Of a stretch of DNA of 64,000 nt, positions 1-64,000 are shown in pieces. The notes below the pieces were generated by a model. The model did not search any database. It was given only the letters and a program-made list of their open reading frames with translations, and was not told where the DNA came from. Both the position numbers and the translations under genes were made by a program. Within the stretch, counting starts at the first letter, position 1, and each line of letters begins with the position of its first letter. The stretch is from Stakelama sediminis (GTDB lineage: Bacteria; Pseudomonadota; Alphaproteobacteria; Sphingomonadales; Sphingomonadaceae), in assembly GCF_014199335.1 (NCBI RefSeq), contig NZ_JACIJI010000003.1, positions 186,001-250,000 on the forward strand, in the 5' to 3' direction.

Positions 1-205
1 TGGCCATGTCCAGCCCGGCACAGAAGCCGCGCCCCTCGCCCGAAAGCACAGCCACGCGCACATCCCGGCGCGTCCGTAGGTCCGCGATGACGGCAGCAAT
101 CGCTTCGAACATTGCGGGGTCGAGCGCATTCAGCTTATCCGGCCGGTTCAGCCGGACATCGGCAATCCCGTCTGCAACCTGCAGGGTGACGCGTTGCGAA
201 TCCAT
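1..205 (-). CDS. Enoyl-CoA hydratase/isomerase (crotonase) family, 3' part cut by window edge
   Basis: Only the N-terminal 68 residues are present; the gene runs off the left edge. The reading frame shows the crotonase substrate-binding signature: LNRPDKLNAL near residues 19-28, and GRGFCAGLDM at the cut edge, where the FCAG/L segment forms the oxyanion hole. The start ATG is preceded by GGAGG at a good distance. Members hydrate or isomerise enoyl-CoA thioesters in fatty-acid or aromatic catabolism; the substrate cannot be told from this fragment. It lies 26 nt downstream of the response regulator gene on the same strand and could share its transcript. Confidence 0.88.
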   Translation of the reverse strand, partial: MDSQRVTLQVADGIADVRLNRPDKLNALDPAMFEAIAAVIADLRTRRDVRVAVLSGEGRGFCAGLDMA

Positions 206-231
206 GGCGGTCCTCCGATTGTGCAGCCCCC

Positions 232-867
232 TTATGCCGCGTTCGGAGGGGTGAGGCGATAGCCCTTGCCGGGAACGGTGTGCAGCATCGGTGCAGCAAA
301 GCTGCGGTCCAGCCGTGCACGCAACCGCGACACATGCACCTGCACCACATTGGTACCGGGATCGAAGTCCAGCCGCCATATGTTTTTCAGCAGTTCGGCG
401 CGGCTGACCGTTCGCCCCGCATGCTCCGCCAGATAGAGCAACAGCCGGTATTCGCGCGGAAGCAGGTCGAGCGACTTGCCGTCGCGCCGAACGCAAGCGT
501 TCAGCCGGTCGATTTCGAGCGGCCCGATCCGCAGGCGATGTGCCTCCCCCCGGCGCAGCATCGCTGTCACCCGCGCGACAATTTCCAGCGGCTGTGTATC
601 GGCAAGGACGGCGTCCTCCGCGCCGGCATCCAGCGCTTCGGCGATTGCGGCAGAATCGCAATTGCGCGACACCAGCATCACGGGACCATGCCAGCCCTGC
701 GCCCGCACGCGTTCCAGATGACGGTTCACCGGCTCCTTTCCCGCCCAGTCCAGCAAGGCGGCCCGGATATCCCCGGACCGCTGATGCCACGGCGTGACGC
801 GCACCCCGCGCGCAGCGAGCGCGTGCGTCAGAGCATCTCCCTCAATATCGCTCGCCACCCCGATCAT
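232..867 (-). CDS. OmpR/PhoB-type regulator with atypical receiver domain
   Basis: 211 residues. The C-terminal half (about 112-207) is a clear OmpR-type winged helix, ending in the usual VPGKGYRL wing. The N-terminal half aligns as a receiver (about 1-105) and keeps an aspartate at the expected phosphorylation place (LLDWAG, D40). The acidic pair near the N-terminus is incomplete, and the conserved lysine before the last helix is replaced by Ala-Asp-Thr (89-91). No histidine kinase lies beside it. It follows the paired cupin-like genes by 24 nt and is probably their operon partner, so phosphorylation-independent control of the peptide cluster is a reasonable inference. Confidence 0.85.
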   Translation of the reverse strand: MIGVASDIEGDALTHALAARGVRVTPWHQRSGDIRAALLDWAGKEPVNRHLERVRAQGWHGPVMLVSRNCDSAAIAEALDAGAEDAVLADTQPLEIVARVTAMLRRGEAHRLRIGPLEIDRLNACVRRDGKSLDLLPREYRLLLYLAEHAGRTVSRAELLKNIWRLDFDPGTNVVQVHVSRLRARLDRSFAAPMLHTVPGKGYRLTPPNAA

Positions 868-891
868 CCGCGTGGCAGGCTATCCCACCAA

Positions 892-1824
892 TCACGCCGC
901 GCCAGCCGAACCGCCTCCATTTCGGAGCTTGTCGTGCAGCATTTCCAGATCCCGGCATGCGTTCTGCGCCACCAGCGCATCGGGATCGGCGGTCGCGCGG
1001 TCCAGCCACCGACCGGCGGCTTCCCCGTCCGCTTCCGCCGCAACGAGCGCACGCACTGCGGTCAGCCGCATCCGCGCGCTGGCATGGGAAAAGGCAAAGC
1101 GTTCAGCAAGATCGCGTCCATTGCCGTCCATTTGCGCGGCGATGGTCAGCAATACTTCGGACGCCGTGGTGGCCAATCCCGCCTCGATCCGGTTGCCGGC
1201 AATGTCGAAGCGATACTGATCGATCCAGGGCTGTTCGGGATCCTGCCCCAGAATATTGAGCGACACCGAAAACGCATCGGGCGGCAACTGGACATGCACG
1301 TCGCGGCGCATGCGATAGAGCATCAGCCGCCCCTCCTCCAGCCGCGAGCGTTCGATATAGCGCAGCCCCGCGGGCGATCCCGGCACCCCCGTCACTTGCT
1401 GCGCATCATATTCGAAATAGTCGCTCCAATAGCCCGGCCCCAGATAGCCGACGGTCAGGAACGGGAAATTATGATCGTGGGGGAGGTCGTAGAAAAAGGT
1501 TCGCGGCCCGCTCGCCCGAAAAACGGCATCGCCGCGCGCAGGCCAGAAATTCGCGCGCACCAGAAAACGTCCGTCCGGCGGGTGCAGGATCAATACCTGC
1601 GGGCCGTATCCACGTGCGCGTGCCGCATCGTCGCGCCGCTGTTTGAGTGCATCAATCGCCGCATCGGCCAGAAAGCTTCGGTTGCGACCCAGTCGGGCGA
1701 GCGACGGCCCCAGTGCTGCAAATGCGTCTTCGTCGCGCACGTCGATCCGGCTGGCGGCAAGCATGTCGACCAGTTCCGCCGGTTCGATCGCAGCCTGATC
1801 GCCCGGATCGATCAGGCGGGGCAT
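892..1824 (-). CDS. Unknown protein, cupin-like core plus C-terminal helical region (pair member B)
   Basis: 310 residues, not recognised by name. The start is placed at the ATG that overlaps the end of the upstream gene by 13 nt; a longer frame upstream is Cys/Gly-rich and unlikely. The middle part resembles a metal-binding cupin barrel: a PHDHNF segment (two histidines spaced by one) is followed by FLTVGYLGPGYW, and later VHVQLPPDAFSVSLN resembles the second cupin motif. The last 80 residues are Ala/Arg-rich helices like a HEAT-type repeat. The layout and the C-terminal helices resemble the preceding gene product, suggesting paralogues that act together. No signal peptide. Function unknown. 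Confidence 0.72.
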   Translation of the reverse strand: MPRLIDPGDQAAIEPAELVDMLAASRIDVRDEDAFAALGPSLARLGRNRSFLADAAIDALKQRRDDAARARGYGPQVLILHPPDGRFLVRANFWPARGDAVFRASGPRTFFYDLPHDHNFPFLTVGYLGPGYWSDYFEYDAQQVTGVPGSPAGLRYIERSRLEEGRLMLYRMRRDVHVQLPPDAFSVSLNILGQDPEQPWIDQYRFDIAGNRIEAGLATTASEVLLTIAAQMDGNGRDLAERFAFSHASARMRLTAVRALVAAEADGEAAGRWLDRATADPDALVAQNACRDLEMLHDKLRNGGGSAGAA

Positions 1825-2753
1825 GTCTGTGCCTCCTCCATGCGGCGTCGCTCCACCACGGCCAGCATGTGCGCGGCAGCCTTGCGAACCTCCGCATGGG
1901 CATCCGCCGCTGCCATTTCCCGCAACCGCGATTGTGCCGACAACGCATCGAGCGCAAGCCATTCGCGCATCGCTTCCCAGCGCAGAAAATGATGGCGGTG
2001 CCGGGTCGCTGCCTCAAACTGCGCGGCGGCATCGCTGCGCCCCGACACCCGCAGCAAGGTCAGCAGCATCGACCGGCGCGCGGCATCCGGATCGGCAATT
2101 TCGGCGGATAGCATCTGCCCGTCGCTGCACCGATATTGGCGGCGTATTCCATCGCCTTCCCCGCGGAACCGTATCTGCACCGCCACTATATCGCACCGGG
2201 CATCGACAAGGCGATGCACCTGATACCGGCCATCGCACAGAACGACGTCACCATCGCTGATCGTGATATCCGCAAGACGGCGCAGCCTGCTCGTATCCGA
2301 GGTCAGTTCCCAGCGCTGCAACCGCGCCGTTCCCGCCCGATGATAGGCGGTCAGCACCCTTTCGCCGGGCAGCACAACGGCATCGGTCGCGGCGCGAAGG
2401 TTCAGTTCCGACGCTGACCACAGTGCAACGCTCAGCCGCGCCCGACCGCTGTCCCATAGCGCCAGTGTCGTACCGGTCGCATCCCTGCGCATCTGTACCG
2501 GCAGGTCGGCAAAAGCATCGACCTGCAATGCGCTGACCAGCGGCGAAAGCAGGTCAGGCGGCCATGCCCTGTCCGTCAGCATCGCGCGCGCTGCATTCAG
2601 TCCCGCATCATCCTCGCCAAGCTGCTCCAGCCGCGCGCACATTTCCTTGAAAGCCCGCGAACCGTACCATTGCCGAGCCACCGCCTCCCGCCGTTCATGC
2701 GCGGCCAGTACGGCGTGCCGGAATGCGCTGTCCGCCGGTTGCGGCATCTTCAC
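1812..2753 (-). CDS. Unknown protein, cupin-like core plus C-terminal helical region (pair member A)
   Basis: 313 residues from a GTG that directly follows the stop of the 50-residue peptide gene; an ATG two codons on is an alternative. No ribosome site is visible, so translation is probably coupled to the peptide. The N-terminal 60 residues are helical. Residues about 110-215 are beta-rich, with LPGERVLTAYHRAG and DGRYQVHRLVDA resembling cupin motifs, and a CRD-like YRCSD turn follows. The C-terminal 80 residues (HRHHFLRWEAMREWLALD onward) are helical and echo the C-terminus of the next gene. No known family was recognised. Tight coupling argues for a complex with the 310-residue protein. 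Confidence 0.72.
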   Translation of the reverse strand: MKMPQPADSAFRHAVLAAHERREAVARQWYGSRAFKEMCARLEQLGEDDAGLNAARAMLTDRAWPPDLLSPLVSALQVDAFADLPVQMRRDATGTTLALWDSGRARLSVALWSASELNLRAATDAVVLPGERVLTAYHRAGTARLQRWELTSDTSRLRRLADITISDGDVVLCDGRYQVHRLVDARCDIVAVQIRFRGEGDGIRRQYRCSDGQMLSAEIADPDAARRSMLLTLLRVSGRSDAAAQFEAATRHRHHFLRWEAMREWLALDALSAQSRLREMAAADAHAEVRKAAAHMLAVVERRRMEEAQTCPA

Positions 2754-2906
2754 TCAGATGGCGGTAGGCAACATCGACTGGGCAATCGAAACGATCAGTT
2801 CATACAGCGGATCGGAATCCCCCTGTGCGGTGGCAAGCGTCCCCGGCATGGCCAGCGGTGTGTCGAGATCGACGATATCGGCATGCTCCAGCGCAAGGCG
2901 TTCCAT
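2754..2906 (-). CDS. 50-residue peptide, candidate RiPP-like precursor
   Basis: The frame begins MERLALEHADIVDLDTPL and ends SIAQSMLPTAI, then TGA. It has a near-perfect AGGAGG six bases before the ATG, stronger than most sites in the window; a second ATG two codons upstream abuts that site too closely. The peptide is acidic in its first half, has no Cys, no signal peptide and no membrane segment. It ends one base before the GTG of the cupin-like gene. Size, strong translation signal and coupling to two enzyme-like proteins fit a modified-peptide precursor with a leader of about 30 residues; this is inference. It could instead be a small regulatory or complex subunit. Confidence 0.68.
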   Translation of the reverse strand: MERLALEHADIVDLDTPLAMPGTLATAQGDSDPLYELIVSIAQSMLPTAI

Positions 2907-2965
2907 CTTCATCCTCCTGATCCGATTGATGCATGCACGCTATCGACGCACCGGACCGTGGCGTA

Positions 2966-2981
2966 GTTACAAGCGTGTAAC
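2966..2981. promoter_or_regulatory. GTTACA-N4-TGTAAC palindrome between divergent genes
   Basis: A perfect inverted repeat with 6-bp arms lies 60 bp upstream of the 50-residue peptide ATG and 56 bp upstream of the opposite thioesterase ATG. Its position suits an operator controlling one or both transcripts. The regulator encoded in the peptide operon is a candidate binder, though OmpR-type proteins usually prefer direct repeats. Confidence 0.45.
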
Positions 2982-3036
2982 CCCCCTCTTGCCGCGCACG
3001 ATTGCGCTTCGCCCGATCCCGCGCTACTCGCCGGAC

Positions 3037-3480
3037 ATGGCAGCACCCGCGCTTCCTCCCGGCTTTGATCCGGCACGATTTTTTACCGCGCGCAGCACGG
3101 GCCATGGTGCTCGGCTGGGCATCCGATACCGCGCCCATGGCGATGACTGGGCTGAACTGGCACTGCCCTACAGCCCGGAACAGGTGGGGCAGCCCGATAC
3201 CGGCATATTGGCATCAGGGCCCATCGTTACCCTGATGGATATGGCGACCAGCGTTGCGGTGTGGCTGCGGCGCGGCGTGTTCGCACCGCAGGTGACGCTC
3301 GACCTGAGGATCGATTATCTGCGTCCCGCGACACCGGAAAAGACGATCATCGGTCACGGCGAATGTTATCGCATGACCCGATCGGTAGCGTTCGTGCGCG
3401 GGCTGGCGCATGACGGCGATGCGGACGATCCGCTGGCCCATGTCGCGGGCACGTTCATGCTGCTGGGAGACGGGGAATGA
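3037..3480 (+). CDS. PaaI-type hotdog-fold thioesterase
   Basis: 147 residues from the ATG that begins MAAPALPPGFDP; longer upstream frames overlap the divergent promoter. The hotdog core includes ASGPIVTLMDMATSVAVW, matching the central helix of acyl-CoA thioesterases of the PaaI family, followed by LDLRIDYLRPA on the next strand. It presumably hydrolyses acyl- or aryl-CoA thioesters in the cytoplasm. The stop overlaps the start of the next, related gene by ATGA, so the two products are probably made together and may form a mixed oligomer. Confidence 0.85.
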   Translation: MAAPALPPGFDPARFFTARSTGHGARLGIRYRAHGDDWAELALPYSPEQVGQPDTGILASGPIVTLMDMATSVAVWLRRGVFAPQVTLDLRIDYLRPATPEKTIIGHGECYRMTRSVAFVRGLAHDGDADDPLAHVAGTFMLLGDGE

Positions 3481-3860
3481 CCCTGCCGCCCTATGCCGAT
3501 CTGCTCGGCCTGCACCTGGAACCGCAAGCCGATGACGCACCGCCGGTGCTGATGCTGCCCTTTGCCGAAGCGGTGACCGGGCGCCCGAACTTCCTGCATG
3601 GCGGTGCGATCGGGGGTTTGCTGGAAATGGCCGCGATCGCGGCACTCTATCACGCACTCGATCAGGCGCAGGCACAGATCAAGCCGATCAATATCACCAT
3701 CGATTTCATGCGCGGCGGGCGTCCGAAAGAGACCCGCGCAATGGGTATCGTCAGCAGGCTGGGAAGCCGGATCGCCAATGTCGAGGCAGTGGCATGGCAG
3801 GACGATCGCGAAACCCCGATTGCCTCCGCCCGCCTCAACTGCCTGATCAAACGCGCCTGA
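3477..3860 (+). CDS. PaaI-type hotdog-fold thioesterase (second copy)
   Basis: 127 residues. It carries the family signature NFLHGGAIGGLLEMAA (residues about 39-54), where the HGG turn and the following acidic residue form the active-site helix, then INITIDFMRGG. It starts within the stop of the preceding thioesterase (ATGA). Compared with the first copy it has the more canonical HGG motif; the upstream partner has ASG there, so this copy may carry the catalytic site and the other a structural or specificity role. Confidence 0.87.
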   Translation: MTLPPYADLLGLHLEPQADDAPPVLMLPFAEAVTGRPNFLHGGAIGGLLEMAAIAALYHALDQAQAQIKPINITIDFMRGGRPKETRAMGIVSRLGSRIANVEAVAWQDDRETPIASARLNCLIKRA

Positions 3861-3878
3861 CATTGCACCGGGCAGGGG

Positions 3879-3894
3879 CTGGTAGCGATACCAG
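3879..3894. promoter_or_regulatory. LacI-family-like operator CTGGTAGCGATACCAG
   Basis: A 16-bp inverted repeat (CTGGTA-GCGA-TACCAG) with the central CG typical of LacI/GalR-family operators. It stands 19 bp after the second thioesterase and points toward uxaC, which is the expected target in a uronate gene set. A MITE-like element now separates it from uxaC by more than 340 bp. No LacI-family regulator gene is present in this window. Confidence 0.5.
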
Positions 3895-3922
3895 ATTTAG
3901 TTGCAGGCGCCGGTTTGAAGGG

Positions 3923-4192
3923 CTAGGCCGTAAACCCATAAACGGCACCGTCGAGGCGTCCAAATGGCGAACAGATCGGGCCGAACGACGCGCGGCAAAG
4001 GCTCTTTGCCTTTGCAAGCGGCGTTCGGTTCTAGATGGAAGCCATTTGGGCGTCCCTGCGGGATTTGGCCAAAATGGCCCGGTGCAGCGTCGAAAAGTCT
4101 GGAAATATTGACATATTCCTGCGCCTTTCCTCCTTGCACCACGCCATTTTGACTCAAACCTCGATGCTGCCGTTTATGGGTTTACGGCCTAG
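3923..4192. mobile_element. MITE-like non-autonomous element, 25-bp terminal inverted repeats
   Basis: The ends 3923-3947 and 4168-4192 are a perfect 25-bp inverted repeat beginning CTAGGCCGTAAACCC, and similarity continues for about 9 more bases with two mismatches. The outermost CTAG is probably a 4-bp target duplication, as made by IS5-group transposases. The interior has no credible coding frame but contains further internal palindromes (a CCAAATGGC / GCCATTTGG pair and a TTTGCC-type hairpin), giving strong secondary structure. It is less GC-rich near the right end. It looks like a deletion derivative mobilised by an IS5-family transposase elsewhere. Confidence 0.72.
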
Positions 4193-4237
4193 TGCCACAG
4201 AATACGCCAGCATAAGACGAACAGAGGATGCTCCGCC

Positions 4238-5680
4238 ATGGCACGCCCGCTTGAACTGGACCCCGACCGGCTGTTTCCCGCCGACCCGACCACCCGCGCC
4301 ATTGCCCGCAGGCTGTACGATCCGATCGCATCCCTGCCGATTGTCAGCCCGCACGGCCATACCGATCCGCACTGGTTCGCCGACAATGGCTGCTGGACCG
4401 ATGCAACCTCGCTGTTGCTGGTGCCCGACCATTATGTCTTCCGGATGCTCTATAGTCAGGGCGTCGATCTCGATACGCTTGCCATCCCGCGTATCGATGG
4501 CCCGCCAAAGACCGATCCGCGCGAAGCCTGGCGCGTCTTTGCGCAGCATTACACGCTGTTTCGCGGCACGCCGTCACGGATGTGGCTCGACCATGTATTT
4601 GCCGAGGTGTTCGGGTTCGACGTCGCGCTGGAGGCCGAAACCGCCGATCATTACTATGATATCATCACCGAAAAGCTGGCGACCGACGCCTATCGTCCCC
4701 GCGCGCTGTTCGACCGGTTCAATATCGACTTTCTCGCCACCACCGAAGGGCCGCAGGACGACCTTGCTCCGCATCACCGCATTCACCAATCGGGCTGGCC
4801 GGGACGTGTCGTCACCACCTATCGCCCCGATGCGGTGATCGATGTCGAGCATGAGGGGTTCGGCGCGGCGATGGAGCGCTTTGCCGAATGGACCGGTGAG
4901 GACGTATTCAGCTGGTCCGGCTATCTGGCCGCGCATCGCAAGCGGCGGGCCGATTTCCGCGCCGCCGGGGCAACCGCGACCGATCACGGCCATATCACTG
5001 CCGCCACCGCGAACCTGTCCTCCACCGACGCCGAAGCGCTGTTCGCCAGAATCGTCGGCGGTAGCTGGACCCCTGCCGACGCCGAATTGTTCCGTGCCCA
5101 GATGCTCACCGAAATGGCGGCGATGAGTGTCGAGGACGGCATGACCATGCAAATCCATCCCGGCGTGGCGCGCAATCATAATGCCGGGCTGTTCGCCAGC
5201 CATGGTCGCGACAAGGGTGCCGATATCCCGATGCGCACCGATTATGTCGGCGCGCTGCGCCCGATGCTCGACCGGTTCGGTAACGAACGCGACCTGACGG
5301 TGATCCTCTTCACGCTGGACGAAAGCACCTATGCCCGCGAACTGGCGCCGCTGGCCGGGCATTATCCCTGCCTGCGGCTGGGGCCGCCCTGGTGGTTCCA
5401 TGACAGCCCGGAAGGGATGCGTCGTTTCCGCGAAATGACCACCGAAACCGCTGGCTTCTGCAACACCGTCGGGTTCAACGACGACACCCGCGCGTTCCTG
5501 TCGATTCCCGCGCGGCACGATGTGGCGCGACGCAGCGACTGCGCCTTTCTCGCTCGGCTGGTGGCGGAAGGCCGCATGGCCGAATGGGAAGCGGCGGAGG
5601 TTGCGCTGGACCTGACCAGCCGACTGGTCCGCACGGCCTATCATGTCGATACGCCGCTCAAACCGGCAAAGGCGGCCTGA
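4238..5680 (+). CDS. uxaC: Glucuronate isomerase
   Basis: 480 residues, the usual length. UxaC interconverts D-glucuronate and D-fructuronate, or D-galacturonate and D-tagaturonate, in the cytoplasm. The amidohydrolase-fold metal motif HGH is at residues 39-41 (IVSPHGHTDP), and the family-typical IHPGVARNHN and HDSPEGMRRF segments follow. The start fits the conserved N-terminus. Four bases separate it from the 2-keto-3-deoxygluconate kinase gene, so the pair forms a uronate operon; the intermediate dehydrogenase and dehydratase (uxuB, uxuA) are not in this window. Its original promoter region is split by the MITE-like insertion. Confidence 0.95.
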   Translation: MARPLELDPDRLFPADPTTRAIARRLYDPIASLPIVSPHGHTDPHWFADNGCWTDATSLLLVPDHYVFRMLYSQGVDLDTLAIPRIDGPPKTDPREAWRVFAQHYTLFRGTPSRMWLDHVFAEVFGFDVALEAETADHYYDIITEKLATDAYRPRALFDRFNIDFLATTEGPQDDLAPHHRIHQSGWPGRVVTTYRPDAVIDVEHEGFGAAMERFAEWTGEDVFSWSGYLAAHRKRRADFRAAGATATDHGHITAATANLSSTDAEALFARIVGGSWTPADAELFRAQMLTEMAAMSVEDGMTMQIHPGVARNHNAGLFASHGRDKGADIPMRTDYVGALRPMLDRFGNERDLTVILFTLDESTYARELAPLAGHYPCLRLGPPWWFHDSPEGMRRFREMTTETAGFCNTVGFNDDTRAFLSIPARHDVARRSDCAFLARLVAEGRMAEWEAAEVALDLTSRLVRTAYHVDTPLKPAKAA

Positions 5681-5684
5681 GCCG

Positions 5685-6692
5685 ATGGGCCGGTTTCTGG
5701 CTTTCGGAGAGGTGATGCTGCGCCTGTCGCCGCCCAATCGCGAGTTGCTGCTGCAAACCCCGCAACTGAGCGTGTGGACGGCAGGTGCTGAGGCCAATGT
5801 CGCGACCGCGCTTGCCGTGCTGGGGCATGACACGGGGCTGGTGACGGCACTGCCCGACACCGCGCTGGGCGACGCGGCACTACGCCATCTGCGCGGGAAC
5901 GGCGTCGATTGCCGGAATATCCGCCGGTGCGCGGGGCGGATGGGGCTGTATTTCGTCACTCCCGGCGCCGGGCTGCGTGCGACCGAAGTGGTGTATGACC
6001 GGGCAGGGTCGGCCTTTGCCGAGACGCCCGCCGACCACTGGGACTGGGATGCGCTGCTGGACGGAGTCGACCGGCTGCATCTGTCGGGCATCACCCCGGC
6101 GCTGGGGCCGGTTCCGGCGCAGGCGGCGCTGCGGGCGGCTCAAGCGGCGACGCAACGGGGCATCGCGATTTCCTTCGACGGCAATTACCGGGCGCGGTTG
6201 TGGGAAAGCTGGGACAGCGATCCGCGATCGATCCTGACCGAGCTGATCGGCCATGCCGACCTGTTGTTCGGCAACCACCGCGATATCGGGCTGCTGCTGG
6301 GCCGCAGCTTCGGCAATGACGGCGAGGCACGGCGGCGGGAGTCTGCCGAAGCAGCGTTCGCGGCGTTCCCCAGGCTGCGATGGATTGCGTCCACCGCGCG
6401 CCACGTGGTCGATGCCGACCGGCACCGGCTGTCGGCCCGGATCGACGGCCGCGACAGGCATGCTCAGACCGAGGAAATCGCACTGTCGGGTATTGTCGAC
6501 CGGATCGGCGCAGGCGATGCCTTTGCCTCCGGCGTGCTGCACGCGCTGCGGCTGGGCAAGGATGCCGCAGCAATGGCGGCCGACGGGCTGGCGCTCACCT
6601 GCCTCAAACATTCGCTACCGGGCGATGCCAGCCTGTTCAACCGTGCCGAACTGGAAGCATTCGTCGCGGGCGGCGTGGACGTGAAACGCTGA
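5685..6692 (+). CDS. kdgK: 2-dehydro-3-deoxygluconate kinase, PfkB family
   Basis: 335 residues from the ATG 4 nt after uxaC. The N-terminus (FGEVMLRLSPP) and the GAEANVATALAVLG segment are typical of KDG kinases, and the C-terminal PfkB signature RIGAGDAFASG carries the catalytic Asp at about residue 278. It phosphorylates KDG to KDPG, the substrate of a KDPG-type aldolase. The nearest aldolase here is the galactonate-type enzyme on the opposite strand. A hairpin terminator follows the gene. Confidence 0.9.
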   Translation: MGRFLAFGEVMLRLSPPNRELLLQTPQLSVWTAGAEANVATALAVLGHDTGLVTALPDTALGDAALRHLRGNGVDCRNIRRCAGRMGLYFVTPGAGLRATEVVYDRAGSAFAETPADHWDWDALLDGVDRLHLSGITPALGPVPAQAALRAAQAATQRGIAISFDGNYRARLWESWDSDPRSILTELIGHADLLFGNHRDIGLLLGRSFGNDGEARRRESAEAAFAAFPRLRWIASTARHVVDADRHRLSARIDGRDRHAQTEEIALSGIVDRIGAGDAFASGVLHALRLGKDAAAMAADGLALTCLKHSLPGDASLFNRAELEAFVAGGVDVKR

Positions 6693-6736
6693 GCCTTTCG
6701 GGCCGGACCCGCCATTTCTGATGCAGATATGAAAAA

Positions 6737-6763
6737 GGCGAGGCCGCAGCCTCGCCCTTATTT
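6737..6763 (+). terminator. Rho-independent terminator after kdgK
   Basis: Stem GGCGAGGC / GCCTCGCC (8 bp) with loop CGCA, followed by CTTATTT; an A-run precedes it, so it could also work on the other strand. It closes the uxaC-kdgK transcript. Confidence 0.7.
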
Positions 6764-6964
6764 GGTGCAGTCAAACTGCTTGTTAACAGCCAGCCTGCGA
6801 TTTCTGAACACGCATTTTTTCGTGTGATTCATCGACTGTCAAGCCAACCGCAACGGCATGGTCATAGCCTCCCTGGCTGGACGGCTAACATCGGCAAGGT
6901 CATGCGGCGAGGCTGAAGTCGGGGAGAGGGGGGTGTCTCCTTCAACGGAAGGGGAAAGCCCCTA
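6764..6964. other. Convergent intergenic stretch, no gene seen
   Basis: This stretch lies between the kdgK terminator and the 3' end of the dgoA-type aldolase gene. No coding frame is convincing. A short GGGG-AAAG-CCCC hairpin just before 6965 may mark the 3' end of the minus-strand transcript. Confidence 0.4.
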
Positions 6965-7591
6965 TCACGACAGTTCTGCCATAAATGCCCTCGCCCTGTC
7001 CCCGACGTCTTCCGACGAAAAGCCGGGTTTATACAGCGCTGACCCCAGGCCGAACCCCGCAGCACCCGCCGCCTGCCAGGGTTGCATGGTTTCCGGAGTG
7101 ATGCCGCCCACCACCAGCAGCGGCACATCATCGGGCAGCACCGCGCATTGCGCTTTCAGCACCTTCGGCGTCGCCGCTTCGGCAGGAAAGAGTTTAAGCC
7201 CATGCGCACCTGCCTTTACAGCGGCAAAGGCTTCACCGGGCGTGAAATATCCCGGCAATGATATCATTTCGGACTGTACGGTGGTCGCAATGACGTCAAC
7301 GTCGGTATTGGGCGATATGATCAGACGTCCGCCAGCCTTTCTTACCTGCCGAACCTGATCGACAGTCAGCACCGTTCCTGCGCCAATCAGCACCCTGTCG
7401 CCGAACCGGCGTGCAAGCCGCCCGATACTGTCGAACGGGTCGGGCGAATTGAGCGGCACTTCAATCATCATGAAACCGGCCCCAATCAGGGCCTCGCCCA
7501 CCGACTCCACCTCTTCGGGGCGCACGCCACGCAGGATCGCGACCAGCGGGCATCGCGCCATCGCGGCTTCAAGGTCAGGATGCATCGGCAC
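6965..7591 (-). CDS. dgoA: 2-dehydro-3-deoxy-6-phosphogalactonate aldolase
   Basis: 208 residues. It cleaves KDPGal to pyruvate and glyceraldehyde 3-phosphate. The class I KDPG/KDPGal aldolase fold is clear: AILRGVRPEEV (18-28), the catalytic Glu in MMIEVPLNSP (E44), the Schiff-base lysine in GLKLFPAEA (K133) and VGGITPE near the phosphate site. The LNSP segment fits the galacto-specific branch. The GTG at 7591 has GGAG eight bases upstream; an ATG two codons later is an alternative. It overlaps the end of the kinase gene by 17 nt, so the two are translationally coupled. Confidence 0.9.
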   Translation of the reverse strand: MPMHPDLEAAMARCPLVAILRGVRPEEVESVGEALIGAGFMMIEVPLNSPDPFDSIGRLARRFGDRVLIGAGTVLTVDQVRQVRKAGGRLIISPNTDVDVIATTVQSEMISLPGYFTPGEAFAAVKAGAHGLKLFPAEAATPKVLKAQCAVLPDDVPLLVVGGITPETMQPWQAAGAAGFGLGSALYKPGFSSEDVGDRARAFMAELS

Positions 7592-8441
7592 GAATCATTC
7601 TCCAGATATGCGTGATTCCGGCCACGAAAGCCGCATGGCTGTCGATCGGCACGGAACGTCCGCCAAGCTGATCGATCGCCGCCGCATACAAACAGCCGAG
7701 CGCCGGGTCGGCCAGAATGTGGACACAGCTTCCCGGCTCCAGCGCCTGCTCACGCACGTCGCTGCCGATCAGCAGGCCGCTGACATGGGCGGCAATCTCT
7801 TCACGGGCACGAATACCCAGCAGGGCGCTTGCCCGTTCGGCGAATAACGGCCCCAGTAACGCGCCTTTCTGTGCCAGTGCGACGCCGTCACGAAAGGCAT
7901 CGCCGTCGCGTACATCTCCGTCCAGAAAGTCCGCGAGCAAGCTATGCTTGCGCAGCAGCGCGAATATTTCACCGGTCATGCCGGTTCTGAACCCCGCCAG
8001 CCGCGAGTCCGTCATGCGCGCCCATTTGCAATGGGTTCCCGGCTGGCAAAGCAACGCGTCCGCCGGGGCCAGCCCCGCCGCCACCGCGCCCAGAAGCTGC
8101 ACCTCTTCACCGCGCATAATGTCGCCGACACCATCCGCTATCGTGCACACACCGGGGACGAGGGCGGTTCTGCCCGGTTCGACCCATAACAGGTTGGCCG
8201 CAAGTGACTCCAGGTCGACCGGGCAGCGCTGATAGGGCACCTCCGCCCAGCCTTTTACCGAGCCGACCATACCCGCGCACAGCATCGGCAGATCGCCGAA
8301 CAATGCCCTGATTGCAGTGGCAGAATTCGCAAAACCGCCTTTCGATACGGCAAGCAGGCCCTGATCATCGCGTTCGGTCGCGATGACCCGGCCTGCCCCG
8401 TCGATGCTGTAGGCACGCCGGTTGGTCGTGCCCCAGTCCAC
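7575..8441 (-). CDS. dgoK: 2-dehydro-3-deoxygalactonokinase
   Basis: 288 residues from the first canonical start (GTG). The protein has the DgoK signature DWGTTNRRAY at the N-terminus and QPGTHCKWA and FRTGMTGEIFALL further in. It phosphorylates KDGal for the following aldolase. The GTG start would remove the first beta strand (LIAV) that DgoK proteins carry before DWGTTN. The frame continues upstream without a stop but offers only CTG or ATT codons, for example the CTG at 8465 that overlaps the receptor stop codon. The true start is therefore probably non-canonical at about 8450-8465. Downstream it overlaps dgoA. Confidence 0.9.
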   Translation of the reverse strand: MDWGTTNRRAYSIDGAGRVIATERDDQGLLAVSKGGFANSATAIRALFGDLPMLCAGMVGSVKGWAEVPYQRCPVDLESLAANLLWVEPGRTALVPGVCTIADGVGDIMRGEEVQLLGAVAAGLAPADALLCQPGTHCKWARMTDSRLAGFRTGMTGEIFALLRKHSLLADFLDGDVRDGDAFRDGVALAQKGALLGPLFAERASALLGIRAREEIAAHVSGLLIGSDVREQALEPGSCVHILADPALGCLYAAAIDQLGGRSVPIDSHAAFVAGITHIWRMIRADAS

Positions 8442-8461
8442 CGCAATCAGTTCCGGCTGTG

Positions 8462-11230
8462 TCAGAATACCAGACGTCCTGTAATCACGAAGCGCCGTTC
8501 CTGTTCGAGCAGGCTTGCAGGCATTTCCGAACCGCTGTCGACAAGGATATATTCCTTACGCTGCGTATCGAGCAGATTGTTGACGTTCAGCCCAAGCTCG
8601 AAATTCTTCAGCACGTTCAGATGCATGGAGAAATCAAGCTGGCCATAGCTGCGAATATAACGTTCGGCACCGAACTGGGCGCCCACGGCATCGGCCCGCA
8701 AATAGGTACTCCGCCAGGCATAGGCGAGCCGCGCGTCAAAGCCGCCATTGTCGTAATAGAGAACGGCATTGGCGCTGTTTTTCGACAGTCCCGGCAGCGG
8801 CGTCGTGCGCGTGGTGCCGTCCGCCGAACGCGTGGTCGATTTACTGGAGGCATAAGTATAGTTCAGAATGCCGCCGAAATTGCTCAACGCACCGGGCAGG
8901 AAGTAGAAGGGGGTCTGAACTCCAGCCTCGATGCCCTTGACGGTGGCACTGTCGCCATTTGTGGGCTGGGTGAAAGCGATCACCCCGGTCGTCGGCTGGC
9001 CCGTAACCTGATCCGGGAAGGTCGCTTCCTCATCAACCACGGTTTCCGAAATCAGCGACCCGATCTCCTTGGCGAAAGCCGTGACGGTCAGCAGCGACCC
9101 GCGATGGAAATACCACTCAAAGCCCAGATCCTGCTGATCCGCAAGATAAGGCTTCAGGTCCGGATTGCCGCGGGTACCCGTACGCGGTCCGGAATTGATC
9201 ACCACCGACGGGCTGAGCTGCGAAAGCGTCGGCCGGGTCATTGCCCGCGAATATGTCGCCCGGATCAGCAGGTTCGGCGTCAGTTCATAGCGTGCATTCA
9301 GGGCAGGCAGGAAATTGGTATAGTTACCCCGTGTGTCGACCGGAGAGGCTTCCGTGCCCAGTAATTGCGTACCGGTCGAATGGGTTGACGTCGAAACGAT
9401 CCGCACGCCCGCATTCAGCTTCAGATTACCGACATCGAAATTGGCCTGAACATAGCCGGCATAGGTCTGTTCCAGCACCTTGAAGCTTTGCAGCGCGTCA
9501 TAGGTGGGGTCGTCATAGAACTGATCGGAATTGAACGGATCGAGGCCCGGATAATATACGCTGGCAACCTTGTTCGGATCTACCGACAGGATGCGCGAGG
9601 GCGCATCCGCGCCGCCGACATAAAAGGGCAATGTCGTCGAAACCGAACTCAGGTCGGGCGGGTTGGTGCCCAGCAGGGCAGCCCCCTGGTACAGCCCGAC
9701 ATTCTGGGAACTTTGCGTCGAGGTACGGTTGGTGTAGCGCATCCCCCATTGCACGCTGTCCAGACCGGGGACATCGAATGCGCGCGTGAAATCCAGCCGT
9801 CCGACATATTCGTCGATCGTGTTGATGGCGCGATCAAAGATGAAGACATTATATTTGAAGTCTTCGGGGTTGCTCATGAAATCGGTTGCGCTGGAAGAGA
9901 AATGCGGCACATCCCCGTCCACCGTATAGGTGATGTCCGCGCCATTGATCGCAAAGGAATAGAGGTCGAGTTCGGCAAGCGTCTTTTGATGCGCATAGCT
10001 GAACCCCGGCGTAACCGTCAGGTGGTCGGTCGGCTGCCAGTTGGCACGCAATGACGCCTGATACACCGTATCCTTTTGCGGCTGATAGCTATAGCCGACA
10101 CGGTTCTGAATATTGTCGAAGGTCGCGGAGGTCACCGCACCATCGGTAATGGTATAGCTGCTCGGTGCCTGATTTCCGGCCGAGTTGGACCCGTCAGGAT
10201 AAAAGGTCGTTCCCTCGATCGGCGCATCAGGACGGTCGTCCATCTCCACTCCGGTCTTGCGCGCATAGATGAAATCCGCCGTCAGCTGGAGCGCGTCACT
10301 CGGCTGCGCCTGCACAGAGGCCGTCAGCCCGTAATTGTCACGCTTCTGCCGATAGCTGTAAAAGGCTGAAGTCCGCGGTGTCGCCGCGTTGAGCAGGTCT
10401 TCCGGCGCGCTTGCCACCACATCGGCACTGGCGACATTGCGGAACGCTCCCCAAGGACCGAAGTCGATCTCGTTCGAGCGGAAATCCGTGCGGGAATAGG
10501 CGCCGGCAATGGCGATACCGAATTTCCCGCCCCAGTTCTTGCTGAACAGGGCAAAGATACGGGGATCTTTTTCCCCCGCCTGACCAAGGGTCAGACCCGC
10601 CGTCGCGGTAAAGCGCGTGCCGGGAATATCGAACGGCTTGGGCGTCTCTTCCTTGATGGTGCCGGCAATGCCGCCTTCCACCGTTTTCGCCGTCGGGGAT
10701 TTCTCGACGATGATCTTGGAAAACAGCTCGGGCGCCAGAACACTGAAGTCGAACCCGTTCAGCGCCGTGCCGCCATTGATCTCACTGCGGGTAAAGCCGG
10801 GCCCCATCCCGCGCAGGTTAATGGTCTGCCCCTCGCCCGTCACACTGCGGTCGATGGTGATACCCGGAACGCGCTGCAACGATTCAGCGAGATTGTTGTC
10901 GGGGAATTTGCCGATATCCTCGGCCGAAATCACGTCCTCGACATTCACCGCGCGGCGTTTGTCGACCAGCGATCGTTCCAGTCCGGCCCGCAGCCCGGTG
11001 ACGACAATGTCAGCGCCCTGACTGGTGGCATCCATCGTGCCAAGGCCGGGAACCGCGTCAGAGGTCCGGGAGGCAGAAATATTGGTCTGACCGGCAGCGG
11101 CTGCAGTATCCGTTGCGGTCTGGGCCATGGCGCTTGTGGCACCGAAGCCGCTCAATGCGGTCCCGATCAGCAACCATGCCGCTGCCCGGCGCACGGTCCC
11201 TGAATCCGCTTTCTTTAGTACCTTGCCCAT
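8462..11230 (-). CDS. TonB-dependent receptor, sphingomonad carbohydrate type
   Basis: 922 residues, outer membrane. A signal peptide ends near residue 36 (ATSAMA-QT). The plug domain (about 75-210) contains DIVVTGLRAGLERS, the IGKFPDNNLAESLQRVPG segment and an INLRGMGPGF turn, and the barrel ends in the aromatic residue of RLVF. These features fit the large receptor class that imports plant or microbial oligosaccharides. It is transcribed toward dgoK and dgoA, with which it overlaps or nearly so, and follows the enolase-superfamily gene on the same strand, which points to a galactose- or galactonate-related glycan. An AT-rich promoter-like sequence precedes it. Confidence 0.93.
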   Translation of the reverse strand: MGKVLKKADSGTVRRAAAWLLIGTALSGFGATSAMAQTATDTAAAAGQTNISASRTSDAVPGLGTMDATSQGADIVVTGLRAGLERSLVDKRRAVNVEDVISAEDIGKFPDNNLAESLQRVPGITIDRSVTGEGQTINLRGMGPGFTRSEINGGTALNGFDFSVLAPELFSKIIVEKSPTAKTVEGGIAGTIKEETPKPFDIPGTRFTATAGLTLGQAGEKDPRIFALFSKNWGGKFGIAIAGAYSRTDFRSNEIDFGPWGAFRNVASADVVASAPEDLLNAATPRTSAFYSYRQKRDNYGLTASVQAQPSDALQLTADFIYARKTGVEMDDRPDAPIEGTTFYPDGSNSAGNQAPSSYTITDGAVTSATFDNIQNRVGYSYQPQKDTVYQASLRANWQPTDHLTVTPGFSYAHQKTLAELDLYSFAINGADITYTVDGDVPHFSSSATDFMSNPEDFKYNVFIFDRAINTIDEYVGRLDFTRAFDVPGLDSVQWGMRYTNRTSTQSSQNVGLYQGAALLGTNPPDLSSVSTTLPFYVGGADAPSRILSVDPNKVASVYYPGLDPFNSDQFYDDPTYDALQSFKVLEQTYAGYVQANFDVGNLKLNAGVRIVSTSTHSTGTQLLGTEASPVDTRGNYTNFLPALNARYELTPNLLIRATYSRAMTRPTLSQLSPSVVINSGPRTGTRGNPDLKPYLADQQDLGFEWYFHRGSLLTVTAFAKEIGSLISETVVDEEATFPDQVTGQPTTGVIAFTQPTNGDSATVKGIEAGVQTPFYFLPGALSNFGGILNYTYASSKSTTRSADGTTRTTPLPGLSKNSANAVLYYDNGGFDARLAYAWRSTYLRADAVGAQFGAERYIRSYGQLDFSMHLNVLKNFELGLNVNNLLDTQRKEYILVDSGSEMPASLLEQERRFVITGRLVF

Positions 11231-11267
11231 AATAGTCCCCTTATCTCTTAATAGAAATAAACTATTG

Positions 11268-11297
11268 ATTATATTATATTATTTAGCTTTCATGCAA
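11268..11297 (-). promoter_or_regulatory. Candidate promoter of the TonB receptor-dgoK-dgoA operon
   Basis: Read on the minus strand: TTGCAT, an 18-base spacer, then TATAAT, inside a strikingly AT-rich run in otherwise GC-rich DNA. The predicted start would leave a leader of about 30 bases before the ATG at 11230, which is preceded by AAGGGG. Confidence 0.45.
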
Positions 11298-11316
11298 TGT
11301 GGTGCAGCCGATCACA

Positions 11317-12462
11317 TCATTCGGATACGCTGCGCCTGCCTATGGCGTATTTTTCGATCGCCGCTTCATCGAGGGTGATGCCAAGCCCCGGCCCTTCCGG
11401 AACGAAGGCGAAGGGAGGCTCAAACCGCAGCGGCGTTTCGAGCAGGTCGTGCTCCCGGATCATCCGACCGAAGATATCCGACGGCCAGATACAGCATTCC
11501 GCTGCAGCGGCCTGATGCAGATACATGGCCTCCAGGATGCCGAGATCGACTTCCGAACCATGGAAACAGAACAGATTGGCCGCAGTCGCCATACCGGTCA
11601 TCTGCTGAAACTTCGCCAGCCCGGCGTTGAAATTAAAGCCATCGACCGCACGATGGGCGATCAGGTTCGGCACGTCATGCACCCGCTGCCCCTGATAGAC
11701 ATAGGGAAGCGACACATGCTGGGTGATCGGGATGGAGGAGAACCAGCGCAGATCGGCATAGTCCTGCACCATCCATTTCTGAATCGGGTCTTCCAGCAAC
11801 AGCGTGTTGCCGACCTTTTCAAGGCCACGGATGATCGGCTTGACGCTCGCGGCATTTTCCCAGCGCTGATTGGGATCGAAGATGATCTTCATACCCGGCG
11901 CGGCTTTGGCGATCTCTTCGCACCAGCCCACCGCATCATCTTCCAGGTCCGCTTTGAACTTGATGCAGTCATAGCCCTGACGGTGATATTGCGCGACCCA
12001 TGCACCAACTTCATCCATCGTGCGGTGGCTGGACCAGGAAGTTACCTTGACCGCATCGCGCACCTTGCCGCCGATCAGCGCGTGCAGCGGCAGCCCGGCC
12101 GATTTGGCGAACGCGTCCCAGATAACGCATTCAAACCCGTCATATTCGCGCGACAGGGGAAGCGGCAGCTTTTGAAGGGAAAGCGTATTGAGGTCGATAC
12201 CGATCAGCCCTTCGGCGATTGCATGGATCGAATTCCAGGAACAGTCGCGATAGAATTCACCGATGCCGACCACGCCATTGGCAAGGGTCATGCGCACAAT
12301 GAACTTCGGCAAGGTGTCGAACTGAACGCTCCACGACGCCTTGCCCGCAACGGGCAGCATGTGCAGCGGCTTGGCAAGAGAATCGGAATTGATGACGCCG
12401 GGATGGGCTGGAACGACAACCTCAATAAATTCGAAACCCCGGATAGTCAGATCGTGTGTCAT
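11317..12462 (-). CDS. Enolase-superfamily sugar-acid dehydratase, divergent
   Basis: 381 residues from ATG (MTHDLTIRG); an upstream in-frame start at 12498 lacks a ribosome site. The mandelate racemase/muconate lactonising fold is evident: the KxK pair (IKFK, K168 and K170), metal ligands D196 (FDPNQRW) and E224 (LLEDPI), a histidine in CFHGSEVD (H301) and a GLGITLDE C-terminus. The third usual metal ligand (Glu or Asp of the next strand) is not obvious: the site reads PITQHVSLP, with His249-Val250. The gene lies between an RpiR regulator and the receptor-dgoK-dgoA genes, so dehydration of galactonate or a related acid to KDGal is the likely role. Confidence 0.85.
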   Translation of the reverse strand: MTHDLTIRGFEFIEVVVPAHPGVINSDSLAKPLHMLPVAGKASWSVQFDTLPKFIVRMTLANGVVGIGEFYRDCSWNSIHAIAEGLIGIDLNTLSLQKLPLPLSREYDGFECVIWDAFAKSAGLPLHALIGGKVRDAVKVTSWSSHRTMDEVGAWVAQYHRQGYDCIKFKADLEDDAVGWCEEIAKAAPGMKIIFDPNQRWENAASVKPIIRGLEKVGNTLLLEDPIQKWMVQDYADLRWFSSIPITQHVSLPYVYQGQRVHDVPNLIAHRAVDGFNFNAGLAKFQQMTGMATAANLFCFHGSEVDLGILEAMYLHQAAAAECCIWPSDIFGRMIREHDLLETPLRFEPPFAFVPEGPGLGITLDEAAIEKYAIGRRSVSE

Positions 12463-12504
12463 TGGATACCCCGCTTTTCCAACGTCACTTTCATACATAT
12501 TTCA

Positions 12505-12524
12505 TTTCTGAGTCAATACAGAAA
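12505..12524. promoter_or_regulatory. TTTCTG-N8-CAGAAA inverted repeat, candidate RpiR site
   Basis: A perfect 6-bp-arm inverted repeat in the 180-bp divergent region between the enolase-superfamily gene and the RpiR regulator. Nearby lies TGAAATTTCT (12535-12544). RpiR proteins commonly bind inverted repeats next to their own genes; the assignment is by position only. Confidence 0.4.
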
Positions 12525-12642
12525 CTACATATGGTGAAATTTCTAAGAAAGTTATCAAATTTTGGGGCTTTCTCAATCGCCTATGAGGCTATAAAACTAC
12601 GCAATGATGCCTACTGCCGAAGAATTTTAACGGAAGTGCGGA

Positions 12643-13584
12643 ATGAAAGAACGGGAAAACACCATGGTTGCCCAGACTGAAAAAAATAAGAATGCGGACA
12701 TTCGCGCACGGGTTCAGGCCGAACTTTCCCGCTTTTCGCGCGTCCAGCGCCGAATCGCCGATGCCTTTCTGGAAGACCCTGTCGGTTTCGCGCGTGGTAC
12801 GCTTGCCGATATTTCAGAAGCGACGGGCGCCAGCGAGCCCACCATCGTCCGCTTCTGCACGCGACTGGGCTTCAGCGGATATCGTGAGTTTCGACAGTGT
12901 GCGATCGAAGAGCTGGACCATGGTGACGATGGCAACACCATGCGTGAGACCCTGCTCCGGGCGCGGGAAAACGGCCGTCTTTCCATGGAACAGATCCGCA
13001 CCTTGTTGCGCATTTCCGCCATTGATGCGCTGGAAACGGCGTTTACCGCCAATAAGGACCGCACCTATGACGAGGTTGCCCGCACCATCGCGAGTGCCCG
13101 CCGCGTGGCCGTGTTCGGCATCGGGGGCAGCTCTGCGGTAATCGCGCAGGAGATGCATAACCGCCTGTTTCGGCTGAATATTCAATGCAACGCTTATAGC
13201 GACAGCTATATGCAGCGCATGGCAGCGGCGACGCTGGACGGGAAGGATGTCGCCTTTTTCATTTCCTCGACAGGCCGCCCCCGCGCGCTGCTCGACAGTG
13301 CCGACCTTGCCAAACATTATGGCGCGCAATGTGTCGGCATTGCCCCTGCCGACAGTCCGCTCGGTCGGTTGCTGGACATCTGCATCCATATCAGCCCAGA
13401 CGATCAGGACGTAGATGACTTTCAGCCCAGCCCGTTGCGCTATGCACAGCTATTCGTGATCGACAGTATCGCCTTTCGCGTCGCCAGCCTGATCGAGGAT
13501 CAGGCCAATCGTGCACTCTCCCGCACCCGCGCCAGCGTTACCGCGCTGCACGGCGTATTGCCCAACCAGCCGATTGGCGACTGA
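12643..13584 (+). CDS. RpiR/MurR-family sugar-responsive transcriptional regulator
   Basis: 313 residues. The N-terminal helix-turn-helix of the RpiR type covers about 25-95 (LADISEATGASEPTIVRFC), and a SIS sugar-phosphate-binding domain follows (about 135-275, with FGIGGSSAVIAQE and FISSTGRPRALL). It should sense a phosphorylated sugar intermediate such as KDPGal or a hexose phosphate. It is divergent from the enolase-superfamily/TonB/dgoKA group. An alternative ATG lies seven codons downstream. Confidence 0.92.
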   Translation: MKERENTMVAQTEKNKNADIRARVQAELSRFSRVQRRIADAFLEDPVGFARGTLADISEATGASEPTIVRFCTRLGFSGYREFRQCAIEELDHGDDGNTMRETLLRARENGRLSMEQIRTLLRISAIDALETAFTANKDRTYDEVARTIASARRVAVFGIGGSSAVIAQEMHNRLFRLNIQCNAYSDSYMQRMAAATLDGKDVAFFISSTGRPRALLDSADLAKHYGAQCVGIAPADSPLGRLLDICIHISPDDQDVDDFQPSPLRYAQLFVIDSIAFRVASLIEDQANRALSRTRASVTALHGVLPNQPIGD

Positions 13585-13632
13585 CAGACCGGCGGACATG
13601 CAGAGAGGGCGTAATACCCCTTCCGTTGTCTT

Positions 13633-14397
13633 TCAGATCTGAACGCCGGTAAACAGGGACGCGATTCGGTCGCTCCCGGCAGTCAGCCCGCCGTCGAAGG
13701 AAATCACCGCGCCGTTCATCAACCGGAGCTGAGGGTCCAGCAATGCTTCGATGGCGGCGGCGACATCGTCTGGCCCGCAGATATCACGCGACGGATACCA
13801 TTGCAGCGCTTCCTCCAGTATCTCCGGCTTTTCGCGCGCACGCTCTTGCCAGGCCTGGGTGCGCACAGTTCCGGGGCACAGGGCAACCGTGCGGATACCG
13901 TATTTCCCCAGCTCGCTGGCGCAGAATTTGGTGAGATGGATCAGGCCCGCCTTCGCCGCACTATAACCGGGATGGCCAAAGACGCCCAACCCGTTGACCG
14001 ACGCCACGTTGACGATGGTGCCGCCGCCACGCGCGATGAAATCCTCCATCACGGCATGAATGCAGCGAAAGGGACCATTGAGGTTCAGGTCGATATCCGC
14101 CAGCCAATTCGCCTCGCTGGTGGTGCGCAAGGATGGCGCGGTAATTCCGCCGGCATTGTTGATCAGGATTGTCGCCGGACCGATCACGGTTTCCGCCTCG
14201 GCAATCGCTGCCTTGACCGACATCAGATCCCGTATATCCGCGACGACCGGATATACGGGCGTATCACCTTCCGCGTCGATCCGACCCAGCGCCTCGCGCG
14301 ATATATCCAGTGCGGCCACCGGATATCCTGCCGCACGCAGCCGGGCCACCACGGAACGGCCGATATCGCCGCCTGCTCCGGTTACGATTGCACTCAT
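13633..14397 (-). CDS. Short-chain dehydrogenase/reductase, candidate sugar dehydrogenase
   Basis: 254 residues. Classical SDR: the dinucleotide motif is TGAGGDIG (6-13), NNAGG is at 80-84, and the catalytic triad is S133, Y145 and K149 (YSAAK). Its start overlaps the stop of the upstream symporter gene by ATGA, so the two are co-translated. In this context it may oxidise the imported sugar, for example galactose to galactonolactone, but SDR sequence alone does not set the substrate. It converges with the RpiR gene. Confidence 0.88.
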   Translation of the reverse strand: MSAIVTGAGGDIGRSVVARLRAAGYPVAALDISREALGRIDAEGDTPVYPVVADIRDLMSVKAAIAEAETVIGPATILINNAGGITAPSLRTTSEANWLADIDLNLNGPFRCIHAVMEDFIARGGGTIVNVASVNGLGVFGHPGYSAAKAGLIHLTKFCASELGKYGIRTVALCPGTVRTQAWQERAREKPEILEEALQWYPSRDICGPDDVAAAIEALLDPQLRLMNGAVISFDGGLTAGSDRIASLFTGVQI

Positions 14398-16214
14398 TGG
14401 GCACCTGCGAGATGGGGGGTGGTTTCAACCGGAAGCACTTCCGGCTCATCGGGAAGGTCGGCTTCGAAATCAATGCGTTTCCAGCCGAAGAAAAGCGCTA
14501 CCGCCGCAATTGCCGCGGCGCCCCCCAGCCAGATGGCGGTGATGGTATCCCCGCGCAGCGCTTCGCCTACGGAAAACAGAATGCCATAGACCATCGCACA
14601 GCCCGCAATCGTGCAGAAGAATGCCGTACCAAGCTGCCCGCGCTGCGCATTGCCGACTTCGGGATCGCGATAACGGCGCCAGCCCGGTCCCGGCGGGTGA
14701 ACGCGGTCGAAAAACGCCTGAAGCACCTTCTCATCCGTCGGTGGCGTCAGCAACGTTACGGCGATCCAGCCGACCGTGGTGATGCCCACCGAAAGACACA
14801 GGCGCAGCGCCGAGTCCATATTCGGGGCGGCAAATTCCAGCACGATCGACACGATGAAAGAGATCGTCATCGCCGCCAGTTCGCTCCACGCGCTGATCCG
14901 AGGCCAGTACCAGCGCAGCAGGAACAGCAGCCCCGTCCCGGCACCCACCGACAACAGGATCTGAAAGGTCTGCAAGGCATTGCGCAGGGTCAAAGCCACC
15001 AGCGCGATGATGATCATCAGCACCACGGTGACGATCCGCCCGACCAGCACATATTCGCGCTCCGGTGCGTCCGGCCGCATGAACCGCCGATAGATATCGA
15101 GAACGACATAGGACGATCCCAGATTCAGGCTGGTGCCGGCCGTCGACATATAGGCCGCCGTAAGCGACGCCGCGACCAGACCCAGCCACCCCGAAGGCAG
15201 AAAGGTCAGCATCGCCGGATAGGCCATATCGTCGCCGATCACATGCGGGTCGATATTCGGAAAAGCGCGGCGCAGGCTGGCCAGATCCGGAAACACCACC
15301 ATTGATGCCAGCGCGACCACGATCCATGGCCAGGACCGCAAGGCGTAATGCGCGACGTTGAACAGCAACATGCCGCCCATGGCGTGTTTTTCATCCTTTG
15401 CCGCCAGCATACGCTGCGCGACATAGCCGCCGCCGCCTGGTTCCGCACCGGGATACCAGACGCTCCACCACTGAACGAGTAACGGCATGATCAGCAGGCC
15501 GATCACCGCATCATGATCGTGCAGCGACGGCAGGATTGCCGATGCCTTGTGGATTTCGGGACGCGCGAACAAAGCGTGGATGCCGCCGACCTGTGGCAAT
15601 GTCACCGCGAAATATGCCGCTGCAAACGCGCCTATCATGGCCGTGAAAAACAGGAAGAAATCGGACAGCAGCACCCCTTTCAGGCCGCCCGCCATCGCGA
15701 ACAGTCCTGTCGCGGCACAGGCGACAACGACGGTTTGAACCGGCGTCAGCCCCAGCAGCACCGCGCCGAACTTGATCGCCGCCAGCGTTACCGCCGCCGT
15801 GATGATGACGTTGATAAGGACGCCGATATACAGACCGCGAAATATCCGCAGGGCAGAGGCAACCCGGCCCGAATAGCGCATTTCGTAGAATTCGACGTCG
15901 GTCGACACGCCGGACCGGCGCCAGAGATGCGAAAAGAAAAAAGTTGTCGTCATGCTGGTCAGCAGAAATGCCCACCAGGCCCAGTTGCCCGCCGCGCCGC
16001 TGGTCCGGGTCAGATTCGCCACCAGATTGGGCGTATCGGTGGAAAAAGTGGTTGCCACCATCGAGGTGCCGAGCAGCCACCATTTCATCGTCCTGCCCGA
16101 CAGGAAATAGGACTCTGCGCTCTCCCCGGCCGCCTTGCTCGGCAGCAGTCCAAGAATGATGCCGATCGCAATGACCGACAGCATGATGATCCAGTCCAGC
16201 GGCTGTAATTGCAT
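14394..16214 (-). CDS. Sodium:solute symporter (SSS family)
   Basis: 606 residues with about 14 hydrophobic segments. Family features include AESYFLSGRTMKWWLLG near the N-terminus, typical of SSS sugar transporters, WWSVWYPGAEPGGGGYVAQR in the middle and AAYMSTAGTSLNLGSSYVV near the sodium site. It imports a solute with sodium across the inner membrane. The same-strand overlap with the SDR gene and the divergent RidA/hydrolase/glycosidase genes suggest that the substrate is the sugar released by the exported GH36-like enzyme. Confidence 0.93.
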   Translation of the reverse strand: MQLQPLDWIIMLSVIAIGIILGLLPSKAAGESAESYFLSGRTMKWWLLGTSMVATTFSTDTPNLVANLTRTSGAAGNWAWWAFLLTSMTTTFFFSHLWRRSGVSTDVEFYEMRYSGRVASALRIFRGLYIGVLINVIITAAVTLAAIKFGAVLLGLTPVQTVVVACAATGLFAMAGGLKGVLLSDFFLFFTAMIGAFAAAYFAVTLPQVGGIHALFARPEIHKASAILPSLHDHDAVIGLLIMPLLVQWWSVWYPGAEPGGGGYVAQRMLAAKDEKHAMGGMLLFNVAHYALRSWPWIVVALASMVVFPDLASLRRAFPNIDPHVIGDDMAYPAMLTFLPSGWLGLVAASLTAAYMSTAGTSLNLGSSYVVLDIYRRFMRPDAPEREYVLVGRIVTVVLMIIIALVALTLRNALQTFQILLSVGAGTGLLFLLRWYWPRISAWSELAAMTISFIVSIVLEFAAPNMDSALRLCLSVGITTVGWIAVTLLTPPTDEKVLQAFFDRVHPPGPGWRRYRDPEVGNAQRGQLGTAFFCTIAGCAMVYGILFSVGEALRGDTITAIWLGGAAAIAAVALFFGWKRIDFEADLPDEPEVLPVETTPHLAGAQ

Positions 16215-16316
16215 GACTTCCCCTTACTCAAACCGCTGAAATACGGAGTCCTCCGTCGGCACACGGCTTTGTCGGGACCGGAATGAGCCACAAATATTTT
16301 TCAGAAGCAAGCAGAA

Positions 16317-16330
16317 ATGAAATTTTTCAT
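16317..16330. promoter_or_regulatory. ATGAAA-TT-TTTCAT near-palindrome in divergent promoter region
   Basis: An AT-rich symmetric element in the 194-bp gap between the symporter and the RidA-fusion gene. GTGAAATTT follows at 16350-16358, an element also found at 12534-12542 beside the RpiR gene. It is a candidate operator for co-control of the two divergent operons. Confidence 0.4.
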
Positions 16331-16408
16331 TCGGAACTGAAAAACGATTGTGAAATTTTTTGGAGTGCGGTTTAATGGCAGGAACAGCCAAGGAGCCGGA
16401 TTTCCATA

Positions 16409-17275
16409 ATGACCCCGCTTTCAAAATCTCCTTTTCCTGCCGACGATCAGAATCGTAACGCCATATGGACGATGCTGGTCACGCGCGACATCGCGGCATA
16501 TCTGGCACAGGCGTGGACCACTGTCGCCGACGATTTCGTGAAAACCGGTTTTTTCGGCGTCGATGCGCGTGGCAGCGCCGATCCCGATCAATGGGTTCCG
16601 CGTTTCGCATCACTCGACACCTATCGCGATGAATGGCTGCGTCAGGCGGCAGAAACCGCGGCAACGGTCGACCCTGCCCATGCAATGACCGCCTTGCATG
16701 CAGCCACCCGGCTGGAGCGAATCGATATCGACGGCGATTTCGCGATTGCGCACAAGAAGTTTCACGGCTCACTGCCGCTCCGGGATGGCGGATCGGCATT
16801 TCTGGACTGGCAGACGCAATATTTCTGCCGCCGCGAAGAGGGTCGCTGGAAGATTTCCGGCTTTGTCGGCTATATGGCGAACACCGGGGCAACGCCGTTC
16901 CGTCCGGCCGCCCTCACCCAGCATAAGACCGCAGGCCCCTATACCCCCGTGGTCGAAACCCGGCCGGGCGCCCGTATTCTGGTCATTTCCGGGCAGGCGC
17001 CCGTTGACCTCGACGGCAATGTCATCGGCGATACGCTGGAAGAACAAACCCGCGTCACGATGGACAATTGCCGCGCTCAACTGGAGGCGGCCGGCAGCGG
17101 GCTTTCGGAAGTGTTCAAGGTAACGGTCTATCTCACCGATCTGGATGGGTGGGGACAATTCAACACCGTGTACCGCGAATATATGCAGGAACCCTATCCC
17201 GCCCGAACGGCGGTACAGGCCGGCCTTCTCCCGGGCTTTCTCGTTGAAATTGAAATGTGGGCGACGAAACCATGA
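16409..17275 (+). CDS. Fusion of SnoaL/NTF2-like domain and RidA (YjgF/UK114) domain
   Basis: 288 residues, about twice the length of a RidA protein. Residues about 20-160 look like an NTF2-like cone (aromatic-rich RLERIDIDGDFAIAHKKF, then FLDWQTQYFCRREEGRWKISGF as the terminal strands). Residues about 170-288 are a RidA domain, with GARILVISGQAPVD, FKVTVYLTDL and PARTAVQAGLLPG, where the Arg of PARTAV corresponds to the RidA catalytic arginine. RidA proteins hydrolyse reactive enamine/imine products of PLP enzymes. The stop overlaps the next gene by ATGA. The fusion may handle an imino or enol intermediate of amino-sugar-acid breakdown. Confidence 0.83.
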   Translation: MTPLSKSPFPADDQNRNAIWTMLVTRDIAAYLAQAWTTVADDFVKTGFFGVDARGSADPDQWVPRFASLDTYRDEWLRQAAETAATVDPAHAMTALHAATRLERIDIDGDFAIAHKKFHGSLPLRDGGSAFLDWQTQYFCRREEGRWKISGFVGYMANTGATPFRPAALTQHKTAGPYTPVVETRPGARILVISGQAPVDLDGNVIGDTLEEQTRVTMDNCRAQLEAAGSGLSEVFKVTVYLTDLDGWGQFNTVYREYMQEPYPARTAVQAGLLPGFLVEIEMWATKP

Positions 17276-18030
17276 AATGGACGGAAATGACCTCACCGCA
17301 GATCGCGCAGGTCAATCGGGCGCTCCCGCTGGTCATGAACATCAGCGCGGTGGAACAACACGGCCATCATCTTCCCGTCGGCACAGACGCGATGATCGGC
17401 GCCAACCTGCTCAGCATGGTGGAAGCGCGGATGCCGGAACGGATGCTGGTCCTGCCGCAGCTACAGATTTGCTGCTCGGCGCATCACAGCGACTTTGCCG
17501 GTACCCTGACGATCCGCCACGAAACCATGCTCGCCTATATCTGTGACGTGCTGAACAGTGCGCTCGCCCAGGGCTTTCGCACGGTCGTGCTGTTCAACAG
17601 CCATGGCGGCAACGAAGCGATCGGCAGGGTCATCGTCGAAAAAATGGGCCATGCCCATCCCGATGCGCAGGTGGCGATGCTGACATGGTGGACGGTGGCG
17701 CATGACGCATTGCTCGACATTCGCGAATCGGGCTTTGGCGGCGTCGGCCATGCCTGCGAATTTGAAACCTCGCTGATCGAACATTTCCTGCCTGGACTGG
17801 TCGATCAGGACGCAATTGCCGATCCGGACATGCCGCAGCCCTATTGCTGGGCCCAGGCCGACATGCTGACCGCCCCCAGCGGCATCGTGTATCGGTCCAT
17901 GCGCACGCAGTCGGGCGGAACGGGTACGGTCGGCCGCCCCTCCTTTGCCTCTCCGGAAAAAGGCGCACGGATCGCCGATACCGTTGTGGAGCGTCTGTGC
18001 ACGATGATCGGCGATCTGGGATCGGCGTAA
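17272..18030 (+). CDS. Creatininase-family metal-dependent hydrolase
   Basis: 252 residues from the ATG inside the stop of the RidA fusion gene. Metal-site motifs of the creatininase superfamily are present: EQHGHHLPVGTD (28-39), NSHGGN (H111) and GHACEFETS (H160, E163/E165). Members open cyclic amides or ring forms (creatinine, some inosose derivatives) or act as formamide hydrolases. Here, between a RidA fusion and a glycosidase and next to a sugar dehydrogenase, it may be the missing lactone- or ring-opening step; that is inference. Confidence 0.87.
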   Translation: MKWTEMTSPQIAQVNRALPLVMNISAVEQHGHHLPVGTDAMIGANLLSMVEARMPERMLVLPQLQICCSAHHSDFAGTLTIRHETMLAYICDVLNSALAQGFRTVVLFNSHGGNEAIGRVIVEKMGHAHPDAQVAMLTWWTVAHDALLDIRESGFGGVGHACEFETSLIEHFLPGLVDQDAIADPDMPQPYCWAQADMLTAPSGIVYRSMRTQSGGTGTVGRPSFASPEKGARIADTVVERLCTMIGDLGSA

Positions 18031-18062
18031 CGCCGCCATCCATAGCATTTGGGGGAACTATC

Positions 18063-20036
18063 ATGGGCCATTTCATCGCAAAGACATCCATCGGCACGCT
18101 GGCTCTGGCATGGTGCATCGGGGCCGCACCTGCACCCGATGCACCATCCTCGTTCGGCAATGCCCCGGTCAGCGCACACTGGTCGGTCTCAGGCGGTCAT
18201 CTGCAGGATATGACCGTCCGCGACGGCCTCAACCATCGCGTCATGAAGGTATCGGCGCCCTTTGCTCTCCATCTGAGCGACGGCAGTGTACTGACGCCTG
18301 CGACGCTGACGATGAGGGCGCCCCCGGTGCGCAGCACGATCGCGCCCGAACCGGATGCATCGCGGCTGGCGGACCGTAAACCCCGCACGCAGGTGGCGGC
18401 GACCTTCATCGACAAGGCCGGACGGATTGAGGTCAAATGGCGACTGATTCAGGTCGCCGATGCCCGATATCTGCGCGAAGTGGTGACAATCAGGGCCCTG
18501 AAGCAGGACGAACAGATCCCGCGCGTGGACCTGTTCGATGCGACCGCCGCCAATGCCGAAGTGGTCGGGCGCGTCAAAGGCTCGCCGATCGTTTCCGGCC
18601 CGGATTACTTTCAGTTCGAACACCCGCTGTCGCAAAGTCAGGCCGGGATTGACGACGGATCGGTCAAACTATGGATCGACCGTGCACTACCGCTGGAAAA
18701 GGGGAAATCGGTCACCTATTCCGCCGCCGTCGGCGTCACCGCCAAGGGGCAGCTTCGCCGGGGATTTCAGGCCTATCTGGCGGATCAGCGCGCGCATCCC
18801 TATCGCCCCTTTCTGCACTATAACAGCTGGTACGATATCGGGTTCACCAATCCCTATACCGCGGATCAGGCGGTGGAGCGGATCAATAGCTTCTGCCGCG
18901 AACTTTCCGAAAAACGCGGCGTGAAGATTGATTCCTTTCTGTTCGATGACGGATGGGATGATCGCACGGGTAGCTGGGGCTTCAGCAAGGATTTTCCCGA
19001 CGGCCTGATTCCCCTGCGCAATGCCGCCGCGAAATGCGGTGCCGCCCCCGGCATCTGGCTGTCCCCATGGGGGGGATATGACGAAGCCAAGAAGGAGCGC
19101 GTCAGGAACGGCAAGGCACGGGGCTATGAAACGATCAAGGGCGGTCTCGCGCTGTCCGGTCCCAATTATTACAAGCGTTTTCATGCCGTGACGATGGCGC
19201 TGGTTACGCAACAGGGCGTCAACCAGTTCAAGTTTGATGGCACCGGCAATGCCGATCAGGTCGTCCCCGGCAGCCGCTTCAACAGCGATTTCGACGCGGC
19301 GATTCAACTGATCGAGGATTTGCGTGCGGCCAAGCCGGGCCTGTTCATCAACCTGACCACCGGCACCTATCCCTCTCCGGCCTGGCTGCGCTATGCCGAT
19401 ACCATCTGGCGCGGCGGTGCCGACCATGCATTTACCGGTGTCGGTACGCCACGCGAACGCTGGATCACCTATCGCGACCAGCAAACCTATGAAAACATCG
19501 TCATCGGCGGCCCGCTTTTTCCCCTCAACTCCCTGATGCTGCACGGTATTATTTATGCCCAGCACGCGCCGGGACTAAACAGCGACCCCGGAAACGACTT
19601 CGCCAACGAAGTGCATTCCTTTTTCGGCACCGGCACCGAGTTGCAGGAAATGTATATCACTCCATCGCTGCTGACCCGGAAAAACTGGGATATGCTGGCA
19701 CAGGCCGCCCGCTGGTCGCGTTCCAATGCCGATGTGCTGAAGGATACTCACTGGATCGGCGGCGATCCGGGGCGGTTGCAGGTCTATGGCTGGGCGGCAT
19801 GGAGCCGGGAAAAGTCGATTATCACCCTGCGCAACCCCGATGACAGATCGCAAACCTATCTGCTCCATCCCGGCAGCGCGCTCGAACTGCCCCAGGGAGC
19901 ACCGACCGGCTATGCGGCGAAAACAGTCTGGCCGGATGGGGCCGCGGTGCCTGAGCATCTGGACGCAGGCCAGCCGACCCTCCTCCATCTCAGACCGTTC
20001 GAGGTACTGACTCTGGAACTCACGCCGATATCGTGA
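18063..20036 (+). CDS. GH36/clan-D-like exported alpha-glycosidase
   Basis: 657 residues from an ATG preceded by GGGGGAA. The N-terminus (IGTLALAWCIGAAPA) is a signal-type hydrophobic segment, so the enzyme is probably periplasmic. A beta-rich N-terminal domain (about 35-250) is followed by a (beta/alpha)8 barrel. The nucleophile candidate is D392 in FKFDGTGN and the acid/base is probably in DTIWRGGADHAF. The SFLFDDGWDD and WLSPWGG segments are typical of GH36-like alpha-galactosidases and alpha-N-acetylgalactosaminidases. It follows the creatininase-family gene by 32 nt in the same operon. Substrate is inferred from context. Confidence 0.83.
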   Translation: MGHFIAKTSIGTLALAWCIGAAPAPDAPSSFGNAPVSAHWSVSGGHLQDMTVRDGLNHRVMKVSAPFALHLSDGSVLTPATLTMRAPPVRSTIAPEPDASRLADRKPRTQVAATFIDKAGRIEVKWRLIQVADARYLREVVTIRALKQDEQIPRVDLFDATAANAEVVGRVKGSPIVSGPDYFQFEHPLSQSQAGIDDGSVKLWIDRALPLEKGKSVTYSAAVGVTAKGQLRRGFQAYLADQRAHPYRPFLHYNSWYDIGFTNPYTADQAVERINSFCRELSEKRGVKIDSFLFDDGWDDRTGSWGFSKDFPDGLIPLRNAAAKCGAAPGIWLSPWGGYDEAKKERVRNGKARGYETIKGGLALSGPNYYKRFHAVTMALVTQQGVNQFKFDGTGNADQVVPGSRFNSDFDAAIQLIEDLRAAKPGLFINLTTGTYPSPAWLRYADTIWRGGADHAFTGVGTPRERWITYRDQQTYENIVIGGPLFPLNSLMLHGIIYAQHAPGLNSDPGNDFANEVHSFFGTGTELQEMYITPSLLTRKNWDMLAQAARWSRSNADVLKDTHWIGGDPGRLQVYGWAAWSREKSIITLRNPDDRSQTYLLHPGSALELPQGAPTGYAAKTVWPDGAAVPEHLDAGQPTLLHLRPFEVLTLELTPIS

Positions 20037-20049
20037 ATCGGGGCACCGG

Positions 20050-21612
20050 TTATCCCTGAATGTTGCGCTTCAGGGTCAGGGAGCCATCGCGGTTCAGCGG
20101 CTGCCGGCACGCCCAGTTGAGCGGGTGAAGAACCCCCTTCACTTCCAGTTCGGCGCTCAGCTTCAGCCCCTGCCAGTCTCGTGTATCCGGCCATTCGAGC
20201 ATCACCTGATGCACACCGCTCGGTTTCGGAAAGCCGGAGTCCACACCGCCCATCGCGACAACCTGACCCGCCTCATCCTTCAGCGTCAGGCGGATGACGC
20301 CGGGAACTCCGGCGACACCGTCATTGGCAAGCCCGATCACCACCCCCTTCCCGCCGTCCCGTTCGAACGACCAGATGAAAGCGGGATAGACGCGATAGCC
20401 GATCCGGCGCGCGATATGATCGATAGCCTGCGGATATTTGTCGTAATAGCTGCGCACATGCACGGCCGAAATGTCGTGCCAGTTCCAGATCGACCAGTAA
20501 TTCGCTCCGACTGCCAGGACATGCGCAATAATCTGCTCGTTCTTGGTAACCCCGTCGACGATGGTCAGTTGATCCGGTGCACCCGTCGTCATTCCAACTT
20601 CACTGATCGCCGCAGTCCAGGCGGGCCGGTTGCTCAACGCCTCGATCTGGGTGTTTTCGATGAAGATCGTGTCGCTGCGGATCCAGTTATGCGACCGCAC
20701 CGTGCGATCCAGCACCGCCGCATTGCCGACATGGCTGAAATCGGGCTGGGTGTTCGTGACCAGCGGAGTCTTTGTCCAGTGCCGTAGCTGGACGTCGAAC
20801 ATCTGCATCATCGTCCGGGCCGCAACCATATCGCTGGGAAAAGGGTTCCCCTCGAACGGCCAGCTATGCCCCTCCCCCCAGAAACCGTACATCATGGTGT
20901 CCATATATTCGACATGGGGATTGCCGTCATACCGGTCGGCAAGCAGCGCATTCAGTTCCTCGAACGCCGCCTGATAGGCAGGATCGTCATAGCGCGGCAT
21001 TGCCTGTTTCTTGCGATAGCGGGTCTGAGACCGATCTCCCGGCCAGTCTCCTTTCAGGGGTACATAAGGGACTTTCCCGATCAGGAAGTCGGGCATGCCG
21101 GGTTCGGGGAAGTCGGGATTTTCCAGCATGATCCGAAACCCGACCCGCTTGCCGTAATGGGCGGCACAATCGAGGGTGATCCGCCACCAGTCGGGCAGAT
21201 CCAGCTTGCCGGGCCGCGACTGCACTTCGCGCCAGTTGGGACGAAGATAGACCTTCTGCGTAAACGGTAGGGCGACGATGTCCTCAATCGCCTTTTCGAG
21301 CGACTGACCCGGCAGGTGCGGCGGCCCGATATCGCCCGAAACATAGGCTGTCAGTCCCATACCGTAATTCGGTACGATATCGCGCGAAGGAGAGGTTGCC
21401 ATGACAACCTCTCCACCCGGCGCGTTCGCGTCCGCGCCATAATTGGTGAACGCCCCCTGATACAGCCGGTCGGGAACAGCCGGACCGCCGCCCCAGTCAT
21501 GGCCGGACCAGCGATGTTCGAGATATTGCGCATCGGCTGCGCGCGCGCCCAGCCCCGCCGTTGCCATACCGGCCGCACCGACCTTGAGGAAATCTCTGCG
21601 TTTCACCGGCAC
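20050..21612 (-). CDS. Tat-exported glycoside-hydrolase-like protein
   Basis: 520 residues. It begins MPVKRRDFLKVGAAGMATAG, a clear twin-arginine signal, so it is folded before export to the periplasm. The mature part looks like a (beta/alpha)8 glycoside hydrolase (WREVQSRPGKLDLPDWW, YMDTMMYGFWGEGHSW, FIENTQIEAL, NYWSIWNWHD) with a C-terminal beta domain. FWGEG and IFIENTQ contain glutamates in the right places for clan A acid/base and nucleophile residues. No exact family could be assigned. It is last in the gatZ-agaS-kinase operon, 26 nt after the kinase, and probably acts on a galactosamine- or galactose-containing glycan. Confidence 0.75.
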   Translation of the reverse strand: MPVKRRDFLKVGAAGMATAGLGARAADAQYLEHRWSGHDWGGGPAVPDRLYQGAFTNYGADANAPGGEVVMATSPSRDIVPNYGMGLTAYVSGDIGPPHLPGQSLEKAIEDIVALPFTQKVYLRPNWREVQSRPGKLDLPDWWRITLDCAAHYGKRVGFRIMLENPDFPEPGMPDFLIGKVPYVPLKGDWPGDRSQTRYRKKQAMPRYDDPAYQAAFEELNALLADRYDGNPHVEYMDTMMYGFWGEGHSWPFEGNPFPSDMVAARTMMQMFDVQLRHWTKTPLVTNTQPDFSHVGNAAVLDRTVRSHNWIRSDTIFIENTQIEALSNRPAWTAAISEVGMTTGAPDQLTIVDGVTKNEQIIAHVLAVGANYWSIWNWHDISAVHVRSYYDKYPQAIDHIARRIGYRVYPAFIWSFERDGGKGVVIGLANDGVAGVPGVIRLTLKDEAGQVVAMGGVDSGFPKPSGVHQVMLEWPDTRDWQGLKLSAELEVKGVLHPLNWACRQPLNRDGSLTLKRNIQG

Positions 21613-21638
21613 TTCTCCTCACTGTCGGGGCGATGGTT

Positions 21639-22583
21639 TCAGGGGATGGTTGCACCTGCCAGATGGGCGGCATACAGCGCCGCGCCATAGGCCGGGGAAT
21701 GGCGCGGCTCGACAAAGTCATAACGTCCCCTGTCCCCCAGACGCGCCTCCAGCCGCCCGCGCACCGAGGCGTCATTGGCCAGCACGCCGCCCGACCAGGA
21801 CAGCGGCACCGCTTCTGCGGAGTCGAACCCCAGTGTTTCGCGCAATGCCCGTGCCATTGCGGCAAGTTCGTCCGCAGCCCGTTCATGGATATCGATGGCG
21901 ACCGCATCGCCGGCGGCAACCGCCTGCGCAACGACGGGCGCGAGCCCCGCAATCCCGTCGCGCTGCAACCCCTGCTCGCCCATTACCTGCGCGCAGATGT
22001 CCAGATCATCGACCAGATCGAATCGCTGACGAAAGACTTCATGCAGCGGCCCTCTGGGCAACCGTCCGTCGCTCATCCGGCTGAAGGCGTTCAGCCCCTG
22101 AACTGCAATCCAGTAGGCGGATCCTTCATCACTGAACAATTCGCCCCAGCCGCCGACGCGGGCGGCTTTGCCCTGCCGTTCGCCATAGCCGATCGAACCG
22201 GTCCCGGCGACAAGGTTGATCCCGTCGGCACAGGCCAGCGATCCCGCCCAGCCGCAAATCATGTCGTTGCCGCACCGATAGCGGCCGTGACCCAGCAAGC
22301 GGCCGCATTGCGCCGCGAGTTGCGGATCGATCGCCGCGTCCTCTCCGAATGCGGGCAATCCGCAGAACACAAAGGCAAGGTCGCCCGGATCGGTATCGAG
22401 CTGGGCGCAAATGCCCGCAATGCCCGCTTCCAGCGCCCGCACTGCGCCGTCCAGCCCGACCTGCAAGTGATAGGTCGTGCCTTCAATCTGTCTCGCCGCG
22501 ACTTTCCCAGCCGCATCGATACAAACAAATTCCGTCTTGGTACCGCCGCCGTCGACGCCAAGGAACCAGCGCGAACCCTTCAT
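21639..22583 (-). CDS. BadF/BcrA-type sugar kinase, candidate N-acetylgalactosamine kinase
   Basis: 314 residues. The ASKHA ATPase fold is shown by GVDGGGTKTE (9-18), NLVAGTGSIGYG and VGGWGELFSDEGSAYWI, all typical of N-acetylhexosamine kinases of the BadF/BcrA class. It would phosphorylate GlcNAc or GalNAc at C6 in the cytoplasm. Its ATG overlaps the stop of the AgaS-type gene, and the AgaZ-type gene precedes that. In proteobacterial GalNAc clusters the kinase AgaK belongs to this same family, so AgaK is the best guess; a glucosamine-type specificity is not excluded. Confidence 0.88.
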   Translation of the reverse strand: MKGSRWFLGVDGGGTKTEFVCIDAAGKVAARQIEGTTYHLQVGLDGAVRALEAGIAGICAQLDTDPGDLAFVFCGLPAFGEDAAIDPQLAAQCGRLLGHGRYRCGNDMICGWAGSLACADGINLVAGTGSIGYGERQGKAARVGGWGELFSDEGSAYWIAVQGLNAFSRMSDGRLPRGPLHEVFRQRFDLVDDLDICAQVMGEQGLQRDGIAGLAPVVAQAVAAGDAVAIDIHERAADELAAMARALRETLGFDSAEAVPLSWSGGVLANDASVRGRLEARLGDRGRYDFVEPRHSPAYGAALYAAHLAGATIP

Positions 22584-23722
22584 GACTGAGAACTGTGAAT
22601 ACGCACGCCCTGTACCACACGATTGACCGTCCCGGTCGCGTTTGGCGTGTCCGGGGTCAGGCCCAGATTGAACGACGCCTGCAAGGCAAAAAGCTGTGCG
22701 GGAACGATATAGGGGAACAGCAGATCGACATCGCCCGTATCGGCAAGTCCGGAAACGCTGATCGTATCCTTTCCCTCATCCTGCGCGGACACCGCCAGAA
22801 CGGTCCCGGCCACACCATCGGCGCGCAATTCATCGATCATGTCGCGATCATAGGCACGGGTGAGCGGGTCGTTCGAGACGAAAACGACAATCAGCGTTTC
22901 GGCATTGACCACCGTCTTTGGCCCATGCCGGAAACCGAGGGTAGAATCGAACAGGGTGACGACCCTGCCGTCAGTGAGTTCAAGCAGCTTGAGTGCAGCT
23001 TCCCGCGCCAGTCCCCGAAACGGACCGCTACCCAGATATACCACACGGGAAAAGCTGCGTGCGGCCAAAGCCGCCATTGGCTGCTCGACCTCCGCCGTCA
23101 TCTGCGCGACAGCATCCGCAATCGCCCGGACTCGCTCCGCAAACGCCTCGATGCCCGAAAAAGCTGCCAGTGCCGTCAGCATCATTGCCGAAAAACTGGA
23201 CGTCATTGCAAAGGCCCGGTCATGGGTCGCTTCGGGCAGCACAATGACATGAGCGTCATCGCCCCGCCGCCCGGCCAGTGCCCCGTCGGCATTGCAGGTG
23301 ATGATAAGGTGCTGCCTGTCCGTTACCCGCGCATCGACCAGTTCGACCGCCGCCACACTTTCCGGGCTGTTGCCCGAACGGCCGAACGACACGAGCAGCG
23401 TCGGCGTGTCGGCTTCCAGATAGAGATCGGGGGCGCTGACGATATCGGTGGTTGCGACCGCTTCGACACGACGCCCGGTACGCCGCGCCAGCGACATGGC
23501 AAGGCATTCGCCGATAAAGGCCGAGGTACCCGCGCCCGCCAGAATAATGCGCAAATCCGGCTTTGCCAGCAACGGGGCAAGAAATGCTTCAATGGGCTGG
23601 CGCTGCTGCATCAGCAGCGCATATGTCCCGCGCAGGGTTTCCGGCTGTTGCAGGATTTCGCGGCGCGTCCAGGTTTCGGCATCATCCGCTGATGCTTTGG
23701 CCGCCGAAAGAAGATCAGACAT
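22580..23722 (-). CDS. agaS: SIS-domain sugar isomerase/deaminase, AgaS family
   Basis: 380 residues from ATG (MSDLLSAAKAS), overlapping the upstream gene by 8 nt. Two SIS domains are visible: the first around LAGAGTSAFIGECLAM with SFGRSGNSPESV, the second around YLGSGPFRGLAREAALKLLE. AgaS proteins convert galactosamine 6-phosphate to tagatose 6-phosphate with loss of ammonia. Flanked by a BadF-type kinase and an AgaZ-type protein, it fits that role well. Confidence 0.9.
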   Translation of the reverse strand: MSDLLSAAKASADDAETWTRREILQQPETLRGTYALLMQQRQPIEAFLAPLLAKPDLRIILAGAGTSAFIGECLAMSLARRTGRRVEAVATTDIVSAPDLYLEADTPTLLVSFGRSGNSPESVAAVELVDARVTDRQHLIITCNADGALAGRRGDDAHVIVLPEATHDRAFAMTSSFSAMMLTALAAFSGIEAFAERVRAIADAVAQMTAEVEQPMAALAARSFSRVVYLGSGPFRGLAREAALKLLELTDGRVVTLFDSTLGFRHGPKTVVNAETLIVVFVSNDPLTRAYDRDMIDELRADGVAGTVLAVSAQDEGKDTISVSGLADTGDVDLLFPYIVPAQLFALQASFNLGLTPDTPNATGTVNRVVQGVRIHSSQS

Positions 23723-24998
23723 GGGGGTGGCAGGCTCCGTAATAGGCGTCGAGCGTGGCGGAAATATGCGCAATCGTCATATCTGCCGGGTCAAGCGTGA
23801 CGCGCCCCGCGCGGTGCGCGGCAAAAACATTGGGAAGATACTGGCTGACCAGCGGTAGCGGCGGCACTCGTTCACGCAGGTTCGCGAACAGCTTTTCCTG
23901 CGCGGCGGCAATCTGCGGATCGGGCCAGTAATAACGGATGCGGTCGCTGAAACTGTATTGAAGCTGGAAATCGAGACCGGCCCCGGTGCCGTGATAATAT
24001 TTCGACCAGTTGCCCGGCTCAGCATGCATCCGTTCCAGCGTCACGGCACGAAGGCCGCTGCGCTTTGCTTCGGGCACCGTCTCCCGCTCGATGGCATCAA
24101 GCGCCCATAACGCCTCACGCAAGGCAAAGGTGACGCCCGGCCCGACCTTCAGGATCGCAAAATGGTCACGTACAAGCGCGGCAAGCGCGGCAGGCGTCTG
24201 GTAATCGGTCGAATGCGCTTCATAAACAATGTGGTCGACAGGCTCAATCGCAGCGCTGAGGGCGGCCGCCTTTTCGGGGAGATAATCGACCACCTTGTCA
24301 TGATCGAATTCGACACCCGGCTGAACCACCGTTGCGATCACCCTGTCCCATGCTCCGGACAGGCCCTGACTGACGAATAACTCCCGATGCATGCCGAGCG
24401 TTGCCAGCGCCGCTTCCGGCGTCGTGACAGTCAGTTCGTCCAGATCTTCGGCAGCGCCGCCGGGAACCGGCACCTCAGTTCCGATAATATAGGCCGGGGC
24501 ATATTCCGGGCCGCCATCATAGGCCGCTTCCGCCGCCCGGCACAGCCGCGCCGCCCGCTCGGCAATGACGGCTTCGGCAAGCGGCACCGGATCGTCGGCA
24601 CAGCTCATCGAGCAGTCGAGATGGATTTTTCCGAAACCGGCGGCGACATAGGCGCCCACCATGATCTCCGCCTTAGCCATCGCTTCCTCGGCAGAAAGCT
24701 TTGTCCATGCATTAGGACCGAGATGGTCACCGCCCAGCACCAGACGCGCATGCGGAAAGCCGATCCGGTCCGCAATCGCCCATACGAAATCACGATAAGC
24801 AGCCGGGTCCATGCCCGTATAGCCGCCATCCTGATTCACCTGATTGGACGTCGCCTCGATCAGAACAATCTGCGCGTCCTGGGCAAGCGCATGCCGTAAG
24901 GTTGCCTCTATGACCAGCGGGTGTGCCGTACAGACCGATGGGATGCCGACGCTCTCACCTGATTTATGCCGGGCGATGAGGTCGCGAATTGCTTTCAT
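23715..24998 (-). CDS. D-tagatose-bisphosphate aldolase class II, GatZ/KbaZ/AgaZ subunit family
   Basis: 427 residues from an ATG with AAGGAG upstream; a longer frame to 25154 has no such signal and would cross the regulatory box. The family segments IPSVCTAHPLVIEATL, LIEATSNQVNQDGGYTGM, GGDHLGPN and HLDCSMSCADDP are intact. In enteric bacteria the protein is a stabilising partner of the catalytic GatY/KbaY aldolase; in Aga clusters it has also been annotated as acting on tagatose 6-phosphate itself. No catalytic partner gene is in this window, so its exact role here is open. It is the first gene of the operon. Confidence 0.9.
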   Translation of the reverse strand: MKAIRDLIARHKSGESVGIPSVCTAHPLVIEATLRHALAQDAQIVLIEATSNQVNQDGGYTGMDPAAYRDFVWAIADRIGFPHARLVLGGDHLGPNAWTKLSAEEAMAKAEIMVGAYVAAGFGKIHLDCSMSCADDPVPLAEAVIAERAARLCRAAEAAYDGGPEYAPAYIIGTEVPVPGGAAEDLDELTVTTPEAALATLGMHRELFVSQGLSGAWDRVIATVVQPGVEFDHDKVVDYLPEKAAALSAAIEPVDHIVYEAHSTDYQTPAALAALVRDHFAILKVGPGVTFALREALWALDAIERETVPEAKRSGLRAVTLERMHAEPGNWSKYYHGTGAGLDFQLQYSFSDRIRYYWPDPQIAAAQEKLFANLRERVPPLPLVSQYLPNVFAAHRAGRVTLDPADMTIAHISATLDAYYGACHPHV

Positions 24999-25030
24999 GC
25001 CTACTCCTTGAATTCCCTTTCTCGATACCG

Positions 25031-25056
25031 CGAAAGGAAATGAAACGCAACAAAAC
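25031..25056 (-). promoter_or_regulatory. AgaR-like box upstream of the gatZ-agaS-kinase operon
   Basis: Minus-strand reading has repeated TTTC/TTTG units (TTTTGTTGCGTTTCATTTCC), matching the TTTCRTTTYRTTT pattern described for AgaR of the DeoR family. It sits 33 bp upstream of the gatZ-type ATG. Similar elements occur at 28167-28189 and 32309-32330. Confidence 0.55.
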
Positions 25057-25071
25057 GATGTATAATGAAAT

Positions 25072-26007
25072 TTATATCGTGCTGGGTTCAAGTTCCGATT
25101 CGGCCGTCTCGTCAGCAGCGTCAGGTTCGATCGCGAGCAGTACCGAGGCGGCAAGCGCCAGCAACAAGCCGACGACCTTCAACATTCCCGGCATCACGCC
25201 CAGCGCGATCAGGGAGATGATCGCGGTGGCAAGCGGGGCACCGGCGTTGCTGAGCGGTGCAACGATGATCGCCTTTCCGTATCGAAATGCGAATACGAGG
25301 GTTAGCGCACCGATGGCGTTAAGTACCTGAATTCCGGCAGCGAGGGCGGGGCCGTCCCAGCCCCAGTTGATCGGTTGCGACCGGTCGGTCAGCACCCAGG
25401 CGACCGGGACCAGCAGCAGTCCGGCGATCATCATGTAGAAGAAGATGCCTTCCGCCGACATATAGTTGTTGGCCGACTTCATGAAATAGGCCTGCACTCC
25501 CCAGCACAGCATCACGATCAATGCGAGGAAGAACCATATCGCTCCGCTCGTCGAACCTCCGTCCGCCGGAGAATAGTTGAAGATGGGCAGGGCGATCAGC
25601 GCCAGCACGATACCGACGATGCCCAGCTTTCCGGTACGCTCCCCCAGAAAGGCGAAGGACATGACAATCGTCACCAGCGGCGACAGCGATATGATCGGAA
25701 AGATCAGATAGGCGGGCCCCCGCGTGACGGCGTAAAACAGCACCATCTGCCCCCCCGCGCCGAGCAGCCCGACCGCCATGCCGTATGCGATCGCGCGTGG
25801 GCTGCGGTCCAGTCTGCCGCCGCCGATGCGCAGAGCAATAAATGCCGGTGGAATCATCGTCAGCGCCCAGACGCAGTACACCAGCGTTTCGGGGAAACCA
25901 TGTTCGGGCGACAGGCTGGAGAACGCGCCCCAGAATCCCCACAGCACGACGGTAATCAGGGCATTGAGCAGCCACGCCCGCCCGGAAGGTGATGGAACAG
26001 CGTTCAT
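25072..26007 (-). CDS. EamA/DMT-superfamily transporter, candidate sugar permease
   Basis: 311 residues with ten hydrophobic segments in two EamA repeats. The protein is inner-membrane. EamA/DMT carriers include the rhamnose permease RhaT. Its start overlaps the stop of the upstream GH36-like gene by ATGA, and it lies within the amino-sugar region, so import of the hydrolysis product is the natural guess. No other dedicated permease is visible in this half of the region. The C-terminal tail is acidic (EPDAADETAESELEPS). Confidence 0.85.
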   Translation of the reverse strand: MNAVPSPSGRAWLLNALITVVLWGFWGAFSSLSPEHGFPETLVYCVWALTMIPPAFIALRIGGGRLDRSPRAIAYGMAVGLLGAGGQMVLFYAVTRGPAYLIFPIISLSPLVTIVMSFAFLGERTGKLGIVGIVLALIALPIFNYSPADGGSTSGAIWFFLALIVMLCWGVQAYFMKSANNYMSAEGIFFYMMIAGLLLVPVAWVLTDRSQPINWGWDGPALAAGIQVLNAIGALTLVFAFRYGKAIIVAPLSNAGAPLATAIISLIALGVMPGMLKVVGLLLALAASVLLAIEPDAADETAESELEPSTI

Positions 26008-28112
26008 GCCGCCCCTCCTGCAGGCATGGCTTCGATCATGACGGCATGGGTGAAGGTCAGATGGACCGTATTACGGCCGGCAGTCACCGTACCTAGTTGC
26101 TCGCCGGTGAAGCTGTTGGTCAGCCTGTACGTGCCTTTCCCCAGTCCTCTCAGTTCGACCGGCCCGTCCCATTTTTTGGCATAAAAGGCATAGTGCATTG
26201 CGCCACCGGCGGCGACGGCATGCCCTTCCGGTTTGTCAAAGCCGATATCGTAGAGTTCTCCGCGATATTGCCCCCTGGCAAGCATGTTCTTGCGGTAGAG
26301 CTCGATCCACTTTCGCCAGAGCTTTTCTTTTTCCGGCGTCAGTACGAAGCCGCCGGGCGGCAGCTTGTCTGTCGGCTTGTCGGTATCTTTGGGCCAGGTA
26401 AATTTGGTCGCCGGAATCGCCCCGATGCCATAGGTCGAGGCGAAATCGTCGCCGCCATCGCTCAGTTCGACATGATCGCCGGTATAGGGTGCCGACGCCC
26501 CCATCATCGCCTTGAACGTCTTGCCCTTCAGACGGACCTGCCAGGACGATTCCGGATCGGAAGCCGGTGTATTGTTGATCGCCGGAATATTGAAAAAGGC
26601 GAAAGAGTCGCCGCACGGGCAAATCTCGACATTGGCGTCGGGGTTGATCGCAATCGCCGTGTCGTAAATCGCCTTCCAGAAATCCTGCAGCTTTTCCACC
26701 GACTCCTCAGGCCGGGCATGGTTATGCGCCGGATTGAAACAGGGCGCGACACCGTTCAGATCCTGTCCGTCGAGCTTGAGGCCCTCAAAGCCCCAGTCGC
26801 CGATGATTCGCTGCACAACCTTTTTGAAATAATCGACCGTCGGCGCATATGCCGGGCACAGCGTAAAACTATTCCACCAGGTGACATTCTGCGCGGCCCC
26901 GCTGGCGTCCAGCAACAACATATCACGATGATCGCGCATCAGGTCACTGTCGGGTGCTGCAGAAAGCGGTGAAACCCAGAGTTTAGGCCGCATTTTCGAT
27001 GCCTTGATCCGGTCGGCAAACGCCTTCATCCCGGCATTGCCGTCGGGAAATTTCGCGGTATCGGCTACCCAGTCGCCAACCGCCTTTTGCCAGCCGTCGT
27101 CGAGCACCGCCCAGTCGCACCCGACCGCCTTCGCCTTGTCGAGCGTTCCATAAACCTGATCGAGCGTAAAATTACGCTCATATCCCCAGGCGCACCAGAT
27201 CGGTTCATAGCTTGATTCAGGCACCGGCGGCGCGACAAGCCCCCGCTCGGCCATGATCTGCCGATAGGTATCGAGCGGGACGAAATGATCGCCGCGATGC
27301 GCCATGATAAAGGTTTCCGGCAAGCGCGTTGTTTCGCCGGGGTCGAGCAGGATCGGCCGGTCGCCCTCCAGCGCGATACGCGTCCCACCTGGCTGCGATG
27401 CGACCGGAAGCGCGATCAGCTTCGGAACCGTTTCAACATGGCCGACGGCCAGCCCGACATCGGGGCGCCATACCACCGAAACCGGTGTCCCGCTGCCATA
27501 ATCCGATCCGTTCATGCCCATATAGTTGCGCTGCTGGAAGTCCGCCGTGACCGGCTGAACCCAGTCCCGGCGATCCGGGTGCGACGATCCGGCAAAGGTC
27601 CATGCCCCTGCGGGATGCGCGAGCAGTTTATGCGCAGCGGACCACCACGCCGCGATGACCAGCGGGGACGTACCGACATTGCGATAGCGTACCGTCATCG
27701 TCGCGGCACCGGGAAAGTCGTCGCGAAATACGATATCCAGGGTTTTTTCCAACCGGCCGTCGGCTACGCCGCGCAACCGGCATCGTTTGCCCTTGTGACC
27801 TCCCTTGAGCGGAGCAATCGAATGGTCGAGCAGCAGGAAACGGTCGAGAACCGCACCGTCTTCCAGCCGCACGCCCTCCCCTGCCTCCAGCACGGAAATC
27901 GGCGTGCCGTCGCGATGCACGGTTGAATATAACGCACCGTCGAACGCGATCGCCAGCACACCATCTGTCGCCGTTACCAGCGGTTTTTGCGAAGCCCATA
28001 CGCGCCGCGGCGCGGCGGTTCCCACAATTGTTGCCGCCGATCCCGCCAGCAACGCGGACAAGGTGGTCCGCCGCGTATATCCGTTGCCATCCATATCGAA
28101 TTCCATGCTCAT
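26004..28112 (-). CDS. GH36-like alpha-galactosidase/alpha-N-acetylgalactosaminidase, exported
   Basis: 702 residues from the ATG 12 nt after GGAGGT; a TTG ten codons upstream is possible but puts that site inside the gene. The N-terminus (YTRRTTLSALLAGSAATIVG) looks like a Tat signal with cleavage near VWA-SQ. The N-terminal beta domain (about 45-270) is followed by the barrel: WAVLDDGWQ, PKLWVSPL, nucleophile candidate D448 in LKLDGQDL, and VEICPCGDSFAFF. This layout matches the GH36/raffinose-synthase-like group. It is co-translated with an EamA transporter. Neighbouring amino-sugar genes suggest alpha-linked GalNAc or galactose as substrate. Confidence 0.82.
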   Translation of the reverse strand: MSMEFDMDGNGYTRRTTLSALLAGSAATIVGTAAPRRVWASQKPLVTATDGVLAIAFDGALYSTVHRDGTPISVLEAGEGVRLEDGAVLDRFLLLDHSIAPLKGGHKGKRCRLRGVADGRLEKTLDIVFRDDFPGAATMTVRYRNVGTSPLVIAAWWSAAHKLLAHPAGAWTFAGSSHPDRRDWVQPVTADFQQRNYMGMNGSDYGSGTPVSVVWRPDVGLAVGHVETVPKLIALPVASQPGGTRIALEGDRPILLDPGETTRLPETFIMAHRGDHFVPLDTYRQIMAERGLVAPPVPESSYEPIWCAWGYERNFTLDQVYGTLDKAKAVGCDWAVLDDGWQKAVGDWVADTAKFPDGNAGMKAFADRIKASKMRPKLWVSPLSAAPDSDLMRDHRDMLLLDASGAAQNVTWWNSFTLCPAYAPTVDYFKKVVQRIIGDWGFEGLKLDGQDLNGVAPCFNPAHNHARPEESVEKLQDFWKAIYDTAIAINPDANVEICPCGDSFAFFNIPAINNTPASDPESSWQVRLKGKTFKAMMGASAPYTGDHVELSDGGDDFASTYGIGAIPATKFTWPKDTDKPTDKLPPGGFVLTPEKEKLWRKWIELYRKNMLARGQYRGELYDIGFDKPEGHAVAAGGAMHYAFYAKKWDGPVELRGLGKGTYRLTNSFTGEQLGTVTAGRNTVHLTFTHAVMIEAMPAGGAA

Positions 28113-28166
28113 CGGCGCCTTCGCACCTCCATCATTCGGCAACCAGATGCTTGCACAGACGCGTAA

Positions 28167-28189
28167 GTGAAATCAAACGAAAACAATTT
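28167..28189 (-). promoter_or_regulatory. AgaR-like box upstream of the GH36-like gene
   Basis: Minus strand reads TTGTTTTCGTTTGATTTCAC, sharing CGTTT-ATTTC with the box upstream of the gatZ-type gene. It stands about 55 bp upstream of the GH36-like ATG. Confidence 0.55.
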
Positions 28190-28400
28190 CCCAGAGAAGC
28201 TTTATTTCGGACAGGCGCTCAAATCAGTCCGGCTCAGCAGCGGATAAACCCCTCAATAATTTCTATAATCATATGTAATATAACAACATTCTATCAAGCA
28301 CCTTACGAATCAGGCGTATAGTTGCGTGGACTGCAACAAGACAATCGGCGTCACAACCCTGCAAAAAAGGGGTTGCTTCAATGCAAAAGAAAATACACAT

Positions 28401-28418
28401 TGAAAGAAAGTGAAATTT
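28401..28418 (-). promoter_or_regulatory. AgaR-like TTTC-repeat box upstream of the second TonB receptor
   Basis: Minus strand reads AAATTTCACTTTCTTTCA, three TTTC units at 6-nt spacing. It is 26 bp upstream of the receptor ATG, a position suited to repression. The match to the other boxes is weaker. It also contains GTGAAATTT (plus strand 28410-28418), shared with the RpiR module. Confidence 0.4.
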
Positions 28419-28443
28419 AATTACGGGATTTATAGGGGGACAT

Positions 28444-31374
28444 ATGGCCTTTCGCACGTATCGCACGACCACCAGTATGTTAGCCGTCGCTCTGGCCATG
28501 ACCTCCACCGTCGCGATGGCGCAAACCCAGCAGAGTCAGCCCGCAAAATCGTCAGACACACAACCTACGGGCACGTCCGATACCGCCCTCGCCGATCAGG
28601 CAAGCAAGGATATCGTGATCGTCGGCATTCGGGGCAGTCTGGACAAATCGGTTCAGGTCAAACGCGATGCCGCAGTTGTGCTCGATTCGGTCAATGCAAC
28701 CGAACTTGGCCGCTTCCCGGACAGCGACGTAGCCGACTCGCTGCAGCACATCACCGGCATCACCATCAACCGCACCACCGGCGGTGAAGGCCAGTATGTC
28801 AGCGTCCGCGGGCTGGGCTCACAATATAATATCACCACTCTGAACGGCCGGATCCTCGCGACCGACGATGACGGACGCGACTTTGCTTTCGATATCTTGC
28901 CTGCGGATGTGATTTCAGGCGCTGACGTACTCAAATCGCCCCAGGCTTCTGCGGTTGAAGGCAGCATCGGCGGCACGGTCAATCTGCGTTCCGCCCGCCC
29001 CTTCGACCATCCCGGTTTCCACATGGCGTTGCGCGCCGAGGGCAATTACAATGACATGTCCGAATATGGCGGCTTCAAGGTTTCGGGCTTTGTCAGCAAG
29101 ACCAATGCGGCGGAAACGCTCGGCCTGCTCGTTGGGGTCGTTTATTCGGACGAGAAATTCCGTACCGACGCCCTGAACTATTCGACATGGGATCCCGACA
29201 ATCCCGGCGTATGGCCGCCTGCACCGACCGACTCTTCCGACCCGCCCGCCAATGCGCAAGCGGTAAACGGTCTTTGCTGCATTCAGTTCGGCTCGGTCGT
29301 GGATCGTAAAAAGCGATTTGCGGTTACCAGTACGCTGGAATGGAAACCCACCGATACGCTGCATGTGACGGTCGACGGGATGTACACCAAGCTCACCGAT
29401 CCGCAGGTTGCGTATAACCAGTCCTATTATCCCGACTTCACCTATGACGCCAACGGCCTGCCCGAATGGTCCGACGTGACGGTGAAGAACGGATTCATTA
29501 CCCAGTTCACCGCTAATAATTTCGATCCGGAAATCGTGAATCAGACCATTCACCGGGTCGTCGACACTTATCTGGTCGGCCTCAATGCCGACTGGGAGGC
29601 AAGTTCGAACCTGACGCTGCGCACCGACATCTATCGCTCGCACGCCAACCGCCCGGAAGGCGGCACCGATACCTTCCTGACGGCCGGGCTGGTGTCCCCG
29701 ACACCCTATAACCAGAATATCATGCACTTTTCGGCCAATCCCAACGAAATGCCGAATATCAGCGTCACGTTGCCGGACGGCACCGATTACGCCACGGCAT
29801 TGGCATCAGGACAGCTCGACAATCAGAGTCTGTGGAGCACGCACTATGACGGCCTGTCGGGCGACACGATCACCGACACCGTGACGGGGGCAAAACTCGA
29901 TGCCACCTACAGTGTCGATAACAGCTTCCTGAAACATATCGACGCCGGCTTCAGCTATCAGAAACGCTCCAAGTCCCGGCGGGATATCAGCAATGACTGG
30001 ACGAACGGATCGAACCAGTACAGCACGCTGTACAACACCATGCCCGGCCAGCCGGGACCGATTACCTTTGCCACCATGGGGCAGAACGTAATCTCGACGT
30101 TCAACTTCCCCAACTATTTCGCAGGCGCCGGCGGCAGTTTCCCGACCACGCAGGTACTCATCAATGCTCAGGCGCTTCTCGATGGCCTGAAATCGCTCGA
30201 CGGTACGCCGAACTATACCTCCGGCGAGGGCGTCTATAACTTTGCGGACACCCTGCCGCAGTTCAATCCGACCAATTCCTATGCCGTGACCGAAGAAACG
30301 TTTGCCGGCTATATCGAGGCGAGTTTTGGCGGACCGCACTGGAGCGGCAATATCGGCGTACGGCTGGTACACACCAACACCACCGCCAAAACGGCCGTCA
30401 ACAAGATCATTTCGGTGACCGTGGCCGATACCGCCAACCCGACCAGCGCCGGGATCACCGAATATTCGGATGCCACCCCGCTGGTTGCACATGGCAATTA
30501 TACCATCCCCCTGCCGGCGGCGAATGTGAATTTCGGCCTGACCGATAATCTGCATCTGCGGCTTGCCGTCGCGCAGACCATGGCCCGGCCCAACCTCAAT
30601 CAGTTTGCACCGACCGAAACCGACGACACCAGTGACCAGAATTATGTCGTCTATTATGACGGCAATGCCGATCTGAAACCGATCAAGGCATGGCAAGCCG
30701 ATGCTTCACTGGAATGGTATTATCACCGTAACGACATGGTTTCCGTCGCCATATTCGGAAAGAAACTGCGCGGCGATATCACCACGATCGAACGCAACAA
30801 TGTTGATATCGGTGCAGTCGGCTGTTTTAACGGCAATCCCTGCCAGCCCCTGCTGTTCAGCGTTGTCGAACCGATCAACGGCGACACGTCCAAAATCTAC
30901 GGCATCGAACTGAGCTGGCAACATATGCTGAACAACGGATTCGGTATCCGTGCCCAGTTCACCCACACCTGGAGCCACGCATCCGTCGACGGTGTAGATG
31001 TCGGAAGCGTCGCAGGCGTTTCCCCGACCACTTTCTCGATCAATCCCTTTTATGAACACGGGCCGGTGTCGCTCAGTGTTTCCTGGGACCATTCCAGCTC
31101 CTTCACCTATTCCAACTACACGGAGATCGATGGCGTCCCGGCAATCGCCAAGGCATATGACTGGGTCACGGCGACGGCATCCTATGACATCACCAAACGC
31201 ATCAAGGTCTATGTCGAAGGACGGAACCTGACCAATTCGATCGTGCGCACCTATCTGAACGGCGACCCCAATATTATCTGGGCCTCGGGTGCCGTGGGTA
31301 CCAGCAGCAGCGTCGGGGCGGGATATACCGCTTATGGCCGGACCTATACGGCGGGCATCCGTTTCGGATTCTGA
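28444..31374 (+). CDS. TonB-dependent receptor, sphingomonad carbohydrate type (second)
   Basis: 976 residues, outer membrane. The signal peptide ends near residue 26 (STVAMA-QT). The plug (about 55-200) includes DIVIVGIRGSLDKS, LGRFPDSDVADSLQHITG and VSVRGLGSQYNITTLNG; the barrel ends GIRFGF with a C-terminal Phe. The ATG has GGGGGA immediately upstream. The gene is divergent from the GH36-like/EamA operon and convergent with the AgaR-type regulator. It most likely takes up the glycan or oligosaccharide that the two exported hydrolases process. Confidence 0.94.
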   Translation: MAFRTYRTTTSMLAVALAMTSTVAMAQTQQSQPAKSSDTQPTGTSDTALADQASKDIVIVGIRGSLDKSVQVKRDAAVVLDSVNATELGRFPDSDVADSLQHITGITINRTTGGEGQYVSVRGLGSQYNITTLNGRILATDDDGRDFAFDILPADVISGADVLKSPQASAVEGSIGGTVNLRSARPFDHPGFHMALRAEGNYNDMSEYGGFKVSGFVSKTNAAETLGLLVGVVYSDEKFRTDALNYSTWDPDNPGVWPPAPTDSSDPPANAQAVNGLCCIQFGSVVDRKKRFAVTSTLEWKPTDTLHVTVDGMYTKLTDPQVAYNQSYYPDFTYDANGLPEWSDVTVKNGFITQFTANNFDPEIVNQTIHRVVDTYLVGLNADWEASSNLTLRTDIYRSHANRPEGGTDTFLTAGLVSPTPYNQNIMHFSANPNEMPNISVTLPDGTDYATALASGQLDNQSLWSTHYDGLSGDTITDTVTGAKLDATYSVDNSFLKHIDAGFSYQKRSKSRRDISNDWTNGSNQYSTLYNTMPGQPGPITFATMGQNVISTFNFPNYFAGAGGSFPTTQVLINAQALLDGLKSLDGTPNYTSGEGVYNFADTLPQFNPTNSYAVTEETFAGYIEASFGGPHWSGNIGVRLVHTNTTAKTAVNKIISVTVADTANPTSAGITEYSDATPLVAHGNYTIPLPAANVNFGLTDNLHLRLAVAQTMARPNLNQFAPTETDDTSDQNYVVYYDGNADLKPIKAWQADASLEWYYHRNDMVSVAIFGKKLRGDITTIERNNVDIGAVGCFNGNPCQPLLFSVVEPINGDTSKIYGIELSWQHMLNNGFGIRAQFTHTWSHASVDGVDVGSVAGVSPTTFSINPFYEHGPVSLSVSWDHSSSFTYSNYTEIDGVPAIAKAYDWVTATASYDITKRIKVYVEGRNLTNSIVRTYLNGDPNIIWASGAVGTSSSVGAGYTAYGRTYTAGIRFGF

Positions 31375-31387
31375 CGCCCCCGAAGAA

Positions 31388-31420
31388 CTGCCGCTCCCGA
31401 TCGTCCGCCGGGAGCGGCAG
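31388..31420. terminator. Strong hairpin between convergent receptor and AgaR-type genes
   Basis: Perfect 11-bp stem (CTGCCGCTCCC / GGGAGCGGCAG) with an 11-base loop, 14 bp after the receptor stop. No T-run follows, so it may stabilise the mRNA 3' end or work as a Rho-assisted terminator. A second small hairpin (CTAGGG-N6-CCCTAG, 31434-31451) lies closer to the regulator gene. Confidence 0.55.
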
Positions 31421-31476
31421 TCCGATAAACTGACTAGGGTCATGGCCCTAGGAAAACTTGGGAAAACCCCTGCTTC

Positions 31477-32259
31477 TCAGGCGATACGAATGTCGCACCC
31501 CTGTTTACGTGCCTGATCCAGACTCTCTTCGGGCGCCTGGGTATCGGTGATCAGGACGTCGATCTCATCCATGCCCATGATACGGTGCAGACAGGTGCGG
31601 CCGAACTTGCTGCCGTCGGTTACGGCGATGACCTGACGGGCGGCACGCACCATCTTTCGATTGAGCATCGCTTCCGCTTCAAAATGTGTGGTGACACCGC
31701 GCTGAAGGTCGATTCCATCCACCCCCAGAAACAGCCGGTCGACCTGAAGGCTATCAAGCGCATCTTCGGTCTGCCCCCCATAAAAGGCCATATTCTTCCG
31801 CCGCAAACGACCACCCAGCAGGACGATCTCGATATGCTGCTTCTTCATCAGTTGTGAAAGAATACCCGCGTCATTGGTCAGGGCGATGATGTCCGGCTCA
31901 TCCGGCAGGAACGGCACGATCTGAGCTGTGGTAGTCCCGGAATCGAGAATGATCGCATCGCCGGGCTGTACCATGGAAGCGGCAAGACGACCGATCCGTT
32001 CCTTTTCGGACATGTGCAGCCCACGCTTCTTGTCGACAGGCGCCTCTTCGACGACGCCGATCACATCAGCGGCAACCGCACCGCCATAGCAGCGAACCGA
32101 AATCCCCTTTTCCGCCAGAAATGCCAGATCCTTGCGGATCGTCTGCGTCGAAACACCGAATTGCTCCGACAGGGAGAGCACCTGCACACTCCCCTGATCG
32201 TGCAGCATCGCGATGATCTTCTGCCGCCTGTTGCTCGTATCCCGCATCTGTCCGGTCAT
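31477..32259 (-). CDS. agaR: DeoR-family transcriptional regulator, AgaR-like
   Basis: 260 residues from MTGQMRDTSNRR; other in-frame starts at 32298 and 32247 are possible. The DeoR helix-turn-helix is at about 15-70 (SEQFGVSTQTIRKDLAFL), and the sugar-phosphate-sensing domain has DSGTTTAQIVPFLP, TNDAGILSQL and LLGGRLRR. AgaR proteins repress GalNAc/galactosamine genes and respond to a phosphorylated amino sugar. AgaR-like boxes stand before this gene, the gatZ-type operon, the GH36-like gene and the second receptor, which supports the name. Confidence is lower for the exact effector. Confidence 0.85.
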   Translation of the reverse strand: MTGQMRDTSNRRQKIIAMLHDQGSVQVLSLSEQFGVSTQTIRKDLAFLAEKGISVRCYGGAVAADVIGVVEEAPVDKKRGLHMSEKERIGRLAASMVQPGDAIILDSGTTTAQIVPFLPDEPDIIALTNDAGILSQLMKKQHIEIVLLGGRLRRKNMAFYGGQTEDALDSLQVDRLFLGVDGIDLQRGVTTHFEAEAMLNRKMVRAARQVIAVTDGSKFGRTCLHRIMGMDEIDVLITDTQAPEESLDQARKQGCDIRIA

Positions 32260-32308
32260 AGGGTGCTGCTTAGCGCAGAAGCCGTTGATGCTCCACAAAT
32301 TATATCGG

Positions 32309-32330
32309 TATCATTTTCATTTTGTTGGAA
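32309..32330 (-). promoter_or_regulatory. AgaR-like box upstream of the regulator gene (autoregulation)
   Basis: Plus strand reads TCATTTTCATTTTGTTGGAA, again repeated TTTC/TTTG units (TTTTCATTTTGTT). It lies about 50 bp before the chosen start of the DeoR-type regulator, suggesting autoregulation. Confidence 0.5.
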
Positions 32331-32339
32331 CCGAAACTT

Positions 32340-32525
32340 CTTACAATTTACGTCTCACGCCTGCCCCCGTCATCCGGAAGGCTGCCCTTGCAAGGGTTCG
32401 GTCGCGTAGCTGGGGCGCAAGGTTCCGCCGGTGCTCCAGACAATTTACGGTACAGTTGCAATGAGGGAATGCGCGGCAATGCGTCAGCGTTGGCCCGCAC
32501 GCGTCCTCTTCGACAGGCTGTACGT
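32340..32525. other. Intergenic stretch without recognised gene
   Basis: Between the regulator promoter and the 3' end of the DsbA-family gene. Short frames exist but none has a ribosome site and protein-like composition together. No hairpin with a T-run was found. Confidence 0.35.
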
Positions 32526-33242
32526 TCAGGATTGCGGCGCGTTGCCGTCCGGATACTTGCGGGTCAGCGCGACCGCTTTGGTCAGTTGCTCATAATTCAT
32601 CGCACCGGGCACCAGATACGGTCCGATCAGCAGCGCCGGGGTGCCGGTCAGGCCCATCATCATCGCCTCCTGCCGCGTGGAATCGAGCAGCGCGTCGATT
32701 TCCTTCGCATGCACCTTCAGATCGCGTTGCAGCCGCGCCCAGTTGACGCCTGCCTTGTCGGCGGCCTGACGAATCTTTTTCGAATTGAGCTTGCCCGGAA
32801 CAGTCATAAGCGCAGCATGAAAGGCCGCATGTTTGCCCTGCCAGTTGGATGCGATCGCCGCGTGGGCCGCCTCCACCGAAGCATCGCCGAAAATCGGCAG
32901 GTCGCGATAGACGATACGTACCTTTTTGTCGCTGGCACGCAGCTTTGCCAGCGCCGGATACATTTTCCGGCAATAAGGGCATTGATAATCGAAATATTCG
33001 ACAATCGTGACGTCATAGCCTTTCGGCGCATATTTGGGCGCTAGAGGGTTATCGGTAATCCGTTTGCGAGCCGCAGCCGCTTTTGCCGCATTAGCAGCCG
33101 TCTGTGCGGCATTATTCGTGGCGGACTGACCGGCCGGCGAGTCGGCACAGGCCGTTTGGGTCAGCAGGAGCGGCACCAGCAGCAGGGCGAACAGCAATGT
33201 CAGGCGCGAACCCGAAAATAATGGCAGAGAAAAATGCTTCAT
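32526..33242 (-). CDS. DsbA-family thiol:disulfide oxidoreductase
   Basis: 238 residues. An N-terminal hydrophobic signal (SRLTLLFALLLVPLLL) and a following Cys (QTAC, C32) allow either cleavage or lipid attachment; the lipobox is imperfect. A low-complexity Ala/Asn linker precedes the thioredoxin-like domain. The redox motif is CPYC (C88, C91) and the cis-proline loop reads GLTGTPALLIG. It should oxidise or isomerise disulfides in periplasmic proteins. Its ATG overlaps the stop of the TlpA-like gene, so the two act as a pair. Confidence 0.9.
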   Translation of the reverse strand: MKHFSLPLFSGSRLTLLFALLLVPLLLTQTACADSPAGQSATNNAAQTAANAAKAAAARKRITDNPLAPKYAPKGYDVTIVEYFDYQCPYCRKMYPALAKLRASDKKVRIVYRDLPIFGDASVEAAHAAIASNWQGKHAAFHAALMTVPGKLNSKKIRQAADKAGVNWARLQRDLKVHAKEIDALLDSTRQEAMMMGLTGTPALLIGPYLVPGAMNYEQLTKAVALTRKYPDGNAPQS

Positions 33243-34045
33243 GAAGACTCCTTGAGCAAAGCCGCCGTCCCGGCCTGAAGCGCAGCGCGGGAAATCTCCC
33301 CCATATGGCGCTTCACGATCATGCCGTCGGCGTTGATGAACACGGTGGTTGGGAATGCCTGCGCGTGCAGAGCGCTGCTCGTCGCGCCCCGTTCGTCGAT
33401 CAGGACATGGCTGTTGTCGATGCCGTTTTCGGTCAGGAAAGTTCGTACTTTTTCGGGCAACTCGCCCTGATCGATCAGCAGGATCGGTACTGCGGAAGTT
33501 TTTGCCTCGTGCGCAAGCATGGGCAGTTCACGGCGACAGGGCGGACACCAGGTCGCCCAGAGATTGAGGATCACCGGTTTACCGTGCAGCGTCTTGAGAT
33601 CGACGGTGCCACCGCTCAGCCGCGTCAGTGCGGGTATGGCGGGAAGCGGCTCGGCGGCGGGGCGCAGTTGCGGTGCTATCCCGACCCATAGCAACGCGAC
33701 GACCACCAGACCGGCCGCGGCACCGCCACCGACCCGGTTCAGCCCGAGCATCAGAACCAGCACCGCCGCCGCCGCGATCAGACCCGGAATAAGCGCGAAT
33801 CCACCCTGCCAAACGGCAAAGACCGACAGCCAGTCAGCCGAGAAAGCCTGATAATATTGAACGACATAGCCGATACGCGCGACCGCCAGCCCGACCAGCA
33901 ACGCTGCCCATGCCGCCGGTCGGCTGTTGCGGCCCGCTCGCTTCCCGACCACAACGACCAGAGTGACGAACAGCCACAGGACGACAAGCGCGACCAGACG
34001 GTCGAGTGCGAATGCAAAGGGGCCGATATGCAGGACGCCGGACAT
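33239..34045 (-). CDS. TlpA-like membrane-anchored thioredoxin with N-terminal membrane domain
   Basis: 268 residues. About four membrane segments fill residues 10-125, including an ARIGYVVQYY turn reminiscent of the prolipoprotein diacylglyceryl transferase fold, and a periplasmic TlpA-type thioredoxin domain covers about 135-265 with the CPPC site (C167, C170; NLWATWCPPC) and FPTTVFI cis-proline region. It probably supplies reducing power or partners the DsbA-type protein. First gene of the operon, divergent from the two-component genes, with a PmrA-box-like repeat between. Confidence 0.88.
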   Translation of the reverse strand: MSGVLHIGPFAFALDRLVALVVLWLFVTLVVVVGKRAGRNSRPAAWAALLVGLAVARIGYVVQYYQAFSADWLSVFAVWQGGFALIPGLIAAAAVLVLMLGLNRVGGGAAAGLVVVALLWVGIAPQLRPAAEPLPAIPALTRLSGGTVDLKTLHGKPVILNLWATWCPPCRRELPMLAHEAKTSAVPILLIDQGELPEKVRTFLTENGIDNSHVLIDERGATSSALHAQAFPTTVFINADGMIVKRHMGEISRAALQAGTAALLKESS

Positions 34046-34068
34046 TGATAGTGCCTTTCTCTGTCTGG

Positions 34069-34095
34069 CTTAAGGGCAGCTTAGCCGTGCTTAAG
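34069..34095. promoter_or_regulatory. PmrA/QseB-box-like direct repeat
   Basis: CTTAAG-N5-CTTAGC-N4-CTTAAG: three CTTA(A)G units spaced 10-11 bp, the spacing used by OmpR-family dimers and the sequence type of PmrA boxes (YTTAAK-N5-YTTAAK). It sits in the 94-bp gap between the TlpA-DsbA operon and the QseB/PmrA-like regulator gene, so control of both is likely. Confidence 0.6.
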
Positions 34096-34139
34096 CCGGG
34101 AATAAGGAGCCGCCGTCATCCACGGAAACGGAGGCGGTC

Positions 34140-34799
34140 ATGCGTATTCTGGTAGTGGAAGATGACGATGTACTGCGCGACGGGCTTGCGGTTGGGCTGC
34201 ATCTGGAAGGCATAACGGTCGATGCCGTAGCCGGGTGCGAGGATGCAAACGCGGCGACGGCGACTGCGCAATATGCGGTGATCGTACTCGATATCGCCCT
34301 GCCGGACGGGTCCGGAATCGATCTGTTACGTGAATGGCGCCGCAGCGGCCTGACGACACCGGTGCTGCTGCTGACCGCCCGCAACCTGGTGGACGACCGG
34401 ATTGCCGGGCTTGATGCCGGTGCCGACGACTATCTGGGCAAGCCGTTCGACCTGAGCGAACTAGCGGCGCGGGTGCGGGCGTTGGGACGCCGCGTAACGG
34501 GTAATCCCGACACCGTCCTGACGCTCGGACCCGTCGAACTCGACCGCAGCCGCCGCAGTGTCCGCCTGAACGGTGAACCGGTCCCGCTGTCGCGCCGCGA
34601 ATTCGCGGTCCTGTGCGTGTTGGCGGAACATCCCGGCCATATCCTGTCGCGTTCCCGGATCGAGGATCATATCTATGGTTGGCAGGAGGAAGTGGGCAGC
34701 AACGCGATCGAGGTGCATATCCACAATCTGCGCGCCAAGCTGGGCCGCGACGCCATCGAGACAGTACGCGGCGAAGGCTATCGGATGGCATGGGCATGA
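34140..34799 (+). CDS. Two-component response regulator, QseB/PmrA-like
   Basis: 219 residues. The receiver (1-115) has the acidic pair E7/D8/D9, the phospho-acceptor D51 and the conserved K101 (LGKPFDL); the OmpR-type winged helix covers about 125-217, ending TVRGEGYRMAW. It is the canonical counterpart of the degenerate regulator at 232-867. The stop overlaps the kinase start by ATGA. The PmrA-box-like repeat upstream supports a PmrA/QseB-type binding specificity, controlling itself and the TlpA-DsbA operon. Confidence 0.93.
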   Translation: MRILVVEDDDVLRDGLAVGLHLEGITVDAVAGCEDANAATATAQYAVIVLDIALPDGSGIDLLREWRRSGLTTPVLLLTARNLVDDRIAGLDAGADDYLGKPFDLSELAARVRALGRRVTGNPDTVLTLGPVELDRSRRSVRLNGEPVPLSRREFAVLCVLAEHPGHILSRSRIEDHIYGWQEEVGSNAIEVHIHNLRAKLGRDAIETVRGEGYRMAWA

Positions 34800-36127
34800 C
34801 CTCGCTCCGCATGCGGCTGTTCCTGCTGATCGTGGCCGCAACGGCTCTGGTCTGGTCGGCGGCGGCGGTCTGGACGACGATCAGTACGCGCAACGAAATC
34901 GAGCATGTGCTCGACAACCGCCTTCGCGAAGCCGCGCATATGGTCGCATCGCTCGGTTCTTCGGAAATCAGGGCACCGCGCCCGAAGCTGCTGCCGGGCA
35001 GCGTTTCGGAGAGCTATCAGCGGCAACTTGCCTGCCAGATATGGTCGCTGAACGGCCAGTTGGTCAGCCGGTCCGCCGATGCCCCCGCCGCAACGATGGG
35101 AACGAACCGCACCGGCTTTTCGGAACGACAGATCAACGGCACCGGCTGGCGCGTCTATACCTATATCGTTCCGGATACCGGACTGAAGGTGATGGTCGGC
35201 GATGCGGTGGCGATGCGCGAACGGCTGATCACCGATATGCTTGCCGGGCTGATCGCCCCTGCGCTGGTCGGACTGGCCGCGCTGGCTGTCCTGTTGTGGC
35301 TCGGCATCGAGCGGGGACTGGCGCCCTTGCGGCGCGTGGCGCATCAGCTTGAACGCCGCAGCGCCGAAGACCTGTCGCAGCTCGACAGCGATCCCGTTCC
35401 CGACGAACTGCGTGTGGTGACACAGGCCATCAACGGACTCTTCACCCGACTGGAAGCAGTGCGCGAAAGTGAGCGCCACTTTCTCGCGAGCGCCGCGCAC
35501 GAGCTGCAGACACCGCTTGCCGGGCTGAAAACTCAGGCTGAAATCGCACGTCGCAGCGACGATACCGAGATGCGCGCCCGCGCGCTGAGCCAGATGCAGC
35601 GTGCGATCGATCGCACGACCCGACTCGTGCGGCAATTGCTCGATCTCGCTCGGCAGGAATCCGGCCCGGACGCTGCCGCTGCTTCCCCATTGTCGGTGCA
35701 GGCGGTCGCCGCGTCGGTGGCGGAAGAACTGCACCCGCTGCTTGTCCGGCATACGGTCACGCTGTCGCTCGACCCGTCAATTGCAGAGCGGACGGTTGCG
35801 ATCGAAGAGGCGGTGCTGCGCGTGACGCTGCGCAATCTGATCGAGAATGCCGTTCTGTATGGCCCCAGTCCCGGTCGCGTGACCGTGCGCATGGATGGCG
35901 ACACGCTGCGCATTGAGGATGAGGGCGATGGCATGACGCCGGACCAGCTCGCCACCCTGCGCCAGCGCTTCGTTCGTGGGAGCGGACAACGCGCGACCGG
36001 CAGCGGGCTTGGTCTGTCGATCGTCGATGCAGCCCTGCACCGGGCAGGCCTTTACCTCAATTTCGAAGCGACGGAGCCACACGGCTGGGCGGCGGTGATC
36101 CGGCTGACTCCGTTCGATCGGGCGTAA
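34796..36127 (+). CDS. Sensor histidine kinase, QseC/PmrB-like
   Basis: 443 residues. Two membrane segments (about 7-27 and 150-170) enclose a periplasmic sensor of about 120 residues. A HAMP-like linker leads to the phospho-acceptor H235 (SAAHELQTPLAGL); N-box NLIENAVLYGP, EDEGDGM and GSGLGLSIV complete the ATPase domain. The start is the ATG overlapping the regulator stop. Its last 71 nt overlap, on the other strand, the 3' end of the fatty-acid-hydroxylase-family gene. The sensed signal is unknown; the thiol-redox neighbours hint at envelope stress. Confidence 0.92.
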   Translation: MTSLRMRLFLLIVAATALVWSAAAVWTTISTRNEIEHVLDNRLREAAHMVASLGSSEIRAPRPKLLPGSVSESYQRQLACQIWSLNGQLVSRSADAPAATMGTNRTGFSERQINGTGWRVYTYIVPDTGLKVMVGDAVAMRERLITDMLAGLIAPALVGLAALAVLLWLGIERGLAPLRRVAHQLERRSAEDLSQLDSDPVPDELRVVTQAINGLFTRLEAVRESERHFLASAAHELQTPLAGLKTQAEIARRSDDTEMRARALSQMQRAIDRTTRLVRQLLDLARQESGPDAAAASPLSVQAVAASVAEELHPLLVRHTVTLSLDPSIAERTVAIEEAVLRVTLRNLIENAVLYGPSPGRVTVRMDGDTLRIEDEGDGMTPDQLATLRQRFVRGSGQRATGSGLGLSIVDAALHRAGLYLNFEATEPHGWAAVIRLTPFDRA

Positions 36128-36842
36128 AACTGCCAAGCCCGTCATCGGTACCGCAAAGCCGGTCCCAGAAGCGGAAATACAGCCCGTAGTTACAGCCATA
36201 GCGCTGATGGTGACGCTGATGATGGCTGGCAGTGATCAGCCAGCTGCCTAGAGGCCCGCGCACCATGAAGCGGGGAAACATCTCCCACCCCATATGGTTG
36301 GTGACGCCCATCACCGTCATGATCGTCAGCACCACCGCCAATGCAGCGAGATGAATGGGAATGAGGAAAACCAGAGCCGGGATGACCACCGCGCCGGTAA
36401 GCGCCTCGATAGGATGAAAGCTCATCGCCGCCCAGGCGGTCGGCGGGCGGCTGGCATGATGGACGGCATGGGCAAGCCGGAACCAGCGCGGCACGTGCAT
36501 CCAGCGATGCGTCCAGTAAAACCAGCTGTCGTGCGCGATCAGATAGAGCAGCACCGACACCGGCAGATACCAGAGCGGCCATGCGTGCACATCGGTATAA
36601 ATCCGCGTCCAGCCCCGGTTCTGCCAGCCCCATGCAACGATCCCGGCGGGCACGCCGTAAATCGCGGCGGATGCCAGCGACCAGAAAATCTCGCGACCGA
36701 TCTGCCGGTCCAGTCCGACATACAGCCCCGGCTGTCGAATGCGCGTGGCGAGTGCGAAACCGCCGCTCGACAGCAGATAGCGCACTCCGACGATCACCGT
36801 CATCGCCAGCGCGGAAAGCAGGATGGCCAGCAACACGCTCAT
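36057..36842 (-). CDS. Sterol desaturase/fatty acid hydroxylase superfamily protein
   Basis: 261 residues with about four to six membrane segments. The di-iron histidine clusters are present: HDSWFYWTHRWMH (H104, H112, H116), HAVHH (125-129), H143, and a C-terminal HHQRHH. Members hydroxylate or desaturate fatty acids, sterols, ceramides or carotenoids in the membrane. The Pro/Ser-rich C-terminal tail is encoded opposite the end of the kinase gene. Substrate is not deducible; sphingolipid and carotenoid hydroxylation are both plausible in this group of bacteria. Confidence 0.88.
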   Translation of the reverse strand: MSVLLAILLSALAMTVIVGVRYLLSSGGFALATRIRQPGLYVGLDRQIGREIFWSLASAAIYGVPAGIVAWGWQNRGWTRIYTDVHAWPLWYLPVSVLLYLIAHDSWFYWTHRWMHVPRWFRLAHAVHHASRPPTAWAAMSFHPIEALTGAVVIPALVFLIPIHLAALAVVLTIMTVMGVTNHMGWEMFPRFMVRGPLGSWLITASHHQRHHQRYGCNYGLYFRFWDRLCGTDDGLGSFTPDRTESAGSPPPSRVAPSLRN

Positions 36843-36898
36843 TCGGTGACTATGGCAAATTGCGACGCTGTAGGACAGCGGTACCGGACAAGACTCAC

Positions 36899-38200
36899 TC
36901 AGTCGGCCTTCGGCCAGTCCTTCACATGCACATCGCGCTGCGGGAACGGGATTTCGATATCATTGTCCTTGAACAGATACCAAAGCCGGTTGAGCACGTC
37001 GGAACGGACATTGCCGACGCCGCCTTCGGGATCGTTGATCCACACCAGCACTTCATGGTCGACCGAACTGTCGCCGTAACCCGCCAGCCAGACATTGGGC
37101 TTCGGATTCTTCAGTACGCGCGGCGAATCGCCTGCCGCCTGTAACATCAGCTCCTGCGCCAGCTTCAGGTCGCTGTTATAGGAGACGCCGACCGGAATGC
37201 GCACGCGTACATTGCGGTTCGAATAGGACCAGTTCTCCACCTCCTGAGTCATCAGATTCTCGTTCGGGATCAGATGCTCCTTGCCGTCGCGGGTGACGAC
37301 CGACACCGCGCGCACGCCGATCTTGTTCACCCAGCCGAAGCTGTCACCGACCACGATGACGTCGCCCGGCTTGATCGAACGGTCCATCAGCAGGATGATC
37401 CCGGCGATCAGATTACCCACGGTCTTCTGCATACCGAAGCCGACCGCGAGACCGAGCGCGCCGGAGAATACCGCGAAGGTAGTGAGGTCGATCTGCAGAA
37501 AATCGATGCCGACGAAAAAGGCGACGACCAGCACCGCGATCCCCGCCAGTTTCTGCACCAGCAGCTTTTGCGCGGGATCGAAGCTTTTCGCCTTGGCCAC
37601 CGAATTGGCAATGATGCGGTTGGCCAGCCGGACGGCGGCGAACAGCATCACCGCGCCCATCGCGATCATCGCTATCGACAGCAGCGACAGTCGACGCTTG
37701 CCGATCGAAAAGCCGATCGAATCGAGCAGTGCGAGGAAATTGAAATCGTTGGTCGCGTTACGGATCGTGCCCGATACCACCACCACGAACAGCACGCCCG
37801 CCACCAGCCAGGTGGCCTGACGCGGCAGGCTCAACCCCCGCAGGAGCGCGCGTGCGCAAAGCGCGACGCTGACGCCCATGGCAAGGCCGATGGCAATCGC
37901 CGACATGGCGTTCCAGACCCAGGCGTTGGCAATCAGCGCCAGCAGCAGCGCAGCCGTCGCATGGCGGGCGATCTTGTCGATGCGATCGCCGATCCCCTCG
38001 CCCGGTCCGGCGATGTGGCGTTTCCAAAGCGCCATCAGCCGGTCGCCGGTCGCTCGTCCCGCCAGCCAGCCGAGGAACAGCGCAAGCACAACGAGTGCGA
38101 CCGCGATGGCCGCCTGAATCAGCTCTGCGGTGGTCGGCATGGTGATGCCACGCACCGCCAGCCAGTGGCTGGCAGCGTTCAGGGCCTGGTTCGGATACAT
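36899..38200 (-). CDS. Mechanosensitive channel, MscS family
   Basis: 433 residues. Several membrane segments precede the MscS core: the pore-lining helix ALGLAVGFGMQKTVGNLIAG, then the beta domain (DRSIKPGDVIVV, then VRAVSVVTRDGKEHLIPNE) and an alpha/beta C-terminal vestibule domain. It opens under hypo-osmotic membrane tension. The start overlaps the end of the upstream lyase gene by 22 nt; an ATG at 38140 is an alternative. Confidence 0.92.
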   Translation of the reverse strand: MYPNQALNAASHWLAVRGITMPTTAELIQAAIAVALVVLALFLGWLAGRATGDRLMALWKRHIAGPGEGIGDRIDKIARHATAALLLALIANAWVWNAMSAIAIGLAMGVSVALCARALLRGLSLPRQATWLVAGVLFVVVVSGTIRNATNDFNFLALLDSIGFSIGKRRLSLLSIAMIAMGAVMLFAAVRLANRIIANSVAKAKSFDPAQKLLVQKLAGIAVLVVAFFVGIDFLQIDLTTFAVFSGALGLAVGFGMQKTVGNLIAGIILLMDRSIKPGDVIVVGDSFGWVNKIGVRAVSVVTRDGKEHLIPNENLMTQEVENWSYSNRNVRVRIPVGVSYNSDLKLAQELMLQAAGDSPRVLKNPKPNVWLAGYGDSSVDHEVLVWINDPEGGVGNVRSDVLNRLWYLFKDNDIEIPFPQRDVHVKDWPKAD

Positions 38201-39375
38201 GCCAGTGCCTGCTCCAGATCGGCGATCAGGTCGTCGGTATCCTCCAGCCCGATCTGCAACCGCACCGCCGGCCCTTCCGCTTCCCAGCGGGTCGCAGTAC
38301 GGATGCGCTGCGGATCGACCGGCGTGGCGAGGCTTTCGAACCCGCCCCAGCTATAACCGATTCCGAACAGGTCCAGTGCATCGATAAACGCCGCACGGCT
38401 TTCCTCGTCGCCGCCATTGAATACGAACCCGAACAGACCCGATGCGCCCTTGAAATCGCGGTGGAAGATGTCCGAGCCGGGACAGGTGTCCAGCGCCGGA
38501 TGCAGCACGCGGGCAACCTCCGGCCGGGATTGCAGCCATTGTGCGATGGTCAGCGCGCTCTTGCCATGCTGTGCCAGCCGCACCCCCATGGTGCGCAGTC
38601 CCCGCGACCCCAGCCAGGCGTCGTCCGGGCTGACCGTCTGCCCCAGCGCGAAACTGGTCGACCGCAGCGTCTGCCACAGTTCGGGCGTCGCGGTGACAGA
38701 GCCCATCATCACGTCGGAATGACCGACGACATATTTGGTGCAGGCAAGGATGGTAAGGTCGATGCCCTTTTCAATCGCCGGGAACAACAACGGCGTCGCC
38801 CAGGTATTATCGAGCAGCGTCACCAGCCCGTGCTCTTTCGCCACCGCGACAATGGCCGGGATGTCCTGTACCTCGAAGGTCAGGCTGCCGGGGCTTTCCA
38901 TGAAAATGGCCCGTGTCGTATCCGAAATCAGGTCGGCAATGCCGGCGCCCACCGTCGGATCGTAAAAACGCGTGGTGATACCGAACCGCTTCAGAAAACC
39001 AGTGGCGAACCCGCGGGTGGGGTCATAGACGCTGTCGGGCAGCAGCAGTTCGTCGCCCGGCGACAGCACCGCCAGCAGTGCCGCCGAAATTGCCGCGACG
39101 CCGGACGGATAGAGAAACGTCGCCTCCGCCCCCGGCTCCAGATCGGTCAGCGCTTCGGCCAGCGCCCATTGCGTCGGCGTACCCTTGCGCCCGTAAAACA
39201 GCCGGTGATGCGTGTCGCGCGTGGCGCTATCACGCAATTGCGCGACATTGTCGTACAGGATGGTGGAGGCGCGCCAGACCGGCGGATTGACGATCCGTTG
39301 CGTCCATTCCGGCCTGCGCCCGCCCGTGACCAGCCGGGTTGCGTCACGATAATGTTTGTTGTTCCCGCCGCTCAC
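38179..39375 (-). CDS. metC: Cystathionine beta-lyase, PLP-dependent
   Basis: 398 residues from GTG, which overlaps the stop of the sulfurtransferase gene by 4 nt. The Cys/Met-metabolism PLP fold is clear: YGRKGTPTQWALAEAL, FLYPSGVAAISAAL, LLDNTWATPLLF and the PLP lysine in LACTKYVVGHSDVMMG. It cleaves cystathionine to homocysteine, pyruvate and ammonia. Pairing with a mercaptopyruvate sulfurtransferase places it in sulfur amino-acid turnover. Confidence 0.93.
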   Translation of the reverse strand: MSGGNNKHYRDATRLVTGGRRPEWTQRIVNPPVWRASTILYDNVAQLRDSATRDTHHRLFYGRKGTPTQWALAEALTDLEPGAEATFLYPSGVAAISAALLAVLSPGDELLLPDSVYDPTRGFATGFLKRFGITTRFYDPTVGAGIADLISDTTRAIFMESPGSLTFEVQDIPAIVAVAKEHGLVTLLDNTWATPLLFPAIEKGIDLTILACTKYVVGHSDVMMGSVTATPELWQTLRSTSFALGQTVSPDDAWLGSRGLRTMGVRLAQHGKSALTIAQWLQSRPEVARVLHPALDTCPGSDIFHRDFKGASGLFGFVFNGGDEESRAAFIDALDLFGIGYSWGGFESLATPVDPQRIRTATRWEAEGPAVRLQIGLEDTDDLIADLEQALACIRTRP

Positions 39376-40211
39376 ACGGTCTCCTTTTGCTTCGGGGTTT
39401 CGGGGTCGGCACCCCATTCGGCCCAGCTTCCGTCGTACAGCGCACTGTCGCAACCCAAAAGATGCAATCCGAAATTCAGCACCGCCGCAGTGATGCCCGA
39501 TCCGCAGCTCGTCACCACCGGGCGCGTCAGGTCGACCCCCGCCCCGGCAAAGGCAGCGCGCAAAGCGTCTCCGCGCTTCCATGTGCCGTCGGCATGGAAC
39601 AACCGGCCATAGGGCAGGTTCAGCGCGCCGGGGATATGACCAGAGGCCATGCCGGGGCGCGGTTCGGGTTCCACACCGCTGAACCGCCCGGCGGCGCGCG
39701 CATCGAGCACCTGTTCGGCGCCGCTTTTGCAATTGGCGAGCATCTCCGCGCGAGAACGAACCGTGCCGTTGTCGGGATCGAGGATGAGATGGCGTTCGCG
39801 CGGCTCCACGCTGCCGCTTTCGACCGGTCGTCCCTCCGCCCGCCATTTTTCCAGCCCACCATCGAGGATCGCGACATCTTTCAGCCCGAAGCTGCGGCAC
39901 AGCCACCATGCACGCGCCGCAGATTTCAAGGGGGAATGATCGTACAACACGATGCGGGTGCCGTCGCCCAACCCCAGCGCGCGCAAGCGGCTCGCGAATT
40001 TTTCCGGTGGTGGCCGCATCGACGGCAGCGGATCGGCATCGTCCTTCAGTTCCGCGAGATTGAGAAACACCGCGCCGGGAAGATGCACTTCGCGATATTC
40101 AGCCTCGGCATCGCGGCCATGATCGGGCAGGAAATAGCTGGCATCGGCGATCCGCAGATCACGCGCATCCAGTGCGTCCGCCAGCCATTGCGTTGTAACC
40201 AATGCGTCCAT
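39372..40211 (-). CDS. sseA: 3-mercaptopyruvate sulfurtransferase (rhodanese family)
   Basis: 279 residues, two rhodanese domains. The catalytic cysteine lies in the CGSGITA loop of the second domain, which is the mercaptopyruvate-type sequence; SGVEPEPRPGMASGHIPGA and LYDGSWAEWG are family-typical. It moves sulfur from mercaptopyruvate to thiol acceptors. It overlaps the start of metC by GTGA. Confidence 0.93.
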   Translation of the reverse strand: MDALVTTQWLADALDARDLRIADASYFLPDHGRDAEAEYREVHLPGAVFLNLAELKDDADPLPSMRPPPEKFASRLRALGLGDGTRIVLYDHSPLKSAARAWWLCRSFGLKDVAILDGGLEKWRAEGRPVESGSVEPRERHLILDPDNGTVRSRAEMLANCKSGAEQVLDARAAGRFSGVEPEPRPGMASGHIPGALNLPYGRLFHADGTWKRGDALRAAFAGAGVDLTRPVVTSCGSGITAAVLNFGLHLLGCDSALYDGSWAEWGADPETPKQKETV

Positions 40212-40237
40212 TGCCGCCTCCGCGTTGCCCGCAGACC

Positions 40238-41782
40238 CTAATCGGCGGATGCGTCGGCGTCGAGGCGTTCAAGAAACCGGCGCGCCGAGGCACGCAGTGC
40301 CAGCTTGTCGCCTTTCTCCATCTTCTCCCATGTTCGATAGGGCATGGCCAGTCGTCGGTTTTCGCCCAACTTTTCTGCGTTGCGCGCGAGAAAGTCCCAG
40401 TAAAGTGCATTGAACGGGCAGGCGTCGTCGCCGGTCTTCGTTTTCACATCGTATCGACAAGTCCCGCAATAATCGGACATGCGGTCGATATAGCTACCCG
40501 ACGCGGCATAGGGTTTCGATCCCAGCAGGCCGCCATCGGCAAACTGGCTCATACCCAGCGTGTTGGGCAATTCGACCCATTCATAGGCGTCGGCATAGAC
40601 CTCCAGATACCATATATGCACCTGTTTGGGGTCAGCCCCGATCAACAGCGCGAAGGTACCGGTAATCATCAGGCGCTGGATATGATGCGCATAGGCGTGT
40701 TCGAGCGTCTGACCGATCGCCTGCGCCAGACAGTGCATATCGGTATCGCCGCTCCAGTAGAATGCCGGCAGGTCGCGCGTCGCGTTCAAATAATTCCGGT
40801 CGACATAGTCCGGCCCCTCGCGCCAATAGATGCCGCGTACATATTCGCGCCAGCCGATAATCTGACGGATGAATCCTTCGACACTGTTGAGCGGAGCCTT
40901 TCCCGCGCGATATCGCGCCTCCGCCTCACGACACAGATCGACCGGGTCGAGCAGGCCAGCATTGAGATAGGGCGACAGCAGCGAATGCCACAGGAACGGC
41001 TGGTCGCTGACCATCGCGTCCTGATAATCGCCGAAGCAAGGCAATGCGTGATCGAGAAAATTACGCTTTTGCCGCATCGCCTCTTCATGTGTCACGGCAA
41101 AGGCGAAATGGTCGAGGCTGCCGAGATGATCGGCAAAGCGGTCGGCGACCAACGCGATCACCTCGCGGGTTACCTCATCGGGGCGAAACTGAATGGGCCG
41201 CGGTATGTCGAGGCCACCGCCCGGCGCGGGCTTGCGGTTCTGCCTATCGTAATTCCACTGCCCGCCCTCCGGCTGATCACCGTCCATCAGCAAGCCGGTC
41301 CTGCGCCGCATTTCGCGATAGAAATATTCCATGCGCAGTTGCTTGCGATCCGATGCCCAGCCGTCGAATTCGGCATGGCTGCACAGGAAGCGCGTATCCA
41401 GACGGATTTCTACTTCAGCTTCAAAGCGCGTGTCCCACTGATTAAGCATCGCCGCAACGCGCCATTCGCCCGGTTCGGTCACTACGATGCGATCGGGTGC
41501 ATATCGCTCAACCGCGCGCGCGACCTCTCCGGTAAAACTACCGCTATTGTCGGGATCGTCTAGCGTCACATAGTCGACCGTCCAGCCCAGTTCGCGCAAC
41601 CGCGCGGCATGGTGGCGCATCGCCGACAGGATAAACGCGATCTTCGACTTGTGATGCCGGACATAGGTCGTCTCATCCATTACCTCCATCATCAGGACCA
41701 CGCAGTCGCCCGGATCGGCCCCGTCGAGCGAGGAAATGTCGGGCGATAGCTGGTCGCCAAGGATCGGGATGAGCGTGGCCAT
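40238..41782 (-). CDS. Cryptochrome/photolyase-related protein, iron-sulfur bacterial type (PhrB-like)
   Basis: 514 residues from the ATG giving MATLIPILGDQLSP, which matches the conserved start of this class. Features include GGGLDIPRPIQFRPDEVT, the FAD region RQIIGWREYVRGIYWREGPDY and NTLGMSQFADGG, and the four cysteines expected to bind a 4Fe-4S cluster (CFGDYQ, YCGTC, ACPFN). These flavoproteins repair (6-4) photoproducts or act as light sensors. Confidence 0.93.
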   Translation of the reverse strand: MATLIPILGDQLSPDISSLDGADPGDCVVLMMEVMDETTYVRHHKSKIAFILSAMRHHAARLRELGWTVDYVTLDDPDNSGSFTGEVARAVERYAPDRIVVTEPGEWRVAAMLNQWDTRFEAEVEIRLDTRFLCSHAEFDGWASDRKQLRMEYFYREMRRRTGLLMDGDQPEGGQWNYDRQNRKPAPGGGLDIPRPIQFRPDEVTREVIALVADRFADHLGSLDHFAFAVTHEEAMRQKRNFLDHALPCFGDYQDAMVSDQPFLWHSLLSPYLNAGLLDPVDLCREAEARYRAGKAPLNSVEGFIRQIIGWREYVRGIYWREGPDYVDRNYLNATRDLPAFYWSGDTDMHCLAQAIGQTLEHAYAHHIQRLMITGTFALLIGADPKQVHIWYLEVYADAYEWVELPNTLGMSQFADGGLLGSKPYAASGSYIDRMSDYCGTCRYDVKTKTGDDACPFNALYWDFLARNAEKLGENRRLAMPYRTWEKMEKGDKLALRASARRFLERLDADASAD

Positions 41783-41899
41783 GGGAACGAGAACGCTGCT
41801 CCGAGACATTTAGCCTCAATGAATGCGAAATCTACCCACGAGGTAGTTGCTTAGTTTCGGCCATCTCCATATAGACGGTGGTAGATGAAGGAGATTATA

Positions 41900-42382
41900 A
41901 TGAAATTGATCACGAGCGCCGATGAAGTCCTGAACAACATCCATGCACTTCAAACCGAACTTGCCCAATCCGATGGCCTGGTTGACCGGCTTGGTTATGT
42001 TCACGCCTGGTATGTTGACACGGGGAACCCGGAATTGCCTCTTTTCGGATTTTCAAAATTCATTGGCTATAAGGGACTGACGGCCGAAAAATACCTCCGC
42101 AAATACAAGGCGTTGGACGGCAGAAATACCGAATGGGCGCTGAAGGATTATTTCGATGAAATTCGTCCAGATTCGCCGGATTTTCGCCGTTATCGCCATC
42201 AGTTGTCGGATTGGCTATCCGGCTTTGGTCGCGCACCGCGCAAAACGATCCGTATTATGTTGTTGAAACCGGAATATCGGGAAGCCGATGCCACCGAAGA
42301 TCGGCGCTTGTTGGAATTGCTGATGGCTGTGAGTGATATGCTCACTCCGGCCCAGCGCCAAGAACTCCGGTCCCACCTGTGA
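41900..42382 (+). CDS. Hypothetical protein, AT-richer orphan
   Basis: 160 residues; the start is set by AAGGAG six bases before the second ATG ([13 protein letters not shown]). The family is not recognised. The protein is mixed alpha/beta, rich in Tyr, Phe, Lys and Asp ([32 protein letters not shown]), with no signal or membrane segment. The codon use is clearly less GC-biased than in neighbouring genes, which suggests recent acquisition. It lies alone between the photolyase (divergent) and queF (same strand, 38 nt away). Confidence 0.75.
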
Positions 42383-42420
42383 TGATGGATTCTCCGTGCC
42401 CTGCTCCCTACATAGCCCCC

Positions 42421-42867
42421 ATGACACCCAAGCATCTTGGCCAGAGCAGCGCGCTTCCCGCTTCGCCGAGGGAAGCCGAACTCGATTACGTGCCCAATCC
42501 GCGGCCCGGCACGCTGTATCTCGTGCGGTTCGCCGCACCCGAATTCACCTCGCTGTGTCCGGTGACCGGCCAGCCCGATTTCGCGCATCTCGTCATCGAC
42601 TATGCGCCCGGCGAGACCATCGTCGAATCGAAATCGCTCAAGCTTTTCCTCGGCGCGTTCCGTAACCATGCTGCCTTTCACGAGGATTGCACCGTCGGCA
42701 TCGGCCAGCGCCTGTTCGACGAGATGAAGCCGAAATGGCTGCGGATCGGCGGGTACTGGTATCCGCGCGGCGGCATTCCCATCGATGTATTCTGGCAGTC
42801 GGGCACGCCGCCCGCAGGCCTGTGGCTGCCCGATCAGGGCGTACCCGGTTATCGCGGGCGCGGCTGA
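42421..42867 (+). CDS. queF: NADPH-dependent 7-cyano-7-deazaguanine reductase
   Basis: 148 residues, the short unimodular QueF. The catalytic Cys is C46 ([12 protein letters not shown], with D53), the E(S/L)K(S/A)xK-type NADPH motif is ESKSLKLFL (E69), and GGIPIDVFW closes the substrate site. It reduces preQ0 to preQ1 in queuosine tRNA modification. The start MTPKHLG was chosen over an upstream frame that overlaps the preceding stop. Confidence 0.95.
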
Positions 42868-42927
42868 GCAGAAGGAAGTTGCTACCGGCACCATTGCGCT
42901 GCCGGTCTTTTTCCCTACATCCGGCTG

Positions 42928-44067
42928 GTGACTTCCCAGCCGATCACCGCCCGTATCGCCGACGGCGTCACCGCTATTGCCGCCGCTGACTGGGATGCCT
43001 GCGCGGGCACCGGCAACCCGTTCGTCAGCCACGCCTTTCTGGCGGCGATGGAACAATCCGGGTCGGCAACGACGCGCACCGGCTGGCAACCGCTGCCGAT
43101 TGTCATCGACGATGCCGATGGCCGTCCTGCGGCAATCGCGCCCGCCTATGGCAAGGCGCACAGCCAGGGCGAATATGTGTTCGACCATGCCTGGGCCGAT
43201 GCATGGGAGCGCGCGGGCGGCGATTACTATCCGAAATTACAGATCGCAGCGCCATTCACGCCGGTGCCGGGACCGCGCCTGTTGCTGCGTGATCCCACAC
43301 TTGCCCCCGCGCTGATCGCCAGTATCGAGGCGGTGACCGACCGCAACCGCCTGTCCTCGGCGCACGCGACCTTTATCGCGCCCGAAGAAGTGCCGTTGTT
43401 CGAGGCCGCTGGGTGGCTGATCCGGCGCGGCAACCAGTTTCACTGGAACAATGACGGCTATGAAAGCTTCGACGATTTCCTCGCCGGCCTTGCCAGCCGC
43501 AAGCGCAAGGCGATTCGCAAGGAACGCGCTGCGGCACAGGCCGGACTGACCATCTGCCATCTGACCGGCGATGCGATCACCGAGGCGCATTGGGACGCCT
43601 TCTGGACCTTCTATCAGGATACCGGCGCGCGCAAATGGGGGCATCCCTATCTGACGCGGTCGGCCTTTTCCCTGATGGGTGCGACGATGGGGGAGCAGAT
43701 CCTGCTGATCCTTGCCGAACGGGATGGCGAGCCGATTGCGGGGGCGCTCAACCTGATCGGTGCCGATGCGCTCTATGGCCGCTATTGGGGCTGTGTCGAA
43801 GACGTGCCCTTCCTGCATTTCGAGCTATGCTATTATCAGGCGATCGACGCCGCCATCGCACGCGGGCTGGCACGGGTCGAGGCCGGTGCGCAGGGCGAGC
43901 ACAAGCTGGCGCGCGGCTATGTCCCCACCACCACTTATTCCGCGCATTACCTGCCCGATCCCGGATTTCGCACGGCAGTGGCGGAGTTTCTCGACCGCGA
44001 GGCGCAGGCAGTCGCCAATGAACAGGATTATTTGAGCGCGCTGGCGCCGTTCAAACGTTCCGGCTGA
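42928..44067 (+). CDS. FemAB-like/GNAT-fold acyltransferase family (COG3146 type)
   Basis: 379 residues from GTG. The sequence has the family blocks NPFVSHAFLAAMEQSG, the EYVFDHAWADAWERAGG region, RRGNQFHWNNDGYESFDDFLAGLASRKRKAIRKER and GAQGEHKLARGYVPTTTYSAHY. Members of this group are predicted acyl- or aminoacyl-transferases of GNAT fold related to peptidoglycan FemAB enzymes; substrate is unknown. Its 3' end overlaps the convergent membrane-protein gene by 40 nt. Confidence 0.87.
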   Translation: MTSQPITARIADGVTAIAAADWDACAGTGNPFVSHAFLAAMEQSGSATTRTGWQPLPIVIDDADGRPAAIAPAYGKAHSQGEYVFDHAWADAWERAGGDYYPKLQIAAPFTPVPGPRLLLRDPTLAPALIASIEAVTDRNRLSSAHATFIAPEEVPLFEAAGWLIRRGNQFHWNNDGYESFDDFLAGLASRKRKAIRKERAAAQAGLTICHLTGDAITEAHWDAFWTFYQDTGARKWGHPYLTRSAFSLMGATMGEQILLILAERDGEPIAGALNLIGADALYGRYWGCVEDVPFLHFELCYYQAIDAAIARGLARVEAGAQGEHKLARGYVPTTTYSAHYLPDPGFRTAVAEFLDREAQAVANEQDYLSALAPFKRSG

Positions 44068-45791
44068 GCTGCCTCCGGCGTGGCGGCGGGTGTCAGTTCC
44101 GCACTTTGCGTCAGTGGCTGCGGTTCGACCTTTGGGGCATCCGCCTCCAATATGCGCGCAGCGAGTTTCGGGTTTCGGCGCAGGCGAGCGACCATCAGCC
44201 TGCCATAGGGACCGAAATCGCTTTCGCGCAGCTTTGCTGCCTTCTGATCGTGGTCGATCCGGAACAAAACGCTGGTCCCGTCGCGCCAGACCGGGGTCAG
44301 CCCCTGCGTCAGTCGCGGATCATATTTGGGCGGCTGCACCAGCCAGAGATAATCGAATGCCTTGCGCGGAAACACCGACAGCGCCACCGCCACCGGTCGC
44401 CAATATTCCAGCGGGCATTGCACGCTGGTAATCAGTTCAGAAGGGTCGTGGCGAAACCCCAGACCTTCGGGAAAGCGCACGGTCAGCAACTGGCCGCCCG
44501 CCATCGACCACTGGTCGTTGGCAAAGGCCAGCCGGCGTTCCAGCGCAATGCCCGCAATGTGCTCCATGCGCGACATCTTCCACTCATTATGGCAGGTTTC
44601 CCCAACCAGCGTGAGCAGACGCGCACCGACGGGTACATGGTTGAGCGCTGCCATTTCGCGGTCATAGGTCTTGGAATAGAGGTAGAAGCTCGCGCCCGTG
44701 CCGCCCATGCGCACCAGGAAAAAGGCAAGGCCCAGCATCGCCACCAGCCCGGCACGGCGGATCGACAGGCCGGGCTTGGGCCGCAGCGCGATCAGCGCGG
44801 TCATCAGGATATAGGGTACCAGCCGCATATCGGCATAGGCGGAGCCGAACACGATACGCGGCAGCAACACGAACACCGCCAGCAGCAGCAGCGCCGACAG
44901 CGTCAGGTTGCGCGAATACTCGATATTGCGGTCGCGCACGCCCTTGAACAGGATCAGATAGACGACGCCCAGACAGGCAAGGTCGAACAATTGCCAGCGG
45001 TCGCGGAAGACCTGCGTCACCCACAACATCTTCGCCTGCCAGTGGAACCAGTCGCCGGTCTCCCCCGTCACATGGCCCGACCGCCACAGCACCATCGGTA
45101 TCATCGGCGCGGTCAGCACCAGACAGTGCAGCCCCGCATAAATCCAGGCCCGCGCCCAATTGTGCCATGATCCGCCGAGCCGGTCGCGCTGGCGCACCAG
45201 CTCGCCCGAAAAGGCAAGGATGCCGAGCAACCCCCAACCATAGGTATGCGTCACCCATATGGCGAAGGAGATCGGTACGAACACAATCCCGCGCAGGACC
45301 AGCCGGTTCTGCCGCGCCATGCGCAACCACAAGGCATAAGCGTTGAGCGCGAACGCCATCGACAGCGAGAAATTGACGAAGCCGAAATAGAGCGGGAAAT
45401 TATACACCAGCGGCAGAGCAAACAGCGCAGTCGCCGGGATTTTTCCATGCACTTCGCGTGCGACCCACAACAGGCCGATGGCGGTCAGCACCGGAATGCA
45501 GATTACGATCAGCTTGACCGCAGGCTCCAGCCCGATCAGCGCTTCCAGAGGGATAACGATCAGGTCGACCCCCAGATTACCGATCAGGCTCCACTGGAAT
45601 TTGTACCAGTGGTGCAGCCAGGGCGCGGTGTCCCATGCCTGTTGCACGCGATAGCGCCCCATATGGCCGAGCAGATCGACCATCGGGGGGATGGTCGGCC
45701 AGAGCAGCGGCAGCATGGCGATGAGCGCCATCGCCAGCACAAACCATCGCGTCTGCCACCAATGCAGCTTTTCTTGGGGTACCCCGGACAT
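44028..45791 (-). CDS. Large polytopic membrane protein, GT-C-like, unknown function
   Basis: 587 residues from ATG (MSGVPQEKLHWW). About eleven hydrophobic segments fill the first 390 residues, followed by a soluble C-terminal region (about 400-587) that ends in an Ala/Pro/Glu-rich tail. An early luminal acidic-His stretch (VDLLGHMGRYRVQQAW) recalls GT-C glycosyltransferase loops. It follows another large membrane protein by 10 nt, so the two are one operon. Function unknown; surface-polysaccharide or lipid-linked sugar transfer is the best guess. Confidence 0.75.
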   Translation of the reverse strand: MSGVPQEKLHWWQTRWFVLAMALIAMLPLLWPTIPPMVDLLGHMGRYRVQQAWDTAPWLHHWYKFQWSLIGNLGVDLIVIPLEALIGLEPAVKLIVICIPVLTAIGLLWVAREVHGKIPATALFALPLVYNFPLYFGFVNFSLSMAFALNAYALWLRMARQNRLVLRGIVFVPISFAIWVTHTYGWGLLGILAFSGELVRQRDRLGGSWHNWARAWIYAGLHCLVLTAPMIPMVLWRSGHVTGETGDWFHWQAKMLWVTQVFRDRWQLFDLACLGVVYLILFKGVRDRNIEYSRNLTLSALLLLAVFVLLPRIVFGSAYADMRLVPYILMTALIALRPKPGLSIRRAGLVAMLGLAFFLVRMGGTGASFYLYSKTYDREMAALNHVPVGARLLTLVGETCHNEWKMSRMEHIAGIALERRLAFANDQWSMAGGQLLTVRFPEGLGFRHDPSELITSVQCPLEYWRPVAVALSVFPRKAFDYLWLVQPPKYDPRLTQGLTPVWRDGTSVLFRIDHDQKAAKLRESDFGPYGRLMVARLRRNPKLAARILEADAPKVEPQPLTQSAELTPAATPEAAQPERLNGASALK

Positions 45792-45801
45792 CGCAGGGCT
45801 T

Positions 45802-47664
45802 TTAATGCGATGCAGCAAGTTTCGACAAGCGCTGATCGTGCCGAATGCGATAGAAATGCAGCGAACCGCCGGTGTCCACAGGGATCAGCCAGTCCGGCGG
45901 CGCCTCTTCACCTTCCAGCCGGGCGGCAAGGCTGCCCCGATAGTCGCCTTGCAGTCCCGGCGCGGTAAAGTCGCCCGGACACAGCGCAACATAATCGATA
46001 TGCCAGCGCCGCGCGAGCTGCTGCGCACGTTCGGGGCGCGCGAGAAAGAACTGATACATCGCCAGATTGCCGATATTATTGCGGTGATACCCCGCCGCGA
46101 CCGCATGCATCTGCGTTGCGCCGATCAGATAGGAGCCCAGCGTGATCGGCGCCATGACGGTGCCCTTCGGCATCTGTGCAAGCTTCTGGAACGGCCCCGG
46201 CGCGGTACAGGCCTGTTCGGCGGCGCGTCCGGCAACCACTTTCGGTGCCATCGCACGATCCACAAAGCCGGACAGGGCGTAATAAACCATGCCCGCCCCG
46301 GCGGCCCATAGCAGCAGACGCTTGCCGAGATTGCCTGCACTGTCGCGGCCCAGCGCGACCGCAAAGGGCAGCACGCTCAACCCGCCGAGAATATAGCTGA
46401 CCCGCATCTGCAGCAGCAGCGCCACGACGCTGAGCCCGAGAAACACAGTAAAGAGTTTCCAGCGCAGGTCGGTCATGCCGCCGCGCCACCACAAGAGCAG
46501 CGCCGCGACGAACCCTGCAATCGACAGACCGCCAAATTCGATCTTCCAGCCGAACGGTTCCTTGGGTGAGGTCAGCGGCAGCGCTTCCCCGACATTGGCC
46601 ATCCATACGCGTTGCAGAAACGGATTGAGCGAGCCATAGGGGCCCTCCAGACAGACCGGCGACAGAAGCGCCGCCGCCACGACCGCGCCTGCACCGATCG
46701 CGCCTGCCGCCACGATACGACTGCGCAGGGTGGTGACATAGCGGCCGGAGAAACCGAGCAGCAGCCACGCCGCAGCCAGTGCCAGCGTCGCGCGCGTCGA
46801 AGAGGGCGTGAACCCGTCGCACCATTGTTCGGGCCAGACATGCGGGCGCATAAAGGCAAGCAGGACCAGCGTCACCCCGCCCAGCGCCGCGCCGAAACCG
46901 ACCGCCTGACGATCCTGATCCGCGCTTCCCCACAGCCAGGCAATGCCCAGCACCACCAGAACGGCGACAACTTCCGGCGCCACTTCCAGTCCGACGGCAA
47001 GACTGAGCGCCGCCGCGATCCCGCCGATGATCCCGGATTTCAGACTGGCCGGACCGACAAACATATCGACCAGCACCAGCGTCAGAACGATCTGAAGATC
47101 GTGATGATCGAGCCTGCCGGGAATGAAAAGGCCGATGGTGGGATAGGCCAGCGCACCGAGCAGCAACGCAGGCGTGCGTGCCTGTTTCCCGCCCAGCCGT
47201 TCGCCCAGCCGCGCAATCAGCAGCAGATAGAAAAAGAACAGGATACCGGGATAGGAGACGCTCATCGCCACCTCCGCCCCGTGCCTGCCCAGCAGCGGCG
47301 TCAGCAGCGTCACCAGCAGCGCCGGTCCCATATCGGCGAGGCGCGACCAGTGCATCGGCGCACCCCCTGGCGGGCCGAGACGATACTGCATCAGGTCGTT
47401 GAACCCCTGCCCGTTCAGCCAGTCGCGAATTTCCGCCAGCCGCATCATGTCGTCATTGCCGGGCAGGTGCAGCACGCTGAGCGCCGCCCAGTCGCGCATC
47501 GTCCAGATCGTCGTCAGGAAAATCGCCAGCGCCGCCGCCAGCACGACCGATCCCGAAAGCCGGGGCGTCGAAACCTGCAGACGCCTCTGCGCCGGTTGCC
47601 AAATAGTGCCTGCGTTCATGCCCGCCCCGGCGAATGATGGTTCTTGCCCCCACCACTGGGACAA
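45802..47664 (-). CDS. GT-C-type membrane glycosyltransferase-like protein (STT3-like layout)
   Basis: 620 residues from a TTG with AAGGA just upstream; the ATG at 47619 is an alternative. About twelve membrane segments are followed by a C-terminal soluble domain. The first external loop has GNDDMMRLAEIRDW (D71, D72), then HWSRLAD and a second acidic loop GRLDHHD (186-189), resembling the metal-binding DxD and second-loop acidic motifs of STT3/GT66-type enzymes. It may transfer sugars from polyprenyl-phosphate donors. It lies divergent to a DPM-like GT2 enzyme, which could make such donors. Confidence 0.72.
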   Translation of the reverse strand: MSQWWGQEPSFAGAGMNAGTIWQPAQRRLQVSTPRLSGSVVLAAALAIFLTTIWTMRDWAALSVLHLPGNDDMMRLAEIRDWLNGQGFNDLMQYRLGPPGGAPMHWSRLADMGPALLVTLLTPLLGRHGAEVAMSVSYPGILFFFYLLLIARLGERLGGKQARTPALLLGALAYPTIGLFIPGRLDHHDLQIVLTLVLVDMFVGPASLKSGIIGGIAAALSLAVGLEVAPEVVAVLVVLGIAWLWGSADQDRQAVGFGAALGGVTLVLLAFMRPHVWPEQWCDGFTPSSTRATLALAAAWLLLGFSGRYVTTLRSRIVAAGAIGAGAVVAAALLSPVCLEGPYGSLNPFLQRVWMANVGEALPLTSPKEPFGWKIEFGGLSIAGFVAALLLWWRGGMTDLRWKLFTVFLGLSVVALLLQMRVSYILGGLSVLPFAVALGRDSAGNLGKRLLLWAAGAGMVYYALSGFVDRAMAPKVVAGRAAEQACTAPGPFQKLAQMPKGTVMAPITLGSYLIGATQMHAVAAGYHRNNIGNLAMYQFFLARPERAQQLARRWHIDYVALCPGDFTAPGLQGDYRGSLAARLEGEEAPPDWLIPVDTGGSLHFYRIRHDQRLSKLAASH

Positions 47665-47756
47665 ACATCCTTAAAAATCGGTTTCCGCGTTAACCAAAAT
47701 TTTGCCTTCCCCGATGCACATTTGCCCGGACTGGATATTCGGGGGGTATATCGCCA

Positions 47757-48971
47757 ATGACGGCAGCACAGGCTTTACGGCAGGACATCGTAAACGACGG
47801 CAGCACGCCGCCGAACCCGTCCCCTGTTGAGCTGTCGATCGTCATGCCCTGCCTCAATGAGGCGGAAACCATCGCGATATGCATCAAAAAGGCGAAGGCT
47901 TTTCTCGACCGGCACGGGGTCGCCGGTGAGATCATCATTGCCGACAACGGCTCGGTCGACGGGTCGCAACAGATCGCCAACGCGCTGGGCGCGCGAATCG
48001 TGCATGTCGAAGCCAAAGGCTATGGCGCGGCACTGATCGGCGGGATCCGCGAAGCGCACGGGCGCTATGTCGCGATGGGCGACGCCGATGACAGCTATGA
48101 CTTCGAAGGGCTGATGCCGTTCGTCGAGCAACTGCGCGACGGCGCCGATCTGGTGATGGGCAACCGCTTTCGCGGCGGAATCGAAAAGGGCGCGATGCCG
48201 CCACTGCACCGCTATCTGGGCAATCCGGTGCTGAGCTTCATCGGGCGCACCTTCTTTGCCACCCCGATCCGCGACTTTCACTGCGGGCTGCGTGCATTTC
48301 GTCGCGACCGCGTCACCGAACTGGGGCTGACCTCTCCCGGTATGGAATTCGCCAGCGAGATGGTGGTGCGTGCCGCCATCGACGGCTTTGACATTCGTGA
48401 GGTGCCGACGACGCTCAAACCCGACGGGCGGTCGCGCGCGCCGCATCTGCGCACCTGGCGCGACGGCTGGCGGCATTTGCGCTTCCTGCTGATCTATGCG
48501 CCGCGCTTCCTGTTTCTTTATCCGGGGCTGGCACTGTTGTTCGCAGGGCTGGCGACGATGCTGGCGCTGATACCCGGCGACCTGCAACTCGGTAGCCTGC
48601 AATTCGGCATTCACACCATGATTTTCGGCGTGATGGCCGCAATCATGGGGTCGCAATGTATCGGGCTGGCGGTGATGGCGCGCCGTTACGGCGCGATTGC
48701 GGGCATGTGGCCCGAAAGCGGGTTGATGCGCCGCGTGCGTAACTGGTTCTCGGTCGAGCGCGCCTGCGTACTTGGCGGCCTGATGCTGGCAATGGGCATT
48801 GGCGGCGCGATCCTCGCAACTTCGATCTGGGCCGCGCACGGCTTCGGCAATATGCAGCCTACCGCGCTGATGCGCGTCACGATCCCGTCGGTATTCCTGT
48901 CATGCGTCGGGCTTCAAATGGTGCTGACCGCCTTTTTCATCGGGCTGCTCGACCAGCCCGGCCGGCGCTGA
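47757..48971 (+). CDS. Polyprenyl-phosphate glycosyltransferase-like GT2 protein
   Basis: 404 residues. The GT2 domain (about 25-240) starts SIVMPCLNEAETI and has the nucleotide-sugar motif GDADDSYDFEG and GNRFRGGIEKGAMP, as in DPM1-like enzymes. Four C-terminal membrane segments (about 250-400) anchor it. It probably loads a sugar from a nucleotide donor onto polyprenyl phosphate on the cytoplasmic face. Divergent neighbour of the two GT-C-like genes, with 92 bp between. Confidence 0.88.
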   Translation: MTAAQALRQDIVNDGSTPPNPSPVELSIVMPCLNEAETIAICIKKAKAFLDRHGVAGEIIIADNGSVDGSQQIANALGARIVHVEAKGYGAALIGGIREAHGRYVAMGDADDSYDFEGLMPFVEQLRDGADLVMGNRFRGGIEKGAMPPLHRYLGNPVLSFIGRTFFATPIRDFHCGLRAFRRDRVTELGLTSPGMEFASEMVVRAAIDGFDIREVPTTLKPDGRSRAPHLRTWRDGWRHLRFLLIYAPRFLFLYPGLALLFAGLATMLALIPGDLQLGSLQFGIHTMIFGVMAAIMGSQCIGLAVMARRYGAIAGMWPESGLMRRVRNWFSVERACVLGGLMLAMGIGGAILATSIWAAHGFGNMQPTALMRVTIPSVFLSCVGLQMVLTAFFIGLLDQPGRR

Positions 48972-48972
48972 G

Positions 48973-50190
48973 CTAAACGTCCCGGCGACCGAGCAGACGA
49001 AGCCGCAGCGCGTTCAGCTTGATGAAGCCCGCGGCATCGCGCTGGTCATACGCGCCCTCGTCATCCTCAAAGGTTACGACCTTTTCCGAATAGAGCGTGT
49101 TGGGCGATTTGCGGCCGATGATGTGGATGCCGCCCTTGTAGAGTTTCAGGCGCACCGTGCCTGCCACCTTTTGCTGGCTGAGATCGATCGCGGCCTGCAG
49201 CATCTCCCGCTCAGGGCTGTACCAGAAGCCGTTATAGATCAGTTCCGCATAGCGCGGCATCAGCTCATCCTTCAGATGCGCTGCACCGCGGTCGAGCGTG
49301 ATCTGCTCGATCGCGCGGTGCGCGGCATGATAGATGGTGCCGCCCGGTGTTTCGTACATGCCGCGCGATTTCATGCCGACAAAGCGGTTTTCGACCAGAT
49401 CGAGGCGGCCGATACCGTGCTTGCGCCCCAGTTCGTTTAGCGCGGCGAGGAGCGTCGCAGGCGACATCGCCTCACCGTTCAGGGCAACACCGTCACCCTT
49501 TTCGAAATCGATGGTGATGACTTCCGGCGTGTCGGGCGCGTCTTCCGGACTGACGGTGCGCGAGAAAACATAGTCGGGCACTTCCTGCCACGGATCTTCC
49601 AGCACCTTGCCCTCGGACGAGGTGTGCAGCAGGTTCGCATCGGTTGAAAACGGGCTTTCGCCGCGCTTGTCCTTCGGCACCGAAATCTGGTGCTTTTCGG
49701 CAAAGTCGATGAGCGCGGTGCGGCTGTTCAGATCCCATTCGCGCCAGGGCGCGATGACCTTGATATCGGGATTCAGCGCATAGGCCGACAGTTCGAACCG
49801 TACCTGATCGTTGCCCTTGCCGGTCGCGCCATGGGCGACGGCATCGGCGTTCACTTCCTTCGCAATCTCGATCAGGCGCTTGGAAATCAGCGGCCGGGAG
49901 ATCGAGGTGCCGAGCAGGTACAGCCCTTCATACAGCGCATTGGCGCGCATCATCGGAAAGACGAAATCGCGGACGAATTCCTCGCGCAGGTCGTCGATAT
50001 AGATATGTTCGGGCTTTACGCCTGCGGCTTCCGCCTTTTTGCGCGCCGGCTCCAGTTCCTCGCCCTGCCCCAGATCGGCAGTGAAGGTCACCACCTCGCA
50101 ATCATATTCCTTTTGCAGCCATTTCAGGATCACGCTGGTATCGAGACCGCCCGAATAAGCGAGAACCACGCGGTTGATCTTGTCGGCCAT
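48973..50190 (-). CDS. argG: Argininosuccinate synthase
   Basis: 405 residues from ATG ([19 protein letters not shown]), the usual length; a longer upstream frame is not conserved. The PP-loop [19 protein letters not shown] and [16 protein letters not shown] are intact. It joins citrulline and aspartate using ATP in arginine synthesis. It ends one base from the stop of the convergent GT2 gene. Confidence 0.97.
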
Positions 50191-50230
50191 GGCAGCAGGA
50201 CTCCGAAAGCTTGGAAAAACGGGGCTGCGT

Positions 50231-51568
50231 CTAGGACCGCTCGGGCGTTTGCGCAATGCTTCGTGTAAGCGCGGGCAGGTACCCTCCCAATGCCAGCGCG
50301 CGAAAGACATAGCTGGCAAGCAACGCAACCCACATGCCCGGCGCTCCGAACGGGCGCAGCAAAAGGTCGGTGCCGACATAGAGCGCGGTGGCGAGCAGCG
50401 CCGCGTTACGCAATGCCGTGCCCCGTGTCGCGCCGATGAAAATCCCGTCTAGCAGCCAGGCAGGCGCACCGATCAACGGCACCAGTGCGGTGAACCACAA
50501 CAGCGCTTCGGCATGATCGCGTACTGCCGCATTGTCGGTGATCGCAGCAATCCCCCAACCGCCGCCAATCAGAGTCACCAGCGCAAAGACCAGCCCGGCG
50601 GACAGCGAAAACTCGCCCGTCAGCCGAATGGCACGACGAAACCGCTCGCGCGACCCGGCTCCGATCGCCATGCCGATGCGCGATTCGGCGGTGAAGGCGA
50701 AGCCGTCGAGCACGAAGGCGGCAATCGACACGAACTGCATCAGCACCTGATTGGCGGCCAGCGGCACCGTACCCAGCCGCGCGCCCGCATTGGCGAACCA
50801 TGCGAACAGGAAAAGGAGCGCAATAGTACGGATCATGATGTCGGCATTGACCGCGAACAGGCGTTTGAGCGCGGCACGGTCGAACAGCCCCGCGCCCTGT
50901 GCTCGCAATGCGGCAAGCGTGCCCGGCCCGGCGATCTTCAGCGCAATCACCGTCCCGATCAGCAGTTCCGACCATTCGGCAATTGCGGTGCCCAGCCCGA
51001 CACCGCGCGCGCCCATGCCGAAATGCCACACGAAAAGGATATCCAGCACGATATTGATGCAGTTCATCGCCACCTGCAGCAGCAATGCCGCGCGCGTCCG
51101 GCCCAGCCCCAGCAGCCAGCCGATGATCGCAAACCCGGCAAGCCCAGCCGGTGCGCCGAAAAAGCGTGCGGCAACATAGCCGCGCGCCGCCGCGTCCAGC
51201 GTTTCCCCACCTGCGAACAGCGCAAAGGCCAGCGGAACGATGACCACTTGCAGCGCGAACAGGATGGCACCGATGACGATGCCCATCATCACACCGCGCG
51301 CCAGCATCGCGCGCACCTCCGCTGTATCGCCGGCGCCCTCAGCCTGCGCGGTCATGCCGGTCATTCCCATGCGCAGGAAGCCGAAGGTCCAGAAGGTGAA
51401 GTTGATGATCGTCGTGCCCAGCGCCACGCCCGCCAGCGCCGCGGCACTGCCGGTACGCCCGATGACGATAGTATCGACCAGCCCGACCAGCGGCACTGTC
51501 GCCTGTCCCAGCATGATCGGCCAGGCCTGCGCAAAAATCGACCGGCGGGTGAGCGGCAATGACGGCAT
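50231..51568 (-). CDS. MATE-family efflux transporter
   Basis: 445 residues with twelve membrane segments in two repeats. Motifs include [34 protein letters not shown] at the N-terminal half and [30 protein letters not shown] in the second, typical of the DinF branch. It exports organic cations or drugs by sodium or proton antiport. Not part of an evident operon with argG (40 nt gap, same strand). Confidence 0.94.
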
Positions 51569-51635
51569 GGCGCATTGCTCTATCGGGCAACACTGTGTCG
51601 CACCAGCGCAACCTTGCGTCGTTCAAGTGAATGAT

Positions 51636-51650
51636 TGTAACAGTGTTACA
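51636..51650. promoter_or_regulatory. Perfect palindrome TGTAACA-G-TGTTACA
   Basis: A 15-bp perfect inverted repeat 25 bp upstream of the S46 peptidase ATG, inside the 107-bp gap to the divergent MATE gene. It shares the TGTAAC unit with the palindrome at 2966-2981. Its position fits a repressor operator over the peptidase promoter. Confidence 0.5.
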
Positions 51651-51675
51651 TCAAGAAGCATTCGGGATTCTATCG

Positions 51676-53745
51676 ATGATGAACACCAGGACAATATTGG
51701 CAGGTGCCTCCGCCATGGCCATGCTGGCCGTGCCCGCGCACGCCGATGAAGGGATGTGGACGTTTGACGCCTTCCCGGCGGCGAAAATGCAAGCCAAATA
51801 TGGCTGGGCGCCCGACGCGGCGTGGCTGAAACATGTTCAGAATTCCGCGGTACGACTGACCGGCGGATGTTCGGCATCGTTCGTGTCCGGCGAGGGCCTG
51901 ATCCTTACCAACCATCATTGCGTGCGCGAATGTGCGCAGGATCTGTCCGACGCATCGCATGATTATATCGCCAACGGATTTGTCGCCGACGACCGGACGG
52001 CGGAGCGCAAATGTCCCGGTCAGCAGGCGGAAGTCGTGACCTCGATCACCGACGTCACGCCGGTGGTACAGGCCGCCGAAAAGGGCCTGTCGGGCAGCGC
52101 GCTGGTCAAGGCGATCGACGCCGCGACCGCCAAAATCGAAAAGGACAATTGCCCCGACACCGTCACCACCCGGTGTCAGGTCGTAACCCTGTTCGGTGGC
52201 GCACAGTACAAGCTCTACAAATATCACAAATATTCGGATGTCCGGCTGGTCTGGGCACCGTCGGGGCAGGCTGCGGCGTTCGGCGGCGATCCGGACAATT
52301 TCAACTATCCGCGCTACGGCCTCGATGCCGCGTTCCTGCGCGCCTATGTCGACGGCAAGCCGGCGGTGACGCCGCAGCATCTGAAATGGGATGCGCGCGG
52401 GCCGCAGGACGGTGAAATAACCATGGTCGCGGGCAATCCCGGCTCGACCGACCGGCTTTATACCAAGGCGCAGCGCATATTCGCGCGCGACGACCTCTAT
52501 CCCTTCTACCTGACGCTGCTCAGCGAATATCGCGGGCGACTGATCTCCAAGATGGAGGACGATCCGCAGCGCGAACGGACCGGCACCGACGCGCTGTTCG
52601 GCACCGAAAACAGTTTCAAGGCGCTGTCGGGCTATGTCGGCTCGCTGCGCGATCCCAAATTTGCCGCCAAACTGAACAAGGCGCAGGAACAACTACGCGC
52701 TAAGGTGGCCGCCGATCCGACACTGGCGAAGAAGGTCGGCGATCCGTGGAGCCAGATCGCGGACGCCGAAAATTCGGCGCGCGACCTCTATCAGCAATAT
52801 ATGCTGCTGGAACCGCTCGCCGGATTCCAGTCGACGCTATACGGCTATGCGCGTACCATCGTGCGGGCCGCCGAGGAGCGCCAGAAGCCCGATGCCGACC
52901 GCCTGCCCGGCTATAACGACGCCGCGCTACCGCTGATGGAAAAGCGGCTGATGGACAGCAAGCCGGTCTATCCCTGGCTGGAAAAGATGGACATCGAATT
53001 CTGGCTGACCAAGGTGCGCGAATATATGACCGCGGACTCGCCGGTAACGAAAGCGATGCTGGGCAAACAATCGCCCGAACAGATTGCCGACGCACTGGTC
53101 AACGGCACGAAGCTGGCTGATCCTGCCTATCGCAAGAAGCTTTTCGAAGGCGGTCTGGCAGCGGTCAAGGCGTCAGACGACCCGATGATCCGATACGTCC
53201 TTGCCCATGATCAGGCGGCGCGCGACATCCGTCAGGACTATATCGCCAAAGTCGTCGGCCCGATCGCGGCCGCTGAACCGAAGCTCGCCGATGCCCGCTT
53301 CGGCGTCTATGGCGACACGCTCTATCCCGACGCGACGTTCACGCTGCGCCTGTCCTACGGCACGGTGAAAGGCTGGGATGAGAAGGGCAAGCCGGTGCCG
53401 TTCGAAACCTATTATGGCGGCATGTTCGACCGCGCGACGGGCAATCCGCCGTTCAACCTGCCCAAGGCGTTCATCGCCCACAAGGCGGATATCGACATGA
53501 AGACGCCACTCGATTTCGTCACCACCAACGACATTATCGGCGGCAATTCAGGATCGCCGGTAATCGCCAAGGACGGGTCGGTGATCGGTGCCGCGTTCGA
53601 CGGCAATATCCACATGCTGGGCGGTAATTTCGGCTATGATCCGGTGCTCAACCGCACTGTGGTCGTGTCGACCGCCGCCGTACAGGAGGCGCTGGAACAT
53701 ATTTATCCGGCACCGCGCCTGCTGAAAGAACTCAACGGGAAATAA
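51676..53745 (+). CDS. S46-family dipeptidyl peptidase (DPP7/DPP11-like)
   Basis: 689 residues from the double ATG (MMNTRTILAG); the start at 51631 would cross the palindrome. A signal peptide ends near AHA-DEG. The chymotrypsin-like triad of the family is visible: His in LTNHHCVREC, Asp in GGDPDNFNYPRY and Ser in IGGNSGSPVI. An inserted helical domain lies between. It removes dipeptides from peptide N-termini in the periplasm. The glycine-rich loop near the specificity site (HMLGGNFGY) favours a DPP7-like rather than an acidic-specific DPP11-like enzyme; that is inference. Confidence 0.93.
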   Translation: MMNTRTILAGASAMAMLAVPAHADEGMWTFDAFPAAKMQAKYGWAPDAAWLKHVQNSAVRLTGGCSASFVSGEGLILTNHHCVRECAQDLSDASHDYIANGFVADDRTAERKCPGQQAEVVTSITDVTPVVQAAEKGLSGSALVKAIDAATAKIEKDNCPDTVTTRCQVVTLFGGAQYKLYKYHKYSDVRLVWAPSGQAAAFGGDPDNFNYPRYGLDAAFLRAYVDGKPAVTPQHLKWDARGPQDGEITMVAGNPGSTDRLYTKAQRIFARDDLYPFYLTLLSEYRGRLISKMEDDPQRERTGTDALFGTENSFKALSGYVGSLRDPKFAAKLNKAQEQLRAKVAADPTLAKKVGDPWSQIADAENSARDLYQQYMLLEPLAGFQSTLYGYARTIVRAAEERQKPDADRLPGYNDAALPLMEKRLMDSKPVYPWLEKMDIEFWLTKVREYMTADSPVTKAMLGKQSPEQIADALVNGTKLADPAYRKKLFEGGLAAVKASDDPMIRYVLAHDQAARDIRQDYIAKVVGPIAAAEPKLADARFGVYGDTLYPDATFTLRLSYGTVKGWDEKGKPVPFETYYGGMFDRATGNPPFNLPKAFIAHKADIDMKTPLDFVTTNDIIGGNSGSPVIAKDGSVIGAAFDGNIHMLGGNFGYDPVLNRTVVVSTAAVQEALEHIYPAPRLLKELNGK

Positions 53746-53756
53746 GGAAAATCCGA

Positions 53757-53795
53757 CCGGGCGGCACCAATCAACGCCGCCCGGCCCGGTTTTTA
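53757..53795 (+). terminator. Rho-independent terminator after S46 peptidase
   Basis: Stem CCGGGCGGC / GCCGCCCGG (9 bp) with a 10-base loop, then CCCGGTTTTTA. It overlaps the stop codon of the convergent cfa gene and may serve both transcripts. Confidence 0.75.
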
Positions 53796-55061
53796 TTCCG
53801 CAGCTTCGGTCTGTCGCGCCGGGTCGACATAGCGTTCACGTAGTTTCGCTTCCGCTTCCAGCATATAATCGCGGGTCAGCGGCAGGGCGTCGCGTGAGCG
53901 CGCATACTGCACCTGATAATTGACCAAGCCGCCATAGCGGAAGCTGACTTCCGACCCGGCAAGATAATAGGTCCACATGCGGAAGAAACGTTCGTCGTAG
54001 AGACCGATGATGGCATCCTTCGCCGCCACCGTGCGCTCATACCAGCGTTGCAGCGTAAAGGCGTAATGCTTGCGCAACACCTCCACATCGGTCACGAACA
54101 TCCGATTGTCTTCGTTGGCGGCAATCATTTCCGACAATGCCGGGATATAACCGCCGGGGAAGATATATTTCGCAGTGAACTTATCGGTGACTCCCGGCCC
54201 CGCCGCGCGGCCGATCGAATGAACCAGCATCACACCATGTGCCGGCATCAGGTCGCGGCACTTCTTGAAGAAGGTCTTGTACTGCGGCACGCCGACATGT
54301 TCGAACATACCGACCGAAACGATCCGGTCGAACTGCCCGTCGAGTGCACGATAGTCGATCAGTTCGAACTTCACCTTGTCGGCAACGCCCGCTTCCTCTG
54401 CACGACGGCGCGCAACCTTGAGCTGTTCCTCGCTCAGCGTGACGCCCAGCACCTCGGCACCGGTCTTGCGGTGAATGTACAGTGCCATGCCGCCCCAGCC
54501 GCAACCAATGTCGAGCACCCGCATCCCCGGTTCGATCGCCAGCTTGGCGACGATATGCGCCTTTTTGTCGAGTTGCGCCTGTTCCAGCGTCTCGTTTTCG
54601 GGGTCGGTCCAGTACGCACAGCTATATTGCCGGTCGACATCGAGGAACAGGTCGTAGAGCCGGTCCGACAGGTCGTAATGGTGCGCGACGTTGTTCTTCG
54701 CCGTGCGTGCGGCATTATGGCTGTCGATCCGGTGTTTGACCTTGTTAAGGATGCGATGCGCCAGATTGGCGTCCAGCTTGCTCTTGCCGTTTTCCCAGCG
54801 GTCGTTCGCCATGAACAGGCTCAGCATGTCGCGGACATCGCCCTGTTCGATGGTCAGCGTGCCGTCCATGAACGTTTCCGCCGCACCCAGGCTGGGGTCG
54901 GTCAGAATGCGGCGCATCACCGACTTGTCGTGAAACCGCAGCGTTACCGGCTTCAACTCGGGATCGGGTTTGCCGAAGGTACGACTTTTCCCGTTGGGAT
55001 ATTGGAGGGTGAGTTGACCGCGCTTCACCGCGCGTTCGAGGAAAGGATCGATCAGCGCCAT
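53793..55061 (-). CDS. cfa: Cyclopropane-fatty-acyl-phospholipid synthase
   Basis: 422 residues. The SAM-binding motif VLDIGCGWGGMALYIH is at about 170-186, preceded by the NNVAHHYDLSDRLYDLFLD block, and followed by MFEHVGVPQYKTFF and FPGGYIPALSE, all typical of CFA synthases. It methylenates unsaturated membrane lipids at the inner membrane using S-adenosylmethionine. Convergent with the S46 gene. Confidence 0.95.
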   Translation of the reverse strand: MALIDPFLERAVKRGQLTLQYPNGKSRTFGKPDPELKPVTLRFHDKSVMRRILTDPSLGAAETFMDGTLTIEQGDVRDMLSLFMANDRWENGKSKLDANLAHRILNKVKHRIDSHNAARTAKNNVAHHYDLSDRLYDLFLDVDRQYSCAYWTDPENETLEQAQLDKKAHIVAKLAIEPGMRVLDIGCGWGGMALYIHRKTGAEVLGVTLSEEQLKVARRRAEEAGVADKVKFELIDYRALDGQFDRIVSVGMFEHVGVPQYKTFFKKCRDLMPAHGVMLVHSIGRAAGPGVTDKFTAKYIFPGGYIPALSEMIAANEDNRMFVTDVEVLRKHYAFTLQRWYERTVAAKDAIIGLYDERFFRMWTYYLAGSEVSFRYGGLVNYQVQYARSRDALPLTRDYMLEAEAKLRERYVDPARQTEAAE

Positions 55062-55109
55062 TTTCTATCCGTTAACGACCATAAATTGTTTTCGCCAGCC
55101 CCCACCGGA

Positions 55110-55874
55110 TCAAATTCCCGCATACCAGTCATAATTGGCAACGTCTTCCCATAAACCGCCCTTGCCCTGCCCCACCGAAGCGAGGGACGACACCGCCTCT
55201 ATATGATTGATATATTTGGCCTGTTTATAGCCGAGCTGGCGTTCGACGCGCAGCCGAACCGGCGCGCCATGACCGATTTGCAACGGCGCGCCGTTCATTC
55301 GCCAGGCCAGGATCGTCTGAGGGTGATAGGCCGCAAGCAGGTCGATCGACTCATAATAGTTGCGGCCATAAAGTCGGTCGGCACAATGCAACACAATATA
55401 GCGCGCACCATCGCGCAACCCCGCAAGGTCGAGCAGCATCGACAGATGCGGGCCGGTCCACTGCCCTATCGCGCTCCAGCCCTCGACACAGTCATGGCGG
55501 GTGATCTGCGTGCGCGTCGGCATCGACCGCAACTGCGCCATGGTCAGGCTGAGCGGATGTTTGACCATGCCGTCCACCGTCAGCTTCCAGTCAGCAAAAT
55601 GATTGGCGACATGGGCGGCATAGGCGGAGGTGCCGGGATTGGTCGTACCGTTGGTGCGGAATATCGGCGAACGCTGGTCCGGGCGATATTCGGGCGCCAG
55701 CGCCCCGCGCTTCATCAGAGCGCGTTGCAAGGTCTCGTTCCAGTCGGAACCGCGAAAGATCAGCGCCTCCCGAAACAGCTTGTTGTTGCCGATCGCATCG
55801 CAACCGGAGAGCAGCCCGCCCGCGCCGATGGTCAGGCCCGCCACCGCGCCGCGCCGGGTGATCAGCCGGGTCAT
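55110..55874 (-). CDS. Molybdopterin-dependent oxidoreductase, sulfite-oxidase/MsrP-like
   Basis: 254 residues from the ATG overlapping the cytochrome stop by ATGA. The N-terminus has a twin-arginine (LITRRGAV) followed by a lipobox-like LLSGC (C25), so it is probably exported by Tat and possibly lipid-anchored. The molybdenum-ligand Cys is C129 in TRHDCVEGWSAIGQW, and a LRVERQLGYKQAKYINHIE block follows. It is paired with a b-type cytochrome, like MsrP-MsrQ or similar systems that reduce oxidised sulfur or other compounds. Confidence 0.9.
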   Translation of the reverse strand: MTRLITRRGAVAGLTIGAGGLLSGCDAIGNNKLFREALIFRGSDWNETLQRALMKRGALAPEYRPDQRSPIFRTNGTTNPGTSAYAAHVANHFADWKLTVDGMVKHPLSLTMAQLRSMPTRTQITRHDCVEGWSAIGQWTGPHLSMLLDLAGLRDGARYIVLHCADRLYGRNYYESIDLLAAYHPQTILAWRMNGAPLQIGHGAPVRLRVERQLGYKQAKYINHIEAVSSLASVGQGKGGLWEDVANYDWYAGI

Positions 55875-56590
55875 TCGCCTTCTCCTTCGGGCATGCGCCA
55901 CCAGCCGGTAATCATCGAACGGATTTCATTGACCGGCCCGGCGAGCAGTACCAGCGTCAAATGCACGATGATGAACGCCGCGATCAGAGCGGCACAGATG
56001 AAATGGATCGACCGCGCCGACTGCCTCCCGCCGAAAATATCGAGCAGCCAGGGCCAGGCGGCGTCCATCGCCGGCGACATGGTGAGCCCGGTCAGGATAA
56101 TGACTGGCAGCAGCACGAAAATCGTCGCGGCATAGCTGATCTTTTGCAGGATATTGAATGCGCCGGGCCGGTCGGGATCGTGAAAACGAAAGGCAAAGTG
56201 CGCGCGGATATCGGCCCAGAGGTGCCGGGGCGCGACTTCCCTTGCCCGGATGCGCAGGTCACGTTGAAAATGCCGGTTAATCAGGCTGACGATCATGAAA
56301 ATCAGCAGCGCAAAGGCCAGGATCAGGGCGAAGGTCAGGTGCCACCGCCGCGCCAGCGCCAGATTATAGGTCGACGGAATCGTCAGCCAGCCGGGCCAGC
56401 GCGGGAGGTTGAGCCAGGGATGGTCGAAATTGGCACCATATTGCCCCCAATACAGATGCGGGTGCGCGTTGAGTATCATCAGCCCGGAACCGAGCATGAT
56501 GAAAATCACCAGCGCGTTGAGCCAGTGCCAGATACGGGTGGCAAGCCGGTGACGGTACAGTTTTGGGGGTGCCCCTCCCTTCTCTTCCAC
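55871..56590 (-). CDS. Cytochrome b561-type membrane subunit
   Basis: 239 residues with about five membrane segments. Heme-ligand histidines are suggested in TRIWHWLNALVIF, RRWHLTFAL and SIHFICAALIAAFIIVHL. The sequence is of the Ni/Fe-hydrogenase/thiosulfate-reductase cytochrome b type rather than true MsrQ. It would pass quinol electrons to the co-translated molybdopterin subunit. Confidence 0.9.
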   Translation of the reverse strand: MEEKGGAPPKLYRHRLATRIWHWLNALVIFIMLGSGLMILNAHPHLYWGQYGANFDHPWLNLPRWPGWLTIPSTYNLALARRWHLTFALILAFALLIFMIVSLINRHFQRDLRIRAREVAPRHLWADIRAHFAFRFHDPDRPGAFNILQKISYAATIFVLLPVIILTGLTMSPAMDAAWPWLLDIFGGRQSARSIHFICAALIAAFIIVHLTLVLLAGPVNEIRSMITGWWRMPEGEGE

Positions 56591-56681
56591 CCGGCATCCT
56601 TTCTTCGGCAGGTTTTCGGTTAACCGTCCCGTTCGGGTCAGGTAGCACGCTTGGCTTTTTCCGGCGAATCTGAAAAAGACG

Positions 56682-57293
56682 ATGATTGTGATCGATTTTC
56701 ACTTTTACGAACCGCATGCCGGTCACGGCCTGCCTCATGATCCGCTGAATGCCATTGTCGCGCCGCGACCGATCGGCTGGGTCAGCACGGTTGCCGCGGA
56801 CGGCACGCGCAACCTTGCCCCCTACAGCTTTTTCAACCTGTTCAATTACCGACCGCCGATCATCGGTTTTGCCTCGGTCGGGTGGAAGGACAGTGTCACC
56901 AATATCGAAGCGACGGGCGAGTTCGTCTGGAACCTCGCCACCCGCCCACTGGCCGAAGCGATGAACGCCAGTTCGACGATGCGCAAGGTCGATGAATTTT
57001 CCGAAACCGGGCTGGAGACGCTGCCGTCGAAACTGGTCGCACCACCACGCGTAGCGGCAAGTCCGGTGCAGTTCGAATGCCACAGGACTCAGATGCTGCG
57101 CCTGACCGCCGCCGATGGCGGGGAGACCGATACATGGCTGGTGCTGGGCGAAGTCGTCGGCGTGCATATCGACCCGGCGATGCTGAAGGACGGCGTGTAT
57201 CAGACCGCACGAGCACGACCGATCCTGCGTGCGGGCGGCCCGTCGGAATATTTCGAACCTGGCGCGGCATTCCATATGACGCGTCCAGAATGA
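56682..57293 (+). CDS. Flavin reductase family protein (FMN-binding split barrel)
   Basis: 203 residues. The split-barrel motifs NAIVAPRPIGWVSTV (25-39), LAPYSFFNLFNYRPP and the GEFVWNLATRPL block match the flavoprotein oxygenase/flavin reductase (DIM6/NTAB) family. It may reduce FMN for a monooxygenase or act as a flavoprotein oxidoreductase. Its stop overlaps the next gene by ATGA. Confidence 0.9.
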   Translation: MIVIDFHFYEPHAGHGLPHDPLNAIVAPRPIGWVSTVAADGTRNLAPYSFFNLFNYRPPIIGFASVGWKDSVTNIEATGEFVWNLATRPLAEAMNASSTMRKVDEFSETGLETLPSKLVAPPRVAASPVQFECHRTQMLRLTAADGGETDTWLVLGEVVGVHIDPAMLKDGVYQTARARPILRAGGPSEYFEPGAAFHMTRPE

Positions 57294-58231
57294 CGAAAAT
57301 GATCGAGAGGATGTTGATGCACAAACTGCTGATCGCCCTGTGCGCGCTGGTTCTGACAAGTGTGACGGCTCCCTTTGCGCTGGCACAGAGCTGCCGGCTT
57401 GGCACGCCCGGCCAGTCGGTCGAAGTGGCGATAGCCGATACCGGTCGCCCCATGCTGATGCATCGCCCGGCGCTTTCAGATGAGGCACGGACACCGCTGC
57501 CGCTGGTCGTCCTGCTGCACGGCAGCGGCAGTACGGGTAAGGCGATGCTCGCCGAATCGGGCCTCGCCCGAACCGCCGACGCGCATGGCTTTATCGTGGC
57601 CGCGCCCGATGCAGGCATTCCGGCGGGCAAGGGGTTTGTCTGGAATATCCCCGGCGTCCCGACCATTACCGGCAAGGTTCCCGGCCCCAAAGATGCCGAT
57701 GACGTCGCCTATCTTCGCAACGTGATTAGCGATCTGGTGGCAAAAGGCTGTGTCGATCCGACGCGGGTCTATGTCACCGGCATGTCGGGCGGCGGGCGGA
57801 TGACGTCCTGGCTGGGATGTGTATTGGCCGACCGGATCGCGGCGATTGCGCCGGTGGTCGGTCTGCGCGCGGGCAATCCGTGGAAGAAAGACCCTGCCCG
57901 CCCCGATCCGGCAAGCTGCACCCCGTCGAAACCGATGCCCGTCATCGCCTTTGCCGGGGACAAGGATACGGTCAATCCGATCACGGGCGGCGGCGCGGGC
58001 TATTGGCATTATTCAATGCACGCTGCCGAGCAACGCTGGGCACAGCTAAACCACTGCACCCATCCGCCGACCACGCGCTGGGTATCGGCCACCACCTATG
58101 AAGAACGCTATACCGGCTGCCGAGACGATTCTGATGTGGTCGGGCGGATCATGATCGGCAAGGGCCATGGCTGGGACGCAGACAACGACGCGATGTGGGC
58201 GTTCCTGTCGCGCTATCGCCGCGCATCATAA
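57290..58231 (+). CDS. Secreted PHB-depolymerase-family esterase (LpqC-type)
   Basis: 313 residues from the ATG inside the preceding stop; an ATG at 57317 with GAGAGG upstream is an alternative. A signal peptide ends near FALA-QS. The alpha/beta hydrolase has the oxyanion segment VLLHGSGSTG, the nucleophile elbow VTGMSGGGRM (S166), Asp in FAGDKDTVNP and a C-terminal His in GKGHGWDAD. Typical for polyhydroxybutyrate depolymerase or feruloyl esterase-like enzymes. Convergent with the following SDR gene. Confidence 0.9.
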   Translation: MTKMIERMLMHKLLIALCALVLTSVTAPFALAQSCRLGTPGQSVEVAIADTGRPMLMHRPALSDEARTPLPLVVLLHGSGSTGKAMLAESGLARTADAHGFIVAAPDAGIPAGKGFVWNIPGVPTITGKVPGPKDADDVAYLRNVISDLVAKGCVDPTRVYVTGMSGGGRMTSWLGCVLADRIAAIAPVVGLRAGNPWKKDPARPDPASCTPSKPMPVIAFAGDKDTVNPITGGGAGYWHYSMHAAEQRWAQLNHCTHPPTTRWVSATTYEERYTGCRDDSDVVGRIMIGKGHGWDADNDAMWAFLSRYRRAS

Positions 58232-58238
58232 GGGTGTC

Positions 58239-59009
58239 CTAACCGGCATAGATCATCTTGCGCGTCATCCCGCCATCAACGGCGATATGCTGGCCGGTGA
58301 TGAAGCCTGCGCCGGGCGAGGCAAGGAAGGCAACCGTGGCCGCGATATCCTCCGGCGTGCCGATCCGCCCCACCGGATGCTGATCGCGGTCGACTGCGCG
58401 ATGGCCGGGATGGCTGCGTTCGGACTGTTTCTGCCAGGGCGCGGTTTCGATCCAGCCGGGGCACACGGCGTTGACGCGAATATCGGGGCCGAGACTGATC
58501 GCCAGCGCGTGCGTCAGCGCCAGTAATCCACCCTTGGCCGCGGCATAGGCCTCGCAATCGGGTTCGGACTGTATGGCGCGGGTCGAGGCGACGAACACGA
58601 TCGCTCCCTTGCGGATGCGCAGCAGCGGCACGGCGGCGCGCGTCATCAGGAACCCGCCGGTCAGGTGACTGTCCTGCCACCGCCGCCAGTCGGTCAGCGA
58701 CAGTTGCTCAACCGGCCCGCTGACCGGATCGGCGATGCCGGCATTGCTGACCAGCAGGTCGATGCCTGGCGTTTCGTTCACCTCCACGCACCAGCCGGCG
58801 ATGCGCCTGAATGCTGCCGCTACCGCAGATTCGTCGCCGACATCGGTTTCGAGCGCCAGAAACGGCGCGTCGGCGTGCATCGCGGCCAGCTCTTGGACAG
58901 CCTCGGCATCCTTGTCGAGCGCGATCACCCGCCAGCCCTCTTCCAGCAGGTGCGTGACAATGCCGCGCCCGATCCCCTGAGCCCCGCCGGTAACGATCGC
59001 AATCCGCAT
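58239..59009 (-). CDS. Short-chain dehydrogenase/reductase
   Basis: 256 residues. TGGAQGIG (7-14) binds the dinucleotide, and S142, Y155 and K159 (YAAAK) form the catalytic triad. A His/Arg-rich insert near SERSHPGHRAVDRDQHPVGR is longer than usual before the C-terminal GQHIAVDGGMTRKM block. Substrate unknown; alcohol or sugar-type oxidation. Single gene, divergent from crtY. Confidence 0.9.
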   Translation of the reverse strand: MRIAIVTGGAQGIGRGIVTHLLEEGWRVIALDKDAEAVQELAAMHADAPFLALETDVGDESAVAAAFRRIAGWCVEVNETPGIDLLVSNAGIADPVSGPVEQLSLTDWRRWQDSHLTGGFLMTRAAVPLLRIRKGAIVFVASTRAIQSEPDCEAYAAAKGGLLALTHALAISLGPDIRVNAVCPGWIETAPWQKQSERSHPGHRAVDRDQHPVGRIGTPEDIAATVAFLASPGAGFITGQHIAVDGGMTRKMIYAG

Positions 59010-59116
59010 TCCCGTTCCTCCTTGTTATCGCCCCTTCAACGCCCTGCCGCGAAATGGGTTCGCCTGCTGCCGACAGGGGTTCCCCACGGTTCGGGGATGG
59101 TCTAGGCGCAGGTCAC

Positions 59117-60280
59117 ATGCTGGCCAGTTTTTCCTGTGATATCGCGATAGTCGGGGGCGGACTTTCGGGCGCCCTGATCGCGCTCGCCCTGCAAAAACGC
59201 CGTCCGGATTGTGAGGTCCGGCTGATCGAAAGCGGCGGCCATGTCGGCGGCAACCATGTCTGGTCGTTTTTCGCTGGCGATGTGCGCGATGCAGACCGCT
59301 GGCTGGTGGCGCCATTGATCAGCCATGGCTGGACACGCCATTCGGTCCGCTTTCCCGGCCATGCCCGCACCCTGGATACCGCCTATTATTCGATCGAGAG
59401 CGAGCGACTGGACGCAGTGGTGCGTAAGGAACTGCCCAAACGCGCGCTGATGCTGAACAGCAAGGTGCTGGGCGCCAGCGCGCGCGCGGTGATGCTGGCC
59501 AATGGCGACCGGGTCGAGGCGAAGGGCGTGATCGATTGCCGCGGCGCGGGCGAACTGGATCTGCTCGAATGCGGGTGGCAGAAATTCGTCGGGCACGAAC
59601 TGATCCTCGACGAGCCGCATACGCTGCGCAATCCGGTCATCATGGATGCGACCGTCGAACAGATTGACGGCTATCGCTTCGTCTATTGCCTGCCGATGGC
59701 GGCGACGCGGATGTTCGTCGAGGACACCTATTACAGCGACCGGCGCGACCTAGACATAAAGGCGCTCGACGCGCGGATCGAAACCTATGCCATTGCCAAA
59801 GGCTGGCAGGTGGCGCGCACCGGGCGCAGCGAGGCGGGCGCGCTGCCGGTGGTGATGGACGGCGATTTCGAGGAATATTGGCGTTCGGGCGGTAATCGCG
59901 TTGCCAAGGCGGGAATGCGAGCGGGGCTGTTCCACCCGCTGACCGGCTATTCGCTCCCCGATGCGGTACGCACCGCGATGCTGGTGCTGCGCCAGAACGA
60001 CCTGTCGGGCCATGCGTTGCACGACGCACTGCACGGGCTGGCACGGAAAAGCTGGCGCGAGCGCGGCTTTTACCGCATGCTGACGAAGATGCTGTTCAAA
60101 GCCGCCGAACCGGAGGAGCGTTATCGCATCCTCGAACGCTTCTATCGCCTCGATACGGGGCTGATCGGCCGCTTTTATGCCGGTCATCTGCCGCTGCGCG
60201 ACAAGGCGCGCATCCTGATCGGCAAGCCGCCGGTGCCATTGGGCCGCGCCGTTGCCGCGATCCGGGGCAATGCATCATGA
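59117..60280 (+). CDS. crtY: Lycopene beta-cyclase
   Basis: 387 residues from MLASFSCDIAIVGGGLSG; the upstream in-frame start at 59054 would lie in the divergent promoter. FAD-binding GGGLSGALIAL (residues 13-23), the GNHVWSFF and YRFVYCLPMAATRMFVEDTYYSD blocks are diagnostic for CrtY. It closes the two ends of lycopene to give beta-carotene. The stop overlaps crtI by ATGA. Confidence 0.95.
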   Translation: MLASFSCDIAIVGGGLSGALIALALQKRRPDCEVRLIESGGHVGGNHVWSFFAGDVRDADRWLVAPLISHGWTRHSVRFPGHARTLDTAYYSIESERLDAVVRKELPKRALMLNSKVLGASARAVMLANGDRVEAKGVIDCRGAGELDLLECGWQKFVGHELILDEPHTLRNPVIMDATVEQIDGYRFVYCLPMAATRMFVEDTYYSDRRDLDIKALDARIETYAIAKGWQVARTGRSEAGALPVVMDGDFEEYWRSGGNRVAKAGMRAGLFHPLTGYSLPDAVRTAMLVLRQNDLSGHALHDALHGLARKSWRERGFYRMLTKMLFKAAEPEERYRILERFYRLDTGLIGRFYAGHLPLRDKARILIGKPPVPLGRAVAAIRGNAS

Positions 60281-61755
60281 AGAGCGCCATCGTCATCGGC
60301 GCGGGCTTCGGCGGACTGGCGCTGGCCATCCGCCTGCAATCGGCGGGCGTCGACACCACCATCATCGAAGCGCGCGATAAACCCGGCGGGCGCGCCTATG
60401 TCTGGCAGCGCGACGGCTTTACCTTCGACGCCGGTCCCACCGTCATCACCGCGCCCGACGCGCTGGAGGAATTATGGGATCTGTCCGGCGACGAAATGAA
60501 GCGCGACGTGACGCTGGCACCGGTCAATCCCTTTTACCGCCTCAACTGGCCCGACGGGACCAATTTCGATTACGGCAACGACAATGACCTGCTGTTTCGC
60601 GAAATCGGCAAGCTGAACCCGGCCGACATCGCCGGGTATCGCAATTTCCTCGATTATTCGGCCGCAGTCTATCGCGAAGGCTATCAGAAGCTGGGGCATG
60701 TCGCGTTTCTCGATTTCCGTTCAATGATCAAGGCGGCACCTGCGCTGATCAAGAACGACGCCTGGAAATCGGTCTATGCCAAGGTGTCGAAATTCGTGAA
60801 ACACGAAAAGCTGCGCCAGGCGCTGAGCTTTCACACCCTGCTGGTCGGCGGCAACCCGATGACCACCAGCGCCATCTATGCGCTGATCCACAAGCTGGAA
60901 CGCGACGGCGGCGTGTGGTTCGCAATGGGCGGCACCAACAAGCTGGTGGCGGGCATGGTGCGGTTGTTCGAACGGCTGGGCGGGACGCTGCGCCTCAACG
61001 ATCCGGTCGAGACGATCGATACGATGGGCGACCGGGTGACAGGCGTCACCACCCGGTCGGGCTTTCACGTCGATGCCGACGCGGTCGCCTCCAACGCCGA
61101 TATCATTCACAGCTATCGCGACCTGTTGCGGGACTCCCGCAGCGCCGCGCGCACAACCAAAAAGCTGCTGCGCAAACGCTATTCGCCGTCGCTGTTCGTC
61201 GTGCATTTCGGCGTGAAGGGAAGCTGGCCCGGCATTCCGCACCACATGATCCTGTTCGGGCCGCGCTATAAGGGGCTGCTGACCGACATTTACGAGCATG
61301 GCGTGCTGAGCGAGGATTTCTCGCTCTATCTTCACCACCCCACCGTCACCGATCCGTCCATGGCGCCGGAAGGGTGCTCGACCTTCTACGCGCTGGCACC
61401 GGTCCCGCACCTCGGCAAATTTCCCGCCGACTGGGACACGGTCGGTCCAATCCTCGAAAAGCGCATTCTTGATGAGGTGGGGGGTCGCCTGATACCCGAC
61501 ATCCATGAGCGGATCGTCACCAAATTCAGCTATGCGCCCAGCGATTTCGCCCATGACCTGAATGCGCATCAGGGCAGCGCCTTTTCGATGGAGCCGATCC
61601 TGACGCAAAGCGCATGGTTCCGCGTCCATAATCGCGACGACCATATCCCCAATCTCTATTTCGTCGGTGCGGGCACCCATCCCGGCGCCGGTATTCCAGG
61701 CGTGGTAGGCAGCGCCAAAGCCACCGCCACCCTGATGCTTGAGGAGCAAGAGTGA
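60277..61755 (+). CDS. crtI: Phytoene desaturase
   Basis: 492 residues. The FAD fold AIVIGAGFGGLALAIRLQSAG opens the protein, with the RPGGRAYVW-like DKPGGRAYVW turn and the bacterial CrtI C-terminal signature YFVGAGTHPGAGIPGVVGSA. It introduces the double bonds converting phytoene to lycopene. Translationally coupled to crtY and to the downstream LOG-family gene. Confidence 0.97.
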   Translation: MKSAIVIGAGFGGLALAIRLQSAGVDTTIIEARDKPGGRAYVWQRDGFTFDAGPTVITAPDALEELWDLSGDEMKRDVTLAPVNPFYRLNWPDGTNFDYGNDNDLLFREIGKLNPADIAGYRNFLDYSAAVYREGYQKLGHVAFLDFRSMIKAAPALIKNDAWKSVYAKVSKFVKHEKLRQALSFHTLLVGGNPMTTSAIYALIHKLERDGGVWFAMGGTNKLVAGMVRLFERLGGTLRLNDPVETIDTMGDRVTGVTTRSGFHVDADAVASNADIIHSYRDLLRDSRSAARTTKKLLRKRYSPSLFVVHFGVKGSWPGIPHHMILFGPRYKGLLTDIYEHGVLSEDFSLYLHHPTVTDPSMAPEGCSTFYALAPVPHLGKFPADWDTVGPILEKRILDEVGGRLIPDIHERIVTKFSYAPSDFAHDLNAHQGSAFSMEPILTQSAWFRVHNRDDHIPNLYFVGAGTHPGAGIPGVVGSAKATATLMLEEQE

Positions 61756-62333
61756 AACGCATCGCCGTCTATTGCGGTTCGGCCAGTCCGGCCGATCCTG
61801 TCTATGTCGAATGCGCGCGCATGGTCGGCCGCACGCTTGCCGAACGCGGGATCGGCGTCGTCTATGGTGGCGGCAGGCTGGGACTGATGGGCGCGGTCGC
61901 CGACGCCGCGCTCGATGCGGGCGGCGAGGTGATCGGCATCATTCCCGAAGTGCTGGTACATGCGGAAGTCGCGCATCGCGGGCTGACCGAACTGCATGTC
62001 GTCCAGACGATGCATGAACGCAAGGCGCGTTTTACCGATCTGTCGGACGGGTTCCTGACCCTGCCCGGCGGCACCGGCACAATGGATGAATTGTGGGAAG
62101 CGATGAGCTGGGCCCAGCTTGGCTATCACACCGATCCGGTCGGGCTGCTGAACGTCGCGGGCTATTACGATCATCTGATCGCCTTCACCGCGAAGATGGG
62201 AGAGGTCGGCTTTTTGCGCCCACAGCATCAGGGACTGCTGATCGTCGACGATACGCTTGACGGGTTGCTGGCAAAGATGGACGCGCATGTCCCTGCCCCG
62301 TCGATCGTGCAGATGGACCGCGCCGATCTGTGA
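61752..62333 (+). CDS. LOG-family cytokinin riboside 5'-monophosphate phosphoribohydrolase-like protein
   Basis: 193 residues from GTG, inside the crtI stop. The family motif PGGTGTMDELWE (105-116) and the preceding GVVYGGGRLGLMG and MHERKARF blocks are intact. LOG proteins hydrolyse nucleotide 5'-monophosphates to base and ribose phosphate. Its presence between crtI and crtB, overlapping both by 4 nt, means it is co-expressed with carotenoid synthesis; a functional link is not known. Confidence 0.93.
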   Translation: MKRIAVYCGSASPADPVYVECARMVGRTLAERGIGVVYGGGRLGLMGAVADAALDAGGEVIGIIPEVLVHAEVAHRGLTELHVVQTMHERKARFTDLSDGFLTLPGGTGTMDELWEAMSWAQLGYHTDPVGLLNVAGYYDHLIAFTAKMGEVGFLRPQHQGLLIVDDTLDGLLAKMDAHVPAPSIVQMDRADL

Positions 62334-63286
62334 GCGGATCGAGCGCGTATCCCTCTCGCGCCGCCATCGTCGCCACCGCCGGGGGGACCATCGCGCGGGG
62401 GTCGAAAAGCTTTGCCGCCGCCAGCCGGTTGTTCGATCGCACGACGCGTGAGCGGGCTTGGCTGCTCTATGCCTGGTGCCGGGCATGCGATGACATCGCG
62501 GACGGGCAGACGCTGGGGCACGATATGCGCGGCGTCGAAGACGGCGCGGCGCGACTGGAGCTCATCCGCACCGCCACCCAACAGGCACTGGCTGGAAAGG
62601 TGGTGGGCGATCCCAGTTTCGATGCACTGCGGATCGTCGCGGCGGAAACCGCCCTGCCACATCGCTTTGTCCGGGATCTGGTCGAGGGCTTTGCGCTCGA
62701 CGCGCGCGACTGGCGACCGCGCAGTGAGGACGATTTGCTGACCTATTGCTATCATGTCGCGGGCGCGGTCGGGTGCATGATGGCGGTGGTGATGGGCGTC
62801 GATCCGGCGGATGAAGAGACGCTCGATCGTGCCTGCGATCTGGGACTGGCGTTTCAACTCGCCAATATCGCGCGCGATATCGAGGAGGATGACCGCGCCG
62901 GGCGTTGCTATCTGCCGGTCGAATGGCTGGTCGAAATGGATATTGCGCCGGGGCAGCATATGAAGCCCTGGCACCGGTCGCGGGTGACGGTGCTTGCCCG
63001 ACGACTGGCCGCGATGGCGCAGGAATATGCCGACAGCGCGAAAGCCGGGGTGGCGAAACTTCCGTTTCGATCGGCCTGGGCAGTGCTGGCGGCGGCGGAC
63101 ATTTACGGGGGCATTGCACGCAAGGTCGCAGCGGCCGGCGATCACGCCTGGGATCACCGCGTCAGGACATCATCGCTTGAAAAATTGCGTGCGATTGCAG
63201 GGGCATTCTCCAATGCGCGCCATCGAGAGAAATTTGCCGCCCTGCCGGAGCGCTCCGACGCGCTTTGGCAACGGCCGCGATCCTGA
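62330..63286 (+). CDS. crtB: Phytoene synthase
   Basis: 318 residues from GTG overlapping the LOG-family stop. Squalene/phytoene synthase motifs are present: the first Asp-rich site CRACDDIADGQ, YCYHVAGAVGCMM, and the second site LANIARDIEEDDRAGR. It condenses two geranylgeranyl diphosphates to phytoene, the first committed carotenoid step. Last gene of the operon. Confidence 0.97.
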   Translation: MSGSSAYPSRAAIVATAGGTIARGSKSFAAASRLFDRTTRERAWLLYAWCRACDDIADGQTLGHDMRGVEDGAARLELIRTATQQALAGKVVGDPSFDALRIVAAETALPHRFVRDLVEGFALDARDWRPRSEDDLLTYCYHVAGAVGCMMAVVMGVDPADEETLDRACDLGLAFQLANIARDIEEDDRAGRCYLPVEWLVEMDIAPGQHMKPWHRSRVTVLARRLAAMAQEYADSAKAGVAKLPFRSAWAVLAAADIYGGIARKVAAAGDHAWDHRVRTSSLEKLRAIAGAFSNARHREKFAALPERSDALWQRPRS

Positions 63287-63313
63287 TACGCGACAAAAAA
63301 CCGGACCTTCTGC

Positions 63314-63547
63314 TCAGCCTTCCTGATTCTTGTGCGCCTGACGCCCGGCCCAGCCCGGCGATTTGCGCTGGCAACTTGCCTGAATGATCGGATAGTTGAT
63401 GTCGCTGTTGCGCCACAACGCATTGTCGAGCGCCGCCTGACACGCAGCAGCGGTAGGATAGCGCGCCTGTTCCATCCGCACCTGACGGCACATCGTCCCG
63501 TCATCGGTACACCCCATCAGGGCGATGATATAGGTTAGCGGTTCCAT
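63314..63547 (-). CDS. Small hypothetical protein with conserved-looking cysteines
   Basis: 77 residues from ATG (MEPLTYIIALMGC), preceded by a GGGAGA ribosome site. It has four Cys (two early in GCTDDGTMCRQV, then AACQAAL and ASCQRK) and a short hydrophobic N-terminus that could be a weak signal anchor. Four Cys could give two disulfides in the periplasm. Function unknown. Convergent with crtB. Confidence 0.7.
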   Translation of the reverse strand: MEPLTYIIALMGCTDDGTMCRQVRMEQARYPTAAACQAALDNALWRNSDINYPIIQASCQRKSPGWAGRQAHKNQEG

Positions 63548-63658
63548 GAACGTGTCTCCCTTTGCCGCTAACAAAGCGTAACCACCTCAATGGGTTCCGA
63601 CCTCGGATGACCGGCTGCATTGCAACCGGGAGGGTCAGACGCCAGATGGGGCGGTACA

Positions 63659-64000
63659 ATGCCCCCTGAAACCAGCATCCCCGAAACCGTCGAGCGCCCT
63701 TTATGGGCAACGCTGCGCCGCTTCCTTCCCTATCTCTGGCCACAGGGAGAAGGCGGGCTGAAGGCGCGCATCCTCGGTGCGATGGTGCTGGTGGTGCTAT
63801 CGAAACTGGTGCAGGTCTATGGCGCGCCCTTCGCCTTGCAGGGCGCGGTCGATCATATGGCTGCGGGCGACCGTGCCGCGACCACGCTCGTCCTGCTGCT
63901 GGTGATCGGCTATGCCGCTTCACGCTTCGGCACGATCCTGTTCAACAATCTGCGCAATGTGGTGTTCGAACGCGTCGGACAGGAATCAACGCGCAGGCTG
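63659..64000 (+). CDS. ABC transporter, ATM1-type half-transporter, cut by window edge
   Basis: The first 114 codons are present. The N-terminus PLWATLRRFLPYLWPQGEGG is followed by membrane segments (LGAMVLVVLSKLVQVYGAPFAL, then LVLLLVIGYAASRFGTILFNNLRN), the pattern of ATM1-like heavy-metal/glutathione-conjugate exporters. The ATPase half lies beyond the window. Ribosome site weak (GGGGCGG). Confidence 0.85.
   Translation, partial: MPPETSIPETVERPLWATLRRFLPYLWPQGEGGLKARILGAMVLVVLSKLVQVYGAPFALQGAVDHMAAGDRAATTLVLLLVIGYAASRFGTILFNNLRNVVFERVGQESTRRL

Follow-up and report, generated by a model that had tools for sequence, protein, structure and literature searches.

RRE (PqqD-like) domains are common but not universal in RiPP systems, and bacteriocins with double-glycine leaders and C39 exporters form a known class. 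A Ser-His-Tyr outer-sphere triad is a feature of the known thiol dioxygenases (CDO/MDO). The closest published precedent that we found for the locus described here is PbsQ, a hydroxylase of cupin fold that modifies a RiPP precursor as one of several tailoring enzymes in its pathway (PMC12257519). The same source gives PbsCD as an MNIO/DUF692 iron enzyme with an RRE partner (PMC12257519).

We analysed a window of 64,000 nucleotides from Stakelama sediminis (contig NZ_JACIJI010000003.1, positions 186,001 to 250,000) and describe a locus that may represent a candidate RiPP family, in which a ribosomal peptide would be modified by a pair of proteins, one (B) being the oxidising catalyst and the other (A) the presenter. 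We give this reading a probability of roughly 0.6. The genes lie on the minus strand of the window between 232 and 2906 and are transcribed in the order peptide, protein A, protein B and regulator R:

2913 to 2918, minus strand: AGGAGG ribosome-binding site, 6 nt before the peptide ATG, read from the sequence
2754 to 2906, minus strand: precursor-like peptide of 50 residues, with relatives adjoining A gene calls and dN/dS 0.23
1812 to 2753, minus strand: protein A, 313 residues, a predicted cupin of thiol-dioxygenase type without conserved His, plus HEAT-like helices (model and profiles)
892 to 1824, minus strand: protein B, 310 residues, a predicted thiol-dioxygenase-type cupin with H116, H118 and H177, plus HEAT-like helices (model and alignment)
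232 to 867, minus strand: regulator R, 211 residues, OmpR/PhoB-type winged helix with a degenerate receiver-like N-terminus (Pfam match)

As with PbsQ, the locus would combine a cupin-fold oxygenase with a ribosomal peptide, a likeness drawn by fold, but its only candidate for modifying the peptide is the cupin pair. Like MNIO/DUF692 pathways, it unites a small precursor, a metalloprotein (a predicted one here) and a non-catalytic partner in one cluster; unlike them, the metalloprotein would be a cupin and not a TIM barrel, and the partner appears to be a dead enzyme copy instead of a recognised RRE. No Pfam or NCBIfam match to an RRE or a protease was found among the four proteins, and the peptide, A and B of the window matched no Pfam or NCBIfam model above cut-off. 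Promoter and terminator scans found none.

The peptide is read from the ATG at 2904-2906, the second of its frame, which gives 50 residues; the first ATG (52 residues) would abut the AGGAGG and is the less likely start. A starts with a GTG at 2753, immediately after the peptide stop, and overlaps B by 13 nt, an overlap that is identical in 57 of the 80 neighbouring A-B pairs from the named relatives. The motif PHDHNF belongs to B, and LTAYHRAG and YQVHRLVDA to A. The sizes, gene order, overlaps and motifs are those given in the original prediction, and high-confidence models agree with its description of both proteins as a beta-rich core followed by helices.

The short frame is a gene under purifying selection. 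A relative of the peptide (E ≤ 0.1) lies directly upstream of 108 of the 112 A gene calls obtained from whole-genome searches and one named scan (98 distinct proteins, with a few split or cut genes and some genomes present twice), whereas the same profile had no match upstream of 583 control genes from the same loci. Because of this difference and a dN/dS of 0.23 (57 overlapping, non-independent pairs of equal length and 65-98% identity), we regard the frame as real; it is conserved and co-occurs with the pair across relatives, in support of the original prediction. The profile was built from 77 of the upstream peptides (seeds), the distinct peptides numbering 91. When linked groups were left out one at a time, 45 of 71 main-group members were recovered at E < 0.01, as were three of the four small groups in full, the fourth being recovered only at 0.02. 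Four A calls had no peptide match: L129 is the second half of a split A, L134 an A at a contig end, L066 a weak divergent A beside which a short hydrophobic frame is visible by eye, and L131 simply gave no match. Of the 80 named loci, each found via B, 76 had a scored peptide, and in L082 and L130 one was recognised by eye. A short frame with a hydrophobic end also adjoins the pair in seven distant relatives (L169, L170, L171, L182, L183, L184 and L187; by eye, unscored), and no convincing peptide was seen by eye alongside a distant pair on a Vibrio plasmid.

The best-conserved part of the peptide is a central motif, LxTxV[AG]xxG, whose L, T and G are present in 76, 71 and 76 of the 77 seeds, respectively. 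In the window it reads LDTPLAMPG and is followed by a hydrophobic C-terminal stretch. Across relatives this C-terminal part preserves hydrophobicity, not sequence. Over the 91 distinct peptides, the median GRAVY of the best 15 residues is 1.93 and the median net charge is -5, that is, the peptides are acidic; Cys is present in 25 and absent from 66. The dN/dS values by half were 0.22 (N-terminal) and 0.26 (C-terminal), so the C-terminal half is not the better conserved of the two. The proposed action on the C-terminus SIAQSMLPTAI is unsupported on this ground, and the near-invariant L, T and G sit near the middle. As a candidate for the modified residue, F/Y/C at one position was set aside and kept as a lead only, the column being a gap or another residue in some groups.

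The stop of the peptide and the start of A overlap or are at most 15 nt apart in 65 of the 108 cases, as would be expected if the short frame were only an upstream leader whose translation is coupled to that of A and B, themselves then metabolic thiol dioxygenases. Such a role is very improbable, given the selection at the amino-acid level (dN/dS 0.23), the motif common to divergent peptides, the two or three tandem peptides present in some divergent loci and a B protein without the Ser-His-Tyr triad.

In the window's genus (Sphingomonas in the broad sense), a single site either has or lacks peptide, A, B and R together, as a block of about 2.7 kb. Relatives of B were found in 95 of 295 genomes of the genus, in 5 of 385 sampled from the class and in 15 of 398 sampled from the phylum, the samples overlapping and including the window's genome. 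Both flanking genes are present in 129 genomes, as 35 near pairs with B and 86 without it; the flanks are far apart or on different contigs in two genomes with B and six without. With B, the flanks lie 2.9-3.3 kb apart in 30 of the 35 near pairs. Without B, none lies at that distance and 61 of the 86 are separated by 503-749 bp, the other near pairs falling at 1.07-1.33 kb (seven), 2.1-2.5 kb (17) and 7.8 kb (one). Searches by tblastn with R, A, B and the peptide had no match in the 14 of these empty sites that were examined. In seven empty sites (L202-L208) the flanks enclose an additional 0.5-0.9 kb or so of DNA that matches no cassette gene.

Genes for two 4HBT-superfamily thioesterases flank the operon in 64 of 88 loci, and one for an enoyl-CoA hydratase in 54. 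Since these genes persist around empty sites, we take them as a landmark, or address, and not as functional partners; a link to fatty acids or CoA (lipidation), which they had at first suggested, was dropped on the same ground, the flanks persisting close together without the cassette. An AMP-binding acyl-CoA synthetase (L127:11802-13361; also L209-L212) adjoins the enoyl-CoA hydratase in about 10 cassette loci. It is also present in four of the 14 empty sites, those of 2.1-2.25 kb, and therefore belongs to the flanks.

The named scan kept 80 of 300 relatives, 79 of which bear Sphingomonadales names, the remaining one being titled Bacillus sp. 2B10. Relatives of the cassette occur in other proteobacterial families. 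In viral contigs there were 20 pattern matches, with no relative confirmed. Elsewhere in the window, at 3923-4192, lies an element with 34-nt terminal inverted repeats that are 94% complementary. It belongs to a MITE-like repeat family: its arm has 28 matches in the genome with at most two mismatches (15 forward, 13 reverse; control 0), many of them in pairs about 244 nt apart.

B is likely a three-His mononuclear metal cupin and the catalyst of the pair, judging from its model and alignment. AlphaFold was run with alignments of 46 sequences for B and 49 for A, and the model of B has a mean pLDDT of 93.7. Thiol dioxygenases (cysteine dioxygenase, CDO, and 3-mercaptopropionate dioxygenase, MDO; PDB 4tlf, 3uss and 8vni), its closest solved folds among those listed, top both the Foldseek and the VIA-align lists, the match covering the cupin part. 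The six best VIA rows have Z 13.9-13.5 and rmsd 3.3-4.1 over 158-171 residues at 10-23% identity. With residues 8-219 of the predicted model, the 29 best rows are all CDO/MDO-type entries (Z 13.9-12.7). Searching the solved structures with the B and A sequences gave no match, or helical-repeat or chance-like matches only. B has the HxH...H site in common with these enzymes: in the alignment, H116, H118 and H177 are found in 111 of 113 distinct B sequences, the exceptions being one with HHY and one (L184) that is a stray A-like frame scoring on the B profile. Residues R90, W94, Y112, D175, Q179, N190, Q203 and D207 are near-invariant. The metal would probably be Fe(II). The HHY sequence is a distant B (L187:9746-10633), with Tyr in place of the third metal-site His, and is perhaps inactive or has a different site.

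A profile alignment of B with four CDO_I-matching proteins, although weak (E 0.0018, probability 14.6%), sets HDH opposite HDH and the third His opposite a His. In this alignment, SVSLNIL of B faces SVSIHVY, which places S-N-L where the Ser-His-Tyr triad sits; N190 is found in 111 of 113 B sequences and position 192 is Leu, Met, Ile or Val in 112 of 113. The Pfam family CDO_I (PF05995) is absent among the families matched by 21 members (E ≤ 1) and has no match in the window's own genome. Because of the S-N-L replacement and the lack of a PF05995 match, we do not file B as a thiol dioxygenase. It also differs from CDO/MDO by its C-terminal HEAT-like domain and by the presumed inactive paralogue and the peptide gene that adjoin it. 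HEAT_2 is matched by the C-terminal helices of A and B, with scores under the cut-off in some members and over it in the Alteromonas A.

Protein A looks like a dead copy of the enzyme fold, that is, a pseudo-enzyme beside the enzyme B. Its model (mean pLDDT 95.0) has thiol dioxygenases at or near the top of the structure matches listed (best Z 12.1, covering the cupin part), although, among those listed, other cupins such as 1lr5 (Z 11.4) come within 1 Z unit of the best. The alignment of relatives contains no invariant His, and a sequence-profile comparison of A with CDO_I-type proteins gave no match. The profiles of A and B align with each other across their second halves (E 4.5e-6). The original prediction of paired oxidative enzymes is thus kept for B, a predicted metal-site cupin, but not for A, leaving what looks like one enzyme and one pseudo-enzyme. 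In Sphingosinithalassobacter portus (L016 and L082, one contig), a single frame of 598 residues reads through A and B but leaves out the HEAT part of A, which lies in a different frame; this may be a natural fusion or a frameshift.

Co-divergence was analysed in 42 non-redundant loci of the 47 with all five genes. The distances between peptides follow those of A after removal of B, thioesterase and hydratase (partial r 0.44, p 0.001), and weakly those of B after removal of A (partial r 0.17, p 0.05). Since some correlation of the peptide with either flanking gene persists too (partial r 0.29 and 0.41), the result is only suggestive of A reading or presenting the peptide.

R matches Trans_reg_C (PF00486, E 3.3e-23), and its Response_reg match covers only profile positions 61-110 and is below cut-off. 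The acidic pair and the phospho-Asp of receivers are not conserved, as seen by eye in 28 shown rows of a 41-row alignment (the window and 40 of the 52 B-adjacent R proteins, several of which start late in gene calls). R is present in 62 of 88 loci and adjoins B in 52 relatives. This association, together with the absence of R from all 14 empty sites, would also suit a sensing cassette, in which the peptide stays unmodified and A and B, by binding it or a small ligand, govern how active R is, in an autoregulatory circuit. A receiver-like domain without a visible phospho-acceptor may respond to some other input. In addition, A has no metal site, loci of the window's type lack an exporter in the gene tables, and the window's genome has no C39 peptidase match. 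We nevertheless find such a circuit unlikely, since the conserved metal-site and pocket residues of B point to catalysis and since L061, L063 and other divergent loci combine peptides and A-B pairs with exporter genes but give no R match.

Exporters are found beside some divergent relatives. An ABC exporter gene of one cluster occurs in seven of 88 loci (L061 and L126 being from the same genome). L061 has ABC, HlyD-like and MacB-like genes, L137 an outer-membrane efflux protein, a type I ABC protein and HlyD, and L186 a C39 peptidase ABC protein and HlyD adjoining a divergent A-B. These exporters suggest that the peptide may be secreted, as a bacteriocin-like molecule or a signal. In some divergent peptides EVGG precedes the hydrophobic tail, an arrangement that, with the C39 ABC protein and HlyD of L186, resembles the double-glycine bacteriocins; by contrast, the window's peptide has no GG, no exporter adjoins it and its genome has no C39 match. 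The layout of a conserved central motif followed by a variable hydrophobic tail is accompanied by GG sites and one C39 exporter in divergent relatives only. No exporter appears in the gene tables of the common Sphingomonas-type loci, including the window. Five MacB_PCD matches elsewhere in the window's genome belong to a family that 13 of 14 control genomes also have. In its richest version, seen in L061/L126, L119, L138 and L142, the cassette has a second A-B pair, two or three additional peptides and exporter genes; L061 further encodes an ECF sigma factor and a protein with a weak match to MarR.

Two relatives are on plasmids, from Alteromonas and Vibrio. The Alteromonas stellipolaris plasmid encodes HlyD-/MacB-like proteins, A, B, an ABC ATPase with an ABC-2 permease and, as seen by eye, two candidate small peptides. 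The distant A-B-like pair of the Vibrio plasmid (L190:8201-9609) adjoins genes for restriction-modification, a transposase and a recombinase. The patchy occurrence of the cassette at its site, these two plasmid-borne relatives and a hydrophobic C-terminal half would fit a toxin-antitoxin-like pair, with the peptide acting on the membrane and A-B neutralising it by binding. This is quite improbable: the peptides are negatively charged, neutralising needs no conserved metal site, and conservation is best in the central motif and not in the hydrophobic part.

The original prediction of a peptide with an oxidative pair remains our best reading on the co-occurrence, the conserved peptide frame and the predicted metal site of B, the oxidative and peptide-modifying action of the pair being presumed. 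Under this RiPP reading, the four genes would be a self-contained cassette that makes and modifies a ribosomal peptide. LxTxV[AG]xxG would serve as a recognition (leader-like) segment, and A, possibly as a heterodimer with B, would bind and present the peptide. B, probably with Fe(II), would use O2 to oxidise at least one residue in the downstream, mostly hydrophobic part; R would control the operon, and in some divergent relatives the product may be exported by C39/HlyD, type I or MacAB-like systems. A narrower assignment is put forward tentatively, with slightly more doubt than confidence: a RiPP class in which a three-His cupin of CDO fold that has lost the triad forms a heterodimer with its own dead paralogue, the latter reading the precursor. 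Because most precursors (66 of 91) have no Cys, the cupin would then oxidise a non-thiol residue.

Among the open-access papers listed on cupins or thiol dioxygenases with RiPPs, on cupins with bacteriocins and HEAT repeats and on Sphingomonadales RiPPs and bacteriocins, none has a title or abstract opening that describes this system. Mining by known enzyme families would probably miss the cassette, because no Pfam or NCBIfam model matched peptide, A or B above cut-off. If the RiPP reading is true, about one-third of the genomes of the window's genus carry the B gene of an unannotated peptide-modifying system. It would be a compact system of two proteins, an enzyme and its dead copy, which perhaps share out the tasks of catalysis and of reading the substrate. 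Non-thiol oxidation, if true, would be a new reaction for the CDO fold, and thus possibly new chemistry on a familiar iron fold.
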